DNA of 64,000 bases from Sulfobacillus thermosulfidooxidans (lineage in GTDB: Bacteria > Bacillota > Sulfobacillia > Sulfobacillales > Sulfobacillaceae). Where the stretch lies: NCBI RefSeq assembly GCF_001280565.1, contig NZ_LGRO01000001.1, forward strand, positions 868,001-932,000. Reading direction: 5' to 3'. This document shows, in pieces, positions 1-64,000 of this stretch. The notes under the pieces are model-generated. The model worked only from the letters and a program-made list of their open reading frames with translations, did not search any database and was not told the DNA's origin. Made by a program: the position numbers and the translations under genes. Each line of letters opens with the position of its first letter. Position 1 is the first letter of the stretch.

Positions 1-2
1 TT

Positions 3-1073
3 TGTTTCATTGACGGTAAAGAGGGACGTTTGGTTTATCGCGGATACGACGTTCGTGATTTAGCAGAACAGACGACATTCGAGGAAGTCGTCTATCTGCT
101 CTGGGAAGGAAACCTTCCCACCCGAGAACAACTGAATAACTTTACGACGACTTTGCGATCGATGAGACCGCTCGCCAAGCCGGTCTATGATTTACTCGTC
201 TCGGTTCCTCCTTCAACCAATCCTATGGATGCTCTACGCACAGCCGTTAGTCTAGCGGGTATTTATGATCCCGATGCCGGAGACAATTCATATGAAGCTA
301 ATCGGCGCAAGGCAATGCGTCTTGTTGCCCAAATTCCGACCATGGTCGCATCATTCGAACGCAGACGCCAAGGACGTGTACCTATTGCGCCCGATTCCCA
401 TCTCTCTTTAGCGGAAAATTTCTTATATATGCTGCATGGTCAACGACCTGAAGAATTTCCGGCTCATGTTTTTAACACGGCGTTGGTTTTACATGCTGAC
501 CATGAATTAAATGCATCGACTTTTGCTGCCCGGGTTACCGCCGCTACCTTATCCGATTTGTATTCTGCGGTCACTTCGGCTATTGGTGCCCTTAAGGGGC
601 CTCTCCATGGTGGGGCCAATGAAGAAGTCATGGTGATGTTGCAAGAAATTGGCGAGGTTGACGGGGTTGATGCCTGGATTGAAAATGCTTTGGCGCAACA
701 TAAGAAGATTATGGGATTTGGACATCGTGTTTATAAAACAGAAGACCCGCGAGCCACAATATTACGCCAATTTTCACGCCAATTAGGAGAACAAACCGGA
801 ACGATTAAGAATTACCAAATGCTCGAGGCAATTCGCCAAACCATCCAATCCAAAAAACCGTTATATCCTAATGTCGATTTTTATTCTGGTTCGGTTTACG
901 CTGCTTTGGGCATCCCTACTGAACTCTATACGCCCGTTTTTGCGGTAAGCCGGATTGCGGGATGGACTGCTCATATTTTAGAGCAATATCGGCATAATCG
1001 CATTATTCGTCCACGGGCTGAGTATACCGGGCCGAGCCACCGGAATTTCATTCCTTTAGATGACCGTGAATAA
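3..1073 (+). CDS. Citrate synthase, 5' end outside window
   Basis: Condenses oxaloacetate with acetyl-CoA (or propionyl-CoA in the 2-methylcitrate subfamily) at the entry to the TCA cycle. The reading frame is open to the window edge. The residues before the first TTG (codon 30) read FIDGKEGRLVYRGYD, which is the conserved N-terminal citrate synthase motif, so the gene starts upstream and the TTG is not its start. The three catalytic positions are visible: His in GPLHGGANEEV, His in GFGHRVYKTEDPRA and Asp in NVDFYSG. About 357 codons are present, close to the roughly 370 residues of short Gram-positive enzymes. Citrate versus methylcitrate specificity cannot be settled from sequence. No prp genes are visible downstream, which slightly favours housekeeping citrate synthase. 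Confidence 0.93.
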   Translation, partial: CFIDGKEGRLVYRGYDVRDLAEQTTFEEVVYLLWEGNLPTREQLNNFTTTLRSMRPLAKPVYDLLVSVPPSTNPMDALRTAVSLAGIYDPDAGDNSYEANRRKAMRLVAQIPTMVASFERRRQGRVPIAPDSHLSLAENFLYMLHGQRPEEFPAHVFNTALVLHADHELNASTFAARVTAATLSDLYSAVTSAIGALKGPLHGGANEEVMVMLQEIGEVDGVDAWIENALAQHKKIMGFGHRVYKTEDPRATILRQFSRQLGEQTGTIKNYQMLEAIRQTIQSKKPLYPNVDFYSGSVYAALGIPTELYTPVFAVSRIAGWTAHILEQYRHNRIIRPRAEYTGPSHRNFIPLDDRE

Positions 1074-1195
1074 CACGGTTATAGACACACGTCTTCCAAT
1101 ATTTGAGTTAGTTTGTGAGTTGAGACCTCAGACCGTCAAAACAGGTCATGATCCATCTTGCTGATTATCAAGTCCTTATGATATCAAGACTCGAG

Positions 1196-1229
1196 CGACT
1201 CATCGTGGGCCGTTTGGCCGGATGAGTCG
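1196..1229. repeat. Inverted repeat in the gap after citrate synthase
   Basis: Perfect 9-bp arms CGACTCATC (1196-1204) and GATGAGTCG (1221-1229). The 16-nt loop contains a second small stem, GGCC (1208-1211) with GGCC (1216-1219). No T-run follows, so it is not a standard intrinsic terminator. It could be an operator or a structured 3' end. The rest of the 1074-1505 gap shows no supportable gene. Confidence 0.45.
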
Positions 1230-1505
1230 TTGTGATCAGCCTAACGATCGGAATTGACTCGCGGTTTGGTGTAAACTGTAGTGGCTCTCTCTTGGGTGAC
1301 GTCTTCTTACGCAGATCATAAGTCTCATGCAGAACGATGTGGACAAAAACACGGAGTGTCGATAGGATTCTAGACCGTCTTTCTGCATGGCATCGTCATT
1401 GTAATCCGAATGATTGCACCGGTCCACAATTTTACAGATGTGACAACTGATTGTCGGTATGTTCTCAAACTTCTTGTCTAGACTATGAGTCAAGGAGGAG
1501 AGGAT

Positions 1506-1970
1506 GTGGATAAACAGGTCATTATACGCTTACCCAGTACCACCGGACGTGTCAGAGCGCATACGGTTCCCACTGTCAATCAGGCTATTGATGCCCAAAG
1601 TCAGTCCAAGATGTTGAAGTGGGCCGAAATAGGGCCCCAAGCTATAACGCAACGGTTGCAGGAACTGGACCAAGAATGGGATACTGAACGGGTGCTGGAA
1701 GTAACATCATCAACATTAGTCTTGCTCGGATTATTGTTGGGATCGGGACGCAATAAAAAGTGGTTAGCCTTGTCCGCAGTTGTTGGCGGTTTTTTGTTAT
1801 CGCATGCACTTGATGGATGGTGCCCACCCTTACCCGTAATCCGCCGATTTGGGATTCGAACCAACCAGGAAATAGATAGGGAAAGGCTGGCTTTGCGGGC
1901 GGTACGAGGCGATTTCGGAAAGACTTGTTCTCCACAAGAAGCATGGGCATTAGGGACCTCTGCCTCTTAA
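1506..1970 (+). CDS. Small membrane protein, DUF2892/YgaP-like
   Basis: About 154 residues of unknown function. A hydrophilic N-terminus is followed by a hydrophobic stretch that can span the membrane once or twice (LVLLGLLLG and LALSAVVGGFLLSHAL). The C-terminal block LDGWCPPLPVIRRFGIRT followed by a charged ERLALRAVRGDF-type end resembles proteins usually labelled DUF2892. I assign this from memory of the family, not from a search. GTG 1506 is preferred as start because AAGGAGGAG sits at 1492-1500 with normal spacing. The upstream in-frame ATG 1485 would place the Shine-Dalgarno sequence inside the gene. It stands alone, with no co-oriented partner close by. Confidence 0.6.
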   Translation: MDKQVIIRLPSTTGRVRAHTVPTVNQAIDAQSQSKMLKWAEIGPQAITQRLQELDQEWDTERVLEVTSSTLVLLGLLLGSGRNKKWLALSAVVGGFLLSHALDGWCPPLPVIRRFGIRTNQEIDRERLALRAVRGDFGKTCSPQEAWALGTSAS

Positions 1971-2104
1971 ATCTAGCAACCGGCTATCACGGTGTGGTTT
2001 TCTATTTTCGACAGACTCTGTCAAAAACAAAGTAGTACAATAATAGTGCATCGTGATGATAATTCTACGTGATGCAGAAAGATACTTCAAAGGTTTTTCT
2101 GACA

Positions 2105-2134
2105 TTAGACGGAAGAAATATCTCGTTTTACAAT
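2105..2134 (+). promoter_or_regulatory. Candidate sigma-A promoter for the 2269 gene
   Basis: TTAGAC (2105-2110), 18-nt spacer, TACAAT (2129-2134), placed about 135 bp before the next gene. This is a match by eye only. The rest of the 1971-2268 gap shows nothing else I can support. Confidence 0.35.
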
Positions 2135-2268
2135 ATGAACACAGGGCGACAATCGTCCTGAATCCTTTTGTGTGGGAATTTCGATACACGATGTACGAGC
2201 CCGTTGACGACACTCCTTAACTTAGTAGGAGTAAGGGAGAACGAGGTTTATTGATGGGAGGAATAGTA

Positions 2269-2634
2269 ATGTCGGACATGGACATTCTTGCTATCGCGTC
2301 ATTAAGTCCTAGTGAACGCGAAGCGAAAATGGGACAGTTATTTCAGCAACTGATGCCATTATCGGAATCCGAACAAGTGGCAGCTCTGCACAACTTAATT
2401 AAGGAAATGGCTGAAAAAGCTAATGATGAGCAATACAAGAACTTATGCTTGACCAACTTAAAGTTGGCTGCAGCGTTACCGGATGAAGAGTTGAAACGGT
2501 TCTTGGCTGTCCGCATGAAAGCGTCTGGCGAATTACCTAAAAATCTTGCGGAACGAGATTTAAGCCTGATGCAAGAGTCTCTTGGAGACGTTGACGCGCA
2601 AATTCGTGATAAGATTACGCGCAATATGCAGTAA
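2269..2634 (+). CDS. Helical cytosolic protein of unknown function
   Basis: 121 residues that I do not recognise. The sequence is rich in Leu, Glu, Lys and Ala with heptad-like spacing, has no signal peptide or membrane segment and a single Cys (in NLCLTNL), so a small all-helical soluble protein is likely. The start at ATG 2269 is favoured by GGGAGG at about 2256-2261. The frame also contains TTG 2251 and ATG 2254, but these overlap the ribosome binding site. The gene is monocistronic: a candidate promoter lies upstream and a strong terminator 26 bp downstream. This makes it a real expressed unit despite the lack of family recognition. Confidence 0.7.
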   Translation: MSDMDILAIASLSPSEREAKMGQLFQQLMPLSESEQVAALHNLIKEMAEKANDEQYKNLCLTNLKLAAALPDEELKRFLAVRMKASGELPKNLAERDLSLMQESLGDVDAQIRDKITRNMQ

Positions 2635-2659
2635 CGTTACATATTCGAAGAATTCAAAT

Positions 2660-2700
2660 CGCCTAGGAACGCATCCTGTTGGGTTCCTAGGCGGTTTATT
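2660..2700 (+). terminator. Intrinsic terminator
   Basis: An 11-bp perfect stem, CGCCTAGGAAC (2660-2670) with GTTCCTAGGCG (2683-2693), a 12-nt loop, then GTTTATTT. It ends the 2269-2634 transcript and could also act on the convergent 2737-2880 gene. Confidence 0.85.
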
Positions 2701-2736
2701 TGTGGTGATTTGGGATTTTACCCGCAATGCCATGCC

Positions 2737-2880
2737 TCATAGTTTGTTTCGCCAAAACGGTACGAAAGGTAAGTTTGAAGCCTTAGCATTATCCTTGGTA
2801 TCAGGACGAATTTGCTGTCCATATTGTACCCAGTGATATTCTCCGGGGCGGTCCATCCAGTAGAAATGAAACTTCTTCAT
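2737..2880 (-). CDS. 47-residue orphan protein
   Basis: A short reverse-strand gene, ATG at 2880 and TGA at 2737-2739, preceded by AGGAGGG with 7-nt spacing (reverse complement of 2887-2893). The product begins MKKFHFYWMDRPGEYHW and ends FVPFWRNKL. It is aromatic-rich (three Trp, three Tyr, four Phe) and basic, with no membrane segment. I recognise no family. The excellent ribosome binding site, the aromatic composition and the convergent terminator at 2660-2700 argue that it is translated. It may be a small spore or regulatory protein; no function is claimed. Confidence 0.6.
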   Translation of the reverse strand: MKKFHFYWMDRPGEYHWVQYGQQIRPDTKDNAKASNLPFVPFWRNKL

Positions 2881-3104
2881 GATTTTTCCCTCCTGAATTT
2901 TGGCATCGTGCCTTTGCGTAAGCGATTATAACGCGCGGCACCAGGCAAAGATCTGTCGCTTCCATTGTGGCATTCATGTAAATTGGCACAATAACATGAC
3001 AATTTTAGAGAATGATGGTGGAAGGATTCTGGCTACCCCGTTCCGTTCTGATCTTGTCCTCGGTCTCATAAGAATAAGGCGAAGTGGAGACAGGAGGGAT
3101 GGGT

Positions 3105-5768
3105 GTGGCAGAAATCTGGCATACCTTAACTAGCGATGAAGCCATTATTCAACTCCGCTCAGATTCACACAGAGGGTTGAGTACAACCGAAGCGGAATCG
3201 CGGTTACAGGAAATCGGCTTGAATGCTATCCAAGAGGCAGACAAGACACCATGGTGGAGTATTTTTTTTAGTCAATTTCAAGACTTTATGGTACTCGTGT
3301 TAATCGGGGCAACAGTGGTGTCGTTTCTTCTTGGAGAAGTTGGTGACGCCGTCACCATTGTTGCTATCGTCGTCATGAATGCGATATTGGGATTTGTCCA
3401 AGAATATCGCGCGGAGAAATCCGTTGAGACCCTAAAGGCCTTGACCGCTCCGGAGGCTCGGGTTATCCGCGGAGGACAAGTTGATATGTTACCAGCTGAA
3501 GAACTGGTACCGGGAGACATTATCGAACTGGAGGCAGGCGACCGCATTCCCGCAGATTGTCGGCTTATCGAAGTGAATGGATTACAAACCGACGAAGCTC
3601 CTTTAACAGGCGAATCGCAGTCGGTTAGCAAATCGACAGAACCATTATCCCGGCCCGATATTCCCATAGCTGACCGCCGTAACATGGTGTATATGGGCAC
3701 GACCGTAGCCAGAGGCCGAGCCAAGGCTTTAGTGGTGGAAACTGGGATGCATACGGAAATGGGCAATATCGCTAATTTGATGCGTGAAGCGGTGGAAGAT
3801 CAGACGCCGTTACAACGGCGCCTTGAACATCTCGGCAAGATTTTAGTGTATTTGTCTCTATTGATTGTCATGGTGGTTGTGGTTACGGGGTTATTTCGCG
3901 GGGAACCGCTTTACCAGATGTTTTTGACCGGGGTGAGTTTAGCTGTTGCTGCAATTCCTGAAGGACTACCTGCCATTGTGACGATTGCGCTCGCGTTAGG
4001 TGTCCAGCGTATGATTAAAGCACACGCGATCGTTCGGCGATTGCCGGCCGTGGAAACGCTGGGTTGCACAACCGTTATTTGTACCGATAAAACTGGCACC
4101 CTTACGAAAAATCAAATGACAGTGACACAGATTTGGGTCGATAACGACTTTATTGATATTCCTGACCGATCTCGAACATCACCGACCTTGCCCAAGTTGT
4201 TTACGGCGTCCGCTCTTTGTAATAATGCGTACGTTGATGAGAAGGATCCAGAAAATCCGGATAAGGCTAAAGGCGATCCCACGGAAATTGCTCTGCTTTG
4301 GGCAGCGAATCATGGTGGCATTGATTTAAGTGAATTAGCTTCAGAATATCTGCGAAAGGGAGAGATTCCTTTCGAATCAGAAAGACAACGGATGGCTGTT
4401 CTCACTGTCGACCGGCACAATCGGTATACTGTTTTCGTTAAAGGAGCCCCTGATGTGTTGTTGGGATTATGTCGGTATCTTGAACTGGATGGCCGACTGG
4501 TTCTCTTAGACAATGAGTGGCGACAGCGCATTCGTAGCATTAATGATGACATGGCAGCTCGGGCACTGAGGGTATTAGGAGTTGCCTATCGATCCACTAC
4601 GGCGGAGGAACCGCAAGATCATTGGGAACGGGATTTAGTCCTCCTAGGACTCGTGGGGATGATGGATCCTCCCCGACCCGAAGCCGTGCAAGCCGTAAAA
4701 GATGCCAAACGCGCGGGATTGCGAACAGTAATGATTACAGGAGATCATCCTAAAACTGCTCGCGCTATCGGTGAAGCGATGGGCATGGTGGTTGGATCCG
4801 ATGAAATCATTACCGGTCCCGAATTGGACACGTTGACGGATACTGACTTGGCTCAGCGTGTAGAAAACATCCGGATTTATGCGCGCGTATCACCGCCACA
4901 CAAACTTCGCGTTGTGCGTGCATGGAAAGCCCATGGGGAAGTCGTCGCGATGACTGGAGACGGGGTAAACGATGCTCCAGCTCTTAAAGAAGCGGATATT
5001 GGGGTGGCGATGGGTAAAACGGGAACGGACGTTACGAAAGAAGCTTCGGCGATGATCTTAACTGATGATAACTTCGCGACCATTGTCCGCGCTATTGAAG
5101 AAGGACGAGCGATTTACGATAACATTCGCAAGTTTATTCGCTATTTATTGTCGTGCAATGTTGGCGAAGTTTTGGTGATGTTCTTAGCAGCATTCTTGGG
5201 ATTGCCCTTACCCTTATTGCCCATCCAAATTCTCTTCGTCAATCTCGTAACAGACGGCTTACCCGCGATGGCCTTAGGCGTTGATCCGCCAAGCCCAGGT
5301 GTGATGGATCGACCACCTCGTGACCCGAATGAGAGTATTTTTGCTCGGGGACTCGGCACCAAAATTGCGTTCCGTGGTCTTTTAATTGGAGTCAGTACGT
5401 TGTTGGTGTTCATTTGGTCGCTACAATTATGGGGCATGGGATTAAGAGAAGCCAGGACTATGGCCTTAGCGACTTTAATTATGAGTCAACTCTTTCATGT
5501 ATTTGATGCTCGGGCCGAGGATCGCAGCTTTTTAGAAATCGGATTGTTTTCTAATATGTGGGCCGTTTTGGCAGTGTTGTCTTCAGTGATGATGTTATTG
5601 GCGATTATCTATGTTCCGAGCCTCCGGGAACTTTTTAAGACCGATCCCTTAAGCTTATTAGATTGGGGAATAGTGGTATTGGCATCTGGGTTTATTCAAT
5701 TGCTTGCTGCCGTACGTGACGTTGTCTTGAAGCCGATTCGTCATCTTGTTCACGGCTCGGTGCAGTAA
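3105..5768 (+). CDS. P-type Ca2+-transporting ATPase (type IIA)
   Basis: ATP-driven cation export across the cytoplasmic membrane, most likely Ca2+. From the GTG start at 3105 the product is 887 residues. The actuator motif TGES is near residue 168, PEGLPAIV in M4 near 285, the phosphorylated Asp in DKTGTLT near 328, and the hinge [11 protein letters not shown] near 618. In M6, [17 protein letters not shown] carries the Asn and Asp used for Ca2+ in SERCA-type pumps. An N-terminal cation-ATPase domain precedes the pump core and a C-terminal block of membrane helices closes it. GTG 3105 is chosen because AGGAGGG (3092-3098) is correctly spaced from it, whereas ATG 3099 touches the ribosome binding site. 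Ca2+ over Mn2+ is inferred from the M4/M6 motifs. Confidence 0.93.
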
Positions 5769-5907
5769 TTGTGTTCGAATGGTCTGTTGGGTCTATGAGC
5801 CGGCAACCAAGAACTATATAATGGGAGGAATCCAGGGTGATTGATGAACAGATTACGAGATGCTCTTCAAGCGGTTAAGTTTGAGGGAAAAAAGGAGGAG
5901 CCTTGGG

Positions 5908-6774
5908 GTGGGACAACTGGGACCCGTACGATTTACGAAGATGCATGGGTTAGGAAATGATTATTTATTTATTGATGTTCGGGACATGGACGAAGTGCCC
6001 GATGACGTCTGGAAAGAATATGCCATCAAGATGAGTGACCGGCATTTTGGGGTCGGGAGTGATGGGATTATTTTGATCGCGCCATCGAAAGTAGCTCCGG
6101 TCCGGATGCGGATTTTTAATGCTGATGGATCGGAATCCGAAATGTGTGGTAATGGACTGCGCGCGATGACCAAGTGGCTCTATGACCGAGGTGAATTTGA
6201 TCCTTGCCAGGCCATAGAGACTGGCGCGGGCCTTTTGTATCCCGAGATCTTGAAGACCGAAGATGGTAGGGCTTCAGTTATCCGCGTTAATATGGGGGTA
6301 CCTCGGCTGACACGGCAGGAGATCGGGATGGTTGGTCAACCGGAATCTACGTGTATTGACGAGCCTTTGGATCTTGATGATACCATGCTGCATATTACCT
6401 GCGTATCGATGGGGAATCCTCACGTTATTATTTTTGGACCGTTGTGGGACGAACAGACCATGGCACGCTTGGGATATGAAATAGAACATCATCCGATGTT
6501 TCCACATCGCACCAATGTGCATTCGGTGGAGATTATTGACCCCCATCATTTGCGGATGCGGCATTGGGAACGGGGGGCGGGTTTAACCTTAGCTTGCGGT
6601 ACGGGAGTGTCGGCCGCTATTGTTGCAGCGGTTCTCACTGAGCGCGTAGAACGCCATGCCACCATCTCTGTTCCAGGAGGCACACTGGAAGCATCATGGG
6701 ACGAACGGACGGGCGTAGTATATTTAACGGGAACAGCACAGGAAATTTGTCAAGGCGTTTTTGAATTACGATAG
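5908..6774 (+). CDS. dapF: Diaminopimelate epimerase
   Basis: Interconverts LL- and meso-diaminopimelate, supplying peptidoglycan and lysine synthesis in the cytosol. About 288 residues, normal for the family. The N-terminus reads FTKMHGLGNDYLFID. The two catalytic cysteines are in EMCGNGLRAM and LACGTGVSAA, the first and second halves of the pseudo-symmetric fold. Start GTG 5908 follows AGGAGG (5893-5898) at 9 nt. The in-frame ATG at 5860 lies upstream of this ribosome binding site and is rejected. A 13-codon ORF with its own GGGAGGA (5837-5878) precedes it and could couple translation. An intrinsic terminator follows, so dapF is the last gene of its unit. Confidence 0.95.
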   Translation: MGQLGPVRFTKMHGLGNDYLFIDVRDMDEVPDDVWKEYAIKMSDRHFGVGSDGIILIAPSKVAPVRMRIFNADGSESEMCGNGLRAMTKWLYDRGEFDPCQAIETGAGLLYPEILKTEDGRASVIRVNMGVPRLTRQEIGMVGQPESTCIDEPLDLDDTMLHITCVSMGNPHVIIFGPLWDEQTMARLGYEIEHHPMFPHRTNVHSVEIIDPHHLRMRHWERGAGLTLACGTGVSAAIVAAVLTERVERHATISVPGGTLEASWDERTGVVYLTGTAQEICQGVFELR

Positions 6775-6791
6775 AATTGTGGCCCAATTAC

Positions 6792-6824
6792 AAATCGCGG
6801 ATGTCACAAGTCCGCGATTTTTTG
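6792..6824 (+). terminator. Intrinsic terminator after dapF
   Basis: 10-bp stem AAATCGCGGA (6792-6801) with TCCGCGATTT (6811-6820), 9-nt loop, and T-run continuing to 6823. Placed 18 bp after the dapF stop and before the convergent DedA gene. Confidence 0.88.
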
Positions 6825-6846
6825 TCAGCCATAATTACGAGACTCT

Positions 6847-7509
6847 TTAGGGTTTTGTGGTGTCTTGAGCATCGACATGGTCGTCTTCGGCCACTGGGGT
6901 GAGGATTTGCCGTTTCTTTTTACGGCGTTCATACCACCACCAGAGAGCAATTAGCAAAACAATTCCAATAAGGACGGGTGTCTCGTACTTTTTCGTGGCT
7001 TCGAGACCGGATACCACATGGGGACCGAGCAAGTAGCCGGCGGTGACGGCGATTAGGGGCCACATAATTGAACCCAAAATGGTGTATAAGAGAAAGCGTG
7101 GATAGGGCATTTCAAAAAGGCCTGCAGGAAACGAAATGATCATTCGCACGCCGGAGATGATGCGTCCAATGAGAACAACTTTGTCACCTTTCGTGCGAAA
7201 ATAATTTTCCCAGTAGGCTAGACGTTCGGGCGTTCGAAAAACCCAGCGGAAATGCTTGAGGATAAGAGGGCGTCCTCCCAATCGGGCGATGAAATATGCC
7301 CCTGTCGCTCCTGTGGTGCTTCCGGCTGCAGCGACCAAGACGACTATGGGATAGGAAAAATGCCCTAACCATACCTCATATCCGGAGAAAAGCAAGATAA
7401 TTTCTGATGGACTGGGAATTCCAATGCTTTCCACAAGCAAGACAATATATACTGCGAGATATCCCGCTTCGTTAAGCCATTGAGTCACCGTATGAACAGC
7501 AGCCAGCAC
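6847..7509 (-). CDS. DedA-family membrane protein
   Basis: 220-residue polytopic membrane protein of the DedA/VTT (SNARE-associated) family, members of which are linked to phospholipid recycling and membrane homeostasis. Visible family motifs are ESIGIPSPSEIILL near the N-terminus, the G-rich AAGSTTGATGAYFIARLGG loop, and GRIISGVRMIISFPAG in the second half (the conserved G-R-x-x-PG region). Four to five hydrophobic segments are evident, the last followed by a basic RRKKKR stretch and an acidic tail, giving a cytoplasmic C-terminus by the positive-inside rule. The gene is monocistronic and convergent with dapF. The substrate cannot be read from the sequence. Confidence 0.88.
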   Translation of the reverse strand: MLAAVHTVTQWLNEAGYLAVYIVLLVESIGIPSPSEIILLFSGYEVWLGHFSYPIVVLVAAAGSTTGATGAYFIARLGGRPLILKHFRWVFRTPERLAYWENYFRTKGDKVVLIGRIISGVRMIISFPAGLFEMPYPRFLLYTILGSIMWPLIAVTAGYLLGPHVVSGLEATKKYETPVLIGIVLLIALWWWYERRKKKRQILTPVAEDDHVDAQDTTKP

Positions 7510-7859
7510 AGGACAGTCTCCTCTTCAGTTTATCGAGTGGATTAGGTCATAGTATATCATGTGACGGGTAGTTCTTCCTTGATGGCGAACTCTCATTGCT
7601 GTCAATAAAGAATGGGCTGACCTTGCTGAAATAATGTTGATGATATTGATTCCCCCATGCCACAATCCGATCTTTCTTAATAACATTACGAGGATAGGAT
7701 TAAAATCTAATAAATTTTTCAAGGCCATATTGTGCTGGCATCCTGTCTTTTAAGATTGCTACGGCGGATTGTGCATATGTAGCCACTCTGTGGACGAGGG
7801 TCGCACAGAGTACGTTGTATGCTGAGGGTGATGGTCCAGATTTTATGATTAGAGACGAC

Positions 7860-7888
7860 TCCGGCATTGCGTTCGCGAACATGCCGGA
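7860..7888. repeat. Nested palindrome upstream of exported protein gene
   Basis: Outer arms TCCGGCAT (7860-7867) and ATGCCGGA (7881-7888) enclose the self-complementary GTTCGCGAAC (7871-7880). It ends 44 bp before the ATG at 7933, so it could be an operator or a 5'-UTR hairpin. The rest of the 7510-7932 gap shows no gene I can support. Confidence 0.45.
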
Positions 7889-7932
7889 TATCTTGTCCAG
7901 TTCCGGGTAGAATAACCTCGGGAGGTGGCAAG

Positions 7933-8994
7933 ATGAGGAAAACGCACATAATGACTGTGCTCAGTGCCCTGGGCGCGGTGGTCGCTGGCATTTTGGTTTA
8001 TGTGACACCGGCTGCTGAAGCCCGGGGAACATTACCTCAAGAAAGTGCTCAAGAGATTGTGCAAAGAAGTTATTCAGCTGTCAGACAGGGAAACTTTGTG
8101 GAGACGTTGGGGTTGACCCATGCGCAATTTGCTGCCGAGTGGGGACCATGGGTTCACAAGATCATGGAAGATCCGGCAACGCGGCTGATTAATTTCTATG
8201 AGGCATCTCCCCAACTTTGGCGTGTCGATGCTCTCACCACGAACGGAAAGATTCTGTCGACCTTGTTAGCGAATGATGGCAAGATCCAGCTAGTGAATCC
8301 CCAATCCCACACACGAATGTTGATCAGCACAGGATTGACCGCCCCATTGCCGTGGCCGATTCAGTGGATGGTGCCAACGTTCAAACAATTACAAGAATGG
8401 AAAGTGAATGTGAGCCAGACCATGGTAGCGGGTGTGCCCTGCTATGCTGTGAATTTGGTCAATCCCCTGGTACCTGCATCCCTTACCCGGATGACCTATT
8501 TCTTTCAAGGCCGTACCGACGAACCCTTAGGTGTGGCATTGTACCGAGGCCGGCACCTTGAATTTCAGGCTAAAGCTTTGGTGTATTCATCGGGGAACCC
8601 GGGTCCGTCTGTAAAAGGGCCGGCCTTGCTTAATACCTACCCTATGACACATGTTGAGTGGTCAAAAGGATTAGATAAGCATATTGTGCCGGAACATTTT
8701 GGGCCGCTCACACAAACCCATGTTTCCAAGTGGCCGAATCAGGAGGTCGTACGATACGGCCGTGGATTGAATCAAATTATGGTGGTTGTCTCATCCATGC
8801 AATCAGCGGAAGCTCAGGCATGCCGTCGCTACCATATTCCTGTGCATGGCTATCCCGGCTTTAGCGGCATCACTGATGGTTTATGGAGTACACTATCTTT
8901 TCGTTATAGAGCCCATTGTATTAGTGTTATTGGCGATCGCCCCTTAGGGATTTTAGCCAAGTGGGCAAAATCCTCCTTTTCTCATGAATTTTGA
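7933..8994 (+). CDS. Exported LolA/RseB-like protein
   Basis: 353 residues with a Sec-type signal peptide (MRKTHIMTVLS, hydrophobic core, then AAEARG), so exported and probably released or cell-wall associated; no lipobox Cys. The region after the signal (segments LINFYEASPQLWRVDAL and GKILSTLLANDGKIQLV) resembles the LolA/RseB beta-sheet fold found in Firmicute proteins called outer-membrane-lipoprotein sorting or sigma-factor regulatory proteins. That is fold-level resemblance from memory and is tentative. ATG 7933 is chosen for GGGAGGTG at 7919-7926. In many Firmicutes such genes sit beside an ECF sigma factor; none is present here. A nested palindrome lies just upstream. Confidence 0.5.
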   Translation: MRKTHIMTVLSALGAVVAGILVYVTPAAEARGTLPQESAQEIVQRSYSAVRQGNFVETLGLTHAQFAAEWGPWVHKIMEDPATRLINFYEASPQLWRVDALTTNGKILSTLLANDGKIQLVNPQSHTRMLISTGLTAPLPWPIQWMVPTFKQLQEWKVNVSQTMVAGVPCYAVNLVNPLVPASLTRMTYFFQGRTDEPLGVALYRGRHLEFQAKALVYSSGNPGPSVKGPALLNTYPMTHVEWSKGLDKHIVPEHFGPLTQTHVSKWPNQEVVRYGRGLNQIMVVVSSMQSAEAQACRRYHIPVHGYPGFSGITDGLWSTLSFRYRAHCISVIGDRPLGILAKWAKSSFSHEF

Positions 8995-9061
8995 TGTCTT
9001 GTGGCATGATTGTCTTAGAACCCTGGCGTTCAGAGATGCATATAACGTGAATATGGATCTG

Positions 9062-9079
9062 CTTTGCCAATACGCAAAG
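9062..9079. promoter_or_regulatory. Inverted repeat upstream of remA
   Basis: CTTTGC (9062-9067), 6-nt spacer, GCAAAG (9074-9079), about 20 bp upstream of overlapping TATGAT hexamers (9100-9105 and 9105-9110) that could serve as a -10 element. No convincing -35 was found. A possible operator for the remA-rpoZ-coaBC operon. Confidence 0.3.
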
Positions 9080-9167
9080 TTAGTCTGTTACTCAGCATCT
9101 ATGATATGATGAAAAACGATAACAGAGTGGGTAAGATGCTCTGCAAGCCACTTCGGGAGGCTAAGGT

Positions 9168-9473
9168 TTGGATATTAAACTTGTCAATATAGGGTTTGGT
9201 AATATTGTTTCTGCAAACCGAATCGTGGCAATCGTTAGTCCTGACTCGGCGCCTATTAAGCGTATTATTACCGAGGCCCGCGATCGCGGCGTGCTAATTG
9301 ATGCGACTTATGGTCGGAGAACGCGCGCGGTCATTATTACGGACAGCGATCATGTCATTTTGTCGGCTGTTCAACCGGAAACGGTCGCCAATCGATTAGC
9401 CAGCCGAGAAGTGTCAGCGGTCGAAGACGAGGACGACGATGACACCGTCGAAGCAGAAGAAGAGGAGCGATAG
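9168..9473 (+). CDS. remA: RemA-family DNA-binding regulator (DUF370)
   Basis: RemA in Bacillus subtilis is a DNA-binding activator of extracellular matrix and osmoprotection genes. The product has 101 residues. The N-terminal DUF370 core is clear: [20 protein letters not shown], then [14 protein letters not shown] and [12 protein letters not shown]. The start is TTG 9168 with CGGGAGG 8 nt upstream. The C-terminus carries an acidic tail (EDEDDDD and EAEEEER) that I do not recall from the roughly 89-residue Bacillus protein. It leads an operon with rpoZ 4 nt downstream. In many Firmicutes gmk lies between remA and rpoZ; it is missing here. Confidence 0.93.
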
Positions 9474-9477
9474 GCAC

Positions 9478-9690
9478 ATGGATCCACGTGGATTGACAGT
9501 GAAAGAATTAACGGAACGACATGAAAGTAAATACGCGCTAGCTGTAGCAGCAGCACGCCGAGGCCGTGCCATTACCGAAGGCAGCCATCCGTTGGTTGAA
9601 AGTCATGCGAGTAAACCGGTAACCATTGCTCTAGAAGAGATTCACAAAGGACTTATTACGGTAGAAGTCCCTCCTGTCGGCATTAAATAG
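9478..9690 (+). CDS. rpoZ: RNA polymerase omega subunit
   Basis: A 70-residue subunit that assists assembly of the beta' subunit. The family core is visible as ESKYALAVAAARRGRAI (the conserved K-Y-x-L-V-x-x-A-A-x-R-A-R motif), followed by KPVTIALEEIHKG. ATG 9478 follows GAGGAG within the end of remA with 9-nt spacing, and the gene is 4 nt after the remA stop and 3 nt before coaBC, so the three are co-transcribed. The position upstream of coaBC and priA is the conserved Firmicute arrangement and supports the call despite the short length. Confidence 0.92.
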   Translation: MDPRGLTVKELTERHESKYALAVAAARRGRAITEGSHPLVESHASKPVTIALEEIHKGLITVEVPPVGIK

Positions 9691-9693
9691 GAT

Positions 9694-10899
9694 ATGCGCA
9701 TCATCTTAGGTGTTGGAGGCGGCATTGCCGCTTACAAAAGTTGTGAATTGGCCAGTAGCCTGGTGAAAGCCGGGCATGAGGTATTTGTGGTGATGACTGA
9801 AAGTGCGGCGCAATTTATTGGGCCGTTAACTTTTCGTGCCCTAACGGGAAATCCCGTAGGTATTCATGCCACCGATGAGCCGATGGGGCCACTGTCACAT
9901 GTAAAAATGGCCCATTGGGCGGACGTGATGATTGTGGCTCCGCTAACCCAGAATTTACTTGCGCGACTATCTTTAGGTTTATCATCGGATTTGCTGACCC
10001 TTATTTTTCAAGGATTTTCTGGACCTGTGTTGGTGGCCCCAGCTATGGAAAGCGAAATGTGGCTGAGTCCCCAGACCCAGGCCCGACTCCAAGATTTAAT
10101 GCAGGATCGCGCGATTACTGTGGTAGGTCCCAATATGGGACGTTTAGCCTCGGGATTAATAGGGCCCGGACGCATGGCTGAACCTGAGGAAATGCTCGAG
10201 GCTTTATGGGCATTATTCCGACCCAAGACATTACAAGGACGTTCCATATTGATAACAACGGGTCCGACGTGGGAACATTTTGATCCGGTACGAATTTTGA
10301 CCAATCCGTCGACGGGAACGGTTGGAATCGTTTTGGCCCGGGAACTCAGCGCTCGTGGGGCCGAGGTTTTGGTCATTCATGGTCCACGTGTCCAGAAGCG
10401 AGCTATTAATCACGTCCACTATGAAGAAATTGTTTCAGCCCGGGATATGTTAAAGGCGGTGGAGAATCACATCGGGCACATAGATACGGTTATTGGAGCG
10501 GCAGCTGTTTCCGATTTTCGCCCCGCTCATCCCCACTTGCAGAAACAAAAAAAGAGTCAATTAAATCTTACTTGGATAATGGAAACGAATCCTGACATTA
10601 TGGCCGAATTGGGAAAAAAATATCATGACACCATCATTCTCATAGGATTTGCGGCAGAAACCGATGATGTCGTGCAATCAGCACGGGATAAATTGCGGCG
10701 GAAACGTCTTGATGCCATTATTGCTAATCAGGTTGGAGCCTCCCGCGGTTTTGGACAAGGCGAATATCAGGCGGCAATCATTCGACCTGAGGATGACAAT
10801 GCGGCGTTACATCATATGACCAAAGAGCAGTTGGCGAGTGAAGTGGCTGATTTATTAAGTATTCTCCGACCTAAAAAGGGGACTACGACAAATGTTTGA
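9694..10899 (+). CDS. coaBC: Bifunctional phosphopantothenoylcysteine synthetase/decarboxylase
   Basis: Catalyses two consecutive steps of coenzyme A synthesis: CTP-dependent joining of phosphopantothenate to cysteine (CoaB, C-terminal) and FMN-dependent decarboxylation (CoaC, N-terminal). 401 residues, full length. The flavoprotein N-terminus reads GVGGGIAAYKSCELASSL, the active His is in LSHVKMAHWADV, and APAMESEMW is the substrate-binding PAMN-type loop (here with Glu-Ser in place of Asn). CoaB motifs follow: ITTGPTWEHFDPVRILTN with STG, and GFAAETDD. The stop overlaps the next gene by 8 nt, so translational coupling is likely. Confidence 0.95.
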   Translation: MRIILGVGGGIAAYKSCELASSLVKAGHEVFVVMTESAAQFIGPLTFRALTGNPVGIHATDEPMGPLSHVKMAHWADVMIVAPLTQNLLARLSLGLSSDLLTLIFQGFSGPVLVAPAMESEMWLSPQTQARLQDLMQDRAITVVGPNMGRLASGLIGPGRMAEPEEMLEALWALFRPKTLQGRSILITTGPTWEHFDPVRILTNPSTGTVGIVLARELSARGAEVLVIHGPRVQKRAINHVHYEEIVSARDMLKAVENHIGHIDTVIGAAAVSDFRPAHPHLQKQKKSQLNLTWIMETNPDIMAELGKKYHDTIILIGFAAETDDVVQSARDKLRRKRLDAIIANQVGASRGFGQGEYQAAIIRPEDDNAALHHMTKEQLASEVADLLSILRPKKGTTTNV

Positions 10900-11323
10900 T
10901 CGGAATTTTGAGTCGTTTAACTTAGGAGATACATACATTAGTGCTTGCCGCACGATTCAACCTGAGGATATTGATATATTTGCGGAATGGAGCGGTGACC
11001 GGTATCCCTTACATACCGACCAGGCCTATGCTGAAACGACTCGGTACGGCGAAAGAATTTTTCACGGCTTGGGCACGTTGTCGATAAGTTTTGGCCTGAT
11101 TCCCTTAAAAGCCCCTGAAGTGATTGCACTGTATGGATTAGATCATGTCCGTTTTTTGCGTCCAGTGACAATCGGTACGGCTATTCATGTGCGTCTAGTC
11201 TGTACCAATCTTCGTCATCATGAGCACGGGGGATTGGTCCAAGTTCACATGACGACCGAAGATCAGGATTGGAATCCCCTAATGAGTGCAGAAATCACGA
11301 TGTTAATGCGGCGACATCCATGA
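10892..11323 (+). CDS. MaoC-like hot-dog dehydratase
   Basis: 143-residue single hot-dog domain of the MaoC/(R)-specific enoyl-CoA hydratase family. The active-site pattern is D-x(4)-H: the segment FAEWSGDRYPLHTDQAYAE supplies Asp and His, and YGERIFHGLGTLSISF is the conserved hydratase helix. It probably hydrates an enoyl-CoA or acts on a related thioester in fatty-acid metabolism; the substrate is unknown. The gene is wedged between coaBC (8-nt overlap) and priA (4-nt ATGA overlap), so it is fully integrated in the operon, although MaoC genes are not a usual member of this block. Confidence 0.85.
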   Translation: MFDRNFESFNLGDTYISACRTIQPEDIDIFAEWSGDRYPLHTDQAYAETTRYGERIFHGLGTLSISFGLIPLKAPEVIALYGLDHVRFLRPVTIGTAIHVRLVCTNLRHHEHGGLVQVHMTTEDQDWNPLMSAEITMLMRRHP

Positions 11324-13491
11324 AAGTTGCTCATGTTATCATTGATCGAACGGCCCGTGGTTTGGACCGGGCTTGGACTTATATGGTACCGGAGGGCATG
11401 GACATCCGTGTGGGTCACCGTATTCGGGTGCCATTTGGAAAGGGAGAAACCCTGGGCATTGTCACGGCTGTGGATGAATATGCGAAACCCGATTCGGCAG
11501 TGGAAGTCGCTTTAAAACCCGTGCTCAACGTGGTGGATCCGGTGCCGGTGTTAAGTCCGGTCATGATCGAGCTAGGAATGTGGATGGCGGAGGAATATCT
11601 CTGTTTTCCCATTCAAGCGTATAAGGCTATGTTGCCCCGGAATATTCGCTTGCGATCTTTTTCGGCGGCGAAGCAAGAATTTTGCCAGGCGGTCGGGCAA
11701 AGACAGGGACGTCCATCCAAACGGCAACACTTGTGGGATGTTTTAGCCGAACGGGGTCCGATACTTAAAGAAGACTTGTTAAAGGAAATGCCGGAGATGC
11801 GTCCGGTGCTGCGCGATTTGGTTAAAGAGGGAACTGTCGTCATCACAAGGCTGGATACCGCTTCACCCTCCGCCCCTATGGTAAATGGACAAGAATCGCC
11901 CTTGACTCTTAATCAAGAACAAATGCATGCTGTGACGACGATTGTGGAAGCACCTCCTGGATCGAAATGGTTGTTAGAAGGTATTACAGGATCGGGCAAG
12001 ACTGAAGTATATTTGCAAATCATTGAGACCATTGTCCAGCATGGTCAGCAGGCTCTCGTTTTGGTACCAGAAATTGCCTTGACGCCTCAGACCGTGCGCC
12101 GTTTCCAGAGTCGATTCGGGCAGGCTGTAGGATTATGGCATAGTTCCCTTACTGATTCGGAACGTGCCAAGACATGGCAAGCCGTCCGGGATGGTCAGTT
12201 AGCAATTGTCGTAGGTGTTCGTTCGGCCATTTTTTTACCCTTTCGCAATCTCGGGCTCATTGTACTTGATGAGGAACATGAAAGCACTTACAAGCAGGAG
12301 GAGCACCCCCGTTATCATACGCGAGATGTGGCATTTTGGCTTGCGGAGAAGATTGGTGCCAAAGTTGTCTTAGGCAGTGCCACACCGTCTTTAGAAACAG
12401 CTTTTTATGCCCGCCAAGGACTCATCGGCTGGATTCGTTTGACCCGGCGAATTGGCACTCGCTCCTTGCCGCCGGTCGAAATTATCGACATGCGCGAAGA
12501 ATTGCAGGAGGGAAATCACTCAATTTTTAGCCGGGCATTGCAGCAGGCCCTCACCAAGGCGTTAGATCGGGGCGAACAAGGCATTTTGTTTCTCAATCGC
12601 CGCGGATATGCGAGTTTTGTGATGTGCCGCGATTGTGGTCAGGCCGTGCAATGCCCTCACTGTTCAGTGACCCTGACCTATCATCAAGACCAGAATCAAC
12701 TTATGTGCCATTATTGCTTTTATACCGTCAATCCTCCCACAGTATGTCCTCATTGCGGGAGCCGGCGTATTCGCTACTTTGGGGCCGGTACAGAACGGAT
12801 CGTCGAAGAAGTTATGAAACTTTGGCCCGGTACCAGAGTGTTACGGGCGGATCGTGATACCTTATCGTCTCGCCATAGTTATTACCAATTATATGATGAT
12901 TTTGTGAACCGCCGGGCCGATGTATTGGTAGGCACCCAAATGATTGCTAAAGGGATGGATTTTCCTCACGTGTCCGTAGTGGGGATTGTTGCTGCCGATG
13001 TGGCCTTGCATTTGCCTGATTTTCGGCGCTCAGAGCGGACGTTCCAACTGCTTGTCCAAGCATCCGGGCGGACTGGCCGGGGAGATCTTCCGGGAATCGT
13101 GATTGTACAAGCCTATGAACCGGAGCATTTTGCGATTCAAAGTGCAGCCACTCATGGTTATGATGATTTCTACAACCAAGAGATTCAATATCGCCGGGAA
13201 TTAGGATATCCGCCTTTTGGAAATCTATGGCTCTTAGAAGTCGCTGATGCTTCGGAGCAAAAAGCGAAAGAGACCATTGAACGGATTTTTGAGAAAGTCA
13301 CAGAGTTGATGAACATGGGGATCGAGGTGCTAGGACCCGCACCTGCCCCCTTGCCGAAAATGCGGGGACGATTTAGATACCATATTCTATTAAAAGGAGC
13401 GAAAAACCCACGGATTATGGCCATGCTTACGGAAATTGAGCGAGACGAACTATCCTGTAGTATTACGGTGGATCCATATTATATGTTATAA
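11320..13491 (+). CDS. priA: Primosomal replication-restart helicase PriA
   Basis: 3'-5' superfamily 2 helicase that reloads the replisome at stalled forks. 723 residues from ATG 11320, which overlaps the maoC stop as ATGA. Visible elements are the N-terminal 3'-DNA-binding domain (AWTYMVPEGM region), Walker A in GITGSGKTEVYL, the DEEHE box, and GSATPSLE. The zinc-binding region contains the eight-Cys pattern split over CRDCGQAVQCPHC and CHYCFY...CPHCGS. Helicase motifs V and VI are in VGTQMIAKGMDFPHV and QASGRTGRGDLPG. An in-frame ATG at 11269 lies inside maoC and lacks a ribosome binding site. Confidence 0.96.
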   Translation: MKVAHVIIDRTARGLDRAWTYMVPEGMDIRVGHRIRVPFGKGETLGIVTAVDEYAKPDSAVEVALKPVLNVVDPVPVLSPVMIELGMWMAEEYLCFPIQAYKAMLPRNIRLRSFSAAKQEFCQAVGQRQGRPSKRQHLWDVLAERGPILKEDLLKEMPEMRPVLRDLVKEGTVVITRLDTASPSAPMVNGQESPLTLNQEQMHAVTTIVEAPPGSKWLLEGITGSGKTEVYLQIIETIVQHGQQALVLVPEIALTPQTVRRFQSRFGQAVGLWHSSLTDSERAKTWQAVRDGQLAIVVGVRSAIFLPFRNLGLIVLDEEHESTYKQEEHPRYHTRDVAFWLAEKIGAKVVLGSATPSLETAFYARQGLIGWIRLTRRIGTRSLPPVEIIDMREELQEGNHSIFSRALQQALTKALDRGEQGILFLNRRGYASFVMCRDCGQAVQCPHCSVTLTYHQDQNQLMCHYCFYTVNPPTVCPHCGSRRIRYFGAGTERIVEEVMKLWPGTRVLRADRDTLSSRHSYYQLYDDFVNRRADVLVGTQMIAKGMDFPHVSVVGIVAADVALHLPDFRRSERTFQLLVQASGRTGRGDLPGIVIVQAYEPEHFAIQSAATHGYDDFYNQEIQYRRELGYPPFGNLWLLEVADASEQKAKETIERIFEKVTELMNMGIEVLGPAPAPLPKMRGRFRYHILLKGAKNPRIMAMLTEIERDELSCSITVDPYYML

Positions 13492-13524
13492 ATGGTGAGA
13501 TATGATGACACGAGGTGACTTAAT

Positions 13525-14007
13525 ATGATGGAGATTCGTCTGGCGGGAGATGAGATCTTACGACAAATTGCTAAACCGGTCCGCAAGGTGAATAAAGAGA
13601 TTCAATCACTATTAAAAGAAATGGCTGAAACCATGTACGCGGCAGACGGTATTGGATTAGCGGCCCCACAGGTTGGGATTTCCAAACGAGTTGTGGTCGC
13701 AGATGTCGGGGACGGTCTCATTGAATTGGTAAATCCACAGATTTTATACCGGGAAGGCGTTCAAAGTGGCTATGAAGGCTGCTTGTCTATTCCTGATTTA
13801 GTAGGAGAAGTCGAACGTGCTGAGAAAATTCGGGTGACAGGTCTAGATCGGCATGGGCATCAAATATGGTTGAACTGTGAAGGACTGCTCGCCCGCTGTT
13901 TGCAACATGAAATTGATCATTTGGACGGTATTCTTTTTACAGACCTCGCCTTAAAAGTGGTTCCGCGTGAATCTGTAGAGGTTGATGATGAGGTGGTGTT
14001 AGACTAG
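13525..14007 (+). CDS. def: Peptide deformylase
   Basis: Removes the N-formyl group from nascent polypeptides; metal-dependent (Fe2+). 160 residues. The three diagnostic motifs are intact: GIGLAAPQVGI, EGCLSIPD (metal Cys) and QHEIDHLDGILF (two metal His and catalytic Glu). GAGGTGA at 13512-13518 precedes ATG 13525; ATG 13528 is an equivalent choice. It is followed 2 nt later by fmt, the enzyme that installs the formyl group, the usual pairing. Length and motifs fit a type-1 deformylase. Confidence 0.96.
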   Translation: MMEIRLAGDEILRQIAKPVRKVNKEIQSLLKEMAETMYAADGIGLAAPQVGISKRVVVADVGDGLIELVNPQILYREGVQSGYEGCLSIPDLVGEVERAEKIRVTGLDRHGHQIWLNCEGLLARCLQHEIDHLDGILFTDLALKVVPRESVEVDDEVVLD

Positions 14008-14009
14008 GC

Positions 14010-14927
14010 GTGGCACGGATATTATTTATGGGAACCCCAGAGTATGCACGGGTGATATTAGATGGGTTGCTAAGCCGCAGCGATTTGACGATTCGCGTCG
14101 TCACCAAACAAGATACCCCACAAGGTCGGCATATGCGCTTAACGCCATCTCCGGTCGCTCAACGGGCCACAGAAGTAGGGCTTGTGGTGGATAAGCCGGA
14201 TCAGCTTGTTGCATACAAAGAAGCTTGGCTAAAGTGGGCTCCTGATCTCATTATTACTGCGGCGTATGGTAAAATTCTTCGGCCATGGGTTCTGACGCTG
14301 CCGCAGCAAGGAGCTTTTAATTTGCATGCCTCATTATTGCCACGGTGGCGGGGCCCGAATCCCATTGCCTGGGCGATTCGGGCGGGTGACACCATAACAG
14401 GTGTTACCTTAATGCGGATGGATCAAGGGGTCGATACGGGAGATATTGTTGCTCAACGATCCCTGGACATTACCAATGAGATGACCATGGGCCAATTAAC
14501 GGATTTACTTGCGCTGCTAGCCCGTGATTTACTGCTAGAGCATTTAGATGGCTTATTGTCGGGACGGGCGAAACAAACCCCACAAGATGACAGTCAAGCC
14601 ACCTACGCCGGGAAATTTGCGCCAGAAGATAGTCGGATTAATTGGCATCAACCTGCTATCGCAATTGACCGATTAATTCGAAGCATGAGCCCTGAACCCG
14701 GGGCTTATACTATGTGTCAAGGAATTCGCGTCAAAATCTTAGAAAGTGCATACGATAAGGGTACACAGCCCATAGCGACGGCGGAATTAGTGGGTAATAA
14801 TTGGCATATTGGGACGGCCGATGGTGTGGTGATTATTAAACGAATCAAACCGGCTGGTCGGAAGGATATGACGCCCGGAGATTTTCAACGAGGCTTACAT
14901 GTAGTAGGTAAGGTGGTGTGTCAATGA
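14010..14927 (+). CDS. fmt: Methionyl-tRNA formyltransferase
   Basis: Transfers a formyl group from 10-formyl-tetrahydrofolate to Met-tRNAfMet for translation initiation. 305 residues, GTG start. The N-terminal Rossmann domain begins RILFMGTPEYARVIL. The catalytic Asn-His-Asp set is seen in the folate-site motif NLHASLLPRWRGPNPI (Asn, His) and in MDQGVDTGDIVAQ (Asp). The C-terminal OB-like domain includes SRINWHQPA and the tRNA-binding KIKPAGRK-like segment near the end (written RIKPAGRKDMTPGDF in the product). It starts 2 nt after def and its stop overlaps rsmB by 4 nt. Confidence 0.95.
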   Translation: MARILFMGTPEYARVILDGLLSRSDLTIRVVTKQDTPQGRHMRLTPSPVAQRATEVGLVVDKPDQLVAYKEAWLKWAPDLIITAAYGKILRPWVLTLPQQGAFNLHASLLPRWRGPNPIAWAIRAGDTITGVTLMRMDQGVDTGDIVAQRSLDITNEMTMGQLTDLLALLARDLLLEHLDGLLSGRAKQTPQDDSQATYAGKFAPEDSRINWHQPAIAIDRLIRSMSPEPGAYTMCQGIRVKILESAYDKGTQPIATAELVGNNWHIGTADGVVIIKRIKPAGRKDMTPGDFQRGLHVVGKVVCQ

Positions 14928-16231
14928 CGGGGCCAGGACCTGCCCGAATCGAAGCGTTAAACGTGTTGACGCTAATCCGGGGCGGTGAGCCAGTTGCAGA
15001 GGCTTTGGCACAAAGAACACGTCTTGGACAATTGTCTCCGGCCGACCGGTCGTTGATGACCCAAATTGTCTATGGTGTCCTACGCAATCAACGGTATCTG
15101 GATGCCTGGCTTGCTCCCTTCCTGCGTGGAGAATTAGAACCCGTGGTGCGGGACATCTTGCGGATGGCTTTGTTCCAAATGGGATTTTTAGACCGAGTCC
15201 CGGCTTATGCGATTGTTGATGCAGCGGTTGAACAAACAAAAGCCGTATCTCCCAGGGCAACCGGGATGGTCAACGCCATTTTACGACGGGCACCGACTAA
15301 GAAACCGAAAAATTTACCCTTGGCCGTTGAATTTTCGCATCCTGATTGGTTAGTTCATCGATGGCAAAACCGGTTTGGCACAGAAAAAACGCGAAGGATT
15401 TTGATGGTGAATAACGAAGTGCCCCCACTGTCCTTGCGTGTTAATGTGTTAAAAACGTCACGGGAAGCTGTACTGGCAGAATTGCATCAAGAAGGAGTAC
15501 GCTCTGAGCTGTCCCATTATGTACCTGAAGCCATACGGGTCTCGGGGTCCTTTTGGTTAGAAGATTTGCCAGCGTTTCAAAATGGGTTAGTGACAGTACA
15601 AGATGAAAGCAGCATGTTAGTGACATGGGTACTCGATCCACAACCTGACGAGCGCATTGTTGATTTGACAGCAGGACTCGGGGGCAAAACCGGTCACATT
15701 TTGGAACGTACACAGGGACAGGCGAAGGTTACGGCTGTGGATCTGTCTCGGACCCGGTTGAAATTGCTTCAAGAAAATTTGACTCGTTTAGGCTTTTTTA
15801 ATCATGTTACGGTGATGGAAATGGATGCCCGGCATTTTGCGGCGGGTAATGTCCATGAATTTGACCGGGTATTATTGGATGCTCCTTGCAGTAATCTTGG
15901 GGTCTTGCGTAGACGGTCGGATGCGCGCTGGAAAAAACAAGAGAATGATTTACAAGAACACAAAAATCTCCAGCAAGAACTCTTGACGGCTGCCATCACC
16001 GTTGCCAAACCAGGTGGAGTCATTGTCTACAGCACGTGTTCGGTAGAACCTGAGGAAACTATTATGGTGCTGGACCATGTTTTGGCGACACATCCCACGA
16101 TACATCACGAGGATGTTCGAGAGTATTTGCCGGATCCCATTTTCGAAGAGTTTGTCGTGGATGGGAACTTGGTATTACTCCCTGGGGACTTAGGAATGGA
16201 TGGATTTTTTATTGCACGTTTACGAACATGA
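14924..16231 (+). CDS. rsmB: 16S rRNA m5C967 methyltransferase
   Basis: SAM-dependent methylation of 16S rRNA cytosine 967. 435 residues from ATG 14924, which overlaps the fmt stop (ATGA). The N-terminal NusB-like RNA-binding domain (LMTQIVYGVLRNQRYLD, AYAIVDAAVEQTK, GMVNAILRR) is followed by a Rossmann methyltransferase domain. SAM motif I is VDLTAGLGGKTGHI. The catalytic Cys is in LDAPCSNLGVLRR (PC motif) and the second conserved Cys in VYSTCSVEPEE. In most homologues the motif I reads DxCAAPGGKT; here the Cys-Ala-Ala-Pro is replaced by Thr-Ala-Gly-Leu, a tolerated variation. Confidence 0.94.
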   Translation: MTGPGPARIEALNVLTLIRGGEPVAEALAQRTRLGQLSPADRSLMTQIVYGVLRNQRYLDAWLAPFLRGELEPVVRDILRMALFQMGFLDRVPAYAIVDAAVEQTKAVSPRATGMVNAILRRAPTKKPKNLPLAVEFSHPDWLVHRWQNRFGTEKTRRILMVNNEVPPLSLRVNVLKTSREAVLAELHQEGVRSELSHYVPEAIRVSGSFWLEDLPAFQNGLVTVQDESSMLVTWVLDPQPDERIVDLTAGLGGKTGHILERTQGQAKVTAVDLSRTRLKLLQENLTRLGFFNHVTVMEMDARHFAAGNVHEFDRVLLDAPCSNLGVLRRRSDARWKKQENDLQEHKNLQQELLTAAITVAKPGGVIVYSTCSVEPEETIMVLDHVLATHPTIHHEDVREYLPDPIFEEFVVDGNLVLLPGDLGMDGFFIARLRT

Positions 16232-16242
16232 GGTGAAATCAG

Positions 16243-17298
16243 TTGAAAAACCAGGGTTGGGATCTGCTGTCACTGCCCAACGACGAGATGAGTGCATGGA
16301 TGAAGGCGCAAGGATTGCCTGGGTATCGCGGAACCCAGCTCTTTGAGGCATTGTGGCGGCATGGGGTTAAGAATTATGAGGAGATTACCTCATGGCCCAA
16401 AGCCTTGCGGGAGGACATGGCTAAACGGTTTCCCTTATACCGCTTACAGGCTGAGACTGTGCAGAGAGGTCATGATGGTACGCTCAAGATTCTCGGCCGT
16501 CTATATGATGGTCAACATATTGAAACCGTTGTCCTCCCGCATGATTATGGCTACAGTGTCTGTGTGTCCTCCCAAGTTGGCTGCAACATGGGCTGTAAAT
16601 TTTGTGCTTCCGGCTTGTTAAAACGGACCAGGAACCTCAGCGCAGGAGAAATTTTAGACCAAGTACGTTTGGCTAATGATTTGATTACAGATCAACAGGC
16701 CCGCATTAGTCGTGTGGATTTGATGGGGATTGGCGAGCCGTTGGATAACTATGAGAATGTAATGCAGTTTATTAAAATCGCACATGATCCGGTCGGTTTC
16801 AATCTGAGCTATCGTCATTTCACAATATCGACGAGTGGTTTAGTACCTGATATTTATCGTCTGGCCCAAGAAGGGATTCCACTGACCTTAGCGGTATCAT
16901 TGCATGCACCCACAGATGATTTGCGACGGCAATTGATGCCGATTAATAAGGCTTATCCGGTTCATCAACTGATTGAGGCCTGCAAAGACTATTTTCACAA
17001 AACGGGTCGCCGTGTGAGTTTCGAATATGCTTTATTAGCGGGGATTAATGACTCGAACCAACAGGCCGAGCAACTGGCGAATCTCCTGAAAGATTTTTCC
17101 TGTCACGTCAATCTTATTCCCTGGAATCCTGTTCCTGAACATCCTTTCCAACCATCCTCTAAAAAACGGGCAGAAGAATTTCAAAGAATCGTGCAGGAAC
17201 GTGGAATTTCTTGTACGATACGAAAGGAAATGGGACAAGAAATTGAAGCGGCTTGTGGTCAGTTACGACGGCGTGAGGAGGAATTGTTATCACCGTGA
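16243..17298 (+). CDS. rlmN: Dual-specificity 23S rRNA/tRNA adenine-C2 methyltransferase
   Basis: Radical-SAM enzyme that methylates C2 of A2503 in 23S rRNA and of A37 in some tRNAs. 351 residues. The radical-SAM cluster cysteines are in CNMGCKFCASG, followed by GEILDQV. The conserved MGIGEPLDNYENV and SLHAPTDDLRRQLMPINK blocks are present. The methyl-carrying Cys is expected in the C-terminal RKEMGQEIEAACGQL segment, and Cys is indeed there. The start is TTG 16243 with GAGGTGA 6-7 nt upstream; no ATG is available nearby. Its stop overlaps prpC (GTGA). Confidence 0.96.
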   Translation: MKNQGWDLLSLPNDEMSAWMKAQGLPGYRGTQLFEALWRHGVKNYEEITSWPKALREDMAKRFPLYRLQAETVQRGHDGTLKILGRLYDGQHIETVVLPHDYGYSVCVSSQVGCNMGCKFCASGLLKRTRNLSAGEILDQVRLANDLITDQQARISRVDLMGIGEPLDNYENVMQFIKIAHDPVGFNLSYRHFTISTSGLVPDIYRLAQEGIPLTLAVSLHAPTDDLRRQLMPINKAYPVHQLIEACKDYFHKTGRRVSFEYALLAGINDSNQQAEQLANLLKDFSCHVNLIPWNPVPEHPFQPSSKKRAEEFQRIVQERGISCTIRKEMGQEIEAACGQLRRREEELLSP

Positions 17299-18032
17299 AG
17301 ACTTATGGTCGATCAGACCAAGGCCTGGTGCGCAGTGAAAATCAAGACGACTTTTTGATTCGGCCTGTTGAAGATGGGGGATTCTTGCTCGCAGTGGCTG
17401 ATGGGATTGGAGGCGGCCCGGCGGGAAGTCGCGCGAGTCATATGGCTTTAGAAGCCATGGATGATGCAGTAGGGGTTAACGTCGTTGATGTTTCGCGCCT
17501 GGTGTCCGCGGTATCCTTGGCTAATCGGCGCATTTTCGAGTTGGGGCAAGGTGATACCCGGTTGGAAGGTATGGGAACAACGTTGACGGCCGCTGTATTA
17601 TTTCCCGACCGTCTTCTTCTCAGTCACGTTGGGGATTCACGGGCTTATCGCATACGCCATGATCAAATTATTCGTTTGACCATGGATCATTCCGTGGCAG
17701 GTGAAATGGAACGGGCCGGTACAATTACGCCGGAAGAGGCTCAAGATCATCCCAAAAGACACGTGCTGACCAGGGCCTTAGGTCCATTTGATCGGGTGCG
17801 GATTGATGTAGCTGATATGCCGTGGTCCTATGAGGATCGCTTACTCTTATGCACAGATGGTCTAACCTCCGTCATTGCTGATGATGAAATTCTGCGCTAT
17901 GCCGAACGGTATCACGGCCAAGACCTAATTGACCAACTCGTTGATGCGGCGCTCAGGCGAGGCGGCCCAGATAATATTACCGTTGTATTAGCAGAAGTAG
18001 TGCAAGACCGTGGTGAAAGCAATGGTAGGTAA
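17295..18032 (+). CDS. prpC: PP2C-type Ser/Thr protein phosphatase
   Basis: Metal-dependent phosphatase that counteracts the adjacent PrkC kinase. 245 residues, full length. Metal-binding aspartates are found in GRSDQGLVRSENQDDF, ADGIGGGPAG, LCTDGLTSVI and GGPDNITVVLAE. The SHVGDSRAY motif is also present. GTG 17295 overlaps the rlmN stop, and the gene overlaps prkC by 11 nt, so the phosphatase and kinase are translationally coupled, the standard Gram-positive order. Cytosolic. Confidence 0.95.
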   Translation: MKTYGRSDQGLVRSENQDDFLIRPVEDGGFLLAVADGIGGGPAGSRASHMALEAMDDAVGVNVVDVSRLVSAVSLANRRIFELGQGDTRLEGMGTTLTAAVLFPDRLLLSHVGDSRAYRIRHDQIIRLTMDHSVAGEMERAGTITPEEAQDHPKRHVLTRALGPFDRVRIDVADMPWSYEDRLLLCTDGLTSVIADDEILRYAERYHGQDLIDQLVDAALRRGGPDNITVVLAEVVQDRGESNGR

Positions 18033-19905
18033 GATTTTAGGTAGTCGATATGAAATCTTAGAGCGAATTGGACAAGGCGGTATGTCCTTAGTCTACCGAG
18101 CCCGTGATATTACGCTCAATCGCCTGGTTGCCGTGAAGATCCTCAAACATCAATGGGCTGAAGATGACGAAGTGGTGCATCGTTTCGATCAAGAGGCACG
18201 TGCCGCTGCTTCTTTAGTGAATCGTCATATTGTGCAAGTTTATGATGTCGGACGCGAAGATCCTGATATCCATTATATGGTTATGGAATTGGTATCGGGA
18301 GAAACATTACGCAATAAACTGGATCGGGATGCGCCTTTGTCTGTCGAATGTGCTTTACGCATTGCCGACCAAGTAGCGCAAGGATTAGAAGCCGCCCATG
18401 CCCAGAAGGTCGTTCACCGGGATATCAAACCGCAAAATATTCTAATTGCGGCTGATGGTACGGTGAAAGTGACGGATTTTGGCATTGCCTATGCAGCCAC
18501 ATCTGGTACGCTGGTGAATACGGGTTCACTGCTCGGAACCGTACAATATTTAAGTCCCGAACAGGCTCGGGGAAAACTTGTGGGACCCCAGTCTGATCTC
18601 TATTCCTTGGGGATTGTCTTATTTGAAATGTTAACGGGCCAATTACCGTTCGAAGCGGATAGCCCTATTGGTGTCGCCATTAAGCATCTTCAAGACGAAG
18701 CCCCTGATGTGACCACCTTGCGCCCAGATATTCCTCAGCCGGTGGCAAAGATTGTTCAGCGCGCATTATCAAAGGATCCCGCTGAACGGTATCAAAGTGC
18801 CAAAGCCATGCAACAAGACATTCAACGTGCCTTGCATGGGGAAGAGACAGCAATGCCAGAAGTCGCGACCAAACAACCAGGAATTGAACCACGATCGACT
18901 GATAAACGCCGGCGAAAATGGTTGCCATGGGCGATTGCTGCGCTGATTGTGGCCTTATTGGTCGGAACTGGTCTTTACGCGTTTGATCGCTGGATTTATA
19001 CCCCAGCGGTAACATTACCCAATGTTAAGGGAGAGCCCCTGAGTACGGCTCGGGCTAAGCTGGGGAAACTTGGTTTGACGGTAACAGTAGGGGGAAAGGC
19101 GCCGTCCTCGCATCTTCCCAAGGACTACATCTTGAACGAGATTCCGGCAGCAGGAACCCAGGTTAAAGCAGGGCAAAGTGTCGAAGTGATTTTATCAACC
19201 GGCCCTCAGCAAGTGCTGGTTCCCGATGTTAAAGGCGAAGATGTTTTTCAGGCGGTGCAAAACCTTAAGACGGAGGGGCTTACGGCCATAACGAAGCATC
19301 TCAAGAGTCACGCTGCCAAAGGGCAGGTGATTCGGCAGAGCCCTGCCCCTGGTACTAATTTGGCACAGGGACAGCCTGTGACCATTTGGGTGTCGGATGG
19401 ACCGCCAACCAGTAAGGAAATCATGCCGGATTTGGAAGGATTATCTGTTTCCCAAGCAGCTAGTTTGCTCATTGGGATGAATATTTCTGTCGGCACACCC
19501 ACATCAAGTTATAGCACGGAACCTGTGAATACGATTATTGATCAAAATCCTGAGCCGTATTCTTCACTGTCGAATGTGAGCCAAGTAAATGTCACAGTCT
19601 CCGAAGGACCAAGTCCTCAAAGTGCCAACCTGCCAAAAAACGTCACCGTGGCGACATGGCAAATTCCGAATAATGCACCGCCTAAGTCGCTCTTGAAAGT
19701 AGTGGTTACAGACAGTGCTGGCAACGAGGAGGTCATTTATCAGCAGGTGGATCCGGGCCAGCAAATTCAAATTCCGGTAACGTGGTATGGGACGCGCGGC
19801 CAATTGTTGGTATTTCTCAATGGGCAAGCACAAGCACCCCAGCCACTAACCGCAAACGGTAATACGACGAGTCCCGCTGTCGGGACAAGTACACCTCCCT
19901 CATAA
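18022..19905 (+). CDS. prkC: Membrane Ser/Thr kinase with PASTA repeats
   Basis: Hanks-type receptor kinase that senses muropeptides or lipid II and, in spore formers, contributes to germination and stationary-phase signalling. 627 residues from ATG 18022; GTG 18010 is an alternative. The kinase domain covers roughly residues 8-270: GQGGMSLVYRA loop, Lys in VAVKIL, HRDIKPQN with His132 and Asp134, and DFGIAYA. One transmembrane helix (WAIAALIVALLVGTGLYAF) follows a basic RRRKW stop-transfer. Outside are three PASTA repeats beginning TLPNVKGEPL, VLVPDVKGED and IMPDLEGLS, then a non-PASTA beta-rich C-terminal region and a Thr/Pro tail. Confidence 0.95.
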   Translation: MVGKILGSRYEILERIGQGGMSLVYRARDITLNRLVAVKILKHQWAEDDEVVHRFDQEARAAASLVNRHIVQVYDVGREDPDIHYMVMELVSGETLRNKLDRDAPLSVECALRIADQVAQGLEAAHAQKVVHRDIKPQNILIAADGTVKVTDFGIAYAATSGTLVNTGSLLGTVQYLSPEQARGKLVGPQSDLYSLGIVLFEMLTGQLPFEADSPIGVAIKHLQDEAPDVTTLRPDIPQPVAKIVQRALSKDPAERYQSAKAMQQDIQRALHGEETAMPEVATKQPGIEPRSTDKRRRKWLPWAIAALIVALLVGTGLYAFDRWIYTPAVTLPNVKGEPLSTARAKLGKLGLTVTVGGKAPSSHLPKDYILNEIPAAGTQVKAGQSVEVILSTGPQQVLVPDVKGEDVFQAVQNLKTEGLTAITKHLKSHAAKGQVIRQSPAPGTNLAQGQPVTIWVSDGPPTSKEIMPDLEGLSVSQAASLLIGMNISVGTPTSSYSTEPVNTIIDQNPEPYSSLSNVSQVNVTVSEGPSPQSANLPKNVTVATWQIPNNAPPKSLLKVVVTDSAGNEEVIYQQVDPGQQIQIPVTWYGTRGQLLVFLNGQAQAPQPLTANGNTTSPAVGTSTPPS

Positions 19906-19925
19906 GGAAAAAGGAGTCGTGACGT

Positions 19926-20783
19926 GTGCAGGGATTAGTCGTGTTGTTAGAGGCGAATCGTCCCACGGTGGAAACGGATGACGGACAACGGTTTTTGTGC
20001 TATTTACGAGGAAAAATTAAACGGGATGCTGGCCGTATTTTGGTCGGAGACCGGGTGGAGATCATGCCGACGGATCCGGGTGAGGCGATTATTACCAAAG
20101 TTTTGCCCCGGTCCCATTCACTCTTTCGTCCTCCTGTGGCTAATGTATCCGGGCTATTTGTCATTTTCAGCTTTACAGAACCCCGGGGCAGTTTGGAATT
20201 GCTGGATAAACGATTGGTGATGGCGCACATTTTAAATGTGGAAGCGGAAATTGTGGTAACGAAAACTGACTTAGTCGACAATCCCGAGAAATTAACCCGG
20301 TTTATGACGCTGTATCAAAATATTGGATACAGGGTTTGGGCTACGAGCGTGACAACGGGCGAAGGAATTCCGGCATTTTTGGAGGCACCCCGGACGGGAA
20401 TATGGGTTATGGTGGGCGAGAGTGGAGCGGGCAAATCGTCCCTGGCTAAAGCGCTGTTACCGCATGAAGACCTCTCTATTCAAGGATTAAGTCGAATTGG
20501 TCGCGGCCAACAAACTACGCGTTGGGTCCGTCTTTTGAAGACTCGGCAATTCTGGTTAGCGGATACTCCTGGCTATACCGCCTTAGATATGTCAGTTAAG
20601 GATCCGCAATTAATTCGGCAAGCGTTCTGGGAGTGGGATAACGCCTCCTGCCGTTTTCCTGGATGCTTTCATATTGACGAGCCTGGTTGTGATGTATTGC
20701 CGAAAGTGAGGCAAGGGATCTATGATCCTCTGCGTTATGAGCATTACCGCCTCATTCTTAGCCAATGGGTTAAACGGTATTAA
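19926..20783 (+). CDS. rsgA: Ribosome small-subunit GTPase A
   Basis: Circularly permuted GTPase that checks late 30S assembly. 285 residues: N-terminal OB fold, then the permuted order G4 (VTKTDLV), G1/P-loop (GESGAGKSSL), G3 (ADTPGYT), and a C-terminal zinc knuckle (Cys in ASCRFPGC, His in FHIDEPGC). GTG 19926 is preceded by AAGGAG. In Bacillus the order is prkC-rsgA-rpe-thiN-spoVM; here rpe and thiN are missing and spoVM follows after a small membrane gene. Confidence 0.95.
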   Translation: MQGLVVLLEANRPTVETDDGQRFLCYLRGKIKRDAGRILVGDRVEIMPTDPGEAIITKVLPRSHSLFRPPVANVSGLFVIFSFTEPRGSLELLDKRLVMAHILNVEAEIVVTKTDLVDNPEKLTRFMTLYQNIGYRVWATSVTTGEGIPAFLEAPRTGIWVMVGESGAGKSSLAKALLPHEDLSIQGLSRIGRGQQTTRWVRLLKTRQFWLADTPGYTALDMSVKDPQLIRQAFWEWDNASCRFPGCFHIDEPGCDVLPKVRQGIYDPLRYEHYRLILSQWVKRY

Positions 20784-20936
20784 GGCTGGATTAATTTACC
20801 AGGCCATAGACAGCCTACAATCTTGCAAAGATGACGACTCACTTATTCACCTTCTCGCATATCATGAAATGAGGCGCAAGACCTTCCTTATGATGTTCCA
20901 TTGCATTCGACGACTCACCTTTTCGACATGACGGGT

Positions 20937-20977
20937 TCATGCACCATTTGCGGAGGATTCCGTACCATGGTGAATGA
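20937..20977 (+). other. Structured leader before the small membrane protein/spoVM unit
   Basis: Near-perfect outer arms TCATGCACCAT (20937-20947) and ATGGTGAATGA (20967-20977), enclosing an inner CGGA/TCCG stem. No T-run follows. It ends 21 bp before the next ATG and immediately upstream of that gene's AAGGAGGTGA, so it may set translation or mRNA stability. The rest of the rsgA-to-20999 gap holds no supportable gene. Confidence 0.4.
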
Positions 20978-20998
20978 TCCGTGAAGGAGGTGAGAAGG

Positions 20999-21220
20999 AT
21001 GAGATATCGTCGTTATGCAATGGGGTCCCGACAGACATTGACGCGCCGATTAACAGGGGCTGGTTTATCATTGGCCGGTGGCATTATTGTTATCAAAGTG
21101 TTTCCTTTATGGATTTGGCCAGTCTTTGTGGGTTTATGGATGTTTTGGGCCGGGCTCGGGCCGGTATTAGTAGGAATTGGGCTCATTTGGTTAGGATGGA
21201 AGCTGTTATCTGGGTGGTAA
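20999..21220 (+). CDS. Small two-helix membrane protein
   Basis: 73 residues of unknown family. A basic, Arg-rich N-terminus (MRYRRYAMGSRQTLTRR) is followed by two hydrophobic segments rich in Gly, Leu, Ile and Trp (GLSLAGGIIVIKVFPLW and GLGPVLVGIGLIWLGWKLL), giving a likely N-in hairpin membrane topology. ATG 20999 follows an outstanding AAGGAGGTGAGAAGG. It lies directly upstream of spoVM, with 32 nt between its stop and the spoVM start, so a role at the forespore or another membrane during sporulation is possible but only inferred from position. Confidence 0.6.
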   Translation: MRYRRYAMGSRQTLTRRLTGAGLSLAGGIIVIKVFPLWIWPVFVGLWMFWAGLGPVLVGIGLIWLGWKLLSGW

Positions 21221-21252
21221 AGACAGGGCACAATGAGAAAGGACGGATGACA

Positions 21253-21342
21253 ATGCAGGTTCAAGTAGTGAAAGTTCCCCGATTTGTTGGCAAAATCCTA
21301 CAAGTGGTGTTAAGCTTTTGGGCTAAAGAAAAGAAATCATAA
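21253..21342 (+). CDS. spoVM: Stage V sporulation protein M (amphipathic coat anchor)
   Basis: A 29-codon gene, far below normal ORF cut-offs. SpoVM is a tiny amphipathic helix that marks the convex outer forespore membrane and recruits SpoIVA for coat assembly. The product has KVPRFVGKIL at residues 7-16, matching KLPKFLGGIV of Bacillus SpoVM with the functionally important Pro at position 9 when ATG 21253 is used. The tail is basic (AKEKKS). AAAGGA (21238-21243) fits ATG 21253 better than ATG 21247. Context is also right: in Bacillus spoVM lies after the prpC-prkC-rsgA block and next to rpmB, and both neighbours are here. The homology call rests on short motifs plus synteny. Confidence 0.85.
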   Translation: MQVQVVKVPRFVGKILQVVLSFWAKEKKS

Positions 21343-21353
21343 CTGAGGTGATT

Positions 21354-22226
21354 ATGACGGATTATCGACGTAAGGCGACGGCAGCCGATGGCACCATGCG
21401 AATCATTGTAGCAAACACGAAAGATACCGCGCTACAAGTTCAGCGTGTCCACCAAGCCTCCCCTGTGGCTGCCGCCGCCATGGGGCGGCTGTTAACAGCG
21501 GCAGCCCTTTTGGCCGCCGATTTTAAAGATGCAGCACTCGTTAAAGTGGAAGTAGATGGTGGGGGGCCATTAGGACGGGTTATTGCGGAAGCCCGGACTG
21601 GCGGCCGGGTGCGGGCACGCGCTGAACATCCTCATGTGACATTGCCACTGCGAAGTGATGGCAAATTAGCGGTCGGACAAGCTGTTGGCAGCGATGGCGT
21701 GTTTAAAGTGACGCGCGAGGAGCATAATGGCGTAATTTATCAGGGGCAAGTGGAATTGTTGAGCGGGGAAATTGGTCAAGATTTCGCCCAGTATTATACG
21801 CTTTCTGAACAGATTCCTAGCGCTGTGGCTTTGGGTGTTCTGATCGGCACGGATTCTTTTGTTCAAGCTGCTGGCGGTCTCGTTGTCCAGGCCTTGCCGG
21901 GTAGTGAGCCCTATATTGATGGTGTGAGTACGCGCTTTTCCCATTTGGACCACCTTAGCCACCGATTAGCAGAGGGGGAAATCCTTGAACAACTCGCTGA
22001 AGAGGTCATGGGTATTACTCTTCATTGGTACGATCCCGAGCCGATTTACTATCAGTGTGAGTGTAGCAAAACCCGGAGTCTGGAAATTTTATCCAGTTTA
22101 CCCCGGGGTGAAATTGAAGAACTTGTAAAAGATCAGGGGGCAGAAGTTGTCTGCCATTATTGCCACACCGCTTATCAATTTTCCCAAAGTGATATTGAGA
22201 AATTGCTGGACCGGGCGATAGATTAG
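21354..22226 (+). CDS. hslO: Redox-regulated chaperone Hsp33
   Basis: Cytosolic holdase activated by oxidation. 290 residues from ATG 21354 (GAGGTG 21345-21350 precedes it). The N-terminal fold is visible in [20 protein letters not shown], and [12 protein letters not shown] and [11 protein letters not shown] are conserved core segments. The C-terminal zinc switch is complete: Cys pair in YQCECSKTR and Cys pair in [10 protein letters not shown]. It lies 11 nt after spoVM, probably co-transcribed, and its stop overlaps the convergent rpmB stop by 4 nt. Confidence 0.95.
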
Positions 22227-22414
22227 ATTGCTCGGTCTACGCGTCCGGAGCGTAAGCAGCGTGTGCACACATAAATCCGTTGGACTTTACCATTAACCCG
22301 AGCACGAACGTGTTGGATATTGGGTTTCCATACCCGTCGCGTCTTATGATGGGAATGGCTAACGTTATTTCCATGTACGGTATGCTTCCCGCAAACCTCA
22401 CAGCGATACGCCAT
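22223..22414 (-). CDS. rpmB: Large-subunit ribosomal protein bL28
   Basis: 63 residues. Starts [21 protein letters not shown], the typical bL28 N-terminus, then RRVWKPNIQ and [12 protein letters not shown]. It retains two CxxC pairs, so it is the zinc-binding form. ATG 22414 is preceded by CGAGGAGG on the reverse strand; the in-frame ATG 22441 lies upstream of this site and is rejected. It is divergent from the Asp23 gene across an 87-bp gap, as rpmB and yloU are in Bacillus, and convergent with hslO. Confidence 0.95.
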
Positions 22415-22501
22415 TACGGAACCTCCTCGATGCCATGACATTCCTTGCTATGGTAACATAGGGACAAGTGAACTGCAAGAACAAAACGAGGAGGCTAAGC
22501 C

Positions 22502-22867
22502 ATGGAAAGACGCACCGAATATGGGACGTTAGCGATTAACGATGAGGTGCTTGCAGCCATTGTTCAATCGGCTGTTCTTGAGATGCCTGGAGTTGCCGAT
22601 GTGGGGACGTTTGGCTTGGGAGAGGGTCTTACCGAGTTGATCAAAAAAGACACGGCAACACGGGGAGTAACCTTTCAAGACACGGATCAAGGACTCGTTG
22701 TAGAAATTGCCGTGGTCGTGGACTATGGAGAACGCATTCCCGTGCTGGGACGCCGAATTGTAAACCGGATTAGCCAAGCCTTATCCGATGCGGTTTCGAT
22801 TCGCCCGGCTAAAGTTGTGGTCGAAGTGCAAGGCATTCGCTCCGGTACTCCCGAGTCTACCCATTAA
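22502..22867 (+). CDS. Asp23/Gls24-family envelope protein
   Basis: 121-residue Asp23 domain protein (YloU-like) of the Gram-positive envelope-stress family, usually peripheral to the membrane. Visible motifs are GTLAINDEVLAAIVQSAVLEMPGV, VEIAVVVDYGERIP and VEVQGIR. GAGGAGGC precedes ATG 22502. In Bacillus the next gene is the fatty-acid kinase subunit fakA (yloV) before recG; here recG follows directly 37 bp downstream, so fakA is displaced or absent. Confidence 0.9.
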   Translation: MERRTEYGTLAINDEVLAAIVQSAVLEMPGVADVGTFGLGEGLTELIKKDTATRGVTFQDTDQGLVVEIAVVVDYGERIPVLGRRIVNRISQALSDAVSIRPAKVVVEVQGIRSGTPESTH

Positions 22868-22904
22868 AAGGGAAACTGGCGGAATTGTAGGAGGGATTTG
22901 TGGC

Positions 22905-24977
22905 GTGGCAAAAAGCCGAATGACCCATTCGGTACCTTTGGGGCCAGGCGATGCGGTCACTAAATGGCCCGGGATAGGGGAAACACGGGCGCAAGAATTA
23001 GAAAATCTTGGGGTGAAAACAATTGAAGAACTCCTAGGTCTGTGGCCTCACCGTCATGAAGATCGCTCTGTCATGACTCCATTGTGGATGCTCCAAGACG
23101 GTGAGAGCGTAACCGTCCAAGGAACCATTCAAAACGCACAGTATGATCCCATTAAAAAGATATTGCGTGTGCAGATTCAAGAGGGACATACGTCATTAAC
23201 GGCTATCTTTTTCCATGCGAGCTGGTTGAAACGTCAATTTGAACCGGGATGCACGGCGATTTTCAGCGGTAAAGCCGAGCGACGCGGCCATCAGTTAAGC
23301 ATGGCCCATCCTGACTTTCAAGTGATGACTTCAGACCGGGAACCACTGTTAGGTTTGGTGCCAATTTATCCCTTATCAGGGTCTTTAAAACAGGTATTTA
23401 TGCAGCGACTTATGCGGGACATCGTTCCTCGCTTTGCCCCACAACTTCCTGATCCCTTGCCTCCGTCGATACAAGAGCAAGAAGGCTTGATCTCACGCCC
23501 GGAAGCAATTTTGCATCAGCATTTTCCACCCAGTACGCTTGCACTGGAAGCGTCTCGCAAACGACTCGTGTTTGACGAATTTTTACGTATGGCTTTGGCA
23601 GTGTTGTTGATGCATCAAGTCGATCCGCATGTGCCCGGTATGGTGCAAAAGCCTGACGGACCCTTGGTGCAGCAATTCTTAGCGTCCCTTCCCTTTTCCT
23701 TAACCGATGGGCAAAAACAGGCATGGAGCGAGATTCAACATGATTTACGGCAGCCAACACCTATGGCCCGGCTTTTGCAAGGCGATGTGGGATCCGGGAA
23801 AACGGTCATTGCTATTTTGACCATGTTGGCTGCGGTGGACGCCGGCCACCAGGCGGCTTTTATGGCACCCACCGAATTGTTGGCGGAGCAGCAGTGGCTT
23901 GTGCTGCAAAATTTTCTTCGTCCTTTGGGGCTTTCTGTTGCTTTGTTAACGGGCAAGGACAGGCATGCAGATACTTACCGGGAAGCATTGAAAGCGGGAA
24001 GCATTCCACTTGTGGTCGGAACCCAGGCATTAATTGGTGACCGTGTGGAATTTCAACGATTGGGCGTGGTTGTCGTCGATGAGCAACATCGGTTTGGGGT
24101 AAAGCAACGTGCTCGCTTATCCTTGAAAGGCGAATACCCAGATATGTTGGTGATGACTGCAACACCTATTCCTCGTACTTTGGCTCTCACAGTCTATGGC
24201 GATTTGCAAGTATCAGAGGTGAAGGGTCTACCACCGGGACGAAAACCTGTGGAAACTATTCATTTATCGCACAAGGATCGGCGTATAGCCTATCAACGCG
24301 TGATGGCGGCTGTCAAACGTGGCGAACAAGCTTATGTTGTCTGTCCTCTAGTAGGCGGTGATGATGAAGAAAGTCAGGCAAAAGCTGCGGTGGATTTGGC
24401 CCTGGGCATGAAAAAAATTCCTGGATGGCGTATTGGTTTATTGCATGGCAAGATGCATTCCAAAGATAAGACACGCATTATGGAACAGTTCCGCCAAGGT
24501 GACATTGATGTCTTGGTTGCAACCACTATTGTGGAGGTCGGTGTTGATGTCCCTAATGCAACTATTATGGTCATTGAAGAAGCTGATCGGTTTGGATTAG
24601 CCCAATTACACCAGTTGCGTGGACGAGTGGGACGGGGGGCTAAGCCGGCAACGTGCTTTCTGATTGCCGATCCCAAAACGGATCAAGCCCGAGAACGCCT
24701 GGAGGCTATGGTCCGTTTTCATGAGGGACTGAAATTAGCGGAAGAAGATTTGCGTCTACGTGGTCCAGGAGAAATTTTAGGGATGCGCCAACATGGTTTA
24801 ACAGGATTTCAATTGGCCGATCCTCTTAAAGATTTAGACTTGTTGCAGCGAGCCCGTCTGGTGGCACGAGAAATCATACGCTCCGATCCCCAATTAGTGA
24901 AGCCTGAGCACCAAGCATTGCGGACATGGGTTCTAGATGCGATGGACGACGGTGTCCCTTCACAAGTTTTGCATTAA
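22905..24977 (+). CDS. recG: ATP-dependent DNA helicase RecG
   Basis: Branch-migrating helicase for replication-fork repair. 690 residues from GTG 22905, chosen because GGAGGG (22890-22895) is 9 nt upstream. An earlier in-frame ATG at 22788 lies inside the Asp23 gene. The N-terminal wedge/OB domain (VTVQGTIQNAQ) is followed by Walker A GDVGSGKTVIA, the DEQHRFGVKQR box, TATPIPRTLA, and C-terminal helicase motifs VVEVGVDVPNAT (with Ile-Val before it) and QLHQLRGRVGRG. The TRG-type C-terminal region is intact (LRLRGPGEILGMRQHG). Confidence 0.96.
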   Translation: MAKSRMTHSVPLGPGDAVTKWPGIGETRAQELENLGVKTIEELLGLWPHRHEDRSVMTPLWMLQDGESVTVQGTIQNAQYDPIKKILRVQIQEGHTSLTAIFFHASWLKRQFEPGCTAIFSGKAERRGHQLSMAHPDFQVMTSDREPLLGLVPIYPLSGSLKQVFMQRLMRDIVPRFAPQLPDPLPPSIQEQEGLISRPEAILHQHFPPSTLALEASRKRLVFDEFLRMALAVLLMHQVDPHVPGMVQKPDGPLVQQFLASLPFSLTDGQKQAWSEIQHDLRQPTPMARLLQGDVGSGKTVIAILTMLAAVDAGHQAAFMAPTELLAEQQWLVLQNFLRPLGLSVALLTGKDRHADTYREALKAGSIPLVVGTQALIGDRVEFQRLGVVVVDEQHRFGVKQRARLSLKGEYPDMLVMTATPIPRTLALTVYGDLQVSEVKGLPPGRKPVETIHLSHKDRRIAYQRVMAAVKRGEQAYVVCPLVGGDDEESQAKAAVDLALGMKKIPGWRIGLLHGKMHSKDKTRIMEQFRQGDIDVLVATTIVEVGVDVPNATIMVIEEADRFGLAQLHQLRGRVGRGAKPATCFLIADPKTDQARERLEAMVRFHEGLKLAEEDLRLRGPGEILGMRQHGLTGFQLADPLKDLDLLQRARLVAREIIRSDPQLVKPEHQALRTWVLDAMDDGVPSQVLH

Positions 24978-25035
24978 GTGGCATTATATGAAATTCATTT
25001 TCTGGGAGTTCTTGAGTTTGTTTTGTATTGGCCCA

Positions 25036-25064
25036 TTGACAGAAATTTTACGGATGGATAAAAT
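25036..25064 (+). promoter_or_regulatory. Sigma-A promoter of the trp operon leader
   Basis: TTGACA (25036-25041), exactly 17-nt spacer, TAAAAT (25059-25064), about 20 bp before the start of the T-box stem I. Near-consensus and correctly placed. Confidence 0.8.
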
Positions 25065-25084
25065 GAAAAAAGAAATCATAAAAA

Positions 25085-25360
25085 TGTGTTTGCGATGATT
25101 GGGAAGAGTATCGGTATGCAACCTTTTTAGCGAGCCGGCGTGGGTGCAAGGTCGGTAAGGGGAGTACATGAGAATGGGCCCAGGAGCTGCCAACCGAATT
25201 GTCGAGTAGGCTTGGCCGGGTTCTTCTACCGTTATCATAGAAGCCATATCGGTGATTTCGCCTGTATGGAAAATAAGAGACTGGATTGTTCAGTCTAAAT
25301 TAGGGTGGCACCACGGAGAAACCTTCGTCCCTTGTATTGGGATGGAAGGTTATTTTTTTT
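25085..25360 (+). promoter_or_regulatory. T-box leader, probably tRNA-Trp responsive
   Basis: T-box element controlling trpE by sensing uncharged tRNA. Stem I opens with GATGATTGGGAAGAGTA. The candidate specifier TGG (Trp) is at 25175-25177 in GAGAATGGGCCCAG, where CCCA can pair with the 5' TGGG. The conserved T-box AGGGTGGCACCACGG is at 25302-25316. A terminator follows: AACCTTC (25319-25325) with GAAGGTT (25345-25351) and an 8-T run. The antiterminator bulge TGGC would pair with GCCA, i.e. discriminator G73 as in bacterial tRNA-Trp, which supports the specifier assignment independently. Confidence 0.88.
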
Positions 25361-25391
25361 ATGTAAGCAACATGAAAGGATGAGCCGGCTG

Positions 25392-26831
25392 ATGGACCGA
25401 ATAGGCCACAATGCATTATGGGACAGTCCGGATTGCGAACACATTGCTATTGTTAGAAATTTTGCGGTGGATCAAATTACCCCAATCTCGGCATTTTTAC
25501 GGCTGCGTCCGTTTGGGGCACACACCCTTTTGGAAAGTGTTGAAGGCGACGATAAGGTTGCACGGTATTCGTTTATTGCTATTGGTGAATGGGCGCGTTT
25601 ACTAGAAGCTGATGGTCAAGCGGTGTTGGTCGGTCCTGAAGGTACCGAAGTTTCTAATGATCCATTAGAGCTCATTCGTCGTCAACAACAGCGCCAACGC
25701 ATTGCAGTGCCGCAGGAGATTGAATGGCCGTTTGTTGGCGGAGCGATTGGATATTTCGGATATGACTGGATAAGGCGGTTGGAAAAATTGCCGCGGCGGC
25801 ACGCTAAACGGGGTCCAGATTGGGAGTGGGTCTGGCCGAAAGCGGTTATTGCGTTCGATCACCGCAAGCAACAAGTCGCGGTGATAGTCGAATCATTACG
25901 CGATCAAATGGATCAAGCATTTACCCGGATGGAAATTCTCGTCGATGCATTACGTCAGCCGCTGATGTTGGCTGAACCTCATGTCAGACAATTAACGCCA
26001 ATTAAGTCAAATATGACGCGTGAATATTATAACCAGATGATAAAGCGGGCCAAAGACTATATCTTAGCCGGTGACATCTTTCAAGTGGTATTGTCCCAAA
26101 CTTTATCGACCCATATCTCGGGCGATCCATTTTCGCTATATCGGAAATTACGTCATATCAATCCCTCGCCTTACTTATTCTATTTAGAAACCCCGCGGCG
26201 GACACTGGCTGGATCTTCCCCTGAAGCCTTAGTGCGCGTGACCAATCATGTGGCTTCGAATCGACCTATTGCGGGGACGCGAAAGCGCGGGGCGAATGCA
26301 GCGGAGGACGAGCGATTATGGAATGAGTTAATTGCTGATCCCAAAGAAAAAGCCGAGCACGTGATGCTTGTCGATCTGGCTCGTAATGATTTGGGGCGGG
26401 TTTGCGAATATGGCTCTGTAACCGTATCCCAATTTATGACCAAGGAAATCTATTCTCATGTGATGCACATTGTCTCGGAAGTGCAAGGACATCTCAAACC
26501 GCAATATGACGCCCTCGATGCTTTAGCGGCATGTTTTCCCGCGGGCACGTTAACAGGCGCTCCAAAAATCCGGGCAATGGAAATCATTGAAGAATTAGAG
26601 CCTGAGGCTCGGGGAGCCTATGGCGGTATTGTGGGGTATCTATCCCACCGGGGCGATCTCGATGCCTGTATTACTATTCGCACACTAGATGTGATGGGAG
26701 ACACGGTGTCGGTCCAAGCTGGGGGCGGCATTGTTGCTGACTCGCAAGTGGAATTTGAATTTCAGGAATCGATGAATAAAGCGGCGGCAGCTCTTTCTGT
26801 GTTACATGCCACTGAGGAGGAATGGCTGTGA
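25392..26831 (+). CDS. trpE: Anthranilate synthase component I
   Basis: Converts chorismate and ammonia to anthranilate, the first committed step of tryptophan synthesis. About 479 residues. Conserved C-terminal chorismate-binding motifs: GDIFQVVLSQ, PIAGTRKRG, HVMLVDLARNDLGRV, and FPAGTLTGAPKIRAMEIIEELE. The N-terminal LLES segment (HTLLESVEGDD) is part of the Trp feedback site in the family. Start ATG 25392 is preferred because AAAGGA (25375-25380) overlaps the alternative ATG 25380. The frame extends upstream through the T-box terminator, which cannot be coding. The stop overlaps trpG as GTGA. Confidence 0.95.
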   Translation: MDRIGHNALWDSPDCEHIAIVRNFAVDQITPISAFLRLRPFGAHTLLESVEGDDKVARYSFIAIGEWARLLEADGQAVLVGPEGTEVSNDPLELIRRQQQRQRIAVPQEIEWPFVGGAIGYFGYDWIRRLEKLPRRHAKRGPDWEWVWPKAVIAFDHRKQQVAVIVESLRDQMDQAFTRMEILVDALRQPLMLAEPHVRQLTPIKSNMTREYYNQMIKRAKDYILAGDIFQVVLSQTLSTHISGDPFSLYRKLRHINPSPYLFYLETPRRTLAGSSPEALVRVTNHVASNRPIAGTRKRGANAAEDERLWNELIADPKEKAEHVMLVDLARNDLGRVCEYGSVTVSQFMTKEIYSHVMHIVSEVQGHLKPQYDALDALAACFPAGTLTGAPKIRAMEIIEELEPEARGAYGGIVGYLSHRGDLDACITIRTLDVMGDTVSVQAGGGIVADSQVEFEFQESMNKAAAALSVLHATEEEWL

Positions 26832-27436
26832 TTCTTGTCCTCGACAATTATGATTCTTTTACCTATAATCTCGTTCAATATTTAGGGATTCTTGGCCATG
26901 AATTGCGTGTAGTGCGGAACGATGAAGTGAGCGTGGAAGAAATTCGGCAGATGAATCCTTCTCGCATTGTTCTGTCACCGGGTCCAGGACGTCCAGAAGA
27001 TGCGGGGATTATGGTCGATCTGATCCGCGCATTAGGTCCCGAAATTCCTGTCTTGGGAGTCTGCTTAGGCCATCAAGCAATTGCTTACGCCTTTGGCGGC
27101 GAAGTGGGACCAGCCGTGCGTCTAATGCATGGTAAGGACGATAAGATTTTTCACAATGAGGAAGACATTTTCCGCGGTTTGCCGCAAGGATTTTTGGCTG
27201 GGCGCTATCATTCGCTGGCCGTCAACGTTGATTCCAGCAATGAGTTGGAAGTGACGGCCAAAAGCAGTGATGGCACGGTCATGGCCATTAGACACCGGTC
27301 CTATCCGATTTTTGGCATCCAGTTTCATCCTGAGTCTGTGTTAACCCCTTTAGGCATGGACATTTTGAAAAACTTCTTGGAGTTATCGGAAGCTGCCCAA
27401 TCTCATTATCAAGGAGAGCATCGCTATGAATACTGA
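26828..27436 (+). CDS. trpG: Anthranilate synthase glutamine amidotransferase subunit
   Basis: Class I glutaminase subunit supplying ammonia to TrpE. 202 residues. MILVLDNYDSFTYNLVQYL is the family N-terminus when GTG 26828 is used, and GGAGG (26816-26820) is 7 nt upstream. ATG 26822 touches the ribosome binding site. The catalytic triad is visible: Cys in GVCLGHQA, His and Glu in FHPESVLTP. LSPGPGRPEDAG is also diagnostic. The subunit could be shared with folate synthesis (PabA role) if a pabB exists elsewhere. Overlaps trpD by 11 nt. Confidence 0.95.
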   Translation: MILVLDNYDSFTYNLVQYLGILGHELRVVRNDEVSVEEIRQMNPSRIVLSPGPGRPEDAGIMVDLIRALGPEIPVLGVCLGHQAIAYAFGGEVGPAVRLMHGKDDKIFHNEEDIFRGLPQGFLAGRYHSLAVNVDSSNELEVTAKSSDGTVMAIRHRSYPIFGIQFHPESVLTPLGMDILKNFLELSEAAQSHYQGEHRYEY

Positions 27437-28472
27437 AGAAGAGTTGATACGTCATGATCTTATGCTGTTAAGTCAAGGCAATAAATTGAATGAACAAGAC
27501 GCATACGCATTGATGGACGCCATTATGAATGGTGCAGCGACTCCGGTTCAAGTGGCCGGCATCCTGATGGCTCTTGCCGTGCGCGGTGAAACGGTAGATG
27601 AATTGACAGGATTTGCCCGAGCAATGCGAGATCATGCGACACCTATTGTTTTAACGAACCGCCCAGTGCTCGATACCTGTGGTACAGGAGGAGATCGGTC
27701 CTTCACGTTTAATGTTTCGACAGTCTCTGCATTTGTGGTGGCCGCTAGTGGGGTCCGTGTCGCTAAACATGGAAACCGTTCAGCGACATCGAAAAGTGGC
27801 AGCGCCGATTTATTAGAAGCGCTAGGTATTCGTATTACTCAAAATCCGGAGGAGGTTGCCCGCTTCGTAGACGAAATCGGATTTGGCTTTCTATTCGCCC
27901 AGCAAATTCATACGTCGATGCGGTTTGCAGCCCAGACTCGCAAAGAATTAGGGGTTCGCACCGTTTTCAATTTGCTGGGACCCTTAACCAATCCTGTGCA
28001 TCCCGAATATCAATTGTTGGGTGTTTTCGGCGAGCAATGGGTGAAGCCGATTACTGAAGTGCTGTCTAGGTTGAAATTACAACGTGCTGTTGTGGTTCAT
28101 GGGGCGGGCGGTCTTGATGAAGTGTCTCTAGCTGGTCCCACAATTTTTGGTATCGCCGATAGTGAGGGTATCCGTTATGGACAATGGATCCCAGAGGATT
28201 TGGGTTTGCCCATGTATCCCAAAGAGGCGTTTCGTGGGGGAGATCCGGCAGAAAACGCTCAAATATGTTACCAGGTATTGCGTGGGGAAGAAGGGCCTTA
28301 CCTGGACATGGTCTTGGCTAATGCAGGCGTGGGGCTTTATGCGGCGGGGGCGGTATCGACACCTAAAGAGGGTGTCGATATGGCGCGCGAGGCGATTCAA
28401 AGCGGGCAAGCAGCACGGATTGTTGACGAGCTCATCTCTCAAAGCCAGCACCAAGAGCAACAGGAGGCATAG
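27426..28472 (+). CDS. trpD: Anthranilate phosphoribosyltransferase
   Basis: Transfers phosphoribose from PRPP to anthranilate. 348 residues. Diagnostic loops are DTCGTGGDRSFTFNVST (PRPP binding), KHGNRSATSKSGSAD, and FNLLGPLTNP. AAGGAGAG precedes ATG 27426 inside the trpG end, giving an 11-nt overlap and likely translational coupling. Not fused to trpG. The C-terminal QSQHQEQQEA is a hydrophilic extension of no evident function. Confidence 0.95.
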   Translation: MNTEEELIRHDLMLLSQGNKLNEQDAYALMDAIMNGAATPVQVAGILMALAVRGETVDELTGFARAMRDHATPIVLTNRPVLDTCGTGGDRSFTFNVSTVSAFVVAASGVRVAKHGNRSATSKSGSADLLEALGIRITQNPEEVARFVDEIGFGFLFAQQIHTSMRFAAQTRKELGVRTVFNLLGPLTNPVHPEYQLLGVFGEQWVKPITEVLSRLKLQRAVVVHGAGGLDEVSLAGPTIFGIADSEGIRYGQWIPEDLGLPMYPKEAFRGGDPAENAQICYQVLRGEEGPYLDMVLANAGVGLYAAGAVSTPKEGVDMAREAIQSGQAARIVDELISQSQHQEQQEA

Positions 28473-28474
28473 GC

Positions 28475-29245
28475 ATGTTCCTCGAAAAGATTGTGGCATC
28501 CGTTAAAGACCGCGTCGATGCGTTAAAAGCGCAAGAAACCGTGTTATATGATTTAGCGAAGAGCCAAGGGCCAGTGAAATCTCTCGCGCAGTCTCTTCGG
28601 CAACATCCTTCGATGCCCTTAGGTATTATTGCCGAATGCAAACAAAAATCACCGTCCAAGGGATGGCTAACTGATCATTATGAGCCGGTAGCGCAGGCCA
28701 AAGGTTACGAACAGCGCGGGGCTCATGGTATTTCTGTTTTGACGGAACCGGAATTTTTTGCTGGCCATTTGACTCATCTCGAACAAGTGAAGCAATCCGT
28801 GAGCCTGCCAGTACTCCGTAAAGACTTTGTGCTAGATCCGGTCCAAATTTTTGAAAGCCGAAGTAGCGGGGCGGATGCGGTATTAATTATCGTCCGCATT
28901 GTGGACGATGTGCAGCTAAGAGATTTAGCTCAAGCAGCTCGGGATGTGGGCATTGAAATGCTCGTCGAAATCCATGCCCCAAACGAACTAGACCGGGCCA
29001 TGACTATCGAGCCTGATATTTTAGGGGTAAACAACCGCGATTTGGACAGTTTTGAAACGCGCTTAACGTTTTCTTTGGAATTGAGCTCCCATATTCCTCA
29101 AGACGTCGTGAAGATTAGTGAAAGTGGGATTCAATCATCCCAGGATGTTGAGCAGATAAGGCGCCATGGCTATACCGGAATTTTGGTGGGAGAACATTTA
29201 ATGCGTGGTGGCAACTTATTGGAGGCATTACAGAGTGGAACCTGA
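28475..29245 (+). CDS. trpC: Indole-3-glycerol-phosphate synthase
   Basis: Ring closure of CdRP to indole-3-glycerol phosphate in a TIM barrel. 256 residues. Key motifs: IAECKQKSPSKGWL (substrate Lys and the SPSxG loop), VLRKDFVLDP (catalytic Lys), MLVEIHAPNELDRA, LGVNNRDLDSFE and SESGIQSSQDV. AGGAGGC precedes ATG 28475, 2 nt after trpD. Not fused to trpF; the two overlap by 11 nt. Confidence 0.96.
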   Translation: MFLEKIVASVKDRVDALKAQETVLYDLAKSQGPVKSLAQSLRQHPSMPLGIIAECKQKSPSKGWLTDHYEPVAQAKGYEQRGAHGISVLTEPEFFAGHLTHLEQVKQSVSLPVLRKDFVLDPVQIFESRSSGADAVLIIVRIVDDVQLRDLAQAARDVGIEMLVEIHAPNELDRAMTIEPDILGVNNRDLDSFETRLTFSLELSSHIPQDVVKISESGIQSSQDVEQIRRHGYTGILVGEHLMRGGNLLEALQSGT

Positions 29246-29798
29246 AGTCAAAATTTGTGGCGTCAAAGATGCTTTAACGGCGCTGGAAGCGCACAAGGCC
29301 GGTGCTGATTACATTGGACTGGTTTTAGCTCCCAGTTCCCGTCAAATATCTCTTGATCACGCACGCCACTTGGTTATGACCTTGCCTGCCGTTCGCTTTG
29401 TCGCGGTTGTTCGTCGCATGAGTCGCGAGGCACTGCAGGAGTTATTAGAAAAAGTACCCTTTTGGGCAGTTCAATATCATGGAGAAGCTGATTTTGATTG
29501 GATCTCGATGGTGCATGAGGCTGGCCGCAAGGCGGTCGCCACCAGACTCGATGAGCGCGCTGATATTATTTTGATGGATGGCCCAGAACCCGGGCAGGGC
29601 CGGACATGGGACTGGCAGCGTCCGGCAAGTGATAAACCGGTGTGGATCGCCGGAGGACTCACGCCCGAAAATGTGGGAACGGTTGTCCGCACGTTGCGTC
29701 CCGATGGCGTGGATGTTTCTAGTGGCGTCGAAACGGATGGCGTGAAGGATATTGGCAAAATTCGGCAATTCATTAAGGAGGCCAAACAATGGCGATGA
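29235..29798 (+). CDS. trpF: Phosphoribosylanthranilate isomerase
   Basis: Amadori rearrangement of PRA to CdRP. 187 residues from GTG 29235. The N-terminus reads [14 protein letters not shown], carrying the catalytic Cys; the other catalytic residue, Asp, lies in [25 protein letters not shown] and [10 protein letters not shown] form the phosphate-binding end of the barrel. The earlier in-frame GTG at 29205 is rejected because GGAGGC at 29221 fits 29235. It overlaps trpB by 10 nt. Confidence 0.93.
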
Positions 29799-30991
29799 TG
29801 AAAGAGGTTCCTGACGAACGCGGGCGGTACGGTTCTTTTGGAGGACGTTACGTTCCTGAAACTTTAATTCCAGCCTTGGATGAACTATCTGTTGCTTACG
29901 AACAGGCTAAACACGATCCCGCTTTTCACCAGGAACTGGATGCCCTCCTTAAAGATTATGTAGGACGTCCTACTCCGTTGCGGCGGGCGGACCGGCTTAG
30001 TGAAAAATTGGGATTTGATGTGTATTTAAAACGGGAAGATTTAAACCATACCGGTGCTCATAAAATCAACAATACCATGGGACAGATTTTATTGGCCCGC
30101 CGTATGGGAAAATCTCGTATTATTGCGGAAACGGGTGCGGGTCAGCACGGGGTCGCCACGGCTACGGCTGCCGCGTTATTTGGGCTTAAAGCGCAGGTTT
30201 ATATGGGGGAGGAAGATGTCAAGCGCCAAGCCTTGAATGTTTACCGGATGCAGCTTTTAGGAGCTGAGGTCATACCCGTATCCTCAGGTTCCAAGACCTT
30301 AAAAGACGCTACCAATGAAGCGATTCGGGATTGGGTCACCAACGTCCGCACGACATTCTATGTCATTGGTTCCGTTGTAGGACCTCATCCCTATCCGATG
30401 ATGGTACGTGACTTTCAATCCGTGATTGGAAAAGAAGCCCGACAGCAATTTCAGAATCTCACGGGGACATTGCCCACGCATATTGTCGCACCCGTCGGGG
30501 GCGGATCCAATTCAATGGGCGTATTTTATGCCTTCCGCAATGATCCCGTCGCGTTAATTGGGGTCGAGGCAGCCGGATCCGGAATTGAAACGGGAAAACA
30601 CGCGGCGACGATAACCGTCGGCATGAAGGGTATTTTACATGGAAGTCTCAGTTATCTTCTCCAAGATGATGATGGTCAGATCATGCCTGCGCATTCAATT
30701 TCTGCAGGACTCGACTATCCCGGTGTGGGCCCTGAACATGCCTATTTTCATGATATAGGACGCGCCCGGTATGATGCGATTACGGACAAAGAGGCCCTAG
30801 CGGCTTTTCACCAGCTCTCGGAGTTGGAGGGCATTATTCCTGCCTTGGAAAGCGCGCATGCTGTAGCCTGGGTTATTAAAGAACAAGACCCATTACGGGA
30901 GCAACAGGCACGCGTACTGATTAATTTATCAGGCCGTGGCGATAAAGATATTGATTCCGTGAGGGATTATGAGGAGGGACATCATGATTAA
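29789..30991 (+). CDS. trpB: Tryptophan synthase beta chain
   Basis: PLP-dependent condensation of indole with serine. 400 residues. [15 protein letters not shown] at the N-terminus, PLP lysine in [25 protein letters not shown] and the phosphate loop [11 protein letters not shown] identify a TrpB1 enzyme. GGAGG with 8-nt spacing precedes ATG 29789. The stop overlaps the trpA start by 8 nt, giving stoichiometric coupling with its partner subunit. Confidence 0.97.
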
Positions 30992-31781
30992 TGTCGGAAC
31001 CAGCGTGGCACAAGTTTTTGAGCATACCAAATCCGAAGGGCGTGCAGCACTCATCCCGTATGTTACGGCAGGTCATCCCCATTTAGGCGATCTGGAAGAA
31101 CTTGTACGCGCCATGAATGATGCCGGAGCCGACATCATTGAAATCGGGATTCCCTTTTCTGATCCCCTAGCAGATGGCCCGGTATTACAGAAAGCGGCCA
31201 CGAAAGCTTTAAATAATGGGACTAAAATCCGTGATGTCCTGCAGGCTACGGAGAGGCTCAGTGCGCACTCTGTCCCACTTGTCTATCTCACCTATTTTAA
31301 TCCTGTCTTTCACTATGGCGTGCGGGATTTTCTTAAAGCCGCCCGGGATAGTGGCGTGAAAGGAATCATCATCCCCGATCTGCCCTGGGAAGAAAGCGAT
31401 GAGGTATTTCATGACACTCAAGAATTAGGAATGTCTTTGATCCCCCTTGTGGCGCCCACATCGACGGATGCGCACATTGCATCGTTGGCCAAAGCGACCG
31501 GATTTGTGTACGGCGTGTCCGTGACGGGTGTGACAGGGGTACGTCAAGAAGTGGATGCCGGCGTGAAAACTCTGGTGGAACGGGTTAAGCGGCAGATTTC
31601 ACTGCCTCTAGCTATCGGATTTGGCATTTCAACCCCCGAGCATGCACGCTATGTGGGAAGCGTAGCCGATGGCGTCATTGTCGGGAGTGCGCTAGTCCGC
31701 CGCATCGACGAGGCAGGGGTCGATGCGGCCAAGCAAACGTATGAATTTGTCTCGGCACTACGCAAGGCGTTATCAGATTAA
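30984..31781 (+). CDS. trpA: Tryptophan synthase alpha chain
   Basis: Cleaves indole-3-glycerol phosphate to indole and glyceraldehyde-3-phosphate. 265 residues. Catalytic Glu in [17 protein letters not shown] and catalytic Asp in the [11 protein letters not shown] segment; [12 protein letters not shown] and [10 protein letters not shown] complete the barrel. ATG 30984 follows GAGGAGGG. It is the last gene of trpEGDCFBA; the promoter of the next T-box unit begins 10 nt after its stop and I see no terminator in between, so some read-through into the aro unit is possible. Confidence 0.96.
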
Positions 31782-31790
31782 AAAAAGGCC

Positions 31791-31819
31791 TTGACATCAC
31801 CCAGATGACGGTGTATTAT
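31791..31819 (+). promoter_or_regulatory. Sigma-A promoter of the aroF leader
   Basis: Perfect TTGACA (31791-31796), exactly 17-nt spacer, TATTAT (31814-31819), directly after trpA and about 20 bp before T-box stem I. Confidence 0.85.
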
Positions 31820-31837
31820 CCGTGAAAACATGGTAAA

Positions 31838-32097
31838 GCGATGATTGGGAAGGGGTCGGAAATCGAAGGCGCAGAGAGTCGGCGGGTGGTGTAAGCCGAT
31901 CCTTTGATTCCAGACCGTACCCCCATGAGTGTGCATCGAACGTGTCTTGTACACTAGTAGAGAATCCGGAGTCCTACCGTTAACGAGGAGTAGCTGTGTT
32001 AGCAGCTAGCTGAGTGGCTAGGTAACTAGTCAGTAGGGTGGTACCACGGAGAATTCAAGGCCTTCGTCCCTAAGGGACAATGGGCCTTATTTTTTTG
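31838..32097 (+). promoter_or_regulatory. T-box leader, probably tRNA-Tyr responsive
   Basis: Second T-box, with the same GCGATGATTGGGAAG opening as the trp leader. Stem I pairs AATCGAAGG with CCTTTGATT. The best specifier candidate is TAC (Tyr) at 31918-31920, just before CCCCC that can pair with GGGG. T-box AGGGTGGTACCACGG lies at 32035-32049. The terminator AAGGCC (32057-32062) pairs with GGCCTT (32083-32088), then a T-run. The bulge TGGT pairs with discriminator A73, which fits tRNA-Tyr or tRNA-Phe and excludes tRNA-Trp. The Tyr reading is less certain than the T-box call. Confidence 0.85.
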
Positions 32098-32126
32098 GAA
32101 AAATCGTCACGGAAGAGGGATGGGTC

Positions 32127-33137
32127 ATGATTGTCGTCATGAAGAAAAATGCTCCAGAGCAAGACATCGATGCCGTTACAGAACGGTTGAAATCGGAAGG
32201 ATTTCAAGTGCATATCTCACGGGGAGTCGAAAAAACGATAATTGGGGTAATAGGCGAAGGAACAGAGGAGGTAATTCGTTTGGCATCCATGCAATCGGTT
32301 GAGCAAGTTGTTCCCGTAAGACGGCCCTACAAATTAGTGAGCCGTGATTTTCATCCTGATGATACGGTAGTTCAAGTGGGAAATGCCAAATTTGGGAGCA
32401 AGCAAGTGGTTGTGATTGCCGGACCGTGCGCGGTCGAAGGTCATGAACAGGTTATGCAGGCCGCTCGTGTTGTACATGATCTGGGACTCATGGTTCTGCG
32501 TGGAGGCGCCTACAAACCCCGAACCTCGCCTTACAGTTTCCAAGGTATGGGAGTTGAAGGACTTAAGATTTTAGCTGAAGCGCGAGAGCGATTTGGACTG
32601 ATGGTCGTGACCGAAGCTGTTGATCGGGAAAGTTTAAATTATGTGGCTGAGTGGGCCGACATTATTCAAATTGGTGCCCGTAACATGCAAAACTTTGAGT
32701 TATTAAAGGCCGCAGGACATTCGAATAAACCCGTGCTATTAAAGCGGGGGCTTTCGGCCACGATTGACGAGTGGCTGATGGCTGCCGAATACATTGCCGC
32801 CAATGGGAATCCCAATATTATTTTGTGTGAGCGCGGAATTCGGACTTACGAAACTAAGACCCGAAACACCCTAGATTTAAGTGCAATCCCTGTGGTAAAG
32901 CAGTTATCCCATCTCCCAATTATTATTGATCCGTCCCACTCAACCGGACAATGGAGCTGGGTTGCACCCATGGCACGAGCGGCCGTCGCTGCTGGCGCTG
33001 ACGGTTTAATAATCGAGGCTCACCCCAATCCCACGGAAGCATTGTCCGATGGTCCGCAGAGTCTCAGCCTTCCTCACTTGAGCGAGTTAGTTGAGTCTTT
33101 GCGTCCCATTGCCGAAGCGGTAGGACGGACCTTGTGA
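32127..33137 (+). CDS. aroF: DAHP synthase (3-deoxy-7-phosphoheptulonate synthase)
   Basis: First step of the shikimate pathway: PEP plus erythrose-4-phosphate. 336 residues of the small (type I-beta) class with an N-terminal ferredoxin-like regulatory domain ([14 protein letters not shown] to about residue 70), as in the Thermotoga enzyme, where it mediates Tyr or Phe inhibition. Catalytic-domain motifs are [53 protein letters not shown] and [11 protein letters not shown]. Control by a Tyr-type T-box agrees with the role. Overlaps tyrA by 4 nt (GTGA). Confidence 0.95.
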
Positions 33138-33991
33138 AAGTCGGGGTCATTGGATTGGGGTTAATTGGCGGGTCGGTGGCAAAAGCCTGCCTGAGGGCTG
33201 GATGGACAGTCTATGCCTATGACGTGAATTCTCGGGTAATCGAACGAGCACGAGAAGAGGGAATTATTGTCGATACGACATGGCAACAGTGGATTCAAGA
33301 CATTGATCAAATTGTCTTGGCCACGCCCTTGAACGATGTTGCTATATGGATCCCACGAATCTTAAATCACTCCCAGGCGGGTTGTACGATTGTTGATATG
33401 AGCTCGGTCAAAGGCATATTTCAATCCATTTATGCGCAAATTCAACCCCCATTCGCCCTATTATCCCTGCATCCAATGGCCGGCAAGGAGGTTCGAGGCT
33501 TTGAACATAGCGATAGCCGCTTGTTTGAAGGTCGCTCGTGTTTGATTGTGGAGGTCGAGGGAATCCGCCCAGACCCTCATCTCGTTCAACAATGGATGAC
33601 CGTTTTGGGAAGTAATCCGGTATGGGTGCCATGGGATCAGCACGATCAGCTGATGAGTCTGGTAAGCCATACTCCCTATTTGATTTCCGCAGCCGTCTTG
33701 ACGCTGGCCAAAAACTCGGACAACACGCTACCTTTGTGGCCTCAAGTGGTGGGAACAGGTTTTCTGGATGTGACACGCATTGGTGCCAGTGATGAACGAT
33801 TATGGAAAGAAATACTCAAAGCGAATGAAGGGCATATAAGAGAAACTTTTGCGCAATTTACGCAATTAATTCACGAATGGAACGACCAAATTCAACGCGG
33901 GGAATGGCCGAAAGCGTTGCAGGATACTGCAGCCATCCGTAACAAGGCCGTATCAAAATTTCCCCGGACCTCCTCACCGCCAAATGGCTAA
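33134..33991 (+). CDS. tyrA: Prephenate/arogenate dehydrogenase
   Basis: NAD(P)-dependent oxidative decarboxylation toward tyrosine. 285 residues. Rossmann motif [16 protein letters not shown] at the N-terminus, ATPLNDVA after strand 4, DMSSVKG, and [12 protein letters not shown] with the conserved catalytic His. There is no C-terminal ACT domain, so tyrosine feedback would have to act on this core or on AroF. GTG 33134 overlaps the aroF stop. It strengthens the Tyr assignment of the T-box upstream. Confidence 0.92.
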
Positions 33992-34025
33992 GTCCGCCAA
34001 TTTTTAGTAATCGAAAGGAATGAAC

Positions 34026-35333
34026 ATGGTTATGGAATTAACACCCTGCAATCATCCTGTCCAGGGTATTTTACGTCCTCCTAGTGATAAATCCATTACT
34101 CACCGTGCGATCTTGTTTTCGGCTTTAGCTCGAGGTACCGTACGCGTTGCTCATCCCTTGGTGGCAGAAGATACCCTTTCGAGTAGACGACTAGTGGAAA
34201 GTTTAGGCGTGAGCGTGAACGCTGGACCTGATGAATGGATCCTGACTTCGCCAGGACCTACAGGGTGGCAAAGCGATAGGGCAGTAATTGACTGTGGGAA
34301 TTCCGGAACCACCATGCGACTGGGGATGGGACTCCTAGCTTTATCGGCTTCCGGTCGCACCTTAATCGGTGATGCGTCATTATCGCAACGACCTATGGAA
34401 CGCGTGGCGCGTCCACTCCGGCAAATGGGAATCGATGTCGAGACTACGCAAGGCCATGCCCCCGTTATGGTTCACAATCGCGGACCCTACCATGGTCTTA
34501 GCTATTCGATGCCGATGGCTTCGGCTCAGGTGAAATCCGCTCTGATCCTTGCCGCGTTAGGAGCCAGGACACCATCTGAAATTATAGAGCCCTATCCCAC
34601 GCGCGATCATACAGAACGGATGCTGAAACAGATGGGGGCACGAATAATGATTACGGCGGACCATCATATTATGGTTGAACCACTTGACGATTGGCAGGCG
34701 TTAAGTCTTGTTCCGTTCCAGGTTCCTGGCGATCCTTCTTCGGGGGCGTTTTGGGCTGCGTTAGCCGCTCTTATTCCGGGTTCTTCTTTAACATTAAAAG
34801 AAATTTCTCTTAGTCCTCGGCGCATTGGGTTTTTTCGACTACTCCAGCAAATGGGATCCCGAATTGATATCGATATGGTATCGGACAGAGAGGATATCGG
34901 CCATTTGACGGTCACGCACCAGCCTCTTCACGCGGTTACGGTTACAGCGGAACAAGTTCCTGATATGATTGATGAAATTCCTTTGGTCGCGTTGATGGCC
35001 ACTCAAGCCCTCGGAGACACGGTGATATCTGGAGCAGAAGAATTGCGGGTTAAGGAAACTGACCGCATTCAAGCTACGGTTATAAATCTTAAACAACTCG
35101 GTGCACACATCGAAGAGAAAGAGGATGGCATGGTGATTCATGGCCCCACCCCGCTACATGGCGGTTCTGTCAGAAGTTTTGGTGATCACCGCATGGCGAT
35201 GATGTTGGCAGTGGCGGCAGCTATTGCATCATCTCCGGTAATCCTGGATGATGTAAGTAGTGTGGCTATCAGTTACCCCACGTTTTTTGAGCAATATCAG
35301 CACTGGCAACAGGGTTACGCTTTTCACGATTAG
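34026..35333 (+). CDS. aroA: 3-phosphoshikimate 1-carboxyvinyltransferase (EPSP synthase)
   Basis: Adds enolpyruvyl to shikimate-3-phosphate. 435 residues. LRPPSDKSITHRAILFSALA is the N-terminal PEP/S3P loop; GNSGTTMRLGMG is the signature (family LFLGNAGTAMR); SAQVKSALILAAL and VKETDRIQA complete the active site, with DHRMAMMLAVAAA at the end. The residue pattern GNSGTT is of the class II type seen in many Firmicutes. AAAGGA (34014-34019) fits ATG 34026; ATG 34020 abuts it. It lies 34 nt after tyrA in the T-box unit. Confidence 0.95.
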   Translation: MVMELTPCNHPVQGILRPPSDKSITHRAILFSALARGTVRVAHPLVAEDTLSSRRLVESLGVSVNAGPDEWILTSPGPTGWQSDRAVIDCGNSGTTMRLGMGLLALSASGRTLIGDASLSQRPMERVARPLRQMGIDVETTQGHAPVMVHNRGPYHGLSYSMPMASAQVKSALILAALGARTPSEIIEPYPTRDHTERMLKQMGARIMITADHHIMVEPLDDWQALSLVPFQVPGDPSSGAFWAALAALIPGSSLTLKEISLSPRRIGFFRLLQQMGSRIDIDMVSDREDIGHLTVTHQPLHAVTVTAEQVPDMIDEIPLVALMATQALGDTVISGAEELRVKETDRIQATVINLKQLGAHIEEKEDGMVIHGPTPLHGGSVRSFGDHRMAMMLAVAAAIASSPVILDDVSSVAISYPTFFEQYQHWQQGYAFHD

Positions 35334-35368
35334 AGATCCAATGACCACCACGTGGAAGGAATTATGTT

Positions 35369-36283
35369 ATGTACATTGGTGTTGATGGTGGGGGTACTTC
35401 TACGCGCGGCATAATAGAAATCGAGGACGGCCGTTTCGGGGAATTGGCGACGTCTTCGGCGTCGAATCTCCTAATGGTCGGCCCAGATCTCGCGTATGCG
35501 GCTATGGATGAGGTTATTGACCGTCTCAGTCAACAGGCCGATATAAGTGTAGTGGAAGGCGTTATCGGCGTAGCGGGAGCTGATCGGCTGGAAGTGCTGA
35601 GTTCATGGCAACGGTATTTTGCCAGGCGTGGGATTAAACGACTCTGGATTACAGGCGATTATTGGTTGCCGTGGGCCAATTTTACCAAAGGCGCTGATGG
35701 GGTCATCGGTATATTGGGGACCGGATCGATATTTTTTGGTAGGCATGGCGCCAAAACATTACGTTTAGGCGGGTATGGTTGGAAATTGGGGGATGTGGGC
35801 TCTGGGCTATCGTTGGGACAACAAGCAATCAGAAAAGCTATGGAATCATGGGAAGGTATCCAACCGCGCACTCTTTTGGTGCCTAAGTGTTTGGAATTTT
35901 TTGCTGTATCCTCGATGCAAGACGTTCTAGACCAACTGTATCGTCCATCTTTTCCCCTGCGACACCTTGCTGATTTTGCGTCCGAGGTTTTTTCTGCTGC
36001 CATGATGGGGGATCTCCTCGCTGATCAATTGCTGAAGGCAGAGGCCGAAAAAATTATGAGAAATTTCGACACATTAATTACTGCATTGCCCATCGATGCT
36101 CCCATTGTGGGCGTGAGTGGAGGGCTTGCTCGGTTTTGGCAACCGTATCTGGCGCGTTTAATCCAAAAAGAAAATCCCTTGATGTCTTTGTTAGTGATTG
36201 ACGAGCCTGCGGTATATGGGGCAGTGTGGCTTGCAAAAAAATGGAGTCAAGAAAGGCGGCCTTATGATGTTCCTGAGTCATGA
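35369..36283 (+). CDS. BadF/BcrA-type N-acetylglucosamine kinase
   Basis: 304-residue ASKHA-fold sugar kinase. The phosphate-1 loop is YIGVDGGGTSTRGII and the second glycine-rich loop is IGILGTGSIFFGR; a further GDVGSGLSLGQQAIRKA motif is typical of GlcNAc and MurNAc kinases of the BadF/BadG family. It probably phosphorylates GlcNAc taken from cell-wall turnover, because nagA follows with a 20-nt overlap. GGAAGG is about 12 nt before ATG 35369. Exact sugar specificity (GlcNAc, MurNAc or both) cannot be decided here. Confidence 0.82.
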   Translation: MYIGVDGGGTSTRGIIEIEDGRFGELATSSASNLLMVGPDLAYAAMDEVIDRLSQQADISVVEGVIGVAGADRLEVLSSWQRYFARRGIKRLWITGDYWLPWANFTKGADGVIGILGTGSIFFGRHGAKTLRLGGYGWKLGDVGSGLSLGQQAIRKAMESWEGIQPRTLLVPKCLEFFAVSSMQDVLDQLYRPSFPLRHLADFASEVFSAAMMGDLLADQLLKAEAEKIMRNFDTLITALPIDAPIVGVSGGLARFWQPYLARLIQKENPLMSLLVIDEPAVYGAVWLAKKWSQERRPYDVPES

Positions 36284-37424
36284 TTCCGGGGAACGGTCTA
36301 TTACCGGGCGAGTGTATTTATCGGCAACGGGAAATTTAGTGCCAGCCCGGATTCATTGGGATCATGATGGGCGCATTGAACACATTCAGCGTCTGGATAC
36401 GCGCACAAATGATCTTCCCATTATTTTGCCGGGATTTATCGACGAGCATATTCATGGGGCCAATGGTCACGATGTTATGGAGGCATCGTGCGAGAGTTGG
36501 GAAGCTATTAGTGAAGCATTGGCGCGTCACGGGGTGACCAGTTTCCTCGCAACGACTATCACCGCACCTTGGGATGATTTGGAACGGGTGATGGCGTGCG
36601 CCCAAGAATTTCCCCAGTATCCCTACCATAATCTTATCGGATTACACTTTGAAGGACCTTATATCGACCCTGCCTTTAAAGGGGCTCAACCCCATGAAGC
36701 GATTCGTCCCATTGCGCTCCAAGAAGTAAAAAGTATCGTCAGCCGTCTCCAATCAGCCACAGTACCCTTGCGGCTCATGACCATTGCGCCAAATGTTCCC
36801 TCGAGCGGTGCGCTTATACGGTGGTTGAGACAAGAGGGAATTCATGTGAACATGGGACACAGTGGGGCTAATCGAGAGCAAACGTTACAAGCCATTGCGC
36901 AAGGTGCAGATGGCATCACTCACTTATTTAATGCCATGAAGGGCCTTCATCACCGAGAACCCGGAATGGTTGGCGTCGGCCTGATTACGGATGGATTGTG
37001 GATCGAGTTGATTACTGATGGAATTCATATCCATCCCGATATGGTTCGGTTAGTATTTCATGTAGCATCTTCGCGCATTATTTTGGTGACTGACGGAATT
37101 TCTGCCATTGATTGCCCTCCGGGAAAATATCACTTAGGCCAATGGCTAGTGCATGTAGATGAGCATTCGGCTCGTCTTGACGATGGTACGTTAGCGGGCA
37201 GTATTTTGACTCCGGATCAATCTGTTCGTAATTTGTTGCAATGGGGTTGTTCGTTGCGGGAAATTGTTCATGGATGGTGCGAAGCCCCTGCAATCCGGCT
37301 GGGATTACGAGGCTATGGCCGTATTGAAAAAGGATACTATGCTGATTTAGTGCAACTTAATCACGATTATCAGGTAATAGGAACTTTAAAGCACGGTCAC
37401 TGGATTTCTCCGCCACATTGCTAG
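36264..37424 (+). CDS. nagA: N-acetylglucosamine-6-phosphate deacetylase
   Basis: Amidohydrolase that deacetylates GlcNAc-6-P to GlcN-6-P. 386 residues. The metal motif is LPGFIDEHIHGANGHDVME, the substrate segment LHFEGPYIDPAFKGAQP, NMGHSGANREQ and HLFNAMKGLHHREPG, with the catalytic Asp in LVTDGISA. ATG 36264 (or 36267) follows AAAGGCGG; the long upstream extension lies inside the kinase gene. Kinase plus deacetylase form a minimal amino-sugar recycling unit; no nagB is in the window. Confidence 0.93.
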   Translation: MMFLSHDSGERSITGRVYLSATGNLVPARIHWDHDGRIEHIQRLDTRTNDLPIILPGFIDEHIHGANGHDVMEASCESWEAISEALARHGVTSFLATTITAPWDDLERVMACAQEFPQYPYHNLIGLHFEGPYIDPAFKGAQPHEAIRPIALQEVKSIVSRLQSATVPLRLMTIAPNVPSSGALIRWLRQEGIHVNMGHSGANREQTLQAIAQGADGITHLFNAMKGLHHREPGMVGVGLITDGLWIELITDGIHIHPDMVRLVFHVASSRIILVTDGISAIDCPPGKYHLGQWLVHVDEHSARLDDGTLAGSILTPDQSVRNLLQWGCSLREIVHGWCEAPAIRLGLRGYGRIEKGYYADLVQLNHDYQVIGTLKHGHWISPPHC

Positions 37425-37433
37425 AGAATTGTC

Positions 37434-38384
37434 TCAAAAATCCGTGCGAAAAGACGCCGCGAAGCTATTATCAATCAGTTGTTGGAGAGCTTCGGTCGAG
37501 AAATATGGAGAGATGAGTTCAAAATTGGCATTCAGGTAGGCGGAAAAGTAGGCAGGATCATCACTATTTACCGTTAAAACCACTCCCTCCTGAAAGAGTT
37601 GGTGATAAGTCCGAAGATCAGTCATGACGCCTAAACGTTTATTAGACCAAGGGCAAACCGTCAAGGGGATGCGGTCGGTTTTGAGGCGGGCGACTAATAT
37701 GGGATCATCGATCGCATGAATACCGTGGTCAATACGTTCGGCTCCTAGTTCATCAAGGGCTTCCCAAATATAGGATGCAGGTCCTTCTTCACCAGCGTGG
37801 GCTACAATATGCCAACCTTTACGCCGCGCCTGGTCAAAGAGATCACGAAAAAGACGCGGGGGATATGGCAATTCTCTAGAGTCTAATCCCACCCCAATAA
37901 TCCACTTTCCATACGATTCTAAATGGGCTAAATCCTCTTCCGCCGTGTTCAGGGGATGATCTCGCAAGATATTTGGAATCAAACGGGCCGTCCAGCCGTA
38001 GCGCTGCTCGGCCTGCCTTAAGGCTCGAATGATTCCGGACATGACGGTATCGAGAGAAATGCCGCGTGCCGTGTGGGCTTGCGGATCAAAAAAGATTTCG
38101 GCATACACAATGTGATTATCTAAAGCTCGTTCGATATAACGCCATGTTAAATCGAAGAAGTCCTCTTCCTCATTCAAGAGCCGATCGCCTTGATATCGCC
38201 ATGCTAAAAAACTCGATAAATCGGTAAACGGATACGTTACTGTGGTGACGGGTGCAATACCTAAAGATGGATATTTTCGTTGGAATTTATTCCACAAGTC
38301 AGGCTCCAAACAGCCTTCCAAGTGCATATGGAGTTCAACTTTATCTTGAGTCCATGGCTCATTGGGCGTAAGAATCTGGCGCAT
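37434..38384 (-). CDS. Adenosine/adenine deaminase family protein, probably adenine deaminase
   Basis: 316-residue zinc amidohydrolase. Metal and catalytic motifs: ELHMHLEGCLEP, IVAHAGEEGP (the catalytic Glu next to His), ERIDHGIHA, and NSDDPAYFSAYL. The C-terminal SDDPAYF signature is the form seen in the adenine deaminase branch of the adenosine-deaminase fold; classical adenosine deaminases have SDDPxxF variants, so the split is a family-level inference. It is divergent from an 8-oxoguanine deaminase gene, making a purine-base salvage or detoxification pair. Convergent with nagA, 9 nt apart. Confidence 0.85.
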   Translation of the reverse strand: MRQILTPNEPWTQDKVELHMHLEGCLEPDLWNKFQRKYPSLGIAPVTTVTYPFTDLSSFLAWRYQGDRLLNEEEDFFDLTWRYIERALDNHIVYAEIFFDPQAHTARGISLDTVMSGIIRALRQAEQRYGWTARLIPNILRDHPLNTAEEDLAHLESYGKWIIGVGLDSRELPYPPRLFRDLFDQARRKGWHIVAHAGEEGPASYIWEALDELGAERIDHGIHAIDDPILVARLKTDRIPLTVCPWSNKRLGVMTDLRTYHQLFQEGVVLTVNSDDPAYFSAYLNANFELISPYFSTEALQQLIDNSFAASFRTDF

Positions 38385-38488
38385 ATTGACCTCATGATAT
38401 CGGTGAAAAGTTTTTTCATGCTATTTTCATCGTATCACAAGTTCATTGAGACATTTCGTCAGGCGACACAAAGAAACCTCGCGTATCT

Positions 38489-38512
38489 AGTCTATATTTA
38501 CTTAAATAGACT
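38489..38512. promoter_or_regulatory. Palindrome before the 8-oxoguanine deaminase gene
   Basis: AGTCTAT (38489-38495) and ATAGACT (38506-38512) with a 10-nt AT-rich centre. It sits in the intergenic region between the divergent deaminase genes, 18 bp before the ATG at 38531 and overlapping or adjoining the ribosome binding site. It is a good candidate operator for a purine or nitrogen regulator; no matching regulator gene is nearby. Confidence 0.4.
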
Positions 38513-38530
38513 TCATTAGAGGGGACTGCA

Positions 38531-39898
38531 ATGATTGCCATTGAGCATATTGACTGTCTATATTCAGGAGTTGGGAAGCCTATACGCGATGCATATATTT
38601 TGGTTAAGGAATCGCAAGAAGGAGGAACCATCGCCGAAATCGGTTGTGGCGACATCACAAGAAACAAAGACATTCGCCGCGTGATTAATGCCTCCGGATG
38701 TATTGCTCTACCTGGCCTGATTAATACCCACCACCACCTGTTTCAGACTATGACCCGGGCCTTAGCCACCGACCAGGCCTTGTTTAGATGGCTTGACACA
38801 TTGTTTCCTATTTGGAAAAATTTAACGGAAGAACACATTTACTATGCGGCGCTTATTGGTCTCAGCGAATTATTGCTTTCGGGATGTACGACCACGTCTG
38901 ATCATTTATATTTTGTGCCGCACGGACAAGATGCCATGCGCTTTTTCTCCGCCTCCGTGGAAGCAGCGAAAACCCTCGGCATGCGTTTTTACCTCACACG
39001 AGGAGCGATGACGCTGGGTGAAAATAATGGGGGGCGCACACCTGATTATTTGAAAGAAGATGAAGATGAGGTCTTGACCAGTATGCAGGACTTGGTCAAT
39101 AAGTTTCATGATCCTCGTCCTCAAGCTTGGGTCAAGGTGGCTTTGGGACCGGTTTCAGTGCCGGCGGTATCTTCCCGGTTAATGCAAGAATCGGCGAAGT
39201 TGGCCGAAGAGTTAGAGGTACGACTGCATACTCATGCCTGGGAAGTCAAAGACGAGGATACCTGGGCAGTGAACTATTATCAGAAAACGCAAACCGAATT
39301 GCTCGAAGAATGGGGATGGTTAAGTGCACGCACTTGGTTTGCGCATGGAGTCCATGTGGATGCGACCACAATGGAAAAATTGGCCCACGCCAAGAGCGGC
39401 ATTGCTCACTGCCCGAGCTCAAATATGCGCCTCGGATCTGGCGTCGCCCCCATCTCTCAATTTTTAAAAGCTAATATTCCGGTTGGTCTAGGGGTGGATG
39501 GTTCGGCTTCCAATGATAGTTCTCATCTCCAAGCTGAAATGCGGCAAGCTCTATTTTTAGCTCGGGCTGTGCATGGCGTGAAAGATATGGGCATTGACGA
39601 TGTTTTTTATATGGCGACGCGTGGAGGAAGGGATGTGTTAAATTGGCCGGAAATTGGCGAACTGGCACCCGGGCGCAATGCTGATATCGCACTGTTTCGT
39701 CTCGATGATCTCGAGCATGCTGGTGGCATTCATCCCCTAGATACTTTGATCTTATCGGCGCCGACAAAAGCCTACTACGTAGTCATTGGTGGGGATGTCC
39801 GTGTGGACCAAGGACAAATTGTGACAGTGGATCTCCTTGCTGCGGTGCACGAACACCGACTGTTGAGTCGACAACTCTGGCGACAAGCGTATGCATAA
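38531..39898 (+). CDS. 8-oxoguanine deaminase-like amidohydrolase
   Basis: 455-residue metal-dependent amidohydrolase of the AtzB/TrzN/8-oxoguanine deaminase group. Motifs: GLINTHHHLFQTMTRA (metal HxH), LHTHAWEVKDE (metal His plus following Glu), WFAHGVHVD, HCPSSNMRLGSGVAPI and GLGVDGSASNDSSHLQAE (metal Asp). The SSNMRLGSG and VDGSASNDSS blocks are those I associate with 8-oxoguanine deaminase, but related chlorohydrolases share them. AGAGGGGA precedes ATG 38531. It is divergent from the adenine deaminase, with a palindrome in between. Confidence 0.82.
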   Translation: MIAIEHIDCLYSGVGKPIRDAYILVKESQEGGTIAEIGCGDITRNKDIRRVINASGCIALPGLINTHHHLFQTMTRALATDQALFRWLDTLFPIWKNLTEEHIYYAALIGLSELLLSGCTTTSDHLYFVPHGQDAMRFFSASVEAAKTLGMRFYLTRGAMTLGENNGGRTPDYLKEDEDEVLTSMQDLVNKFHDPRPQAWVKVALGPVSVPAVSSRLMQESAKLAEELEVRLHTHAWEVKDEDTWAVNYYQKTQTELLEEWGWLSARTWFAHGVHVDATTMEKLAHAKSGIAHCPSSNMRLGSGVAPISQFLKANIPVGLGVDGSASNDSSHLQAEMRQALFLARAVHGVKDMGIDDVFYMATRGGRDVLNWPEIGELAPGRNADIALFRLDDLEHAGGIHPLDTLILSAPTKAYYVVIGGDVRVDQGQIVTVDLLAAVHEHRLLSRQLWRQAYA

Positions 39899-39961
39899 AT
39901 GGATTATGGATGATGTTGACGCATAAATCCTAGAATCTTTTCCCACAACAAATTAAACACA

Positions 39962-40534
39962 TTACCAAAAAGGATAAAAATTCCAACCTCTAACCCAAGC
40001 CCAGTAAAACAAAATGGCGAGGACTGGCACAATTTCAATCCCAATCACGGTCGCGGCCATGCTTATGGGTATGTTTACCGATCTCGCTAATTGTCTCATG
40101 AAAAATAAGAGAGCAAGAATGCCTAAAAGATCGCAAATCCAATATGTTGAGGTCAAAACGGCTACAAGACTAATTCCAGCAATCCAAGGGCCCAAAGACA
40201 GGACAACCCAGGGAATTTGCTGGGACGTGTCGGGATAATGGATCATGGACAGTATTTGTTGTGTGCTAAAAATGAGGGCATGAAGAAATACATAACCTCC
40301 GGCATAGACGACCCCGATGCCGAGCAGAATACGGATGATCACCTCACGCGCGGGAAGAATACTAAAGAACTGGTAGAGTGATACTAAAAGGGCTGTGATG
40401 GCAATGCTGGACCAATAAACCGCGTATAATGCATGGAGGTCCCGAAGACCATGAGCGGACAGGGCTTGCCAGGGACGGCGCCATACGATTAACAGCGGTG
40501 TGCGACCAGAGGGTAGTCGGAATCGCTTAGCCAT
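39962..40534 (-). CDS. Yip1-like polytopic membrane protein
   Basis: 190 residues with about five hydrophobic helices (IAITALLVSLY, IIRILLGIGVVYAGGYVFL, WIAGISLVAVLTSTYWI, LLGILALLFF, VLAILFYWAWV). The arrangement and length fit the Yip1/YIPF domain seen in many Firmicute membrane proteins, function unknown. ATG 40534 is preferred because AAAGGA lies 9 nt upstream on the reverse strand; an in-frame ATG at 40555 precedes this site. It is divergent from the heat-shock operon and stands alone. Confidence 0.6.
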   Translation of the reverse strand: MAKRFRLPSGRTPLLIVWRRPWQALSAHGLRDLHALYAVYWSSIAITALLVSLYQFFSILPAREVIIRILLGIGVVYAGGYVFLHALIFSTQQILSMIHYPDTSQQIPWVVLSLGPWIAGISLVAVLTSTYWICDLLGILALLFFMRQLARSVNIPISMAATVIGIEIVPVLAILFYWAWVRGWNFYPFW

Positions 40535-40633
40535 GCTAGAACGTCCTTTCTTCAATCAGTTTGGAGTGAAGGGAATAACGTTTTAAAAAGTTTATGTCAA
40601 GGGGTTGAAAAATATGTAAAAGTATTATAGATT

Positions 40634-40654
40634 TCTTATCGAAATTGGATAAGA
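40634..40654. promoter_or_regulatory. HAIR-like operator candidate upstream of the heat-shock operon
   Basis: TCTTATC (40634-40640), 7-nt spacer GAAATTG, GATAAGA (40648-40654): perfect 7-bp arms with N7, the same geometry as the HspR operator HAIR (CTTGAGT-N7-ACTCAAG), though the arm sequence differs. It lies 68 bp upstream of the HspR-like start at 40723. I could not place a convincing promoter. Confidence 0.55.
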
Positions 40655-40722
40655 TTATTGCATGAATCAGTAGGTAAGACTATTATTAAAGACAGAGTAC
40701 GATTTTGAGGATGTGGTGCTGT

Positions 40723-41058
40723 ATGCCGATTCACGGTCCTGATGAGCCCGTTTACACCATAGGGGTCATGGCGCGGCTAGTCGGGGTATCATCGCAAATG
40801 CTTCGCATATGGGAAAGGGAATGTTTGGTGATTCCCGCCCGGACGGAGACAAATAATCGGCTGTACTCTGAAAATGATTTTTATCGTCTTGTAAGAATTC
40901 GAGAGCTTACTAAGCAAGGCATCAATGCTGCAGGAATACGGGCGATCCTAGGGATAGCAGAACCTCCTGCAAAGCACTACATAGAGAGAACAACGAAAGA
41001 CAAGGAGAGGGAATTGACTTATGGCCAAGGTCGTAGGAATCGATTTGGGAACGACTAA
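40723..41058 (+). CDS. hspR: HspR-like MerR-family heat-shock repressor
   Basis: About 111 residues. The MerR helix-turn-helix is at residues 8-75: [24 protein letters not shown] then [33 protein letters not shown]. There is no Cys-based sensor domain, as in HspR, which represses dnaK in Actinobacteria with DnaK as co-repressor. The C-terminal 13 codons overlap the dnaK start (38 nt), so repressor and chaperone are translationally coupled. ATG 40723 is chosen among several in-frame starts; ATG 40711 is possible. The HspR identity is supported by context more than by sequence alone. Confidence 0.82.
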
Positions 41059-42916
41059 CTCAGTTATTGCGGTCATGGAAGGTGGACAACCAACCGTAAT
41101 TCTGAATACCGAAGGGAGCCGTTTAACCCCATCTGTCGTAGCTTTTACGAAAAACGGTGAACGTCTAGTGGGGCAATTGGCCAGGCGTCAAGCGGTCATG
41201 AATCCTCAAAATACCGTGTTTTCTATTAAGCGCTTTATAGGTCGGCGCTTCAGTGAAGTATCGCAAGAACGGGAAAGAGTTCCTTATAAAGTGGTGGAAG
41301 GACCTAACCAACAGGTTTTAGTGGATCTCCCCAATGCGGGAAAGAAGATGACGCCAGAAGAAATTTCCGCCATGATTTTGGCGAAATTGAAGGCGGATGC
41401 CGAAAAGTATTTGGGAGAAACCGTGACGCAAGCGGTCATTACGGTGCCGGCTTATTTTAATGATGCAGAAAGGCAGGCAACCAAGGACGCTGGAAAAATT
41501 GCTGGATTAGATGTTCTGCGGATTATCAACGAACCAACAGCCGCCGCTTTAGCGTATGGATTAGATAAAAAGAAGAATGAAACAATTTTGGTTTGGGACC
41601 TCGGTGGAGGCACTTTTGATGTGTCGGTGCTCGAGGTTGGAGATGGGGTATTTGAAGTCAAATCCACCGCAGGAGATACCCATCTGGGTGGGGATGACTA
41701 TGATATGAAGCTTGTGGATTACATTGCAGATGAATTTAAGCGGGAAAATGGTATTGATTTGCGACAAGATCGGCAAGCGTTGCAACGGTTAATTGAAGCA
41801 GCAGAGAAAGCGAAAATTGAGTTGTCCTCTGTTACGGAAACTCAAGTGAGCTTGCCATTCATCACCGCCGACCAAACCGGACCCAAACATCTCGAAATGA
41901 CAATTACCCGGGCCAAGTTCGAAGAATTAACCCAGGATTTGACTGAGAGAACCGTCATTCCGTTCCGTCAAGCTTTGCAAGATGCAAAACTCACGGAGAG
42001 CCAGATTGATGAGGTCATTTTGGTTGGTGGATCTACTCGTATGCCCGTTATCCAGGAATTGGTCAAGAAACTGACGGGTAAAGAGCCTCACCGGGGTGTC
42101 AATCCTGATGAAGTGGTGGCCGTAGGAGCGGCAATTCAAGGTGGTGTCTTGGCTGGTGAAGTGAAAGATGTGATTCTTCTTGACGTCACGCCCTTGTCCC
42201 TCGGTATCGAGACCATGGGTGGCGTATTTACCAAATTGATCGAGCGCAACACGACCATTCCGACGCGTAAAAGTGAGACGTTTACCACGGCAGCAGACAA
42301 TCAGACCTCGGTCGAAATCCATGTGCTGCAAGGAGAACGACCCATGGCGGCAGATAACCGCACATTGGCCCGTTTTAGTTTGACCGATATTCCCCCGGCT
42401 CCTCGTGGTGTTCCTCAAATCGAAGTCACATTTGACATCGATGCGAATGGTATCGTGAATGTGTCGGCGAAGGATTTGGGCACTGGCAAAGAACAACGGA
42501 TCACGGTGACGGCGTCAACGCAGTTGTCTAAAGAAGAAGTGGAGCGGTTGGTCCGCGAAGCGCAAGAAAAAGCGCACGAAGATGACGAGCGTCGTGCGTT
42601 GGCCGATTTGAAAAACCGTGCTGAATCCATGGCATATGCAACAGAAAAGAGCATTCGGGATTTAGGCGACAAAGTGGATGCAACGGATAAAACCCAAGCC
42701 GAAGAGGCGATTAAATCGGTTCGAGAGGCGATCGAACGCAATGACAAAGCGGCTATTGAATCGGCCTTAAGTCAATTAGAAACTGTTTCTCATAAACTTG
42801 CCGAAGCCCTGTACAAGCAACAAGCGGCCAACTCCCAAGATGGCAACCCACCCCCTAATGGAGGCACAACAGGTGGCGATGATGTCATTGATGCGGATTT
42901 CCGGCCCACCGAATGA
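41021..42916 (+). CDS. dnaK: Chaperone DnaK (Hsp70)
   Basis: Cytosolic ATP-dependent chaperone. 631 residues. The N-terminal ATPase domain starts [53 protein letters not shown], and [11 protein letters not shown] are the nucleotide-site motifs. The interdomain linker region is [19 protein letters not shown], then the beta-sandwich substrate domain and a helical lid, ending in an Asp-rich IDADF. AAGGAGAGGG precedes ATG 41021, inside hspR. In most Bacilli dnaK is preceded by hrcA-grpE; here grpE is not in the operon. Confidence 0.97.
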
Positions 42917-42934
42917 TGTAAAGACCACGACAGA

Positions 42935-42957
42935 AGGGCTGGCTTTGAGCCAGCCCT
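42935..42957 (+). other. Hairpin between dnaK and dnaJ
   Basis: Perfect 10-bp stem AGGGCTGGCT (42935-42944) and AGCCAGCCCT (42948-42957) with a TTG loop, 19 nt after the dnaK stop. No T-run follows, so it is more likely an mRNA processing or stability element that raises dnaK over dnaJ than a full terminator. Confidence 0.55.
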
Positions 42958-42984
42958 CTGATTGCCGAGGTGAGGTGACGGACC

Positions 42985-43920
42985 ATGGCTGCACCGAAGG
43001 ACTACTATAAAATTCTCGAAGTCGATGAAAAAGCCGATCAAGAGACAATCAAAAAATCATATCGACGACTCGCGCGTAAATATCATCCTGACGTGAGCGG
43101 TAAAGCCGGAGAAGATAAATTTAAAGAAATTAATGAAGCCTATGAAGTGCTTTCTGATCCCAAAAAACGCCGAGAGTATGATCAAATGCGTTTGGGGTAT
43201 GCCCATCGTCAAGCTCGCAGTCAAGGGCCGGGTTATCAACGCGTGACCTTTGATGGAGGATTCGGAGATTGGGGAAGCATTTTTGAGGATCTTTTTTCAC
43301 AAGCCGGTGCGGATAACGGGTTCACAACCAGAACCCGGACTCAGAATGTTCCGGAAGAAACAGTGACCTTAACTTTAGAACAAGTGGCTCGTGGAGATAC
43401 TATCCAATTAACGGTTTCCGAGCCACAAATTTGTCCTGTTTGCCATGGAACCAATCCCGATTGTCCTCGGTGTGGAGGATTGGGACAAGTGATGGAGCCC
43501 AAAAAGTTCGCAGTTACGATTCCGCCTGGAATAGAAGCGGGATCGGTACTCCGGGTAGGAAATCATGCCCGTCTGCGTGTCGAAATTGCGCCCCATCCAC
43601 GATTCGTCCGACAAGGAAATAATCTCATCGGCAGACTCATGGTGCCGGTGCCCTTGGCCGCTACAGGTGGTGAAGTGCCGGTGAAGCCTTTAGTGGGGGA
43701 AACCGTCATGGTTAAAGTGCCGGCCCACACGAATCAAGGTAAAATGTTACGCTTGCGCGGCTTGGGCTTGCCCCAAAGAGGGACAAGTATTAAGGGTGAT
43801 TTGCTATTAGAAGTTACCTTGCGTTTCCCTGAACCGTTTACTGCTGAAGACGACAAACTTTATCAACAGCTCCGCGCCAATCATAAAGAAGTGGGGGGAG
43901 AAATCCATGCGCCTCGATAA
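42985..43920 (+). CDS. dnaJ: DnaJ-family co-chaperone with a half zinc region
   Basis: 311 residues. J-domain at about 5-70 with HPD at 34-36, then a short Gly/Phe-rich linker. Between linker and substrate domain there are only two CxxC motifs (Cys150, 153, 160, 163; [18 protein letters not shown]), where canonical DnaJ has four. The first resembles canonical motif 1, the second canonical motif 4, followed by the usual V-x(3)[14 protein letters not shown]. So zinc centre I could still form while motifs 2 and 3 (zinc centre II) are missing. The C-terminal beta domains are intact. Overlaps clpB by 14 nt. Confidence 0.92.
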
Positions 43921-46510
43921 GTTGACGGTCAAATCTCAAGAAGCTTTGTCTGAAGCTCAAAATATCGCGCGTGATATGCAAAATCAAGAAATTGCTCCGG
44001 AACATCTGTTAGCGGCTCTTTTGGCGCAACCCGATGGAATTGTCCGGCCTTTAATTGAGAAGGTCGGGATTCCCCTTGCGGCCTTGGAACAGGCTGTGCA
44101 ACGGGAAATTGCAAAATTGCCCAAGGTCAGCGGAACGCAACCGGGAGCCTATTTAAGTCAAAGTTTGACCCGGATTATCGACAATGCGGAAAAAGAAGCT
44201 GATGCGCTGAAGGATGAATATATTTCTACTGAGCATTTGCTGTTGGCAATGGTCGAACAACCAGAAACTGTAGCAGGACGCATTTTGCGCGATTATGGAT
44301 TGAAGCGTGATTCGGTATTGATGGCTCTTCGGGATGTTCGCGGTCAAGCCCGCGTGACTGACCAAAATCCCGAAGAAAAATATCAAGCATTAACGAAATA
44401 TAGTAAGGACTTAACCGATCTCGCCCGAAAAGGGAAGTTAGATCCCGTGATTGGTCGGGATGAGGAAATTCGTCGTGTGATCCAAGTGTTGTCCCGGCGC
44501 ACCAAGAATAATCCGGTGCTGATTGGGGAGCCAGGGGTCGGGAAGACCGCAATTGTTGAAGGATTGGCGCAACGCATCGTACAACAAGACGTTCCCGAAG
44601 GTCTCAAAGACAAACGCGTGTTGGCCTTGGATTTAGGTTCTTTAATCGCTGGAAGTAAATTTCGGGGCGAATTTGAAGACCGACTAAAAGCCGTGTTAAA
44701 AGAAATTGAAGGGGCACAAGGACGGATTATTTTATTTATTGATGAGTTACATACCCTGGTAGGAGCAGGGAAAGCCGAAGGGGCTGTGGATGCGGCTAAC
44801 CTTTTGAAACCTGCTTTAGCGCGTGGGGAATTACGTGCGGTAGGCGCTACCACCCTTGATGAATATCGCCAGTATATCGAGAAAGATGCGGCGTTAGAGC
44901 GCCGGTTCCAGCCGGTTTATGTTGATGAACCAAGTGTAGAAGACACGATCGCAATATTACGCGGGCTAAAAGAACGCTATGAAGTGCACCATGGTGTGCG
45001 CATTCGTGATAGTGCTCTTATTGCTGCGGCACGCTTGAGTCATCGCTATATTACCGATCGATATCTTCCGGACAAAGCCATCGACCTCATTGATGAGGCG
45101 GCGTCCCATCTCCGTGTGGAGATGGATAGTATGCCAGAGGAATTAGATGAAATGGAGCGGCACCGTTTGCAACTGGAAATTGAGCGGGAAGCCTTATCGA
45201 AAGAGGACGACCCGGGTTCTAAAGCTCGGTTGCAACAGCTAGAAGAAGAACTGGCCAACGTTCGTGAACAACGGGATGCCTTGATGGTTCGTTGGGAAAA
45301 AGAAAAGGCTCAAGTGGCTAAAGTGAATCAAATCAAACAAGAGATTGATCAAACCCGTATTGAAGAACAGCAAGCAGAACGAGAAGGCGATTTGGCCAGA
45401 GCGGCGGAATTGCGTTATGGGAAGTTGTTGAGTCTTCAAAAGGAATTGGAAGAGGCTCAAAAACAGCTGCAAATGCTGGAGGGGTCCGATCGCCTGTTAC
45501 GAGAAGAAGTGACCGAACAGGACATCGCCCAGGTTGTGGCCAAATGGACGGGTATTCCAGTTACGCGTCTTTTGGAGGGTGAACGAACCAAGTTGGTTGA
45601 GATGGAGAAACGTTTGGGAGAACGCGTGGTCGGGCAAAAACAAGCGGTTGAAGCCGTGTCCAATGCCGTTCGTCGTGCCCGTGCCGGCTTATCCGATCCC
45701 AGACGACCAATGGGTTCATTCTTATTCCTGGGACCGACGGGTGTGGGGAAGACAGAATTGGCAAAGGCGTTAGCTGCATTTCTGTTTGATGACGAAAATG
45801 CCTTAATCCGTATTGATATGTCCGAATACATGGAACGGCACACCGTATCACGTTTAGTGGGTGCTCCTCCAGGATATGTCGGTTACGAAGAAGGTGGGCA
45901 ATTAACCGAAGCAGTCAGGAGACGGCCTTATTCGGTGGTATTATTGGATGAGGTCGAAAAAGCTCATCCGGAGGTCTTTAACATTTTATTGCAAGTGTTG
46001 GATGACGGGCGTTTAACGGACGGCCAGGGACGTACGGTGGATTTCCGCAATACGGTTATCATTATGACGTCAAATTTGGGGAGCCAGATTATTTTGGAAG
46101 AAGATAATCCCGAAGAGCGTCAACGACAACTAGACGCGGTGCTGCATCAAGCATTCCGACCCGAGTTCTTGAACCGGATTGATGAGATTATTACATTCTC
46201 ACGACTCACCCAAGAAGAACTTCGGATGATTGTCCGGCTCAATTTGAAAGATATTGAAAATCGGTTGAAAGATCGGGATATAACCCTTAACGTTACGGAA
46301 AAAGCTATTGATTGGTTAGCAGCGCGGGGATATGACCCTCAATTTGGAGCAAGACCATTGAGACGGCTAATTCAGCGTACATTGCAAGATCCCTTGGCTA
46401 TGAAGATGTTGGACGGTGAGTTGGTTGGAAAGCAAACGGTTACCGTGGATGAAGTCAATGGCGAATTGCGCTTTGATATTTCGAAAGTGGCGGATGCACC
46501 GGTCTATTAG
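43907..46510 (+). CDS. clpB: Disaggregase ClpB (Hsp100)
   Basis: Hexameric AAA+ unfoldase that works with DnaK/DnaJ on protein aggregates. 867 residues. N-terminal Clp domain ([19 protein letters not shown]), first AAA+ module with Walker [16 protein letters not shown] and Walker [13 protein letters not shown], a coiled-coil middle domain rich in Glu/Lys/Gln at about residues 400-530, second AAA+ module with [15 protein letters not shown] and [13 protein letters not shown], and sensor-2 GARPLRR. The coupled start ATG 43907 overlaps dnaJ. The order dnaK-dnaJ-clpB under an HspR-like gene recalls Thermus and actinobacterial operons. Confidence 0.97.
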
Positions 46511-46552
46511 GCATTCTCTTCCCTGATGCAAAAGCGAGAAAGGAGGAATCGG

Positions 46553-47152
46553 GTGGTTTCCCTCAAGCGTGTAGCGGGCTGGGGCGTGTTGTTTGGGGCA
46601 TTTATTTATGGCGGCTATATCGTGGGCCATTCGACGGCCCACCCGACGGCAACGCCAAAGCCTCATACATCGACAGCGTCGCAAGCGACAACGCAAGCGA
46701 GTACAAGCGCAGGTACGCCTCAGTCAGGATTAGTGCCGGGTCAATTTGCTCCTAATTTTACATTGAAGACAACGCAAGGAAATACTGTAACCTTGGCTCA
46801 GCTGCGGGGTCATCCAGTCTGGCTGAACTTTTGGGCTACATGGTGTCCATGGTGTAAAAAAGAAATTCCCGAAATCGAGCAAGTGAAGAGCCAATATGGC
46901 AATCGCATCGATATTTACGGTGTCGCCATTCAACAGCCAGCTTCTACCGTAACTCAATATATGATTGCAAAGAAAATGAATTATCCCGTGCTTTTGGATA
47001 GTCAGGGTTCTGTGGCAGCGTCTTATGGAGTTCAGTATTTGCCCACGTCGGTATTTATCAGTTCCAGTGGAAAAATATTGGCCGTATATACGGGAGCATT
47101 TCTATCTAGACAAGCCATGGCCCCTTATCTTCACGAACTCTTAAACCCGTAA
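46553..47152 (+). CDS. Membrane-anchored TlpA/ResA-type thioredoxin
   Basis: 199 residues from GTG 46553 (AGGAGG 46541-46546). An N-terminal uncleaved anchor (GWGVLFGAFIYGGYIVG) is followed by a Thr/Ala/Ser-rich linker and an extracytoplasmic thioredoxin fold starting GQFAPNFTLKTTQGNTV. The active site is WATWCPWCKKEIPE, and the cis-Pro loop is YLPTSVFIS. Such proteins reduce disulfides in cytochrome c maturation or sporulation; here no ccm partner is nearby, so the substrate is open. The Thr-rich linker is probably exposed at the cell surface. It lies 42 nt after clpB; a hairpin follows. Confidence 0.88.
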   Translation: MVSLKRVAGWGVLFGAFIYGGYIVGHSTAHPTATPKPHTSTASQATTQASTSAGTPQSGLVPGQFAPNFTLKTTQGNTVTLAQLRGHPVWLNFWATWCPWCKKEIPEIEQVKSQYGNRIDIYGVAIQQPASTVTQYMIAKKMNYPVLLDSQGSVAASYGVQYLPTSVFISSSGKILAVYTGAFLSRQAMAPYLHELLNP

Positions 47153-47169
47153 TATTTTTTTGTGACACT

Positions 47170-47206
47170 GGATATAAGGGACCCCTCCATCGGGTCTCTT
47201 ATATCC
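47170..47206 (+). terminator. Long hairpin after the thioredoxin gene
   Basis: 15-bp stem GGATATAAGGGACCC (47170-47184) with GGGTCTCTTATATCC (47192-47206), one G-T pair, 7-nt loop, followed by ATGTTTT. It overlaps the stop codon of the convergent flippase gene (47199-47201), so it may close both transcripts. The T-run is short. Confidence 0.6.
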
Positions 47207-48695
47207 ATGTTTTAAGAGACTGGCCTGTCATAGTCAGAGAGAGGCCATAGGTGCCCAGGGTGAGAAACATACCTACAAGAAGGTGTATTAAGGGATTAAT
47301 ATGCCACGGCAAACTCCATAGGTTCCAAAGAATAAGGGTCATAAGTGCCGGAATCGTGCTCATCAGGGGACTAATTACAATACGAAACCAGGGAATAGAT
47401 ATATGGGTTAAATGTTGGATGCTTAAGGTATTTAAAATGGGACTAACAGCAAAACCGATGGCAATGGCCACAGCGATGCCATGGGGTGCCAACTCAAGAT
47501 GCATGGTGAATAGCCAGATGAGAGCGAGTTCGATCCCGCTGGCAATCAAGTCATTGCGCATGGGAAGGTCTGTTCGCCCTAAGCCTCGTAAAGCGCCAGC
47601 TAAAGTAATGTCAAAGTACAGAAAAAATCCTCCTACGGCCAGCGGATAAAATAAATTGGATGGGATGTGGGCATGAAAGAAGAGGTCGTCGAGGCGCACT
47701 CCAAACGCTAACAGGAAAATTGTGACCGGAATGGTGAACAACGCGGTAGTATTTAAACTTTCCACCAAGACCAATTGGATACTGTTTTGATCCTGATGTG
47801 ACTGGGCTTGAGCAATTATTGGTATGAGATTGGTCGCTAATGCCATTGACAATGCCGTTGGGAAGAGGATAAGAGGGAGTGCCATTCCCGTTAATTGACC
47901 AAAATAGCGAATGGCGTTATATGTGCTCATACCCGCCATTTCTAGCCGCCACGGAATGAGAAAAGCTTCGATGACACCCACCAATGATCCTAATAGGCGG
48001 CTTAACGTGACGGGAATGGACAAGCGCAGAATTTGGGATATGTAGATGGGTTTAGTGGCTGACAAAGAATCGCCTGACAGGGAACGATAATACGCCAATC
48101 CTAAAATGATCAGGCTAATTCCCTCGCCGAGGGGAATTAATGCGACCGCTACTAAGGGAGCATTACTAAATGCGTGTTGGCCGAACACATTGAGAATTGT
48201 ATAGAGGATGACGACGCGGCTTAATTGTTCGGCAACTTGCGATAGTGCCGGATAAGCAAGACGCTGTACACCCACAAAATAGCCGCGCAAGACTGCAGAA
48301 AAGCCCACGGCAATGAGGGCGGGAGCCAGGGTGATCAGCAGAGGAACAAAGCGCATATCGTGATAAAGGAGCATGGCTAAGGGTTTCGCTCCTCCTATCA
48401 CAAAAGCAATCAACGGCAGACTCGTGAAAAATACCACCGTCAGTGCCCGCCGGACTAATAGCGGGCGATTCACATGCTCTTCAGCGACCAACTGGGATAC
48501 GGCTATAGGGGTACCGGCAATAGCCAACGTGACCAACGCGATATAAAACGGGAAAATCATTTGAAAAAATCCTAAACCTTCTGAACCCAAAAAACGAGCT
48601 AACAGCATACGGTAGATCAACCCGAGTCCGCGGGATGCCAGGGCGGCTCCTGTCAATGTTAATGTGCCCCACCACAAGGAGCGTCTTTTGCGCAT
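47199..48695 (-). CDS. SpoVB/MurJ-type lipid flippase
   Basis: About 498 residues with roughly 12-14 hydrophobic helices, member of the MOP/PST (MviN/SpoVB) superfamily. The N-terminal block GAALASRGLGLIYRMLLARFLGSEGLGFFQMIFP is the SpoVB-type signature (family: KxxGxxyRxxLaRxLGxeGxGLyqm). Such proteins move lipid-linked peptidoglycan or polysaccharide precursors across the membrane; SpoVB itself acts in spore cortex formation. ATG 48695 is preferred: GAGGAGGG lies 6 nt upstream on the reverse strand, while the in-frame ATG 48701 abuts it. Which paralogue this is (SpoVB, YtgP or YabM) is undecided. Confidence 0.85.
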   Translation of the reverse strand: MRKRRSLWWGTLTLTGAALASRGLGLIYRMLLARFLGSEGLGFFQMIFPFYIALVTLAIAGTPIAVSQLVAEEHVNRPLLVRRALTVVFFTSLPLIAFVIGGAKPLAMLLYHDMRFVPLLITLAPALIAVGFSAVLRGYFVGVQRLAYPALSQVAEQLSRVVILYTILNVFGQHAFSNAPLVAVALIPLGEGISLIILGLAYYRSLSGDSLSATKPIYISQILRLSIPVTLSRLLGSLVGVIEAFLIPWRLEMAGMSTYNAIRYFGQLTGMALPLILFPTALSMALATNLIPIIAQAQSHQDQNSIQLVLVESLNTTALFTIPVTIFLLAFGVRLDDLFFHAHIPSNLFYPLAVGGFFLYFDITLAGALRGLGRTDLPMRNDLIASGIELALIWLFTMHLELAPHGIAVAIAIGFAVSPILNTLSIQHLTHISIPWFRIVISPLMSTIPALMTLILWNLWSLPWHINPLIHLLVGMFLTLGTYGLSLTMTGQSLKTWI

Positions 48696-48795
48696 GTCCA
48701 TCCCTCCTCTACGTTTTATGATGCACTGAGACTGATATTGCCACGTCTGTCCCGGCAAAAACGAATTCAGTGTTCAAGAATTACAGGCGACGGCA

Positions 48796-48825
48796 TTGGG
48801 GAATCCGGTAGTAATGCGGTATGAT
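48796..48825 (+). promoter_or_regulatory. Candidate promoter of the GT87-like gene
   Basis: TTGGGG (48796-48801), 18-nt spacer, TATGAT (48820-48825). If real, transcription starts at about 48832, downstream of the first in-frame ATG (48821), which would make that ATG unusable. Match by eye. Confidence 0.35.
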
Positions 48826-50053
48826 GACAGTTGTGGGATTCATCACGCTATGGCTAGAGGAGGCAGAAGCTCTGAGTGAACCCAAACATAAGTTTGTCTG
48901 GATGATGATCCCAGGTCTCATCTTGATGACGATGAACATGATACATATTGCGCCCCCGAATTTTCTCTTGCCAGGAGGGCATCCCAATGTCAGCTATTAT
49001 TCCTACAGTTTTCTTCATTGGGCCTATTCCGACGTGGTGGCGTTGTATGGGGCCCGGCGATTATTTCTTCATACCATCCCATATTTTCAAAATATTATTG
49101 AGTATCCGGTTCTCATTGGTCTTTATATGTCGGCAATGTCATGGCTACCGGGATTTTGGGGATATTTTGTCGGGTCGGGCCTTGGTTTAATGGCGGCTTT
49201 TGTGGGTGCCTTGTATCTTCTCCGCCAAAGTGCTGGAGATAAAGCGGCATGGTGGTTTACCTTTTCTCCCTTATTGTTGGTGTTTGGGATGCTAAATTGG
49301 GACATGCTGGGCCTGTTGACATGGGGATTGACCATTGCCTCTTGGCGCAAGCAGCGCTGGTTTCACACCGGCTTATTTTTAGGTTTAGGGATTGTGACCA
49401 AGTTTTTTCCGGTGGTGTTATTTCCCTATATGGCGGTGGCCTTATACCAAAAATACCACCGCGCTCACATGAAACAGTTTTTTTGGGGATTTGCCTTAAC
49501 TGGTATCGGGATAAACTTACCGTTTGCACTGTTCGCCGAGGAGGGATGGTCGGAATTCTTTACCTTTAACAGTGGCCGAGGTCCTGACCCAGGCATCTAT
49601 CAATGGCTTTTTCAAATGGGAATACTGCATATTGATACGGTGAATTTGCTCAGTGCGGTTTTGACCTTGGCCGGAGGTTTGGTATTTTTGGCGCTGTTAT
49701 GGAAAGGAAGATTGGATGCGGTTGAGGCTGGCACTGCGGCACTCAGTTGGTGGTTCTTATGTAACAAAGTCTATAGTCCCCAGTACATGTTATGGGTTTA
49801 TTATGCCATTTTGTGGATCGATGTTAACATCCCGTTGTTGTTAACCGCTAATGCCGCGGGGCTCTTGGATTTTGGTTTAGCGATGAGATGGTTAGCGTTG
49901 GGAACGACTAACAGCCCTTTTTTGCAACAATTTGTGGATATTGTGCCAGCGCCCATTATTGCCTTTCGTGATTTAACATTGTTGGCCTCCGCAGTCATGC
50001 CTTGGGCTCGTCATCGCGCGAAGAGTGTCAGACTAACGCATAAACTGCCGTAA
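48821..50053 (+). CDS. GT87/DUF2029-like membrane glycosyltransferase
   Basis: Polytopic protein of up to 410 residues with about 9-10 hydrophobic helices and aromatic-rich loops (WWFTFSPLLLVFGMLNWDMLG, KFFPVVLFPYMAVALY, WWFLCNKVYSPQYMLW), which resembles DUF2029/GT87 polyprenol-phosphate-sugar transferases. The NWDML and KVYSPQYMLW blocks are typical. The acceptor is unknown; a surface polysaccharide is likely. The start is uncertain: ATG 48821 and 48824 have no Shine-Dalgarno, whereas AGGAGG (48858-48863) is ideally spaced from an in-frame CTG at 48872, after which the product would begin SEPKHKFVWMM and enter the first helix. The coordinates give the longest form. Confidence 0.75.
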   Translation: MMTVVGFITLWLEEAEALSEPKHKFVWMMIPGLILMTMNMIHIAPPNFLLPGGHPNVSYYSYSFLHWAYSDVVALYGARRLFLHTIPYFQNIIEYPVLIGLYMSAMSWLPGFWGYFVGSGLGLMAAFVGALYLLRQSAGDKAAWWFTFSPLLLVFGMLNWDMLGLLTWGLTIASWRKQRWFHTGLFLGLGIVTKFFPVVLFPYMAVALYQKYHRAHMKQFFWGFALTGIGINLPFALFAEEGWSEFFTFNSGRGPDPGIYQWLFQMGILHIDTVNLLSAVLTLAGGLVFLALLWKGRLDAVEAGTAALSWWFLCNKVYSPQYMLWVYYAILWIDVNIPLLLTANAAGLLDFGLAMRWLALGTTNSPFLQQFVDIVPAPIIAFRDLTLLASAVMPWARHRAKSVRLTHKLP

Positions 50054-50099
50054 GAGCGCATAGTCTAAGGTTTAATCGCAGCAAGGAGGCGAATGGCGG

Positions 50100-51065
50100 G
50101 TGGCGAATTTCCGTCCCATTCAGGTGACAACGGACATGGCGATTGAGGCGCGAGATATTGTCCGGGGTGATGCCCATGAAGAAGTTCCCGGTGTTCGGGT
50201 CGATCACAAACAAGATCATCAGGTAGAGATTACCCGAGTCGAAATTTTTACTGATGAGGGAGCTCATTTAATGGGAAAACCTCAAGGTCACTACGTGACC
50301 CTAGACGTGCCGCATTTTCGCGACCGGGATGCGTCATTACGTCAGGAATTAACCCGGGTGCTCACCGAGCAAATCAAAGATTTAATTCCCAAAACCGTGG
50401 ATAACACGGTACTCGTTGTGGGCCTTGGCAATTGGAATGCCACGCCAGATGCCTTGGGGCCTCGTGTAGTCGAACGGATTCTCGTTACCAGGCATCTTAG
50501 CGATATTGTTCCTGACGACGTCAGAGAACGCATGCGACCCGTTGCGGCCGTTGCACCAGGAGTGCTAGGCACTACAGGGATAGAAACTCTTGATATGATC
50601 AAAGGCATTGTGGATGAGACTCATCCTGATCTTGTTATTGCAGTTGACGCATTAGCTGCACGAAGCCTGGACCGGCTATTAGGCAGCGTACAGATTGCGG
50701 ATACCGGTATTCATCCGGGTTCTGGTGTCGGCAACCGGCGCCAAGGCTTAAGTCAAGAATCGGTTGGTGTTCCCGTATTGGCTATTGGAGTCTGTACAGT
50801 GGTGCAAGCCATGAGCATCGCAGAAGAAGCCGTGCACATCTTAGCGCAACAACTTGCGGATGATGTGAAATTTTACAAAATTTTAGAGGAACTGGGCGAA
50901 TCCAATCAAAAGGGCTTGATGCAAGAAGTCTTAGCTGAACGTTTGGGTGGATTGATGGTGACCCCCAAAGAAATTGATCTGTTAATCAATGATATGGCGG
51001 ATGTGCTCGCTGAGTCGTTGAATCGTGCTCTTCAGCCTCATTTGGACCGGAGCGAGTGGGCTTAA
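50100..51065 (+). CDS. gpr: Germination protease (GPR)
   Basis: Aspartic-type protease that initiates degradation of alpha/beta SASPs on germination, made as zymogen in the forespore. 321 residues. Visible conserved segments are TDMAIEARDIV at the N-terminus (zymogen cleavage region), VVGLGNWNATPDALGPRVV, VAPGVLGTTGIETLDMI, and IAVDALAARSLDRL, GIHPGSGVGNRRQGLSQESVG. GTG 50100 follows AGGAGG (50084-50089). A weak sigma-G-like promoter (GCATA 50038-50042, then CATAGTC 50059-50065) is possible. Its target SASP gene lies 4 kb downstream. Its last 4 nt overlap the convergent regulator. Confidence 0.95.
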   Translation: MANFRPIQVTTDMAIEARDIVRGDAHEEVPGVRVDHKQDHQVEITRVEIFTDEGAHLMGKPQGHYVTLDVPHFRDRDASLRQELTRVLTEQIKDLIPKTVDNTVLVVGLGNWNATPDALGPRVVERILVTRHLSDIVPDDVRERMRPVAAVAPGVLGTTGIETLDMIKGIVDETHPDLVIAVDALAARSLDRLLGSVQIADTGIHPGSGVGNRRQGLSQESVGVPVLAIGVCTVVQAMSIAEEAVHILAQQLADDVKFYKILEELGESNQKGLMQEVLAERLGGLMVTPKEIDLLINDMADVLAESLNRALQPHLDRSEWA

Positions 51066-52087
51066 TCCGTGCGAACCTGTGCCCAGTTAAAACATCGTTG
51101 ATGAGGGAGAACCGCGAGCTGTTGGGATAAAGACGTTTGTTGAAGGACGCTGATAAATGCCTTAAACCAGGGAGTGTTTACCGCATCGGGATGACAAATC
51201 CACTCATATTGTTCAAGTGCCCAGGGTTCAAACGACAATCCGTATAAATGAGCAAGACTTCCTATAGACACGCCTTGGATACCGGAGGATTGCACAAATC
51301 GAATCAAATCGGGATGGGACAAAAAGTGTTGAATATGATAGGAATTTGACTCGACATTATGCTGTCTTTCCCATAGAGCTAGCGCTTCACTGCCTGGTTC
51401 TCGTAATGCCCAAAATAAGGGGTTGGAATCTTTATTAGAAAATACCCGGCCTTCTTCCCACTCAAGATATCCGGTATAAGCCCATTTTTCTTGGTCTGTG
51501 CTTAATTGGTTATATTTGCGGTGTTGAGGGCTATACAAGTGGGAACCCGCCAGATGTACGAATCCGTTACGTAAGGCGTTAAAGGCCTTTTGGCTCGACA
51601 TGGAAAAGGGAATTAAACGAAAAGCGCTGTGATTTTCATGGAAACTGCGCACCAGCCAGGGTAAAAAGGGATCACAACCTGCTACAAAGATTTGAGAGAC
51701 CACCGCCTCTTGCGAATACCAATGAATCGTATGCGTGGCAGCATCCCACCATCCGTTACTCGCATCTTGGGTCAATGTGGACAATGTGGGAGCCACAATG
51801 AGCTGATCGAAAACGATAGCCGCTACAACCGGGCCAGAATGAGTCGGAGGATCCGGAAACCAACTCCACGAATCCGGCACCTGAAGAAGGGTTGCCAAAT
51901 TATCTAAAGACAAATCAAGGATTTTTTGCAAGCGTACCATAATATGAAAGGGAATACTTACTTTATCTTGCTCCATATGAATCAGCGTTTGCCGGGAGAT
52001 GCCAAGGAGTGCGGCCAACTGTGACTGCGTAAGTTGTTTACGGTGACGCTCGAGTCGAATCATGTTACCAAGCGATAGACGAGACAT
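51062..52087 (-). CDS. XRE helix-turn-helix fused to a periplasmic-binding-like domain
   Basis: 341 residues. The N-terminal 65 residues are an XRE/Cro-type helix-turn-helix (IRLERHRKQLTQSQLAALLGISRQTLIHMEQ). The remainder contains VAGCDPFLPWLVRSF and NALRNGFVHLAGSHLYSP, the fold of ligand-sensing domains (COG1910 type) that in other bacteria bind molybdate or related oxyanions; family names here are inference. It overlaps the ABC ATPase gene by 23 nt as the last gene of the molybdate/tungstate operon and probably regulates it by sensing the same ligand. No ModE-type HTH is seen. AGGAGG lies 9 nt before ATG 52087. Confidence 0.78.
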   Translation of the reverse strand: MSRLSLGNMIRLERHRKQLTQSQLAALLGISRQTLIHMEQDKVSIPFHIMVRLQKILDLSLDNLATLLQVPDSWSWFPDPPTHSGPVVAAIVFDQLIVAPTLSTLTQDASNGWWDAATHTIHWYSQEAVVSQIFVAGCDPFLPWLVRSFHENHSAFRLIPFSMSSQKAFNALRNGFVHLAGSHLYSPQHRKYNQLSTDQEKWAYTGYLEWEEGRVFSNKDSNPLFWALREPGSEALALWERQHNVESNSYHIQHFLSHPDLIRFVQSSGIQGVSIGSLAHLYGLSFEPWALEQYEWICHPDAVNTPWFKAFISVLQQTSLSQQLAVLPHQRCFNWAQVRTD

Positions 52088-53045
52088 TCGTTAACACCTC
52101 CTGGGGAGAAAGCTCGTAAGAAACATAAGGTGGATCAATCAATGTAATCGCGTCTGCATGTAAAATAGCAGGGTATTGAGGGAGATCCCATTCCCATTGT
52201 TCGCAATAAGGCTGATGGCGCTTGATAATCCAGTGACTTCTAAGGCTATATTCTTGGGGATAGATGTCCACGCGAGCCGTTAAAACGAGGCCTTGCTCCG
52301 GATAGGCGCCAATCAAAATCCGGGCAGGATGCAGGAGTACGTGACGGTTATCGTCTAGCCGGAAACTGCCCCGGTAACCCAACATCCAGGCAATTTGAGC
52401 AGTAGGGGGATGTTTCAACAACTGATCGGGCGACAGGGGGGAATACACCTGGCCATCCACGATAACTGTAATCGTATCGCTAAAAGCGAGAGCTTCTTGT
52501 AATTGATGGGTGGAATAGAAGATCCATGGAACGGGCGGTTCGTTTCGGAACCATTGTAAACATTGCCGCCGAATCCGTTCTTCGACTTGAGACAAGGCTT
52601 CATCCAAAAGAAGCACGGGTTGGCGGGTGGCTAAAGCACGCAGTACGGCAGCACGTTGTTGCTGGCCTCCCGATAAAGATTGGGGATAGCGGTCTAATAG
52701 GGAAAGGATTTCGAGACGATCGGCCCAGTGGGCTAAGACGGCCGGTTCAAAAGATTCGGCCATCACCCATTGGACTTGTTGCCGAATGGTGCGAAAAGGA
52801 ATCAGACTAGGATGCTGAGGCACGTAGCATATAGGGCGGTGATAGGCAGGGCTATGCTTTTTGCCATCTTGCCACACGTTATGATTCAAATCAATATAGG
52901 GAGTGCTCTCACCGAGACCTGCCAATAGTCGTAATAGTGTAGTTTTTCCAGACCCGGAAGGTCCAATAATGGCATGGAGGCCCTCGTGCCATTCACTCTC
53001 CCCTTGGAGGAATTTGTGGCCACGGAATAAAGCTTTAAGCGTCAT
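52065..53045 (-). CDS. ABC transporter ATPase, molybdate/tungstate type
   Basis: 326 residues from ATG 53045, whose first bases overlap the permease stop (ATGA). Walker A is IIGPSGSGKTTLLRLLAGL, ABC signature LSGGQQQRAAVLRALA, Walker B PVLLLDEALSQ, H-loop in FYSTHQLQEAL. A C-terminal extension of about 120 residues (from MLGYRGSFRL onward) is similar in position to the TOBE/MOP-like domains of ModC-type ATPases, but its sequence is divergent. Together with the adjacent permease and binding protein it forms one importer. An in-frame ATG at 53108 lies inside the permease gene. Confidence 0.9.
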   Translation of the reverse strand: MTLKALFRGHKFLQGESEWHEGLHAIIGPSGSGKTTLLRLLAGLGESTPYIDLNHNVWQDGKKHSPAYHRPICYVPQHPSLIPFRTIRQQVQWVMAESFEPAVLAHWADRLEILSLLDRYPQSLSGGQQQRAAVLRALATRQPVLLLDEALSQVEERIRRQCLQWFRNEPPVPWIFYSTHQLQEALAFSDTITVIVDGQVYSPLSPDQLLKHPPTAQIAWMLGYRGSFRLDDNRHVLLHPARILIGAYPEQGLVLTARVDIYPQEYSLRSHWIIKRHQPYCEQWEWDLPQYPAILHADAITLIDPPYVSYELSPQEVLTNVSSIAW

Positions 53046-53800
53046 GAGATCTCTCCTTTTCGCCACGTAAGCCATGCCGGCAGAGGTAATCCAATGAGAA
53101 CAAGCCACAACGCTAACGCCAGAGCTTGCGGTAGACCAGATTCCTCAATCGTGATCCAGATTTGGACGGGCAAGGCCGTAGGATGATAAGCGACGACCAC
53201 CGGGGCGCCAAACGCGCCGACAATTCTGGCCCACGCCATGGCCGTTGCGGTCATGAGGCCCGGCCTTGACGCCGGCCACAATACGAAATGAAAGGTTTGC
53301 CATGGTGTTTTATGAAGACTCCAGGCCTCTTCTTCCCATTGCCGGGGAATCATATTGAAAGCGCTCCATGCTGTGAGTATGAAATAGGGAAGCGCTTCAT
53401 AGATTTCAGCCAAAACGAGAGCGGGAAAACTGTTGGAAGCGCTGTGAATAAGGTTGAGCCAAGACCCTATCAGGGTTGTCGGTGCCATAACAAAGGCTAA
53501 TACCAATCCCAGCACCAAAGGCGGCATTAATAAGGCCAACACTAAGAGGACTGCAGCCACTTGTTTAATAATGGGAGACGACTGGCTGCGCAACCAATAT
53601 GCGGTCGGCAGCCCCAAAAGAAAACATAGTCCTAGGGCGATGAGTCCTGAAGTCAAGGTCGTGAACAATGCCGATAAAGCGCCTGGAGATTGGATTGCCC
53701 TGCTAAAAAATCGGGCGCCTTCTAAAAATAATAGGACCACTGGTAAGGCGGCGACGATTAATACCGCCATACTGATTCCCCAAGCTGCTTTTCTAAGCAT
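53042..53800 (-). CDS. ABC transporter permease, molybdate/tungstate type
   Basis: 252-residue integral membrane subunit with six hydrophobic helices. The coupling EAA-like loop is LHKTPWQTFHFVLWPASRPGLM, followed by the helix with GAFGAPVVVA, typical for ModB/WtpB/TupB permeases. It belongs with the binding protein (8-nt overlap upstream) and the ATPase (4-nt overlap downstream). ATG 53800 begins MLRKAAWGIS; the earlier in-frame ATG at 53848 is inside the binding-protein gene. Substrate is inferred from the binding protein. Confidence 0.9.
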   Translation of the reverse strand: MLRKAAWGISMAVLIVAALPVVLLFLEGARFFSRAIQSPGALSALFTTLTSGLIALGLCFLLGLPTAYWLRSQSSPIIKQVAAVLLVLALLMPPLVLGLVLAFVMAPTTLIGSWLNLIHSASNSFPALVLAEIYEALPYFILTAWSAFNMIPRQWEEEAWSLHKTPWQTFHFVLWPASRPGLMTATAMAWARIVGAFGAPVVVAYHPTALPVQIWITIEESGLPQALALALWLVLIGLPLPAWLTWRKGEIS

Positions 53801-54779
53801 GATGTAATTCCTGGCGCAGGGCATGGGGAAGAGCATCAGACTTCCCAATCACATAAGGCGAAAACAGATGATAACCCTCATGCTGAAAAATGCGTTGTCC
53901 TGTCTTGGACAACAGGAATTGGACGAACTGGGTCGCGTTGGGATTCGCGGGTTTACCTATTGTGGTGACATCGATTGTCAAGGGCGTGCCGTAAACGACC
54001 GTTCCATTTGAGAGCGTAATATGAACACGATGATACCAGGATGCCAAAGCCGGATCGGCAAAGTTTAAGGTTGGTGGCAACATAATATAGTCTAGATGGC
54101 GTTGGATAGCTTCGGACAAGAAGGCGCTGGAAGCATCTAACCCTCCTGATTGAAGCAGGGATAAAATGCCCTCTTCCGTGTAAATTTCTCCTCCGGTATT
54201 TATTGGCCCCAAAATGCGCGAAACAATATCCGGAGACAAATGATAGGTTTTCTGGGCCAACTCAATGGCCATGACAAACGCTTGGCCCTGAGGATCGGTG
54301 TTAGGATTAGTCCGTCCTAACTTAAAACCATTTTGGGCCATGAGTTCAAACAAGTCTTTCAAGGGCTTTTGCCCTCTGCGGATTTGGTTAAGCTCAGGAG
54401 CAAACCGGGAATGTGGATTGTAGGCTACAACCAGGGGACTCGAAGCGATGGCGATGGCCCATGAGGTTTTGGCGGGTTCGAGAACTTTTATGGGACCATA
54501 TCCGATACTTTCAAAGACATCAGCGGGAATGCTGCCTGCAGCAATTTCATGGGCGATCCCGTAGGATCCTCCTCCTTGTCCTTGATAATGAATGTGATGG
54601 GCCTTTTCAAAAGCCGGACCAAGAAATTGATTATTTAAAAGCTCTAAGGATCCCGCGTAGGCGACATGGACGGTAGAAGAGGTATGCGGCGCATTAATAG
54701 ATGAAGAGGTGCCGCACCCTGTGAGGATGCCTAAGAAACTGAAGGATACCAAAAGCGTATAAAACTTTTTATGTGTCAT
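53793..54779 (-). CDS. Molybdate/tungstate-binding lipoprotein
   Basis: 328-residue extracytoplasmic solute-binding protein. The signal sequence ends in the lipobox LTGC, with Cys22 as lipidation site. The mature domain starts VHVAYAGSLELLNNQF and contains GQGGGSYGIAHEIAAGSIPADVFES, the oxyanion-binding arrangement of WtpA/ModA-like proteins (Ser in GSL, Gly-Ser pair, DVF). RTNPNTDPQGQAFVMAIELA and GGEIYTEEG are further WtpA-type segments. Molybdate versus tungstate cannot be separated. It is the first gene of the reverse-strand operon, AAGGAGATGG precedes the ATG. Confidence 0.88.
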   Translation of the reverse strand: MTHKKFYTLLVSFSFLGILTGCGTSSSINAPHTSSTVHVAYAGSLELLNNQFLGPAFEKAHHIHYQGQGGGSYGIAHEIAAGSIPADVFESIGYGPIKVLEPAKTSWAIAIASSPLVVAYNPHSRFAPELNQIRRGQKPLKDLFELMAQNGFKLGRTNPNTDPQGQAFVMAIELAQKTYHLSPDIVSRILGPINTGGEIYTEEGILSLLQSGGLDASSAFLSEAIQRHLDYIMLPPTLNFADPALASWYHRVHITLSNGTVVYGTPLTIDVTTIGKPANPNATQFVQFLLSKTGQRIFQHEGYHLFSPYVIGKSDALPHALRQELHHA

Positions 54780-54844
54780 TATCCATCTCCTTATATGTAA
54801 AAGAATACTTACATAATAAGTAAATAGGTCTTAACATACAACAA

Positions 54845-54872
54845 AAAAATGGACGGTTTCCCGTCCATTTTT
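54845..54872 (-). terminator. Intrinsic terminator after the SASP gene
   Basis: 12-bp stem AAAAATGGACGG (54845-54856) with CCGTCCATTTTT (54861-54872), TTTC loop. On the reverse strand it is followed by a T-run, 25 nt after the ssp stop. It separates ssp from the molybdate operon. Confidence 0.85.
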
Positions 54873-54897
54873 ATACGCTACTGACGAGTTCGAAGGA

Positions 54898-55122
54898 TTA
54901 ACGGTTGGTGCGACCTGCCATGTTTTGTTCGGCCATTTCAATCATTTTGCGCACCATGTGTCCTCCCACCGCTCCGCATTGGCGGGCGGGAATTTCACCC
55001 CAGTAGCCGTCTTCAACGCCTTGCAGACCCAGTTCGTGAGCGACTTCATATTTGAACTGGTCAAGAGCCTTTTGTGCTCCTTGTACCAAGGCGCGGTTGC
55101 CGGTGTTGCTGCCTCGTGCCAT
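54898..55122 (-). CDS. Alpha/beta-type small acid-soluble spore protein
   Basis: 74-residue DNA-binding spore protein that coats spore DNA and protects it from UV and heat; degraded by GPR on germination. The two signature regions are ALDQFKYEVAHELGL and GYWGEIPARQCGAVGGHMVRKMIE; the GPR cleavage site is expected in the FKYEVAHELG stretch. ATG 55122 is chosen (AAGGAGGTGAAAACA directly upstream); an in-frame ATG at 55131 overlaps this site. One Cys is present in ARQCGAVGG, where Gly or Ser/Asn is more usual. A sigma-G-like promoter lies upstream. Confidence 0.95.
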   Translation of the reverse strand: MARGSNTGNRALVQGAQKALDQFKYEVAHELGLQGVEDGYWGEIPARQCGAVGGHMVRKMIEMAEQNMAGRTNR

Positions 55123-55153
55123 TGTTTTCACCTCCTTGTTTGCGTGGTGTTGT

Positions 55154-55183
55154 TAGTATGACTCGCGGTGAATTTTTTAATCC
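55154..55183 (-). promoter_or_regulatory. Sigma-G-like promoter of the SASP gene
   Basis: On the reverse strand: GGATTA (55178-55183), 17-nt spacer, CATACTA (55154-55160). The -10 matches the sigma-G consensus CATWHTA fully; the -35 is partial. It ends 32 nt before the ssp ATG at 55122. Confidence 0.65.
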
Positions 55184-55250
55184 GGAAACCTTTGGGAATC
55201 TCTTCGCATTCAATCAGAATGATTTACCAAATTATCAAACTCGTTCTAAT

Positions 55251-56618
55251 TTAGCGAAGGGGTGAACGCGATGGCCGGAGAGAACGCGCAGAGTTTTTAG
55301 GAGATTGGGTCTTCTCTTTATGGTGAGGTTGTCCGCCACCACCGCTGCCGCCTCCGCGAATTGATTTAGGCAACATTTGTTTTTCGTTAATAAAGAACCA
55401 TGATAGTACAGCTGTGATGGCGGCCAGAACAGCCGCTCCCCAAAAGGTGAGATAGCGATGTGACATTGCCATAGCAAAGATGGGCGGGCCCATAGCGACC
55501 CCAAAAAATCTGACGCTTCCGTAGAGGCTTGTCACAACGCCCCGTTCTTTAGATGTGGTGGCACTGGTAACGAGGGTATTTATCGACGGCAGGACGCTAC
55601 CGGTTCCAATCCCTTGAAAAACCAAAACGGCAATAGCTAAAAACGGGTTGGTTGTTGCAAAAAAAGGCTCTATGGCCATGGCTAAGGCAATAAGACCCAT
55701 GCCAATCACGACAATGGGACGCGACCATTGCGCCAAACGCTTTTGTAAGACCGTTCCGGACACATACGAAGTGACAGCAGACGCGAGGACAGGAATCGCA
55801 ATGATGAGCCCGCGCGTAAATTCTCCATAGCCAAAATCTTTTTCTAAAATGTCAGCGAGATAACTCAGAACACCAAACAAAATAAAAAGAACCACGGAAC
55901 CTCCTAAAAAGGTGGTGAGAATGGATGCGGTCTTGGTCGCAAAAGTGGTTTTTAATCCTTGCCAGTATTCACCAAGGCCCCCTTGAGCCTTTTGGTTTTT
56001 GGGTTCCTTTATCAAAAACCAAATTCCTGCTGCAATGGGGAATGACAGAAGGCCGTAAACAAAAAAGGGAGCAAACCAGATGATTAAAGCGAGAGCGGAC
56101 CCTGCAATAGGGGAAATGACCTTCCCCAACCCATTGGCCGCTTCCAGCGTGCCTAATGCGCCGGCCCGCTTTTCGGATTGAAACATGTCACCGGCCACTG
56201 CCATCGCTAGCTGGTAGGTTCCTCCCGCTCCGATACCTTGAAGCAACCGAAATCCCATAATCCAATAATAAGGATTAGGAATTAACCAGGCGGATATTCC
56301 TGCTCCTAATCCTGCAATGCCATAGGTTAACAGGGCCGGGGTCATGATGACACGGCGTCCAATGCGGTCAGATAAGGCGCCGGCAAAGGGAATGATAATA
56401 CCCGCAGGAATGGAAAAAATTGTAATGATTAACCCGACTTGAAACAGGGATAAATGCATCACCTTCATCATTTTGGGTAAAACGGGAATTAGCATTGAAT
56501 TACCGAGAACCATAATAAAAGGGACCGTTGCCAACACCCATAACTTCCATGTGTGTGAGCGTTGATCTTTATCACTGGTTGTGCTTTGTTGATTGTGTAC
56601 CTGGGCTTGCTGAGCCAT
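55251..56618 (-). CDS. MFS drug/metabolite efflux transporter
   Basis: 455 residues with 12 predicted helices of the DHA1-type major facilitator superfamily. The A motif is GALSDRIGRRVIM between helices 2 and 3; GFRLLQGIGAGGTYQLAMAVAGD is the helix 4-5 region and GTLEAANGLGKVISPIAGSALA is the C motif of drug antiporters (family GxxxGPxxGG, here with changes). The C-terminal tail is unusual: a Gly-rich RGGGSGGGG run followed by a basic Ser/Arg/Pro stretch. Substrate unknown. It is divergent from comA across a 154-bp gap. Confidence 0.85.
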   Translation of the reverse strand: MAQQAQVHNQQSTTSDKDQRSHTWKLWVLATVPFIMVLGNSMLIPVLPKMMKVMHLSLFQVGLIITIFSIPAGIIIPFAGALSDRIGRRVIMTPALLTYGIAGLGAGISAWLIPNPYYWIMGFRLLQGIGAGGTYQLAMAVAGDMFQSEKRAGALGTLEAANGLGKVISPIAGSALALIIWFAPFFVYGLLSFPIAAGIWFLIKEPKNQKAQGGLGEYWQGLKTTFATKTASILTTFLGGSVVLFILFGVLSYLADILEKDFGYGEFTRGLIIAIPVLASAVTSYVSGTVLQKRLAQWSRPIVVIGMGLIALAMAIEPFFATTNPFLAIAVLVFQGIGTGSVLPSINTLVTSATTSKERGVVTSLYGSVRFFGVAMGPPIFAMAMSHRYLTFWGAAVLAAITAVLSWFFINEKQMLPKSIRGGGSGGGGQPHHKEKTQSPKNSARSLRPSRSPLR

Positions 56619-56772
56619 ACCATTGCCGCCTCCGTTTCATTCGTCGTCAACGTTAACACGTTTAACATGTCCCGGTTTGGATGCCAGCATGATTCCAATA
56701 TTTCTCTATCACCTCCAGCTTTTGCCGTGAATATGGTGCCAAAGAACGGCATAAGAAATGGAGGCACGCAAC

Positions 56773-57657
56773 ATGAGTAAGCAGGATAAAGCGTGGTTTG
56801 ATATTCTCGATTTTCCTCATCCCGACCGGACAGAAAAACCTCGCCAACGCGGCCTGACCATGGTTATTGATAAAGGGCTAGGTTTAACCGATACGCGCGA
56901 CTTAATGGAACTGGCCAGCGACTATGTTGATCAAGTGAAGTTAACCTTTGGGACATCGGCGTTTTATAAGACTCGGTTATTGCGGCAAAAAATCGAACTG
57001 GTCAAATCTTACGGTGTGGATATATTTCCTGGAGGCACGTTTTTAGAACTAGCCTTACTCCAAGGCCGCGTTGTAGAATATTTTGATCGCGCTCGCGAGT
57101 TAGGTTTTACCGGAATCGAAATTTCGGATGGCACCATTTCCCTGGATCAAGAAACCCGGTGGCAAACCATTCAACTGGCCCGGGCATACGGATTCTCCTT
57201 AGTACTCAGTGAAGTGGGGAAAAAAGACGTTCGAGATCAAGTTACCGGTTTAGCCTTGTGGCAACAAGTCAATCAGGATCTTGAAGCTGGCGCCGATACG
57301 GTTATCGTTGAAGGTCGGGAAAGTGGGGAAGGTGTTGTTATTTATGACGATGAAGGGCGCGTCATTGAAGAAGAGTTACAAGAACTCGTTTCTCACATCA
57401 CCGATCCCAGCCGTATTTTATGGGAAGCTCCCCAGAAGAGCCAGCAGCAAGAACTCATCTTACGATTTGGCGCGAATGTCAATCTTGGCAATGTACAACC
57501 TCAGGATGTTCTTGCATTAGAAGCATTGCGTGTTGGGTTGCGTGGCGATACGCTTCGTCAGTACTATTTAACTGTATGCCAAGTCAAAACGCCAGCTCTC
57601 GGACCAACATCGGTGAAGAATGGCGTGGAAAGAGGTGTCAATCATCCGCTCAGTTGA
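56773..57657 (+). CDS. comA: Phosphosulfolactate synthase
   Basis: Adds sulfite to phosphoenolpyruvate to make (R)-2-phospho-3-sulfolactate. 294 residues, TIM-barrel. Conserved segments: RGLTMVIDKGLGL, DYVDQVKLTFGTSA, GVDIFPGGTFLELAL, EISDGTISL, and EAPQKSQQQELILRFG with GANVNLGNV. ATG 56773 is preferred because GGAGG (56760-56764) precedes it; ATG 56758 contains part of this ribosome binding site. It overlaps comB by 38 nt. In methanogens the product feeds coenzyme M; in Bacillus the homologue yitD leads to spore 3-sulfolactate, the more likely fate here. Confidence 0.93.
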   Translation: MSKQDKAWFDILDFPHPDRTEKPRQRGLTMVIDKGLGLTDTRDLMELASDYVDQVKLTFGTSAFYKTRLLRQKIELVKSYGVDIFPGGTFLELALLQGRVVEYFDRARELGFTGIEISDGTISLDQETRWQTIQLARAYGFSLVLSEVGKKDVRDQVTGLALWQQVNQDLEAGADTVIVEGRESGEGVVIYDDEGRVIEEELQELVSHITDPSRILWEAPQKSQQQELILRFGANVNLGNVQPQDVLALEALRVGLRGDTLRQYYLTVCQVKTPALGPTSVKNGVERGVNHPLS

Positions 57658-58348
57658 CGTAATATTTCGTTGGCAAGACGATCTCCCTCCGCTTGACCAC
57701 AAGGCTGTGGTCGTTATTGATACATTACGCGCCACAACGACTATGGCGACCATTCTAGAACAGGGTGCTCTGGCAGTTTTGCCCATTGGAGATGTCGATC
57801 AGGGTTTCGCATTGCGTTCCCAATATCCCAATACATTATTAGGAGGAGAGCGGAACAATGTTCCGCTTCCCGGATTTGATGGGGGTAATTCGCCATTTGA
57901 TTACCCTGCTTCGGTAGTGCAAGACCACCGTGTCGTTTTGACAACGACGAACGGAACTCAAGCCGTCGAACGGGTTGCCTCAGCGCCCTTTGTTGCATTG
58001 GGTGCGTTGGTTAATGCCCAAGCCTGTGCCGATTGGCAAATGCAGGCCGAGAATCAGGGTTTGATTGTCTGTGCAGGAACGGAAGGAAATTTAGCACTAG
58101 AAGATGTTCTCGCTGCCGGCGCATTGGTCAATTATTGGCCGGAAACTGCGCGCAGTGATAGTGCGCAATTGGCATATGCGTTATTTGACCAATGGCGCCA
58201 TAATCTTGTAGAAGGTATACGCCGTGCATCCCATGCTAAAACCTTGATTGCACAAGGATTGGAACGCGACGTTGAATTTGCTGCATCGTTAAACATCTAT
58301 TCTCGCGTTCCTATACGACAAAAAGACAACTGGTTTATTGCCGAATAA
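57620..58348 (+). CDS. comB: 2-phosphosulfolactate phosphatase
   Basis: Mg2+-dependent phosphatase giving sulfolactate. 242 residues. VVVIDTLRATTTMATILEQGA is the family N-terminal motif, GERNNVPLPGFDGGNSP the active-site stretch, TTTNGTQAVERV and CAGTEGNLALEDVLAAGAL the C-terminal domain motifs. The start is uncertain: ATG 57620 has GGTGA nearby, GTG 57635 is also in frame. It is translationally coupled to comA and followed by a strong terminator, so comAB is a two-gene operon. No sulfolactate dehydrogenase gene is seen here. Confidence 0.93.
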   Translation: MAWKEVSIIRSVDVIFRWQDDLPPLDHKAVVVIDTLRATTTMATILEQGALAVLPIGDVDQGFALRSQYPNTLLGGERNNVPLPGFDGGNSPFDYPASVVQDHRVVLTTTNGTQAVERVASAPFVALGALVNAQACADWQMQAENQGLIVCAGTEGNLALEDVLAAGALVNYWPETARSDSAQLAYALFDQWRHNLVEGIRRASHAKTLIAQGLERDVEFAASLNIYSRVPIRQKDNWFIAE

Positions 58349-58363
58349 ATGCCATAGCTTGAT

Positions 58364-58394
58364 ACCGGCTCCTTTAGGGGCCGGTCTTTTTTTT
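58364..58394 (+). terminator. Intrinsic terminator after comB
   Basis: 9-bp stem ACCGGCTCC (58364-58372) with GGGGCCGGT (58377-58385) including one G-T pair, TTTA loop, then a run of eight or more T. Sits 15 bp after the comB stop. Confidence 0.9.
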
Positions 58395-58443
58395 GTGGTT
58401 TTTTCATATGTATTGCCGTCGGACAAGGAACAAGGGGGCAATT

Positions 58444-58914
58444 ATGTATACCACAGAAACCATTGGTCTCATGATCTTGTTGCTTTTGGGAATGTGGGCC
58501 CGGTCCAATCTTGTTGCTGCATCGGCAGCAATTTTATTGGTGATTCGGTTTACGAGAATGACCTTCTTGTATCCCGTCCTTGAACGTCGTGGTGTCGAAA
58601 TTGGATTACTCTTTTTAACCATGGCCATGCTAGTTCCTTTTGCACTAGGGAAGGTCAACATCAAAGAAGTTTTTCAAAGTTTCTTGACAATACCGGGAAT
58701 CTTGGCCGTTATCGGGGGAGCAGTGGCAACAAACCTCAATGGCCGAGGATTGCAGCTGCTAGCAGAAAACAGCCATCTGATGTTTGGGCTAATTGTAGGT
58801 TCCATTATTGGCATTGTGTTTTGGGGGGGGATTCCGGTGGGGCCTTTGATGGCGGCTGGAACGACCTATTTAATGCTTGAAGTCATTGGATGGTTAGGAC
58901 ATTTGATGCGCTAA
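58444..58914 (+). CDS. DUF441 membrane protein
   Basis: 156 residues with about five hydrophobic helices, assigned to the DUF441 (UPF0756, YtwI) family: TETIGLMILLLLGMWARSN, LFLTMAMLVPFALGKVN, FLTIPGILAVIGGAVATNLNGRGLQLL, LIVGSIIGIVFWGGIPVGPLMAAG. The GIPVGPLMAAG and TNLNGRGLQLL blocks are characteristic. Function is unknown. ATG 58444 follows AAGGGGG; the in-frame start at 58393 lies inside the comB terminator. The next gene yqhV begins 35 nt downstream and looks co-transcribed. Confidence 0.85.
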   Translation: MYTTETIGLMILLLLGMWARSNLVAASAAILLVIRFTRMTFLYPVLERRGVEIGLLFLTMAMLVPFALGKVNIKEVFQSFLTIPGILAVIGGAVATNLNGRGLQLLAENSHLMFGLIVGSIIGIVFWGGIPVGPLMAAGTTYLMLEVIGWLGHLMR

Positions 58915-58949
58915 CTGATGATGAAGGGAAGAACGAAGGAGGACAAATC

Positions 58950-59219
58950 ATGTCAAGCGATATGTATTTAAAAGGTATGGTTTTAATTCGATTGATTTCG
59001 GCATCGATTGAATTTACGGGAGCGTTTTTAATGTGGCGCTATCAACGCTTAGATATGGCTGTTCGCATTAACGGGTTATTAGGTCTTGCGGGTCCTATTA
59101 TTTTGACAACAACTATGCTCTTGGGTATTGCGGGACTGGCTGCAACGAAAGTTCCGGTGGCGAAAATCGCTTGGATTGGGGCAGGGGTTGTCATGATTTT
59201 GTGGGGGACGACCCGATGA
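58950..59219 (+). CDS. yqhV: YqhV-like membrane protein (DUF2619)
   Basis: 89 residues with three hydrophobic helices. LIRLISASIEFTGAFLMWRY and INGLLGLAGPIILTTTMLLGIAGLA match the DUF2619/YqhV pattern; in Bacillus yqhV lies just before the spoIIIA operon and is linked to sporulating bacteria. Function is unknown. AAGGAGG is 7 nt before ATG 58950. The stop overlaps the start of the deacetylase gene (ATGA), so the two are translationally coupled. The spoIIIA genes are not next to it here. Confidence 0.85.
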   Translation: MSSDMYLKGMVLIRLISASIEFTGAFLMWRYQRLDMAVRINGLLGLAGPIILTTTMLLGIAGLAATKVPVAKIAWIGAGVVMILWGTTR

Positions 59220-59962
59220 CGGGTTTCTTTACTTTATCGTTTCGGCGTCTTTGGCGTCATTGGAAATTGGTGCTAGCTGTCATGCTCTTGGTCGTTGGCT
59301 TGGGTGAGTGGCATAGAAGCCAAGCTGCTTCGGCACGCGGTGGTAATAATCCGCACATCACCTGGTATGTTCAGACGCATCAAAAAGTCGTGGCTTTAAC
59401 CTTTGATGATGGTCCATGGAAATCGTCAACCCCGGAAATTTTAAACATATTGAAACACTATCATGCTGTGGCCACATTTTTTGTTGTCGGAGAACAAGTT
59501 GTTCGGCATCCGCAAATTGTGCGGCAAGAAATTAAGGACAAGATGGAAGTTGGCAATCATACCTATGCCCATATTAATCTGGTTCGCCATAGTTATGCTG
59601 AAGATGTATCGGATTTAGAACAAGCAAATCGTGCCATTAAACAGGCGACAGGGATTACCCCGACGTTACTCCGAACTCCATATGGGACCTATAATCGTAC
59701 GGTATTAAAAGCGGCTTCTGTCTTACATCTCCATTTAGTGATGTGGTCATGGACAGAAGATACTCGGGACTGGTCTAATCCTGGAGTGGAGACGATCGTC
59801 AGCCGAGTTCTTAGTCATATACAGCCGGGTGACATTGTCTTGTTTCATGACGGCGGATCCGATCGCAAACAGACCATTGAAGCGTTGCCAATCATTCTTA
59901 AAGATTTGCGTTTGCGTGGTTACCGCTTTGTAACCGTCTCGCAGTTGATGAAGATGCATTAA
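59216..59962 (+). CDS. Polysaccharide deacetylase (NodB domain), membrane-anchored or secreted
   Basis: 248 residues from ATG 59216. An N-terminal hydrophobic segment (KLVLAVMLLVVGLG, then ARG) serves as signal or anchor. The NodB domain is complete: motif 1 ALTFDDGPW (catalytic and metal Asp), motif 2 GNHTYAHINL (metal His), motif 3 RTPYGTYN, motif 4 SWTEDTRDW, motif 5 IVLFHDGG. It probably de-N-acetylates peptidoglycan or a related glycan, possibly in spore cortex as PdaA/PdaB-type enzymes do; the subgroup is not resolved. A coupled start with yqhV is consistent with sporulation. Confidence 0.9.
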   Translation: MTGFFTLSFRRLWRHWKLVLAVMLLVVGLGEWHRSQAASARGGNNPHITWYVQTHQKVVALTFDDGPWKSSTPEILNILKHYHAVATFFVVGEQVVRHPQIVRQEIKDKMEVGNHTYAHINLVRHSYAEDVSDLEQANRAIKQATGITPTLLRTPYGTYNRTVLKAASVLHLHLVMWSWTEDTRDWSNPGVETIVSRVLSHIQPGDIVLFHDGGSDRKQTIEALPIILKDLRLRGYRFVTVSQLMKMH

Positions 59963-60031
59963 GACGTAAGGCAATGTTATACTGGCAGTGAATAAATCAG
60001 GGCATCCATCATAGAGAAAGGACGTTATTCG

Positions 60032-60598
60032 ATTCGCATCGTAGGGGGACGGTTTTCTGGTCTTCGCATCATAGCACCCGGTGGTCAACTGACACGACCC
60101 ACAGGTGAAAGAGTGCGAGAGGCTGTATTCAATAGTCTTCAGGGCTGGGTGTCCGGCGCTCGTGTGCTGGACTTGTATGCGGGTAGTGGAGCCATGGGAT
60201 TAGAAAGTCTCTCATGGGGGGCTAGTTATTGCCTTTTCGTTGAACCGAATCGTCAGGCTCTGAACGCTATTCGAACGAACATCCTTCACCTCAAGGTAAA
60301 AGAAATGAGCGAACTATGGCCCATTACTGCAGAACAAGCGGTGGCACGGTTGCAAGAACAAAATGCCAGGTTTGATTTAATTATTTGTGATCCTCCTTGG
60401 CGTCAAGGTCTTAATCAAACGGTGCGAATGGCCCTTGTCAATTTATTAGCCGATGACGGCATTGCATTAATCGAACATCCCTCAGGGACTGACTTTGGGC
60501 CCTTTGAGGGGTTGCGTTTATCTAGACAACGGAAATATGGGGGGACAACCTTAAGCTATTGGGTTCATGACGACTCATCTGCATTATCAGAGTCATGA
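60032..60598 (+). CDS. rsmD: 16S rRNA m2G966 methyltransferase, apparent ATT start
   Basis: SAM-dependent N2-methylation of G966. 188 residues if translation starts at ATT 60032. The region 60032-60112 encodes IRIVGGRFSGLRIIAPGG then LTRPTGERVREAVFN, which is the universal RsmD N-terminus, so the gene clearly begins before the first GTG (60113). Between the upstream stop (59993) and 60113 there is no ATG, GTG or TTG in frame. AAAGGA at 60017-60022 is 9 nt before this ATT, which aligns with the Met1 of homologues. SAM motif LDLYAGSGAMGLE and catalytic DPPW (D120) are present. Next to coaD, as in Bacillus ylbH. Confidence 0.9.
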   Translation: MRIVGGRFSGLRIIAPGGQLTRPTGERVREAVFNSLQGWVSGARVLDLYAGSGAMGLESLSWGASYCLFVEPNRQALNAIRTNILHLKVKEMSELWPITAEQAVARLQEQNARFDLIICDPPWRQGLNQTVRMALVNLLADDGIALIEHPSGTDFGPFEGLRLSRQRKYGGTTLSYWVHDDSSALSES

Positions 60599-60631
60599 CC
60601 AACCCGGATTTTCGTTACCGGAAGGAGGAAT

Positions 60632-61126
60632 ATGGTGGGGCGATTGGCAGTCTATCCGGGATCTTTTGACCCTATCCATTTCGGCCACATTGATGTCATT
60701 GAACGAGCCGCCAAATTGTTTGATACTTTAATTGTGGCCGTCTTTGTCAACACGGCCAAAACACCTTTATTTACTGATGTCGAGCGGCTTGAACTCGTAA
60801 AGGCAGCAACACAACATGTGCCTAATGTGGTTGTGGAGCGAAGTACCGACCTTTTAGTGCGTTATGCCACGACACGGGGCGTTGATGCTATTGTTCGCGG
60901 ATTGCGAGCCGTTTTAGACTTTGATTACGAATTTCAGATTGCCTTGATGAACAAAAAAATGGCACCAGAATTAGAAACGATTTTCATTTTGACTGGAGAA
61001 AAATATTCTTATTTAAGCTCGACCCTGATTAAGGAACTAGCATCATATGACGCAGATTTGCAAGATTTAGTTCCGCGGCACGTAGCGACGGCCTTGCACG
61101 AAAAATATCACAGAAATCGAGGATGA
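60632..61126 (+). CDS. coaD: Phosphopantetheine adenylyltransferase
   Basis: Penultimate step of CoA synthesis; adenylylates 4'-phosphopantetheine. 164 residues, normal. The nucleotidyltransferase motif is YPGSFDPIHFGHIDVIERA (HxGH), RGLRAVLDFDYEFQIALMNKKM is the family helix, and YSYLSSTLIKELASY the ISSTxIR-type motif. GGAGGA precedes ATG 60632. Adjacent to rsmD, as usual. Its stop overlaps the next gene by 4 nt (ATGA). Confidence 0.96.
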   Translation: MVGRLAVYPGSFDPIHFGHIDVIERAAKLFDTLIVAVFVNTAKTPLFTDVERLELVKAATQHVPNVVVERSTDLLVRYATTRGVDAIVRGLRAVLDFDYEFQIALMNKKMAPELETIFILTGEKYSYLSSTLIKELASYDADLQDLVPRHVATALHEKYHRNRG

Positions 61127-61593
61127 GTATGACCAATGAACCGATGATGTCCGAACTTAGTGTCTTACTAGAACGCTTTCAAGAGCTTGTCCATCAATCT
61201 AAACGTTTGCCGTGGACTGGTCGCGTGCTGATTGATGAAGCGGAATTGACGACCTTGCTAACACAAATTCAGCATATTCTTCCCGAAGAAATCAAACAAG
61301 CCCGGTGGGTCATTCAGGAACGTGACAGAATTTTACGTGAAGCTGGTGAGCAAGCCCAAAGTTTAATTGCACAAGCCCGTGGGCAAGTGGACAAATTGTC
61401 CGATGAATCTGAGGTCTTACAGGAAGCCCGGCGCAAAGCCGAGCAAATGATTGAGCAAGCGCGAAATACCGCGCGAGAAATCCATCTTAGTGCACGGGCT
61501 TATGCTGACGAAATTCTTGCCCGGCTCATTACGGAGTTACATCAAGTCACCGAGAATTTAGAAGCCAATCGCGCGGAATTGCGGCAAGAATAG
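61123..61593 (+). CDS. Coiled-coil protein downstream of coaD
   Basis: 156 residues, almost entirely helical and charged. The stretch QAQSLIAQARGQVDKLSDE followed by ARRKAEQMIEQARNTAREI has Ala/Glu/Arg heptads like ATP synthase subunit b/H-type or DivIVA-like coiled coils, without any membrane segment. Similar small coiled-coil ATPase-subunit-H-like genes sit next to coaD in some Clostridia, from memory. ATG 61123 overlaps the coaD stop, so it is in the same operon. Its last 36 nt are antisense to the YlbJ-like gene. No specific function is claimed. Confidence 0.6.
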   Translation: MSMTNEPMMSELSVLLERFQELVHQSKRLPWTGRVLIDEAELTTLLTQIQHILPEEIKQARWVIQERDRILREAGEQAQSLIAQARGQVDKLSDESEVLQEARRKAEQMIEQARNTAREIHLSARAYADEILARLITELHQVTENLEANRAELRQE

Positions 61594-62376
61594 CGAGAGC
61601 AAGAGCCAAAGGACTGATCCCAGGGCGACTTGGGTGACACGGATTGTTATGAGTATGGCCCACCCTCTTTTTGCCATGATGGTACCGTAAAGCAAAAACG
61701 CGAAGCCGTTCATTAGTAAGATGGGGATGATGAGAAGATTATAGGGTGCGTAAGCTGAGGATAAAATGGGATCCAAGAGCACGCTAAGAGGCGTTAGAGA
61801 CGTTCTAAGACTATGAATCAGAGCTAAAAATCCTCCAATGGTGGTGGTTAAATTCATCGATTGTTCAATAGGATGATGCCAGACGCTGGATGAGGCTTCA
61901 AATGACGGCGGCAGAGGTTGATTCGGGTCGATTTCAGGGAATCCCGCCGTTTCCAAGAGAAATGCAATCATCAGTGAACAGATATCCAATGAGACAATAG
62001 GGACCGTGTGGGGAAAGATTAAAGGGTTATACAAATTTCCCCATAGAGCGGCTAAAGCGATTTGCTTGGGTGAAGCTGACGGTTTAGAACCCACGATGAT
62101 TAATGGCACCACGGGTAAACTAGAAATAGCAAGAAGCGCTGTGCTGAAACGTGGTAAATGCTCGTATGAGCGGGAAAATAGAAACAAAGCTAGGGATAAT
62201 GGCGGGAACAAGGCAGGAACCAGAATATCCCACCAATACATGAGGGTATGGTGCCACAGGCCATAGAAGTGAGACAATGGGCGTGGTTGTAATATTAAGA
62301 AGATAAGGCAGAAACCGAATACGGAAAACAAATCCGCTATGCTTTTCCATGAATATTTCTGAGTATGTATTGGCAT
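61558..62376 (-). CDS. YlbJ-like sporulation membrane protein candidate
   Basis: 272 residues with about seven hydrophobic helices and no charged core, consistent with the nucleoside-transporter-gate-like YlbJ family (segments DILVPALFPPLSLALFLFS, IALAALWGNLYNPLIFP). Sequence resemblance is weak; the call rests mainly on context, because coaD-ylbJ-ylbK-ylbL is the Bacillus order and the patatin and PDZ/Lon genes follow here. Unlike Bacillus, the gene is on the reverse strand and overlaps the coiled-coil gene at its 3' end. GGTGA precedes ATG 62376 on the reverse strand. It could be an unrelated membrane protein. Confidence 0.5.
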   Translation of the reverse strand: MPIHTQKYSWKSIADLFSVFGFCLIFLILQPRPLSHFYGLWHHTLMYWWDILVPALFPPLSLALFLFSRSYEHLPRFSTALLAISSLPVVPLIIVGSKPSASPKQIALAALWGNLYNPLIFPHTVPIVSLDICSLMIAFLLETAGFPEIDPNQPLPPSFEASSSVWHHPIEQSMNLTTTIGGFLALIHSLRTSLTPLSVLLDPILSSAYAPYNLLIIPILLMNGFAFLLYGTIMAKRGWAILITIRVTQVALGSVLWLLLSLFLPQFRAIGF

Positions 62377-62429
62377 TCGTTCACCAAGTTGGAGAAATGG
62401 TTACTCAGAGTATATGTGACGCATTGAAA

Positions 62430-62466
62430 GAACAGCCCACCCAATACGGTCACTTGGGGGTTGTTC
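62430..62466 (+). other. Hairpin in the leader of the patatin gene
   Basis: GAACAGCCC (62430-62438) pairs with GGGTTGTTC (62458-62466), one G-T pair, with an inner CCCAA/TTGGG alternative. It directly precedes GAGGAGGTGA (62467-62476) and so could affect access to this ribosome binding site. Confidence 0.4.
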
Positions 62467-62491
62467 GAGGAGGTGAGTTCATCTCATTAGG

Positions 62492-63277
62492 ATGAGAAAG
62501 AATGGGATCGCATTAGCATTATCGTCAGGGGGCGCCAGAGGTTTGGCCCATATAGGCGTTTTGAAAGTACTAGAACGCTATCAGATACCGATTTTGGCTA
62601 TTGCTGGTTCCTCGATGGGTGGCGTTATTGGGGCGTTGTATTCGACAGGATATTCCGCTGATATGATTGAAGATATTGCAAAGGGTATAAGACGGAGTCA
62701 TTGGATTGATTTTTCTGTATCACGCATGGGACTACTTGCGGGAAAAAAACTTGAAGGACTCATTAATTTATTTACACAAGGCAAGACTTTCGAGGATTGT
62801 CAACCTCCTCTTCAGGTCGTCGCGGTCGACATCGAAAAGGGTTCAGAAGTTATTTTGAAATCCGGGCCTTTAGCCCAGGCCATACGAGCCACAGCATCCA
62901 TTCCAGGTATATTTAGCCCGGTGGTCATGGAGGGGCGCATTTTGGTGGATGGGGGTATTATTAATCGTGTACCGGTGAATGTCATTAAGTCTGTGCCAAA
63001 TAGTATTGTGGTAGCAGTCGATGTCGGAGTTGACTTGGCTCCTCGCGTACAATCGATGTTTGATGTACTATTTCAGACGTTTGACATCATGGCGCGGGAA
63101 TTGCGACAGTGTCAGCCCATTGATGCGGATGTGGTCATTGAGCCGCACGTTGGATTCAGTCGTGAATCGCATGTGAGTCATGTGGAGGAGATCATTCGCG
63201 CCGGCGAGAAAGCCTGTGAACAGGCTATTCCTTATATTCAACAGCTACTTAATGACGATCAAGGAGGCGTTCAATGA
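62492..63277 (+). CDS. Patatin-like phospholipase (RssA/YlbK type)
   Basis: 261-residue serine esterase of the patatin family. The oxyanion loop is ALALSSGGARGLAHIGVLK, the nucleophile elbow GSSMGGVIGAL, and the catalytic Asp in LVDGGIINRVP, forming the Ser-Asp dyad. No signal peptide, so cytoplasmic; the lipid substrate is unknown. In Bacillus ylbK lies between ylbJ and ylbL, and the same PDZ/Lon gene follows here with a 4-nt ATGA overlap. GAGGAGGTGA is 15 nt before the ATG, a long spacing; an in-frame ATT at 62486 is closer. Confidence 0.88.
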   Translation: MRKNGIALALSSGGARGLAHIGVLKVLERYQIPILAIAGSSMGGVIGALYSTGYSADMIEDIAKGIRRSHWIDFSVSRMGLLAGKKLEGLINLFTQGKTFEDCQPPLQVVAVDIEKGSEVILKSGPLAQAIRATASIPGIFSPVVMEGRILVDGGIINRVPVNVIKSVPNSIVVAVDVGVDLAPRVQSMFDVLFQTFDIMARELRQCQPIDADVVIEPHVGFSRESHVSHVEEIIRAGEKACEQAIPYIQQLLNDDQGGVQ

Positions 63278-64000
63278 TCAAACGTAAGCCGCTTAAATGG
63301 ATAGTGTGGAGTGTTGTACTGCTCATAGTGGTCGCTATTGTTTTATGGTTCATTCCCACTTCGTACGTTGTCATTTATCCGGGTGTGACCGGCAACTTGG
63401 CACAAATGGTGAAGGTGCAAGGGGGAAAGCAGCGCAATCACGGCAACTTGCTGATGGTGGCCGTAGGTATTGCCCCCGTCAATGAATTAACGTACATAGG
63501 GTCGCGTTTAGATCCGAACGTGGAATTATTGAAGTCGAGCTATGCGATGGGCGGACTAAACATGAAGCAATATGTCCAATACAATGTCAGTCTTATGAAC
63601 AATAGCAAATTGGCTGCAGAAGTAGCGGGAGAGCGGTTGGCGGGGCTTCATGCTTATGTAAAAACAGTGCCGGGAGCTCTCGTGGTCGGCGTTTTAAAAA
63701 ACGGCAACGCTCAGGGAAAATTGCAACCAGGGGATCTGATTACTAAAATTGGACCCTATCCGATAACAAATCCCAATCAGGTGCATGGGATTATGAAAAA
63801 GCATTTCACTTATGGAGAAATTGTGCCCTTTACTATTGAGCGCCACCATCAAACATTAATCGTTCCCATTCGCACAACCCATATTCCCCAGGACTCGGCC
63901 CCGGCCATCGGCGTGCTCATTTCGGCATTGCAGGTTCCTGTTATTCCAAGACCCGTGACAATCAATAGTGAAGGAATTGGGGGACCAAGTGCAGGGATGA
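63274..64000 (+). CDS. YlbL-type PDZ/Lon-like protease, 3' end outside window
   Basis: Membrane-anchored protease (YlbL/SdrC-like family). Starts MIKRKPLKWIVW, one N-terminal membrane helix (VVLLIVVAIVLWFIP), then an extracytoplasmic region, with the PDZ domain including GVLKNGNAQGKLQPGDLITKIG. The Lon-like catalytic domain begins at about VTINSEGIGGPSAGM, where the Ser of GPSAGM is the nucleophile; the window stops there. The catalytic Lys lies beyond. In Bacillus YlbL modulates the DNA-damage checkpoint by degrading YneA. ATG 63274 overlaps the patatin stop. No stop codon is reached, so the gene is partial at its 3' end. Confidence 0.92.
   Translation, partial: MIKRKPLKWIVWSVVLLIVVAIVLWFIPTSYVVIYPGVTGNLAQMVKVQGGKQRNHGNLLMVAVGIAPVNELTYIGSRLDPNVELLKSSYAMGGLNMKQYVQYNVSLMNNSKLAAEVAGERLAGLHAYVKTVPGALVVGVLKNGNAQGKLQPGDLITKIGPYPITNPNQVHGIMKKHFTYGEIVPFTIERHHQTLIVPIRTTHIPQDSAPAIGVLISALQVPVIPRPVTINSEGIGGPSAGM

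Follow-up and report, generated by a model that had tools for sequence, protein, structure and literature searches.

This locus raises the question of whether a very short open reading frame of Sulfobacillus thermosulfidooxidans encodes the sporulation peptide SpoVM and, if so, with which partner the peptide could act. In the window (the whole stretch of 64,000 nucleotides that was analyzed), an intact ORF running from ATG to TAA is found at positions 21253-21342 of the forward strand. Its product, MQVQVVKVPRFVGKILQVVLSFWAKEKKS, is 29 amino acids long, followed by a stop codon, and carries a proline as residue 9; translation thus confirms the 29-codon gene with Pro9 that an earlier, sequence-only reading of this DNA had proposed. 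The opposite strand contains stop codons throughout. A ribosome-binding site, AAAGGA, is located at 21238-21243 on the same strand as the ORF, and purine-rich counterparts precede the ORFs of relatives. An in-frame ATG at 21247 was also considered as the start. It is less likely, because the spacing to AAAGGA suits ATG 21253 better and because the 21247 codon is absent from most relatives. At the position aligned with ATG 21253, nearly all relatives (66 class members) have an ATG, GTG or TTG, and a purine-rich site lies 5' of it. On the grounds of translation, conservation, substitution pattern and profile matches we annotate 21253-21342 as spoVM. It is very likely that this ORF is the spoVM of Sulfobacillus, with a peptide that the mother cell probably produces in sporulation, along with an upstream membrane protein, and with a presumed role at the base of the spore coat.

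The distribution of the gene among relatives was analyzed with tblastn. It is present in 38 of the 39 genomes of the order, that of the window included, mostly as a single match in the same neighbourhood. The sole exception is a genome of 97% completeness (G105), in which profile searches found neither SpoVM nor the upstream membrane-protein gene, so that the locus may have been lost or left unassembled. Across 25 codons in the seven genomes of the genus, changes are almost purely synonymous: pS is 0.81 and pN 0.03, i.e. a pN/pS of 0.037, and second codon positions show no difference at all. No comparable synonymous pattern was seen in the two shifted frames of the same seven genomes. The two checks proposed with the sequence-only reading, conservation of the codons in relatives and a substitution pattern of the coding type, therefore both came out in favour of a gene, the start being aligned across the class. 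Pro9 is kept in 66 of 66 class members; in a published alignment of SpoVM, a peptide of about 26 amino acids, this proline is the sole fully conserved residue (PMC5607322).

To what family does the peptide belong? The NCBIfam model SpoVM_broad (NF033436) gives 16.4 bits where 31 are required, a Pfam scan gave no match, and with the curated SpoVM models even the best member of the order reaches just E=5.4e-4. These results count against SpoVM, as do a glutamine at residue 2 and the failure of a profile restricted to the order, which did not reach Bacillus SpoVM in the PDB. Several matches point to SpoVM. The weak match to NF033436 is the only one that the peptide has in NCBIfam, and its only PDB match, weak as well (E=0.58), is SpoVM. 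A profile of 26 class sequences matches the solved SpoVM structure 2mvh with E=1.9e-6. A profile built from 23 SpoVMs, all from outside the window's order, matches 2mvh with E=3.4e-9 and, when run over the whole genome, finds exactly one place, 21253-21342, with E=3.3e-9. Since the order-only profile misses Bacillus SpoVM, the kinship depends on intermediate sequences, which were gathered by searches seeded with the window peptide. Judged from profiles, synteny and Pro9, membership of the product in SpoVM is secure, and a known family thus gains a new, divergent member. The identity suggested by the sequence-only reading is thus supported, and its remark that divergent SpoVMs are rarely annotated agrees with the published statement that SpoVM is "rarely recognized in genome annotation" (PMC3533761), as well as with the outcome for the curated models, which miss this peptide. 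Our literature search found no publication combining SpoVM with Sulfobacillus; spherical endospores have been described in S. acidophilus.

The neighbourhood of spoVM was then considered. Upstream, on the same strand, are a PASTA-domain Ser/Thr kinase of the PrkC type (18010-19905; NCBIfam NF033483, 566 bits, above cut-off), the GTPase gene rsgA (19926-20783; TIGR00157, 171 bits, above cut-off) and a gene for a small membrane protein (20999-21220). Downstream, hslO, for the Hsp33 chaperone, begins a few bases after spoVM (21348-22226, forward strand; PRK00114.1, 262 bits, above cut-off). It is followed on the reverse strand by rpmB, for ribosomal protein L28 (22223-22441), identified as an ORF from its sequence and place and from synteny with relatives, and on the forward strand by an Asp23-family gene (22502-22867; Pfam PF03780, 69.5 bits, above cut-off). 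The order PrkC, RsgA, small membrane protein, SpoVM, HslO, L28, Asp23, RecG is found throughout the order and partly in the class, and the location of rpmB two genes 3' of spoVM, on the opposite strand, recurs in relatives. The sequence-only reading had placed the ORF next to rsgA and rpmB. This holds for the region; it does not hold for direct adjacency, as the immediate neighbours are the 73-aa membrane-protein gene and hslO, with rsgA one gene further upstream and rpmB beyond hslO. The gap between rsgA and the membrane-protein gene (20784-20998) measures about 200 nt in the genus, and most other genera of the order have a clearly wider one. Ahead of spoVM, some class members carry a gene that resembles rpe, so rpe may have left the rsgA-spoVM gap.

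Two readings would deprive the peptide of its own role. The ORF could have arisen by chance, being short and falling under every curated cut-off. Such an origin has a negligible probability and is ruled out by conservation across the order (38 of 39 genomes), by the synonymous pattern (pN/pS 0.037), by synteny and by the independent profile match, which is the only one in the genome (E=3.3e-9). It could also be a leader whose translation is coupled to that of hslO, the peptide itself being secondary: the hslO start lies 5-11 nt 3' of spoVM, and hslO comes immediately next in the order. Beyond the order, however, SpoVM mostly occurs without hslO directly after it, and selection acts on the peptide sequence rather than on the reading frame alone; we consider a leader very improbable.

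We also examined the gene directly upstream. From ATG 20999 it encodes a hydrophobic protein of 73 amino acids with a basic start (the frame is open from GTG 20981), preceded by a strong ribosome-binding site, AAGGAGGTGA, at about 20983-20992, and it ends 32 nt upstream of spoVM. It is conserved directly before spoVM in relatives, its pN/pS within the genus is 0.32, and the family has an invariant proline in mid-sequence. Neither the protein nor its shorter relatives matched any Pfam or NCBIfam family over cut-off. A profile of the family gave no meaningful match in the PDB, and a fold search with a single-sequence model (pTM 0.42) gave none.

We ran a profile of this membrane protein (A3) against 398 genomes of the phylum with E<=1e-3. 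It identified 69 places in 68 genomes, distributed as follows: 63 are directly upstream of a SpoVM or SpoVM-like ORF, and for 32 of the 69 a strong SpoVM match is found no more than 300 nt downstream. Of the remaining 37, 31 precede a weaker SpoVM-like ORF (hand count), three are inside longer proteins, two come from the family that includes Thermoanaerobacter and lack a SpoVM, and one is unclassified. In a set of 57 such loci, 34 of them picked when a SpoVM match was known beforehand and 23 through the membrane protein alone, the SpoVM profile scored at least 8 bits just downstream in 41 cases and in none of the reverse-complement and reversed controls. A SpoVM-like ORF was present next door in 18 of the 23 loci picked through the membrane protein alone. 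Many of the SpoVM-like ORFs beside the gene are too divergent for the SpoVM models, and by hand count the association extends over about 24 families. The gene is not universal to SpoVM, as it is absent at 14 of the 46 strong SpoVM matches. These synteny results suggest that 20999-21220 encodes an overlooked partner of SpoVM, and from gene order we infer that the two proteins work together. To the broader proposal, that a phylum-wide unnamed family acts with SpoVM at the forespore membrane and that its gene marks SpoVMs beyond the reach of sequence models, we would give even chances. The protein might help SpoVM to insert, protect it, or hold the coat base.

Two conserved, promoter-like blocks were observed upstream of the membrane-protein gene. 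One, CACCATT-N12-CGTANNAT, lies at 20942-20968 on the forward strand and is present with equal spacing in 7 of 7 genomes of the genus. The other, GACTCA...CGCATATCAT, lies at 20836-20865 and reads GACTNA...CGCATANNAT across the genus. The exact form of the first has its sole copy in the genome at 20942-20968. We also considered it as a general sporulation promoter; this role is unsupported, because near matches number 91 compared to 77 for the control and the block is absent before spoIVA.

How the peptide could act was approached through Bacillus. There, the amphipathic helix of SpoVM inserts into the slightly convex forespore membrane, the P9A substitution abolishes both localisation and curvature preference, and SpoVM then recruits SpoIVA (PMC12004969); the binding of the two proteins needs Ile6 of SpoVM and Gly486 of SpoIVA (PMC5607322). 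For the Sulfobacillus peptide, single-sequence structure prediction gives a helix at about residues 10-28 after a non-helical start (mean pLDDT 79.5), and the helical moment over residues 11-23 is 0.51 compared to 0.41 for Bacillus. The genome encodes SpoIVA (400 bits), a protein of 492 amino acids ending in GGLICIII, in which residue 486 is Gly in six species of the genus, the numbering being taken from its length, and it also encodes SigE (414 bits). The best score of a sigma-E promoter scan was inside the range of shuffles. A search for SipL (PF12673) gave no match; it had no working control and is hence uninformative. By analogy we infer mother-cell expression, membrane binding, curvature preference and SpoIVA recruitment for the Sulfobacillus SpoVM. 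The peptide would probably be produced in the mother cell during sporulation along with the upstream membrane protein, and its helix would lie in the mother-cell-derived membrane surrounding the forespore. Owing to Pro9, the N-terminal stretch would stay non-helical, which in Bacillus is the basis of the preference for slightly convex membrane. Residue 6, a valine here, could contact the C-terminus of SpoIVA, which would then polymerise as the base of the spore coat.

The peptide could nevertheless be SpoVM by descent and matter little for coat assembly, SpoIVA being held mainly by other means. C. difficile offers such a case: SpoVM is largely dispensable there, and spoVM mutants lose just 3- to 5-fold in heat resistance (PMC5607322). 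In the same direction, Lys2 is not retained in the Sulfobacillus genus, where residue 2 is Gln; in B. subtilis, replacement of Lys2 by Ala blocks cortex formation via the CmpA checkpoint. CmpA is described as limited to Bacillales (PMC5607322). Against a minor role stand the very strong purifying selection on the peptide and its retention across nearly the whole order, which favour a needed function. We regard a dispensable SpoVM as rather unlikely, and the preferred reading is still a SpoVM that serves the coat base.

With these results, the SpoVM-SpoIVA coat base extends to Sulfobacillus and its order. Their distance from Bacillus speaks for this base as an old part of sporulation. Distant SpoVMs in genomes where searches fail had been left open (PMC3533761), and SpoVM profiles combined with the upstream gene reveal many such cases. 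SpoVM itself is a known family; the membrane-protein gene is the part that specialists may not expect, and it gives one of the most thoroughly studied curvature-sensing peptides a candidate partner that can be tested.

The SpoVM-like ORFs of other spore formers vary in form. In three records of Thermoanaerobacterium, such an ORF follows the membrane-protein gene and carries a short extension at its N-terminus, MSKKKEPK, ahead of where the motif usually begins; in one of the three, a frame change alters the end of the ORF. At the loci examined in Thermoanaerobacter and Caldanaerobacter, the rpmB region comes immediately after the membrane-protein gene and SpoVM is missing there, in agreement with an earlier report that SpoVM was not found in Thermoanaerobacter (PMC3533761). 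At three loci of one genus, the SpoVM-like ORFs have His9 and Pro10 (MKIYAVKLHP...), so that the key proline is naturally displaced.

Compared to known systems, the pair resembles CD25622-spoVM of C. difficile in having an unnamed small gene directly upstream of spoVM and rpmB nearby. CD25622 is co-transcribed with spoVM and has 50 aa; its published description restricts it to Peptostreptococcaceae, and an insertion mutant with a polar effect on spoVM is no worse than a spoVM mutant (PMC5607322). Likened here by description, with 50 aa against 73 aa in Sulfobacillus, it could be of the same family to judge from its location and length. With the SpoVM of B. subtilis (26 aa; 2mvh; NF033436, PF08183), the ungapped alignment gives 8 identical residues out of 26 (M1, K7, P9, F11, G13, I15, L20, K25), and the sequence-only reading was right that most other residues differ from Bacillus. 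The Sulfobacillus peptide has Gln2 instead of Lys2 and Val6 instead of Ile6, is three residues longer at its C-terminal end, scores under the curated model cut-offs, and its gene is directly flanked by hslO and the small membrane-protein gene. The two have in common their length, an alignment without gaps, Pro9, a non-helical start followed by an amphipathic helix, a locus near rsgA and rpmB, and a SpoIVA encoded in the genome.
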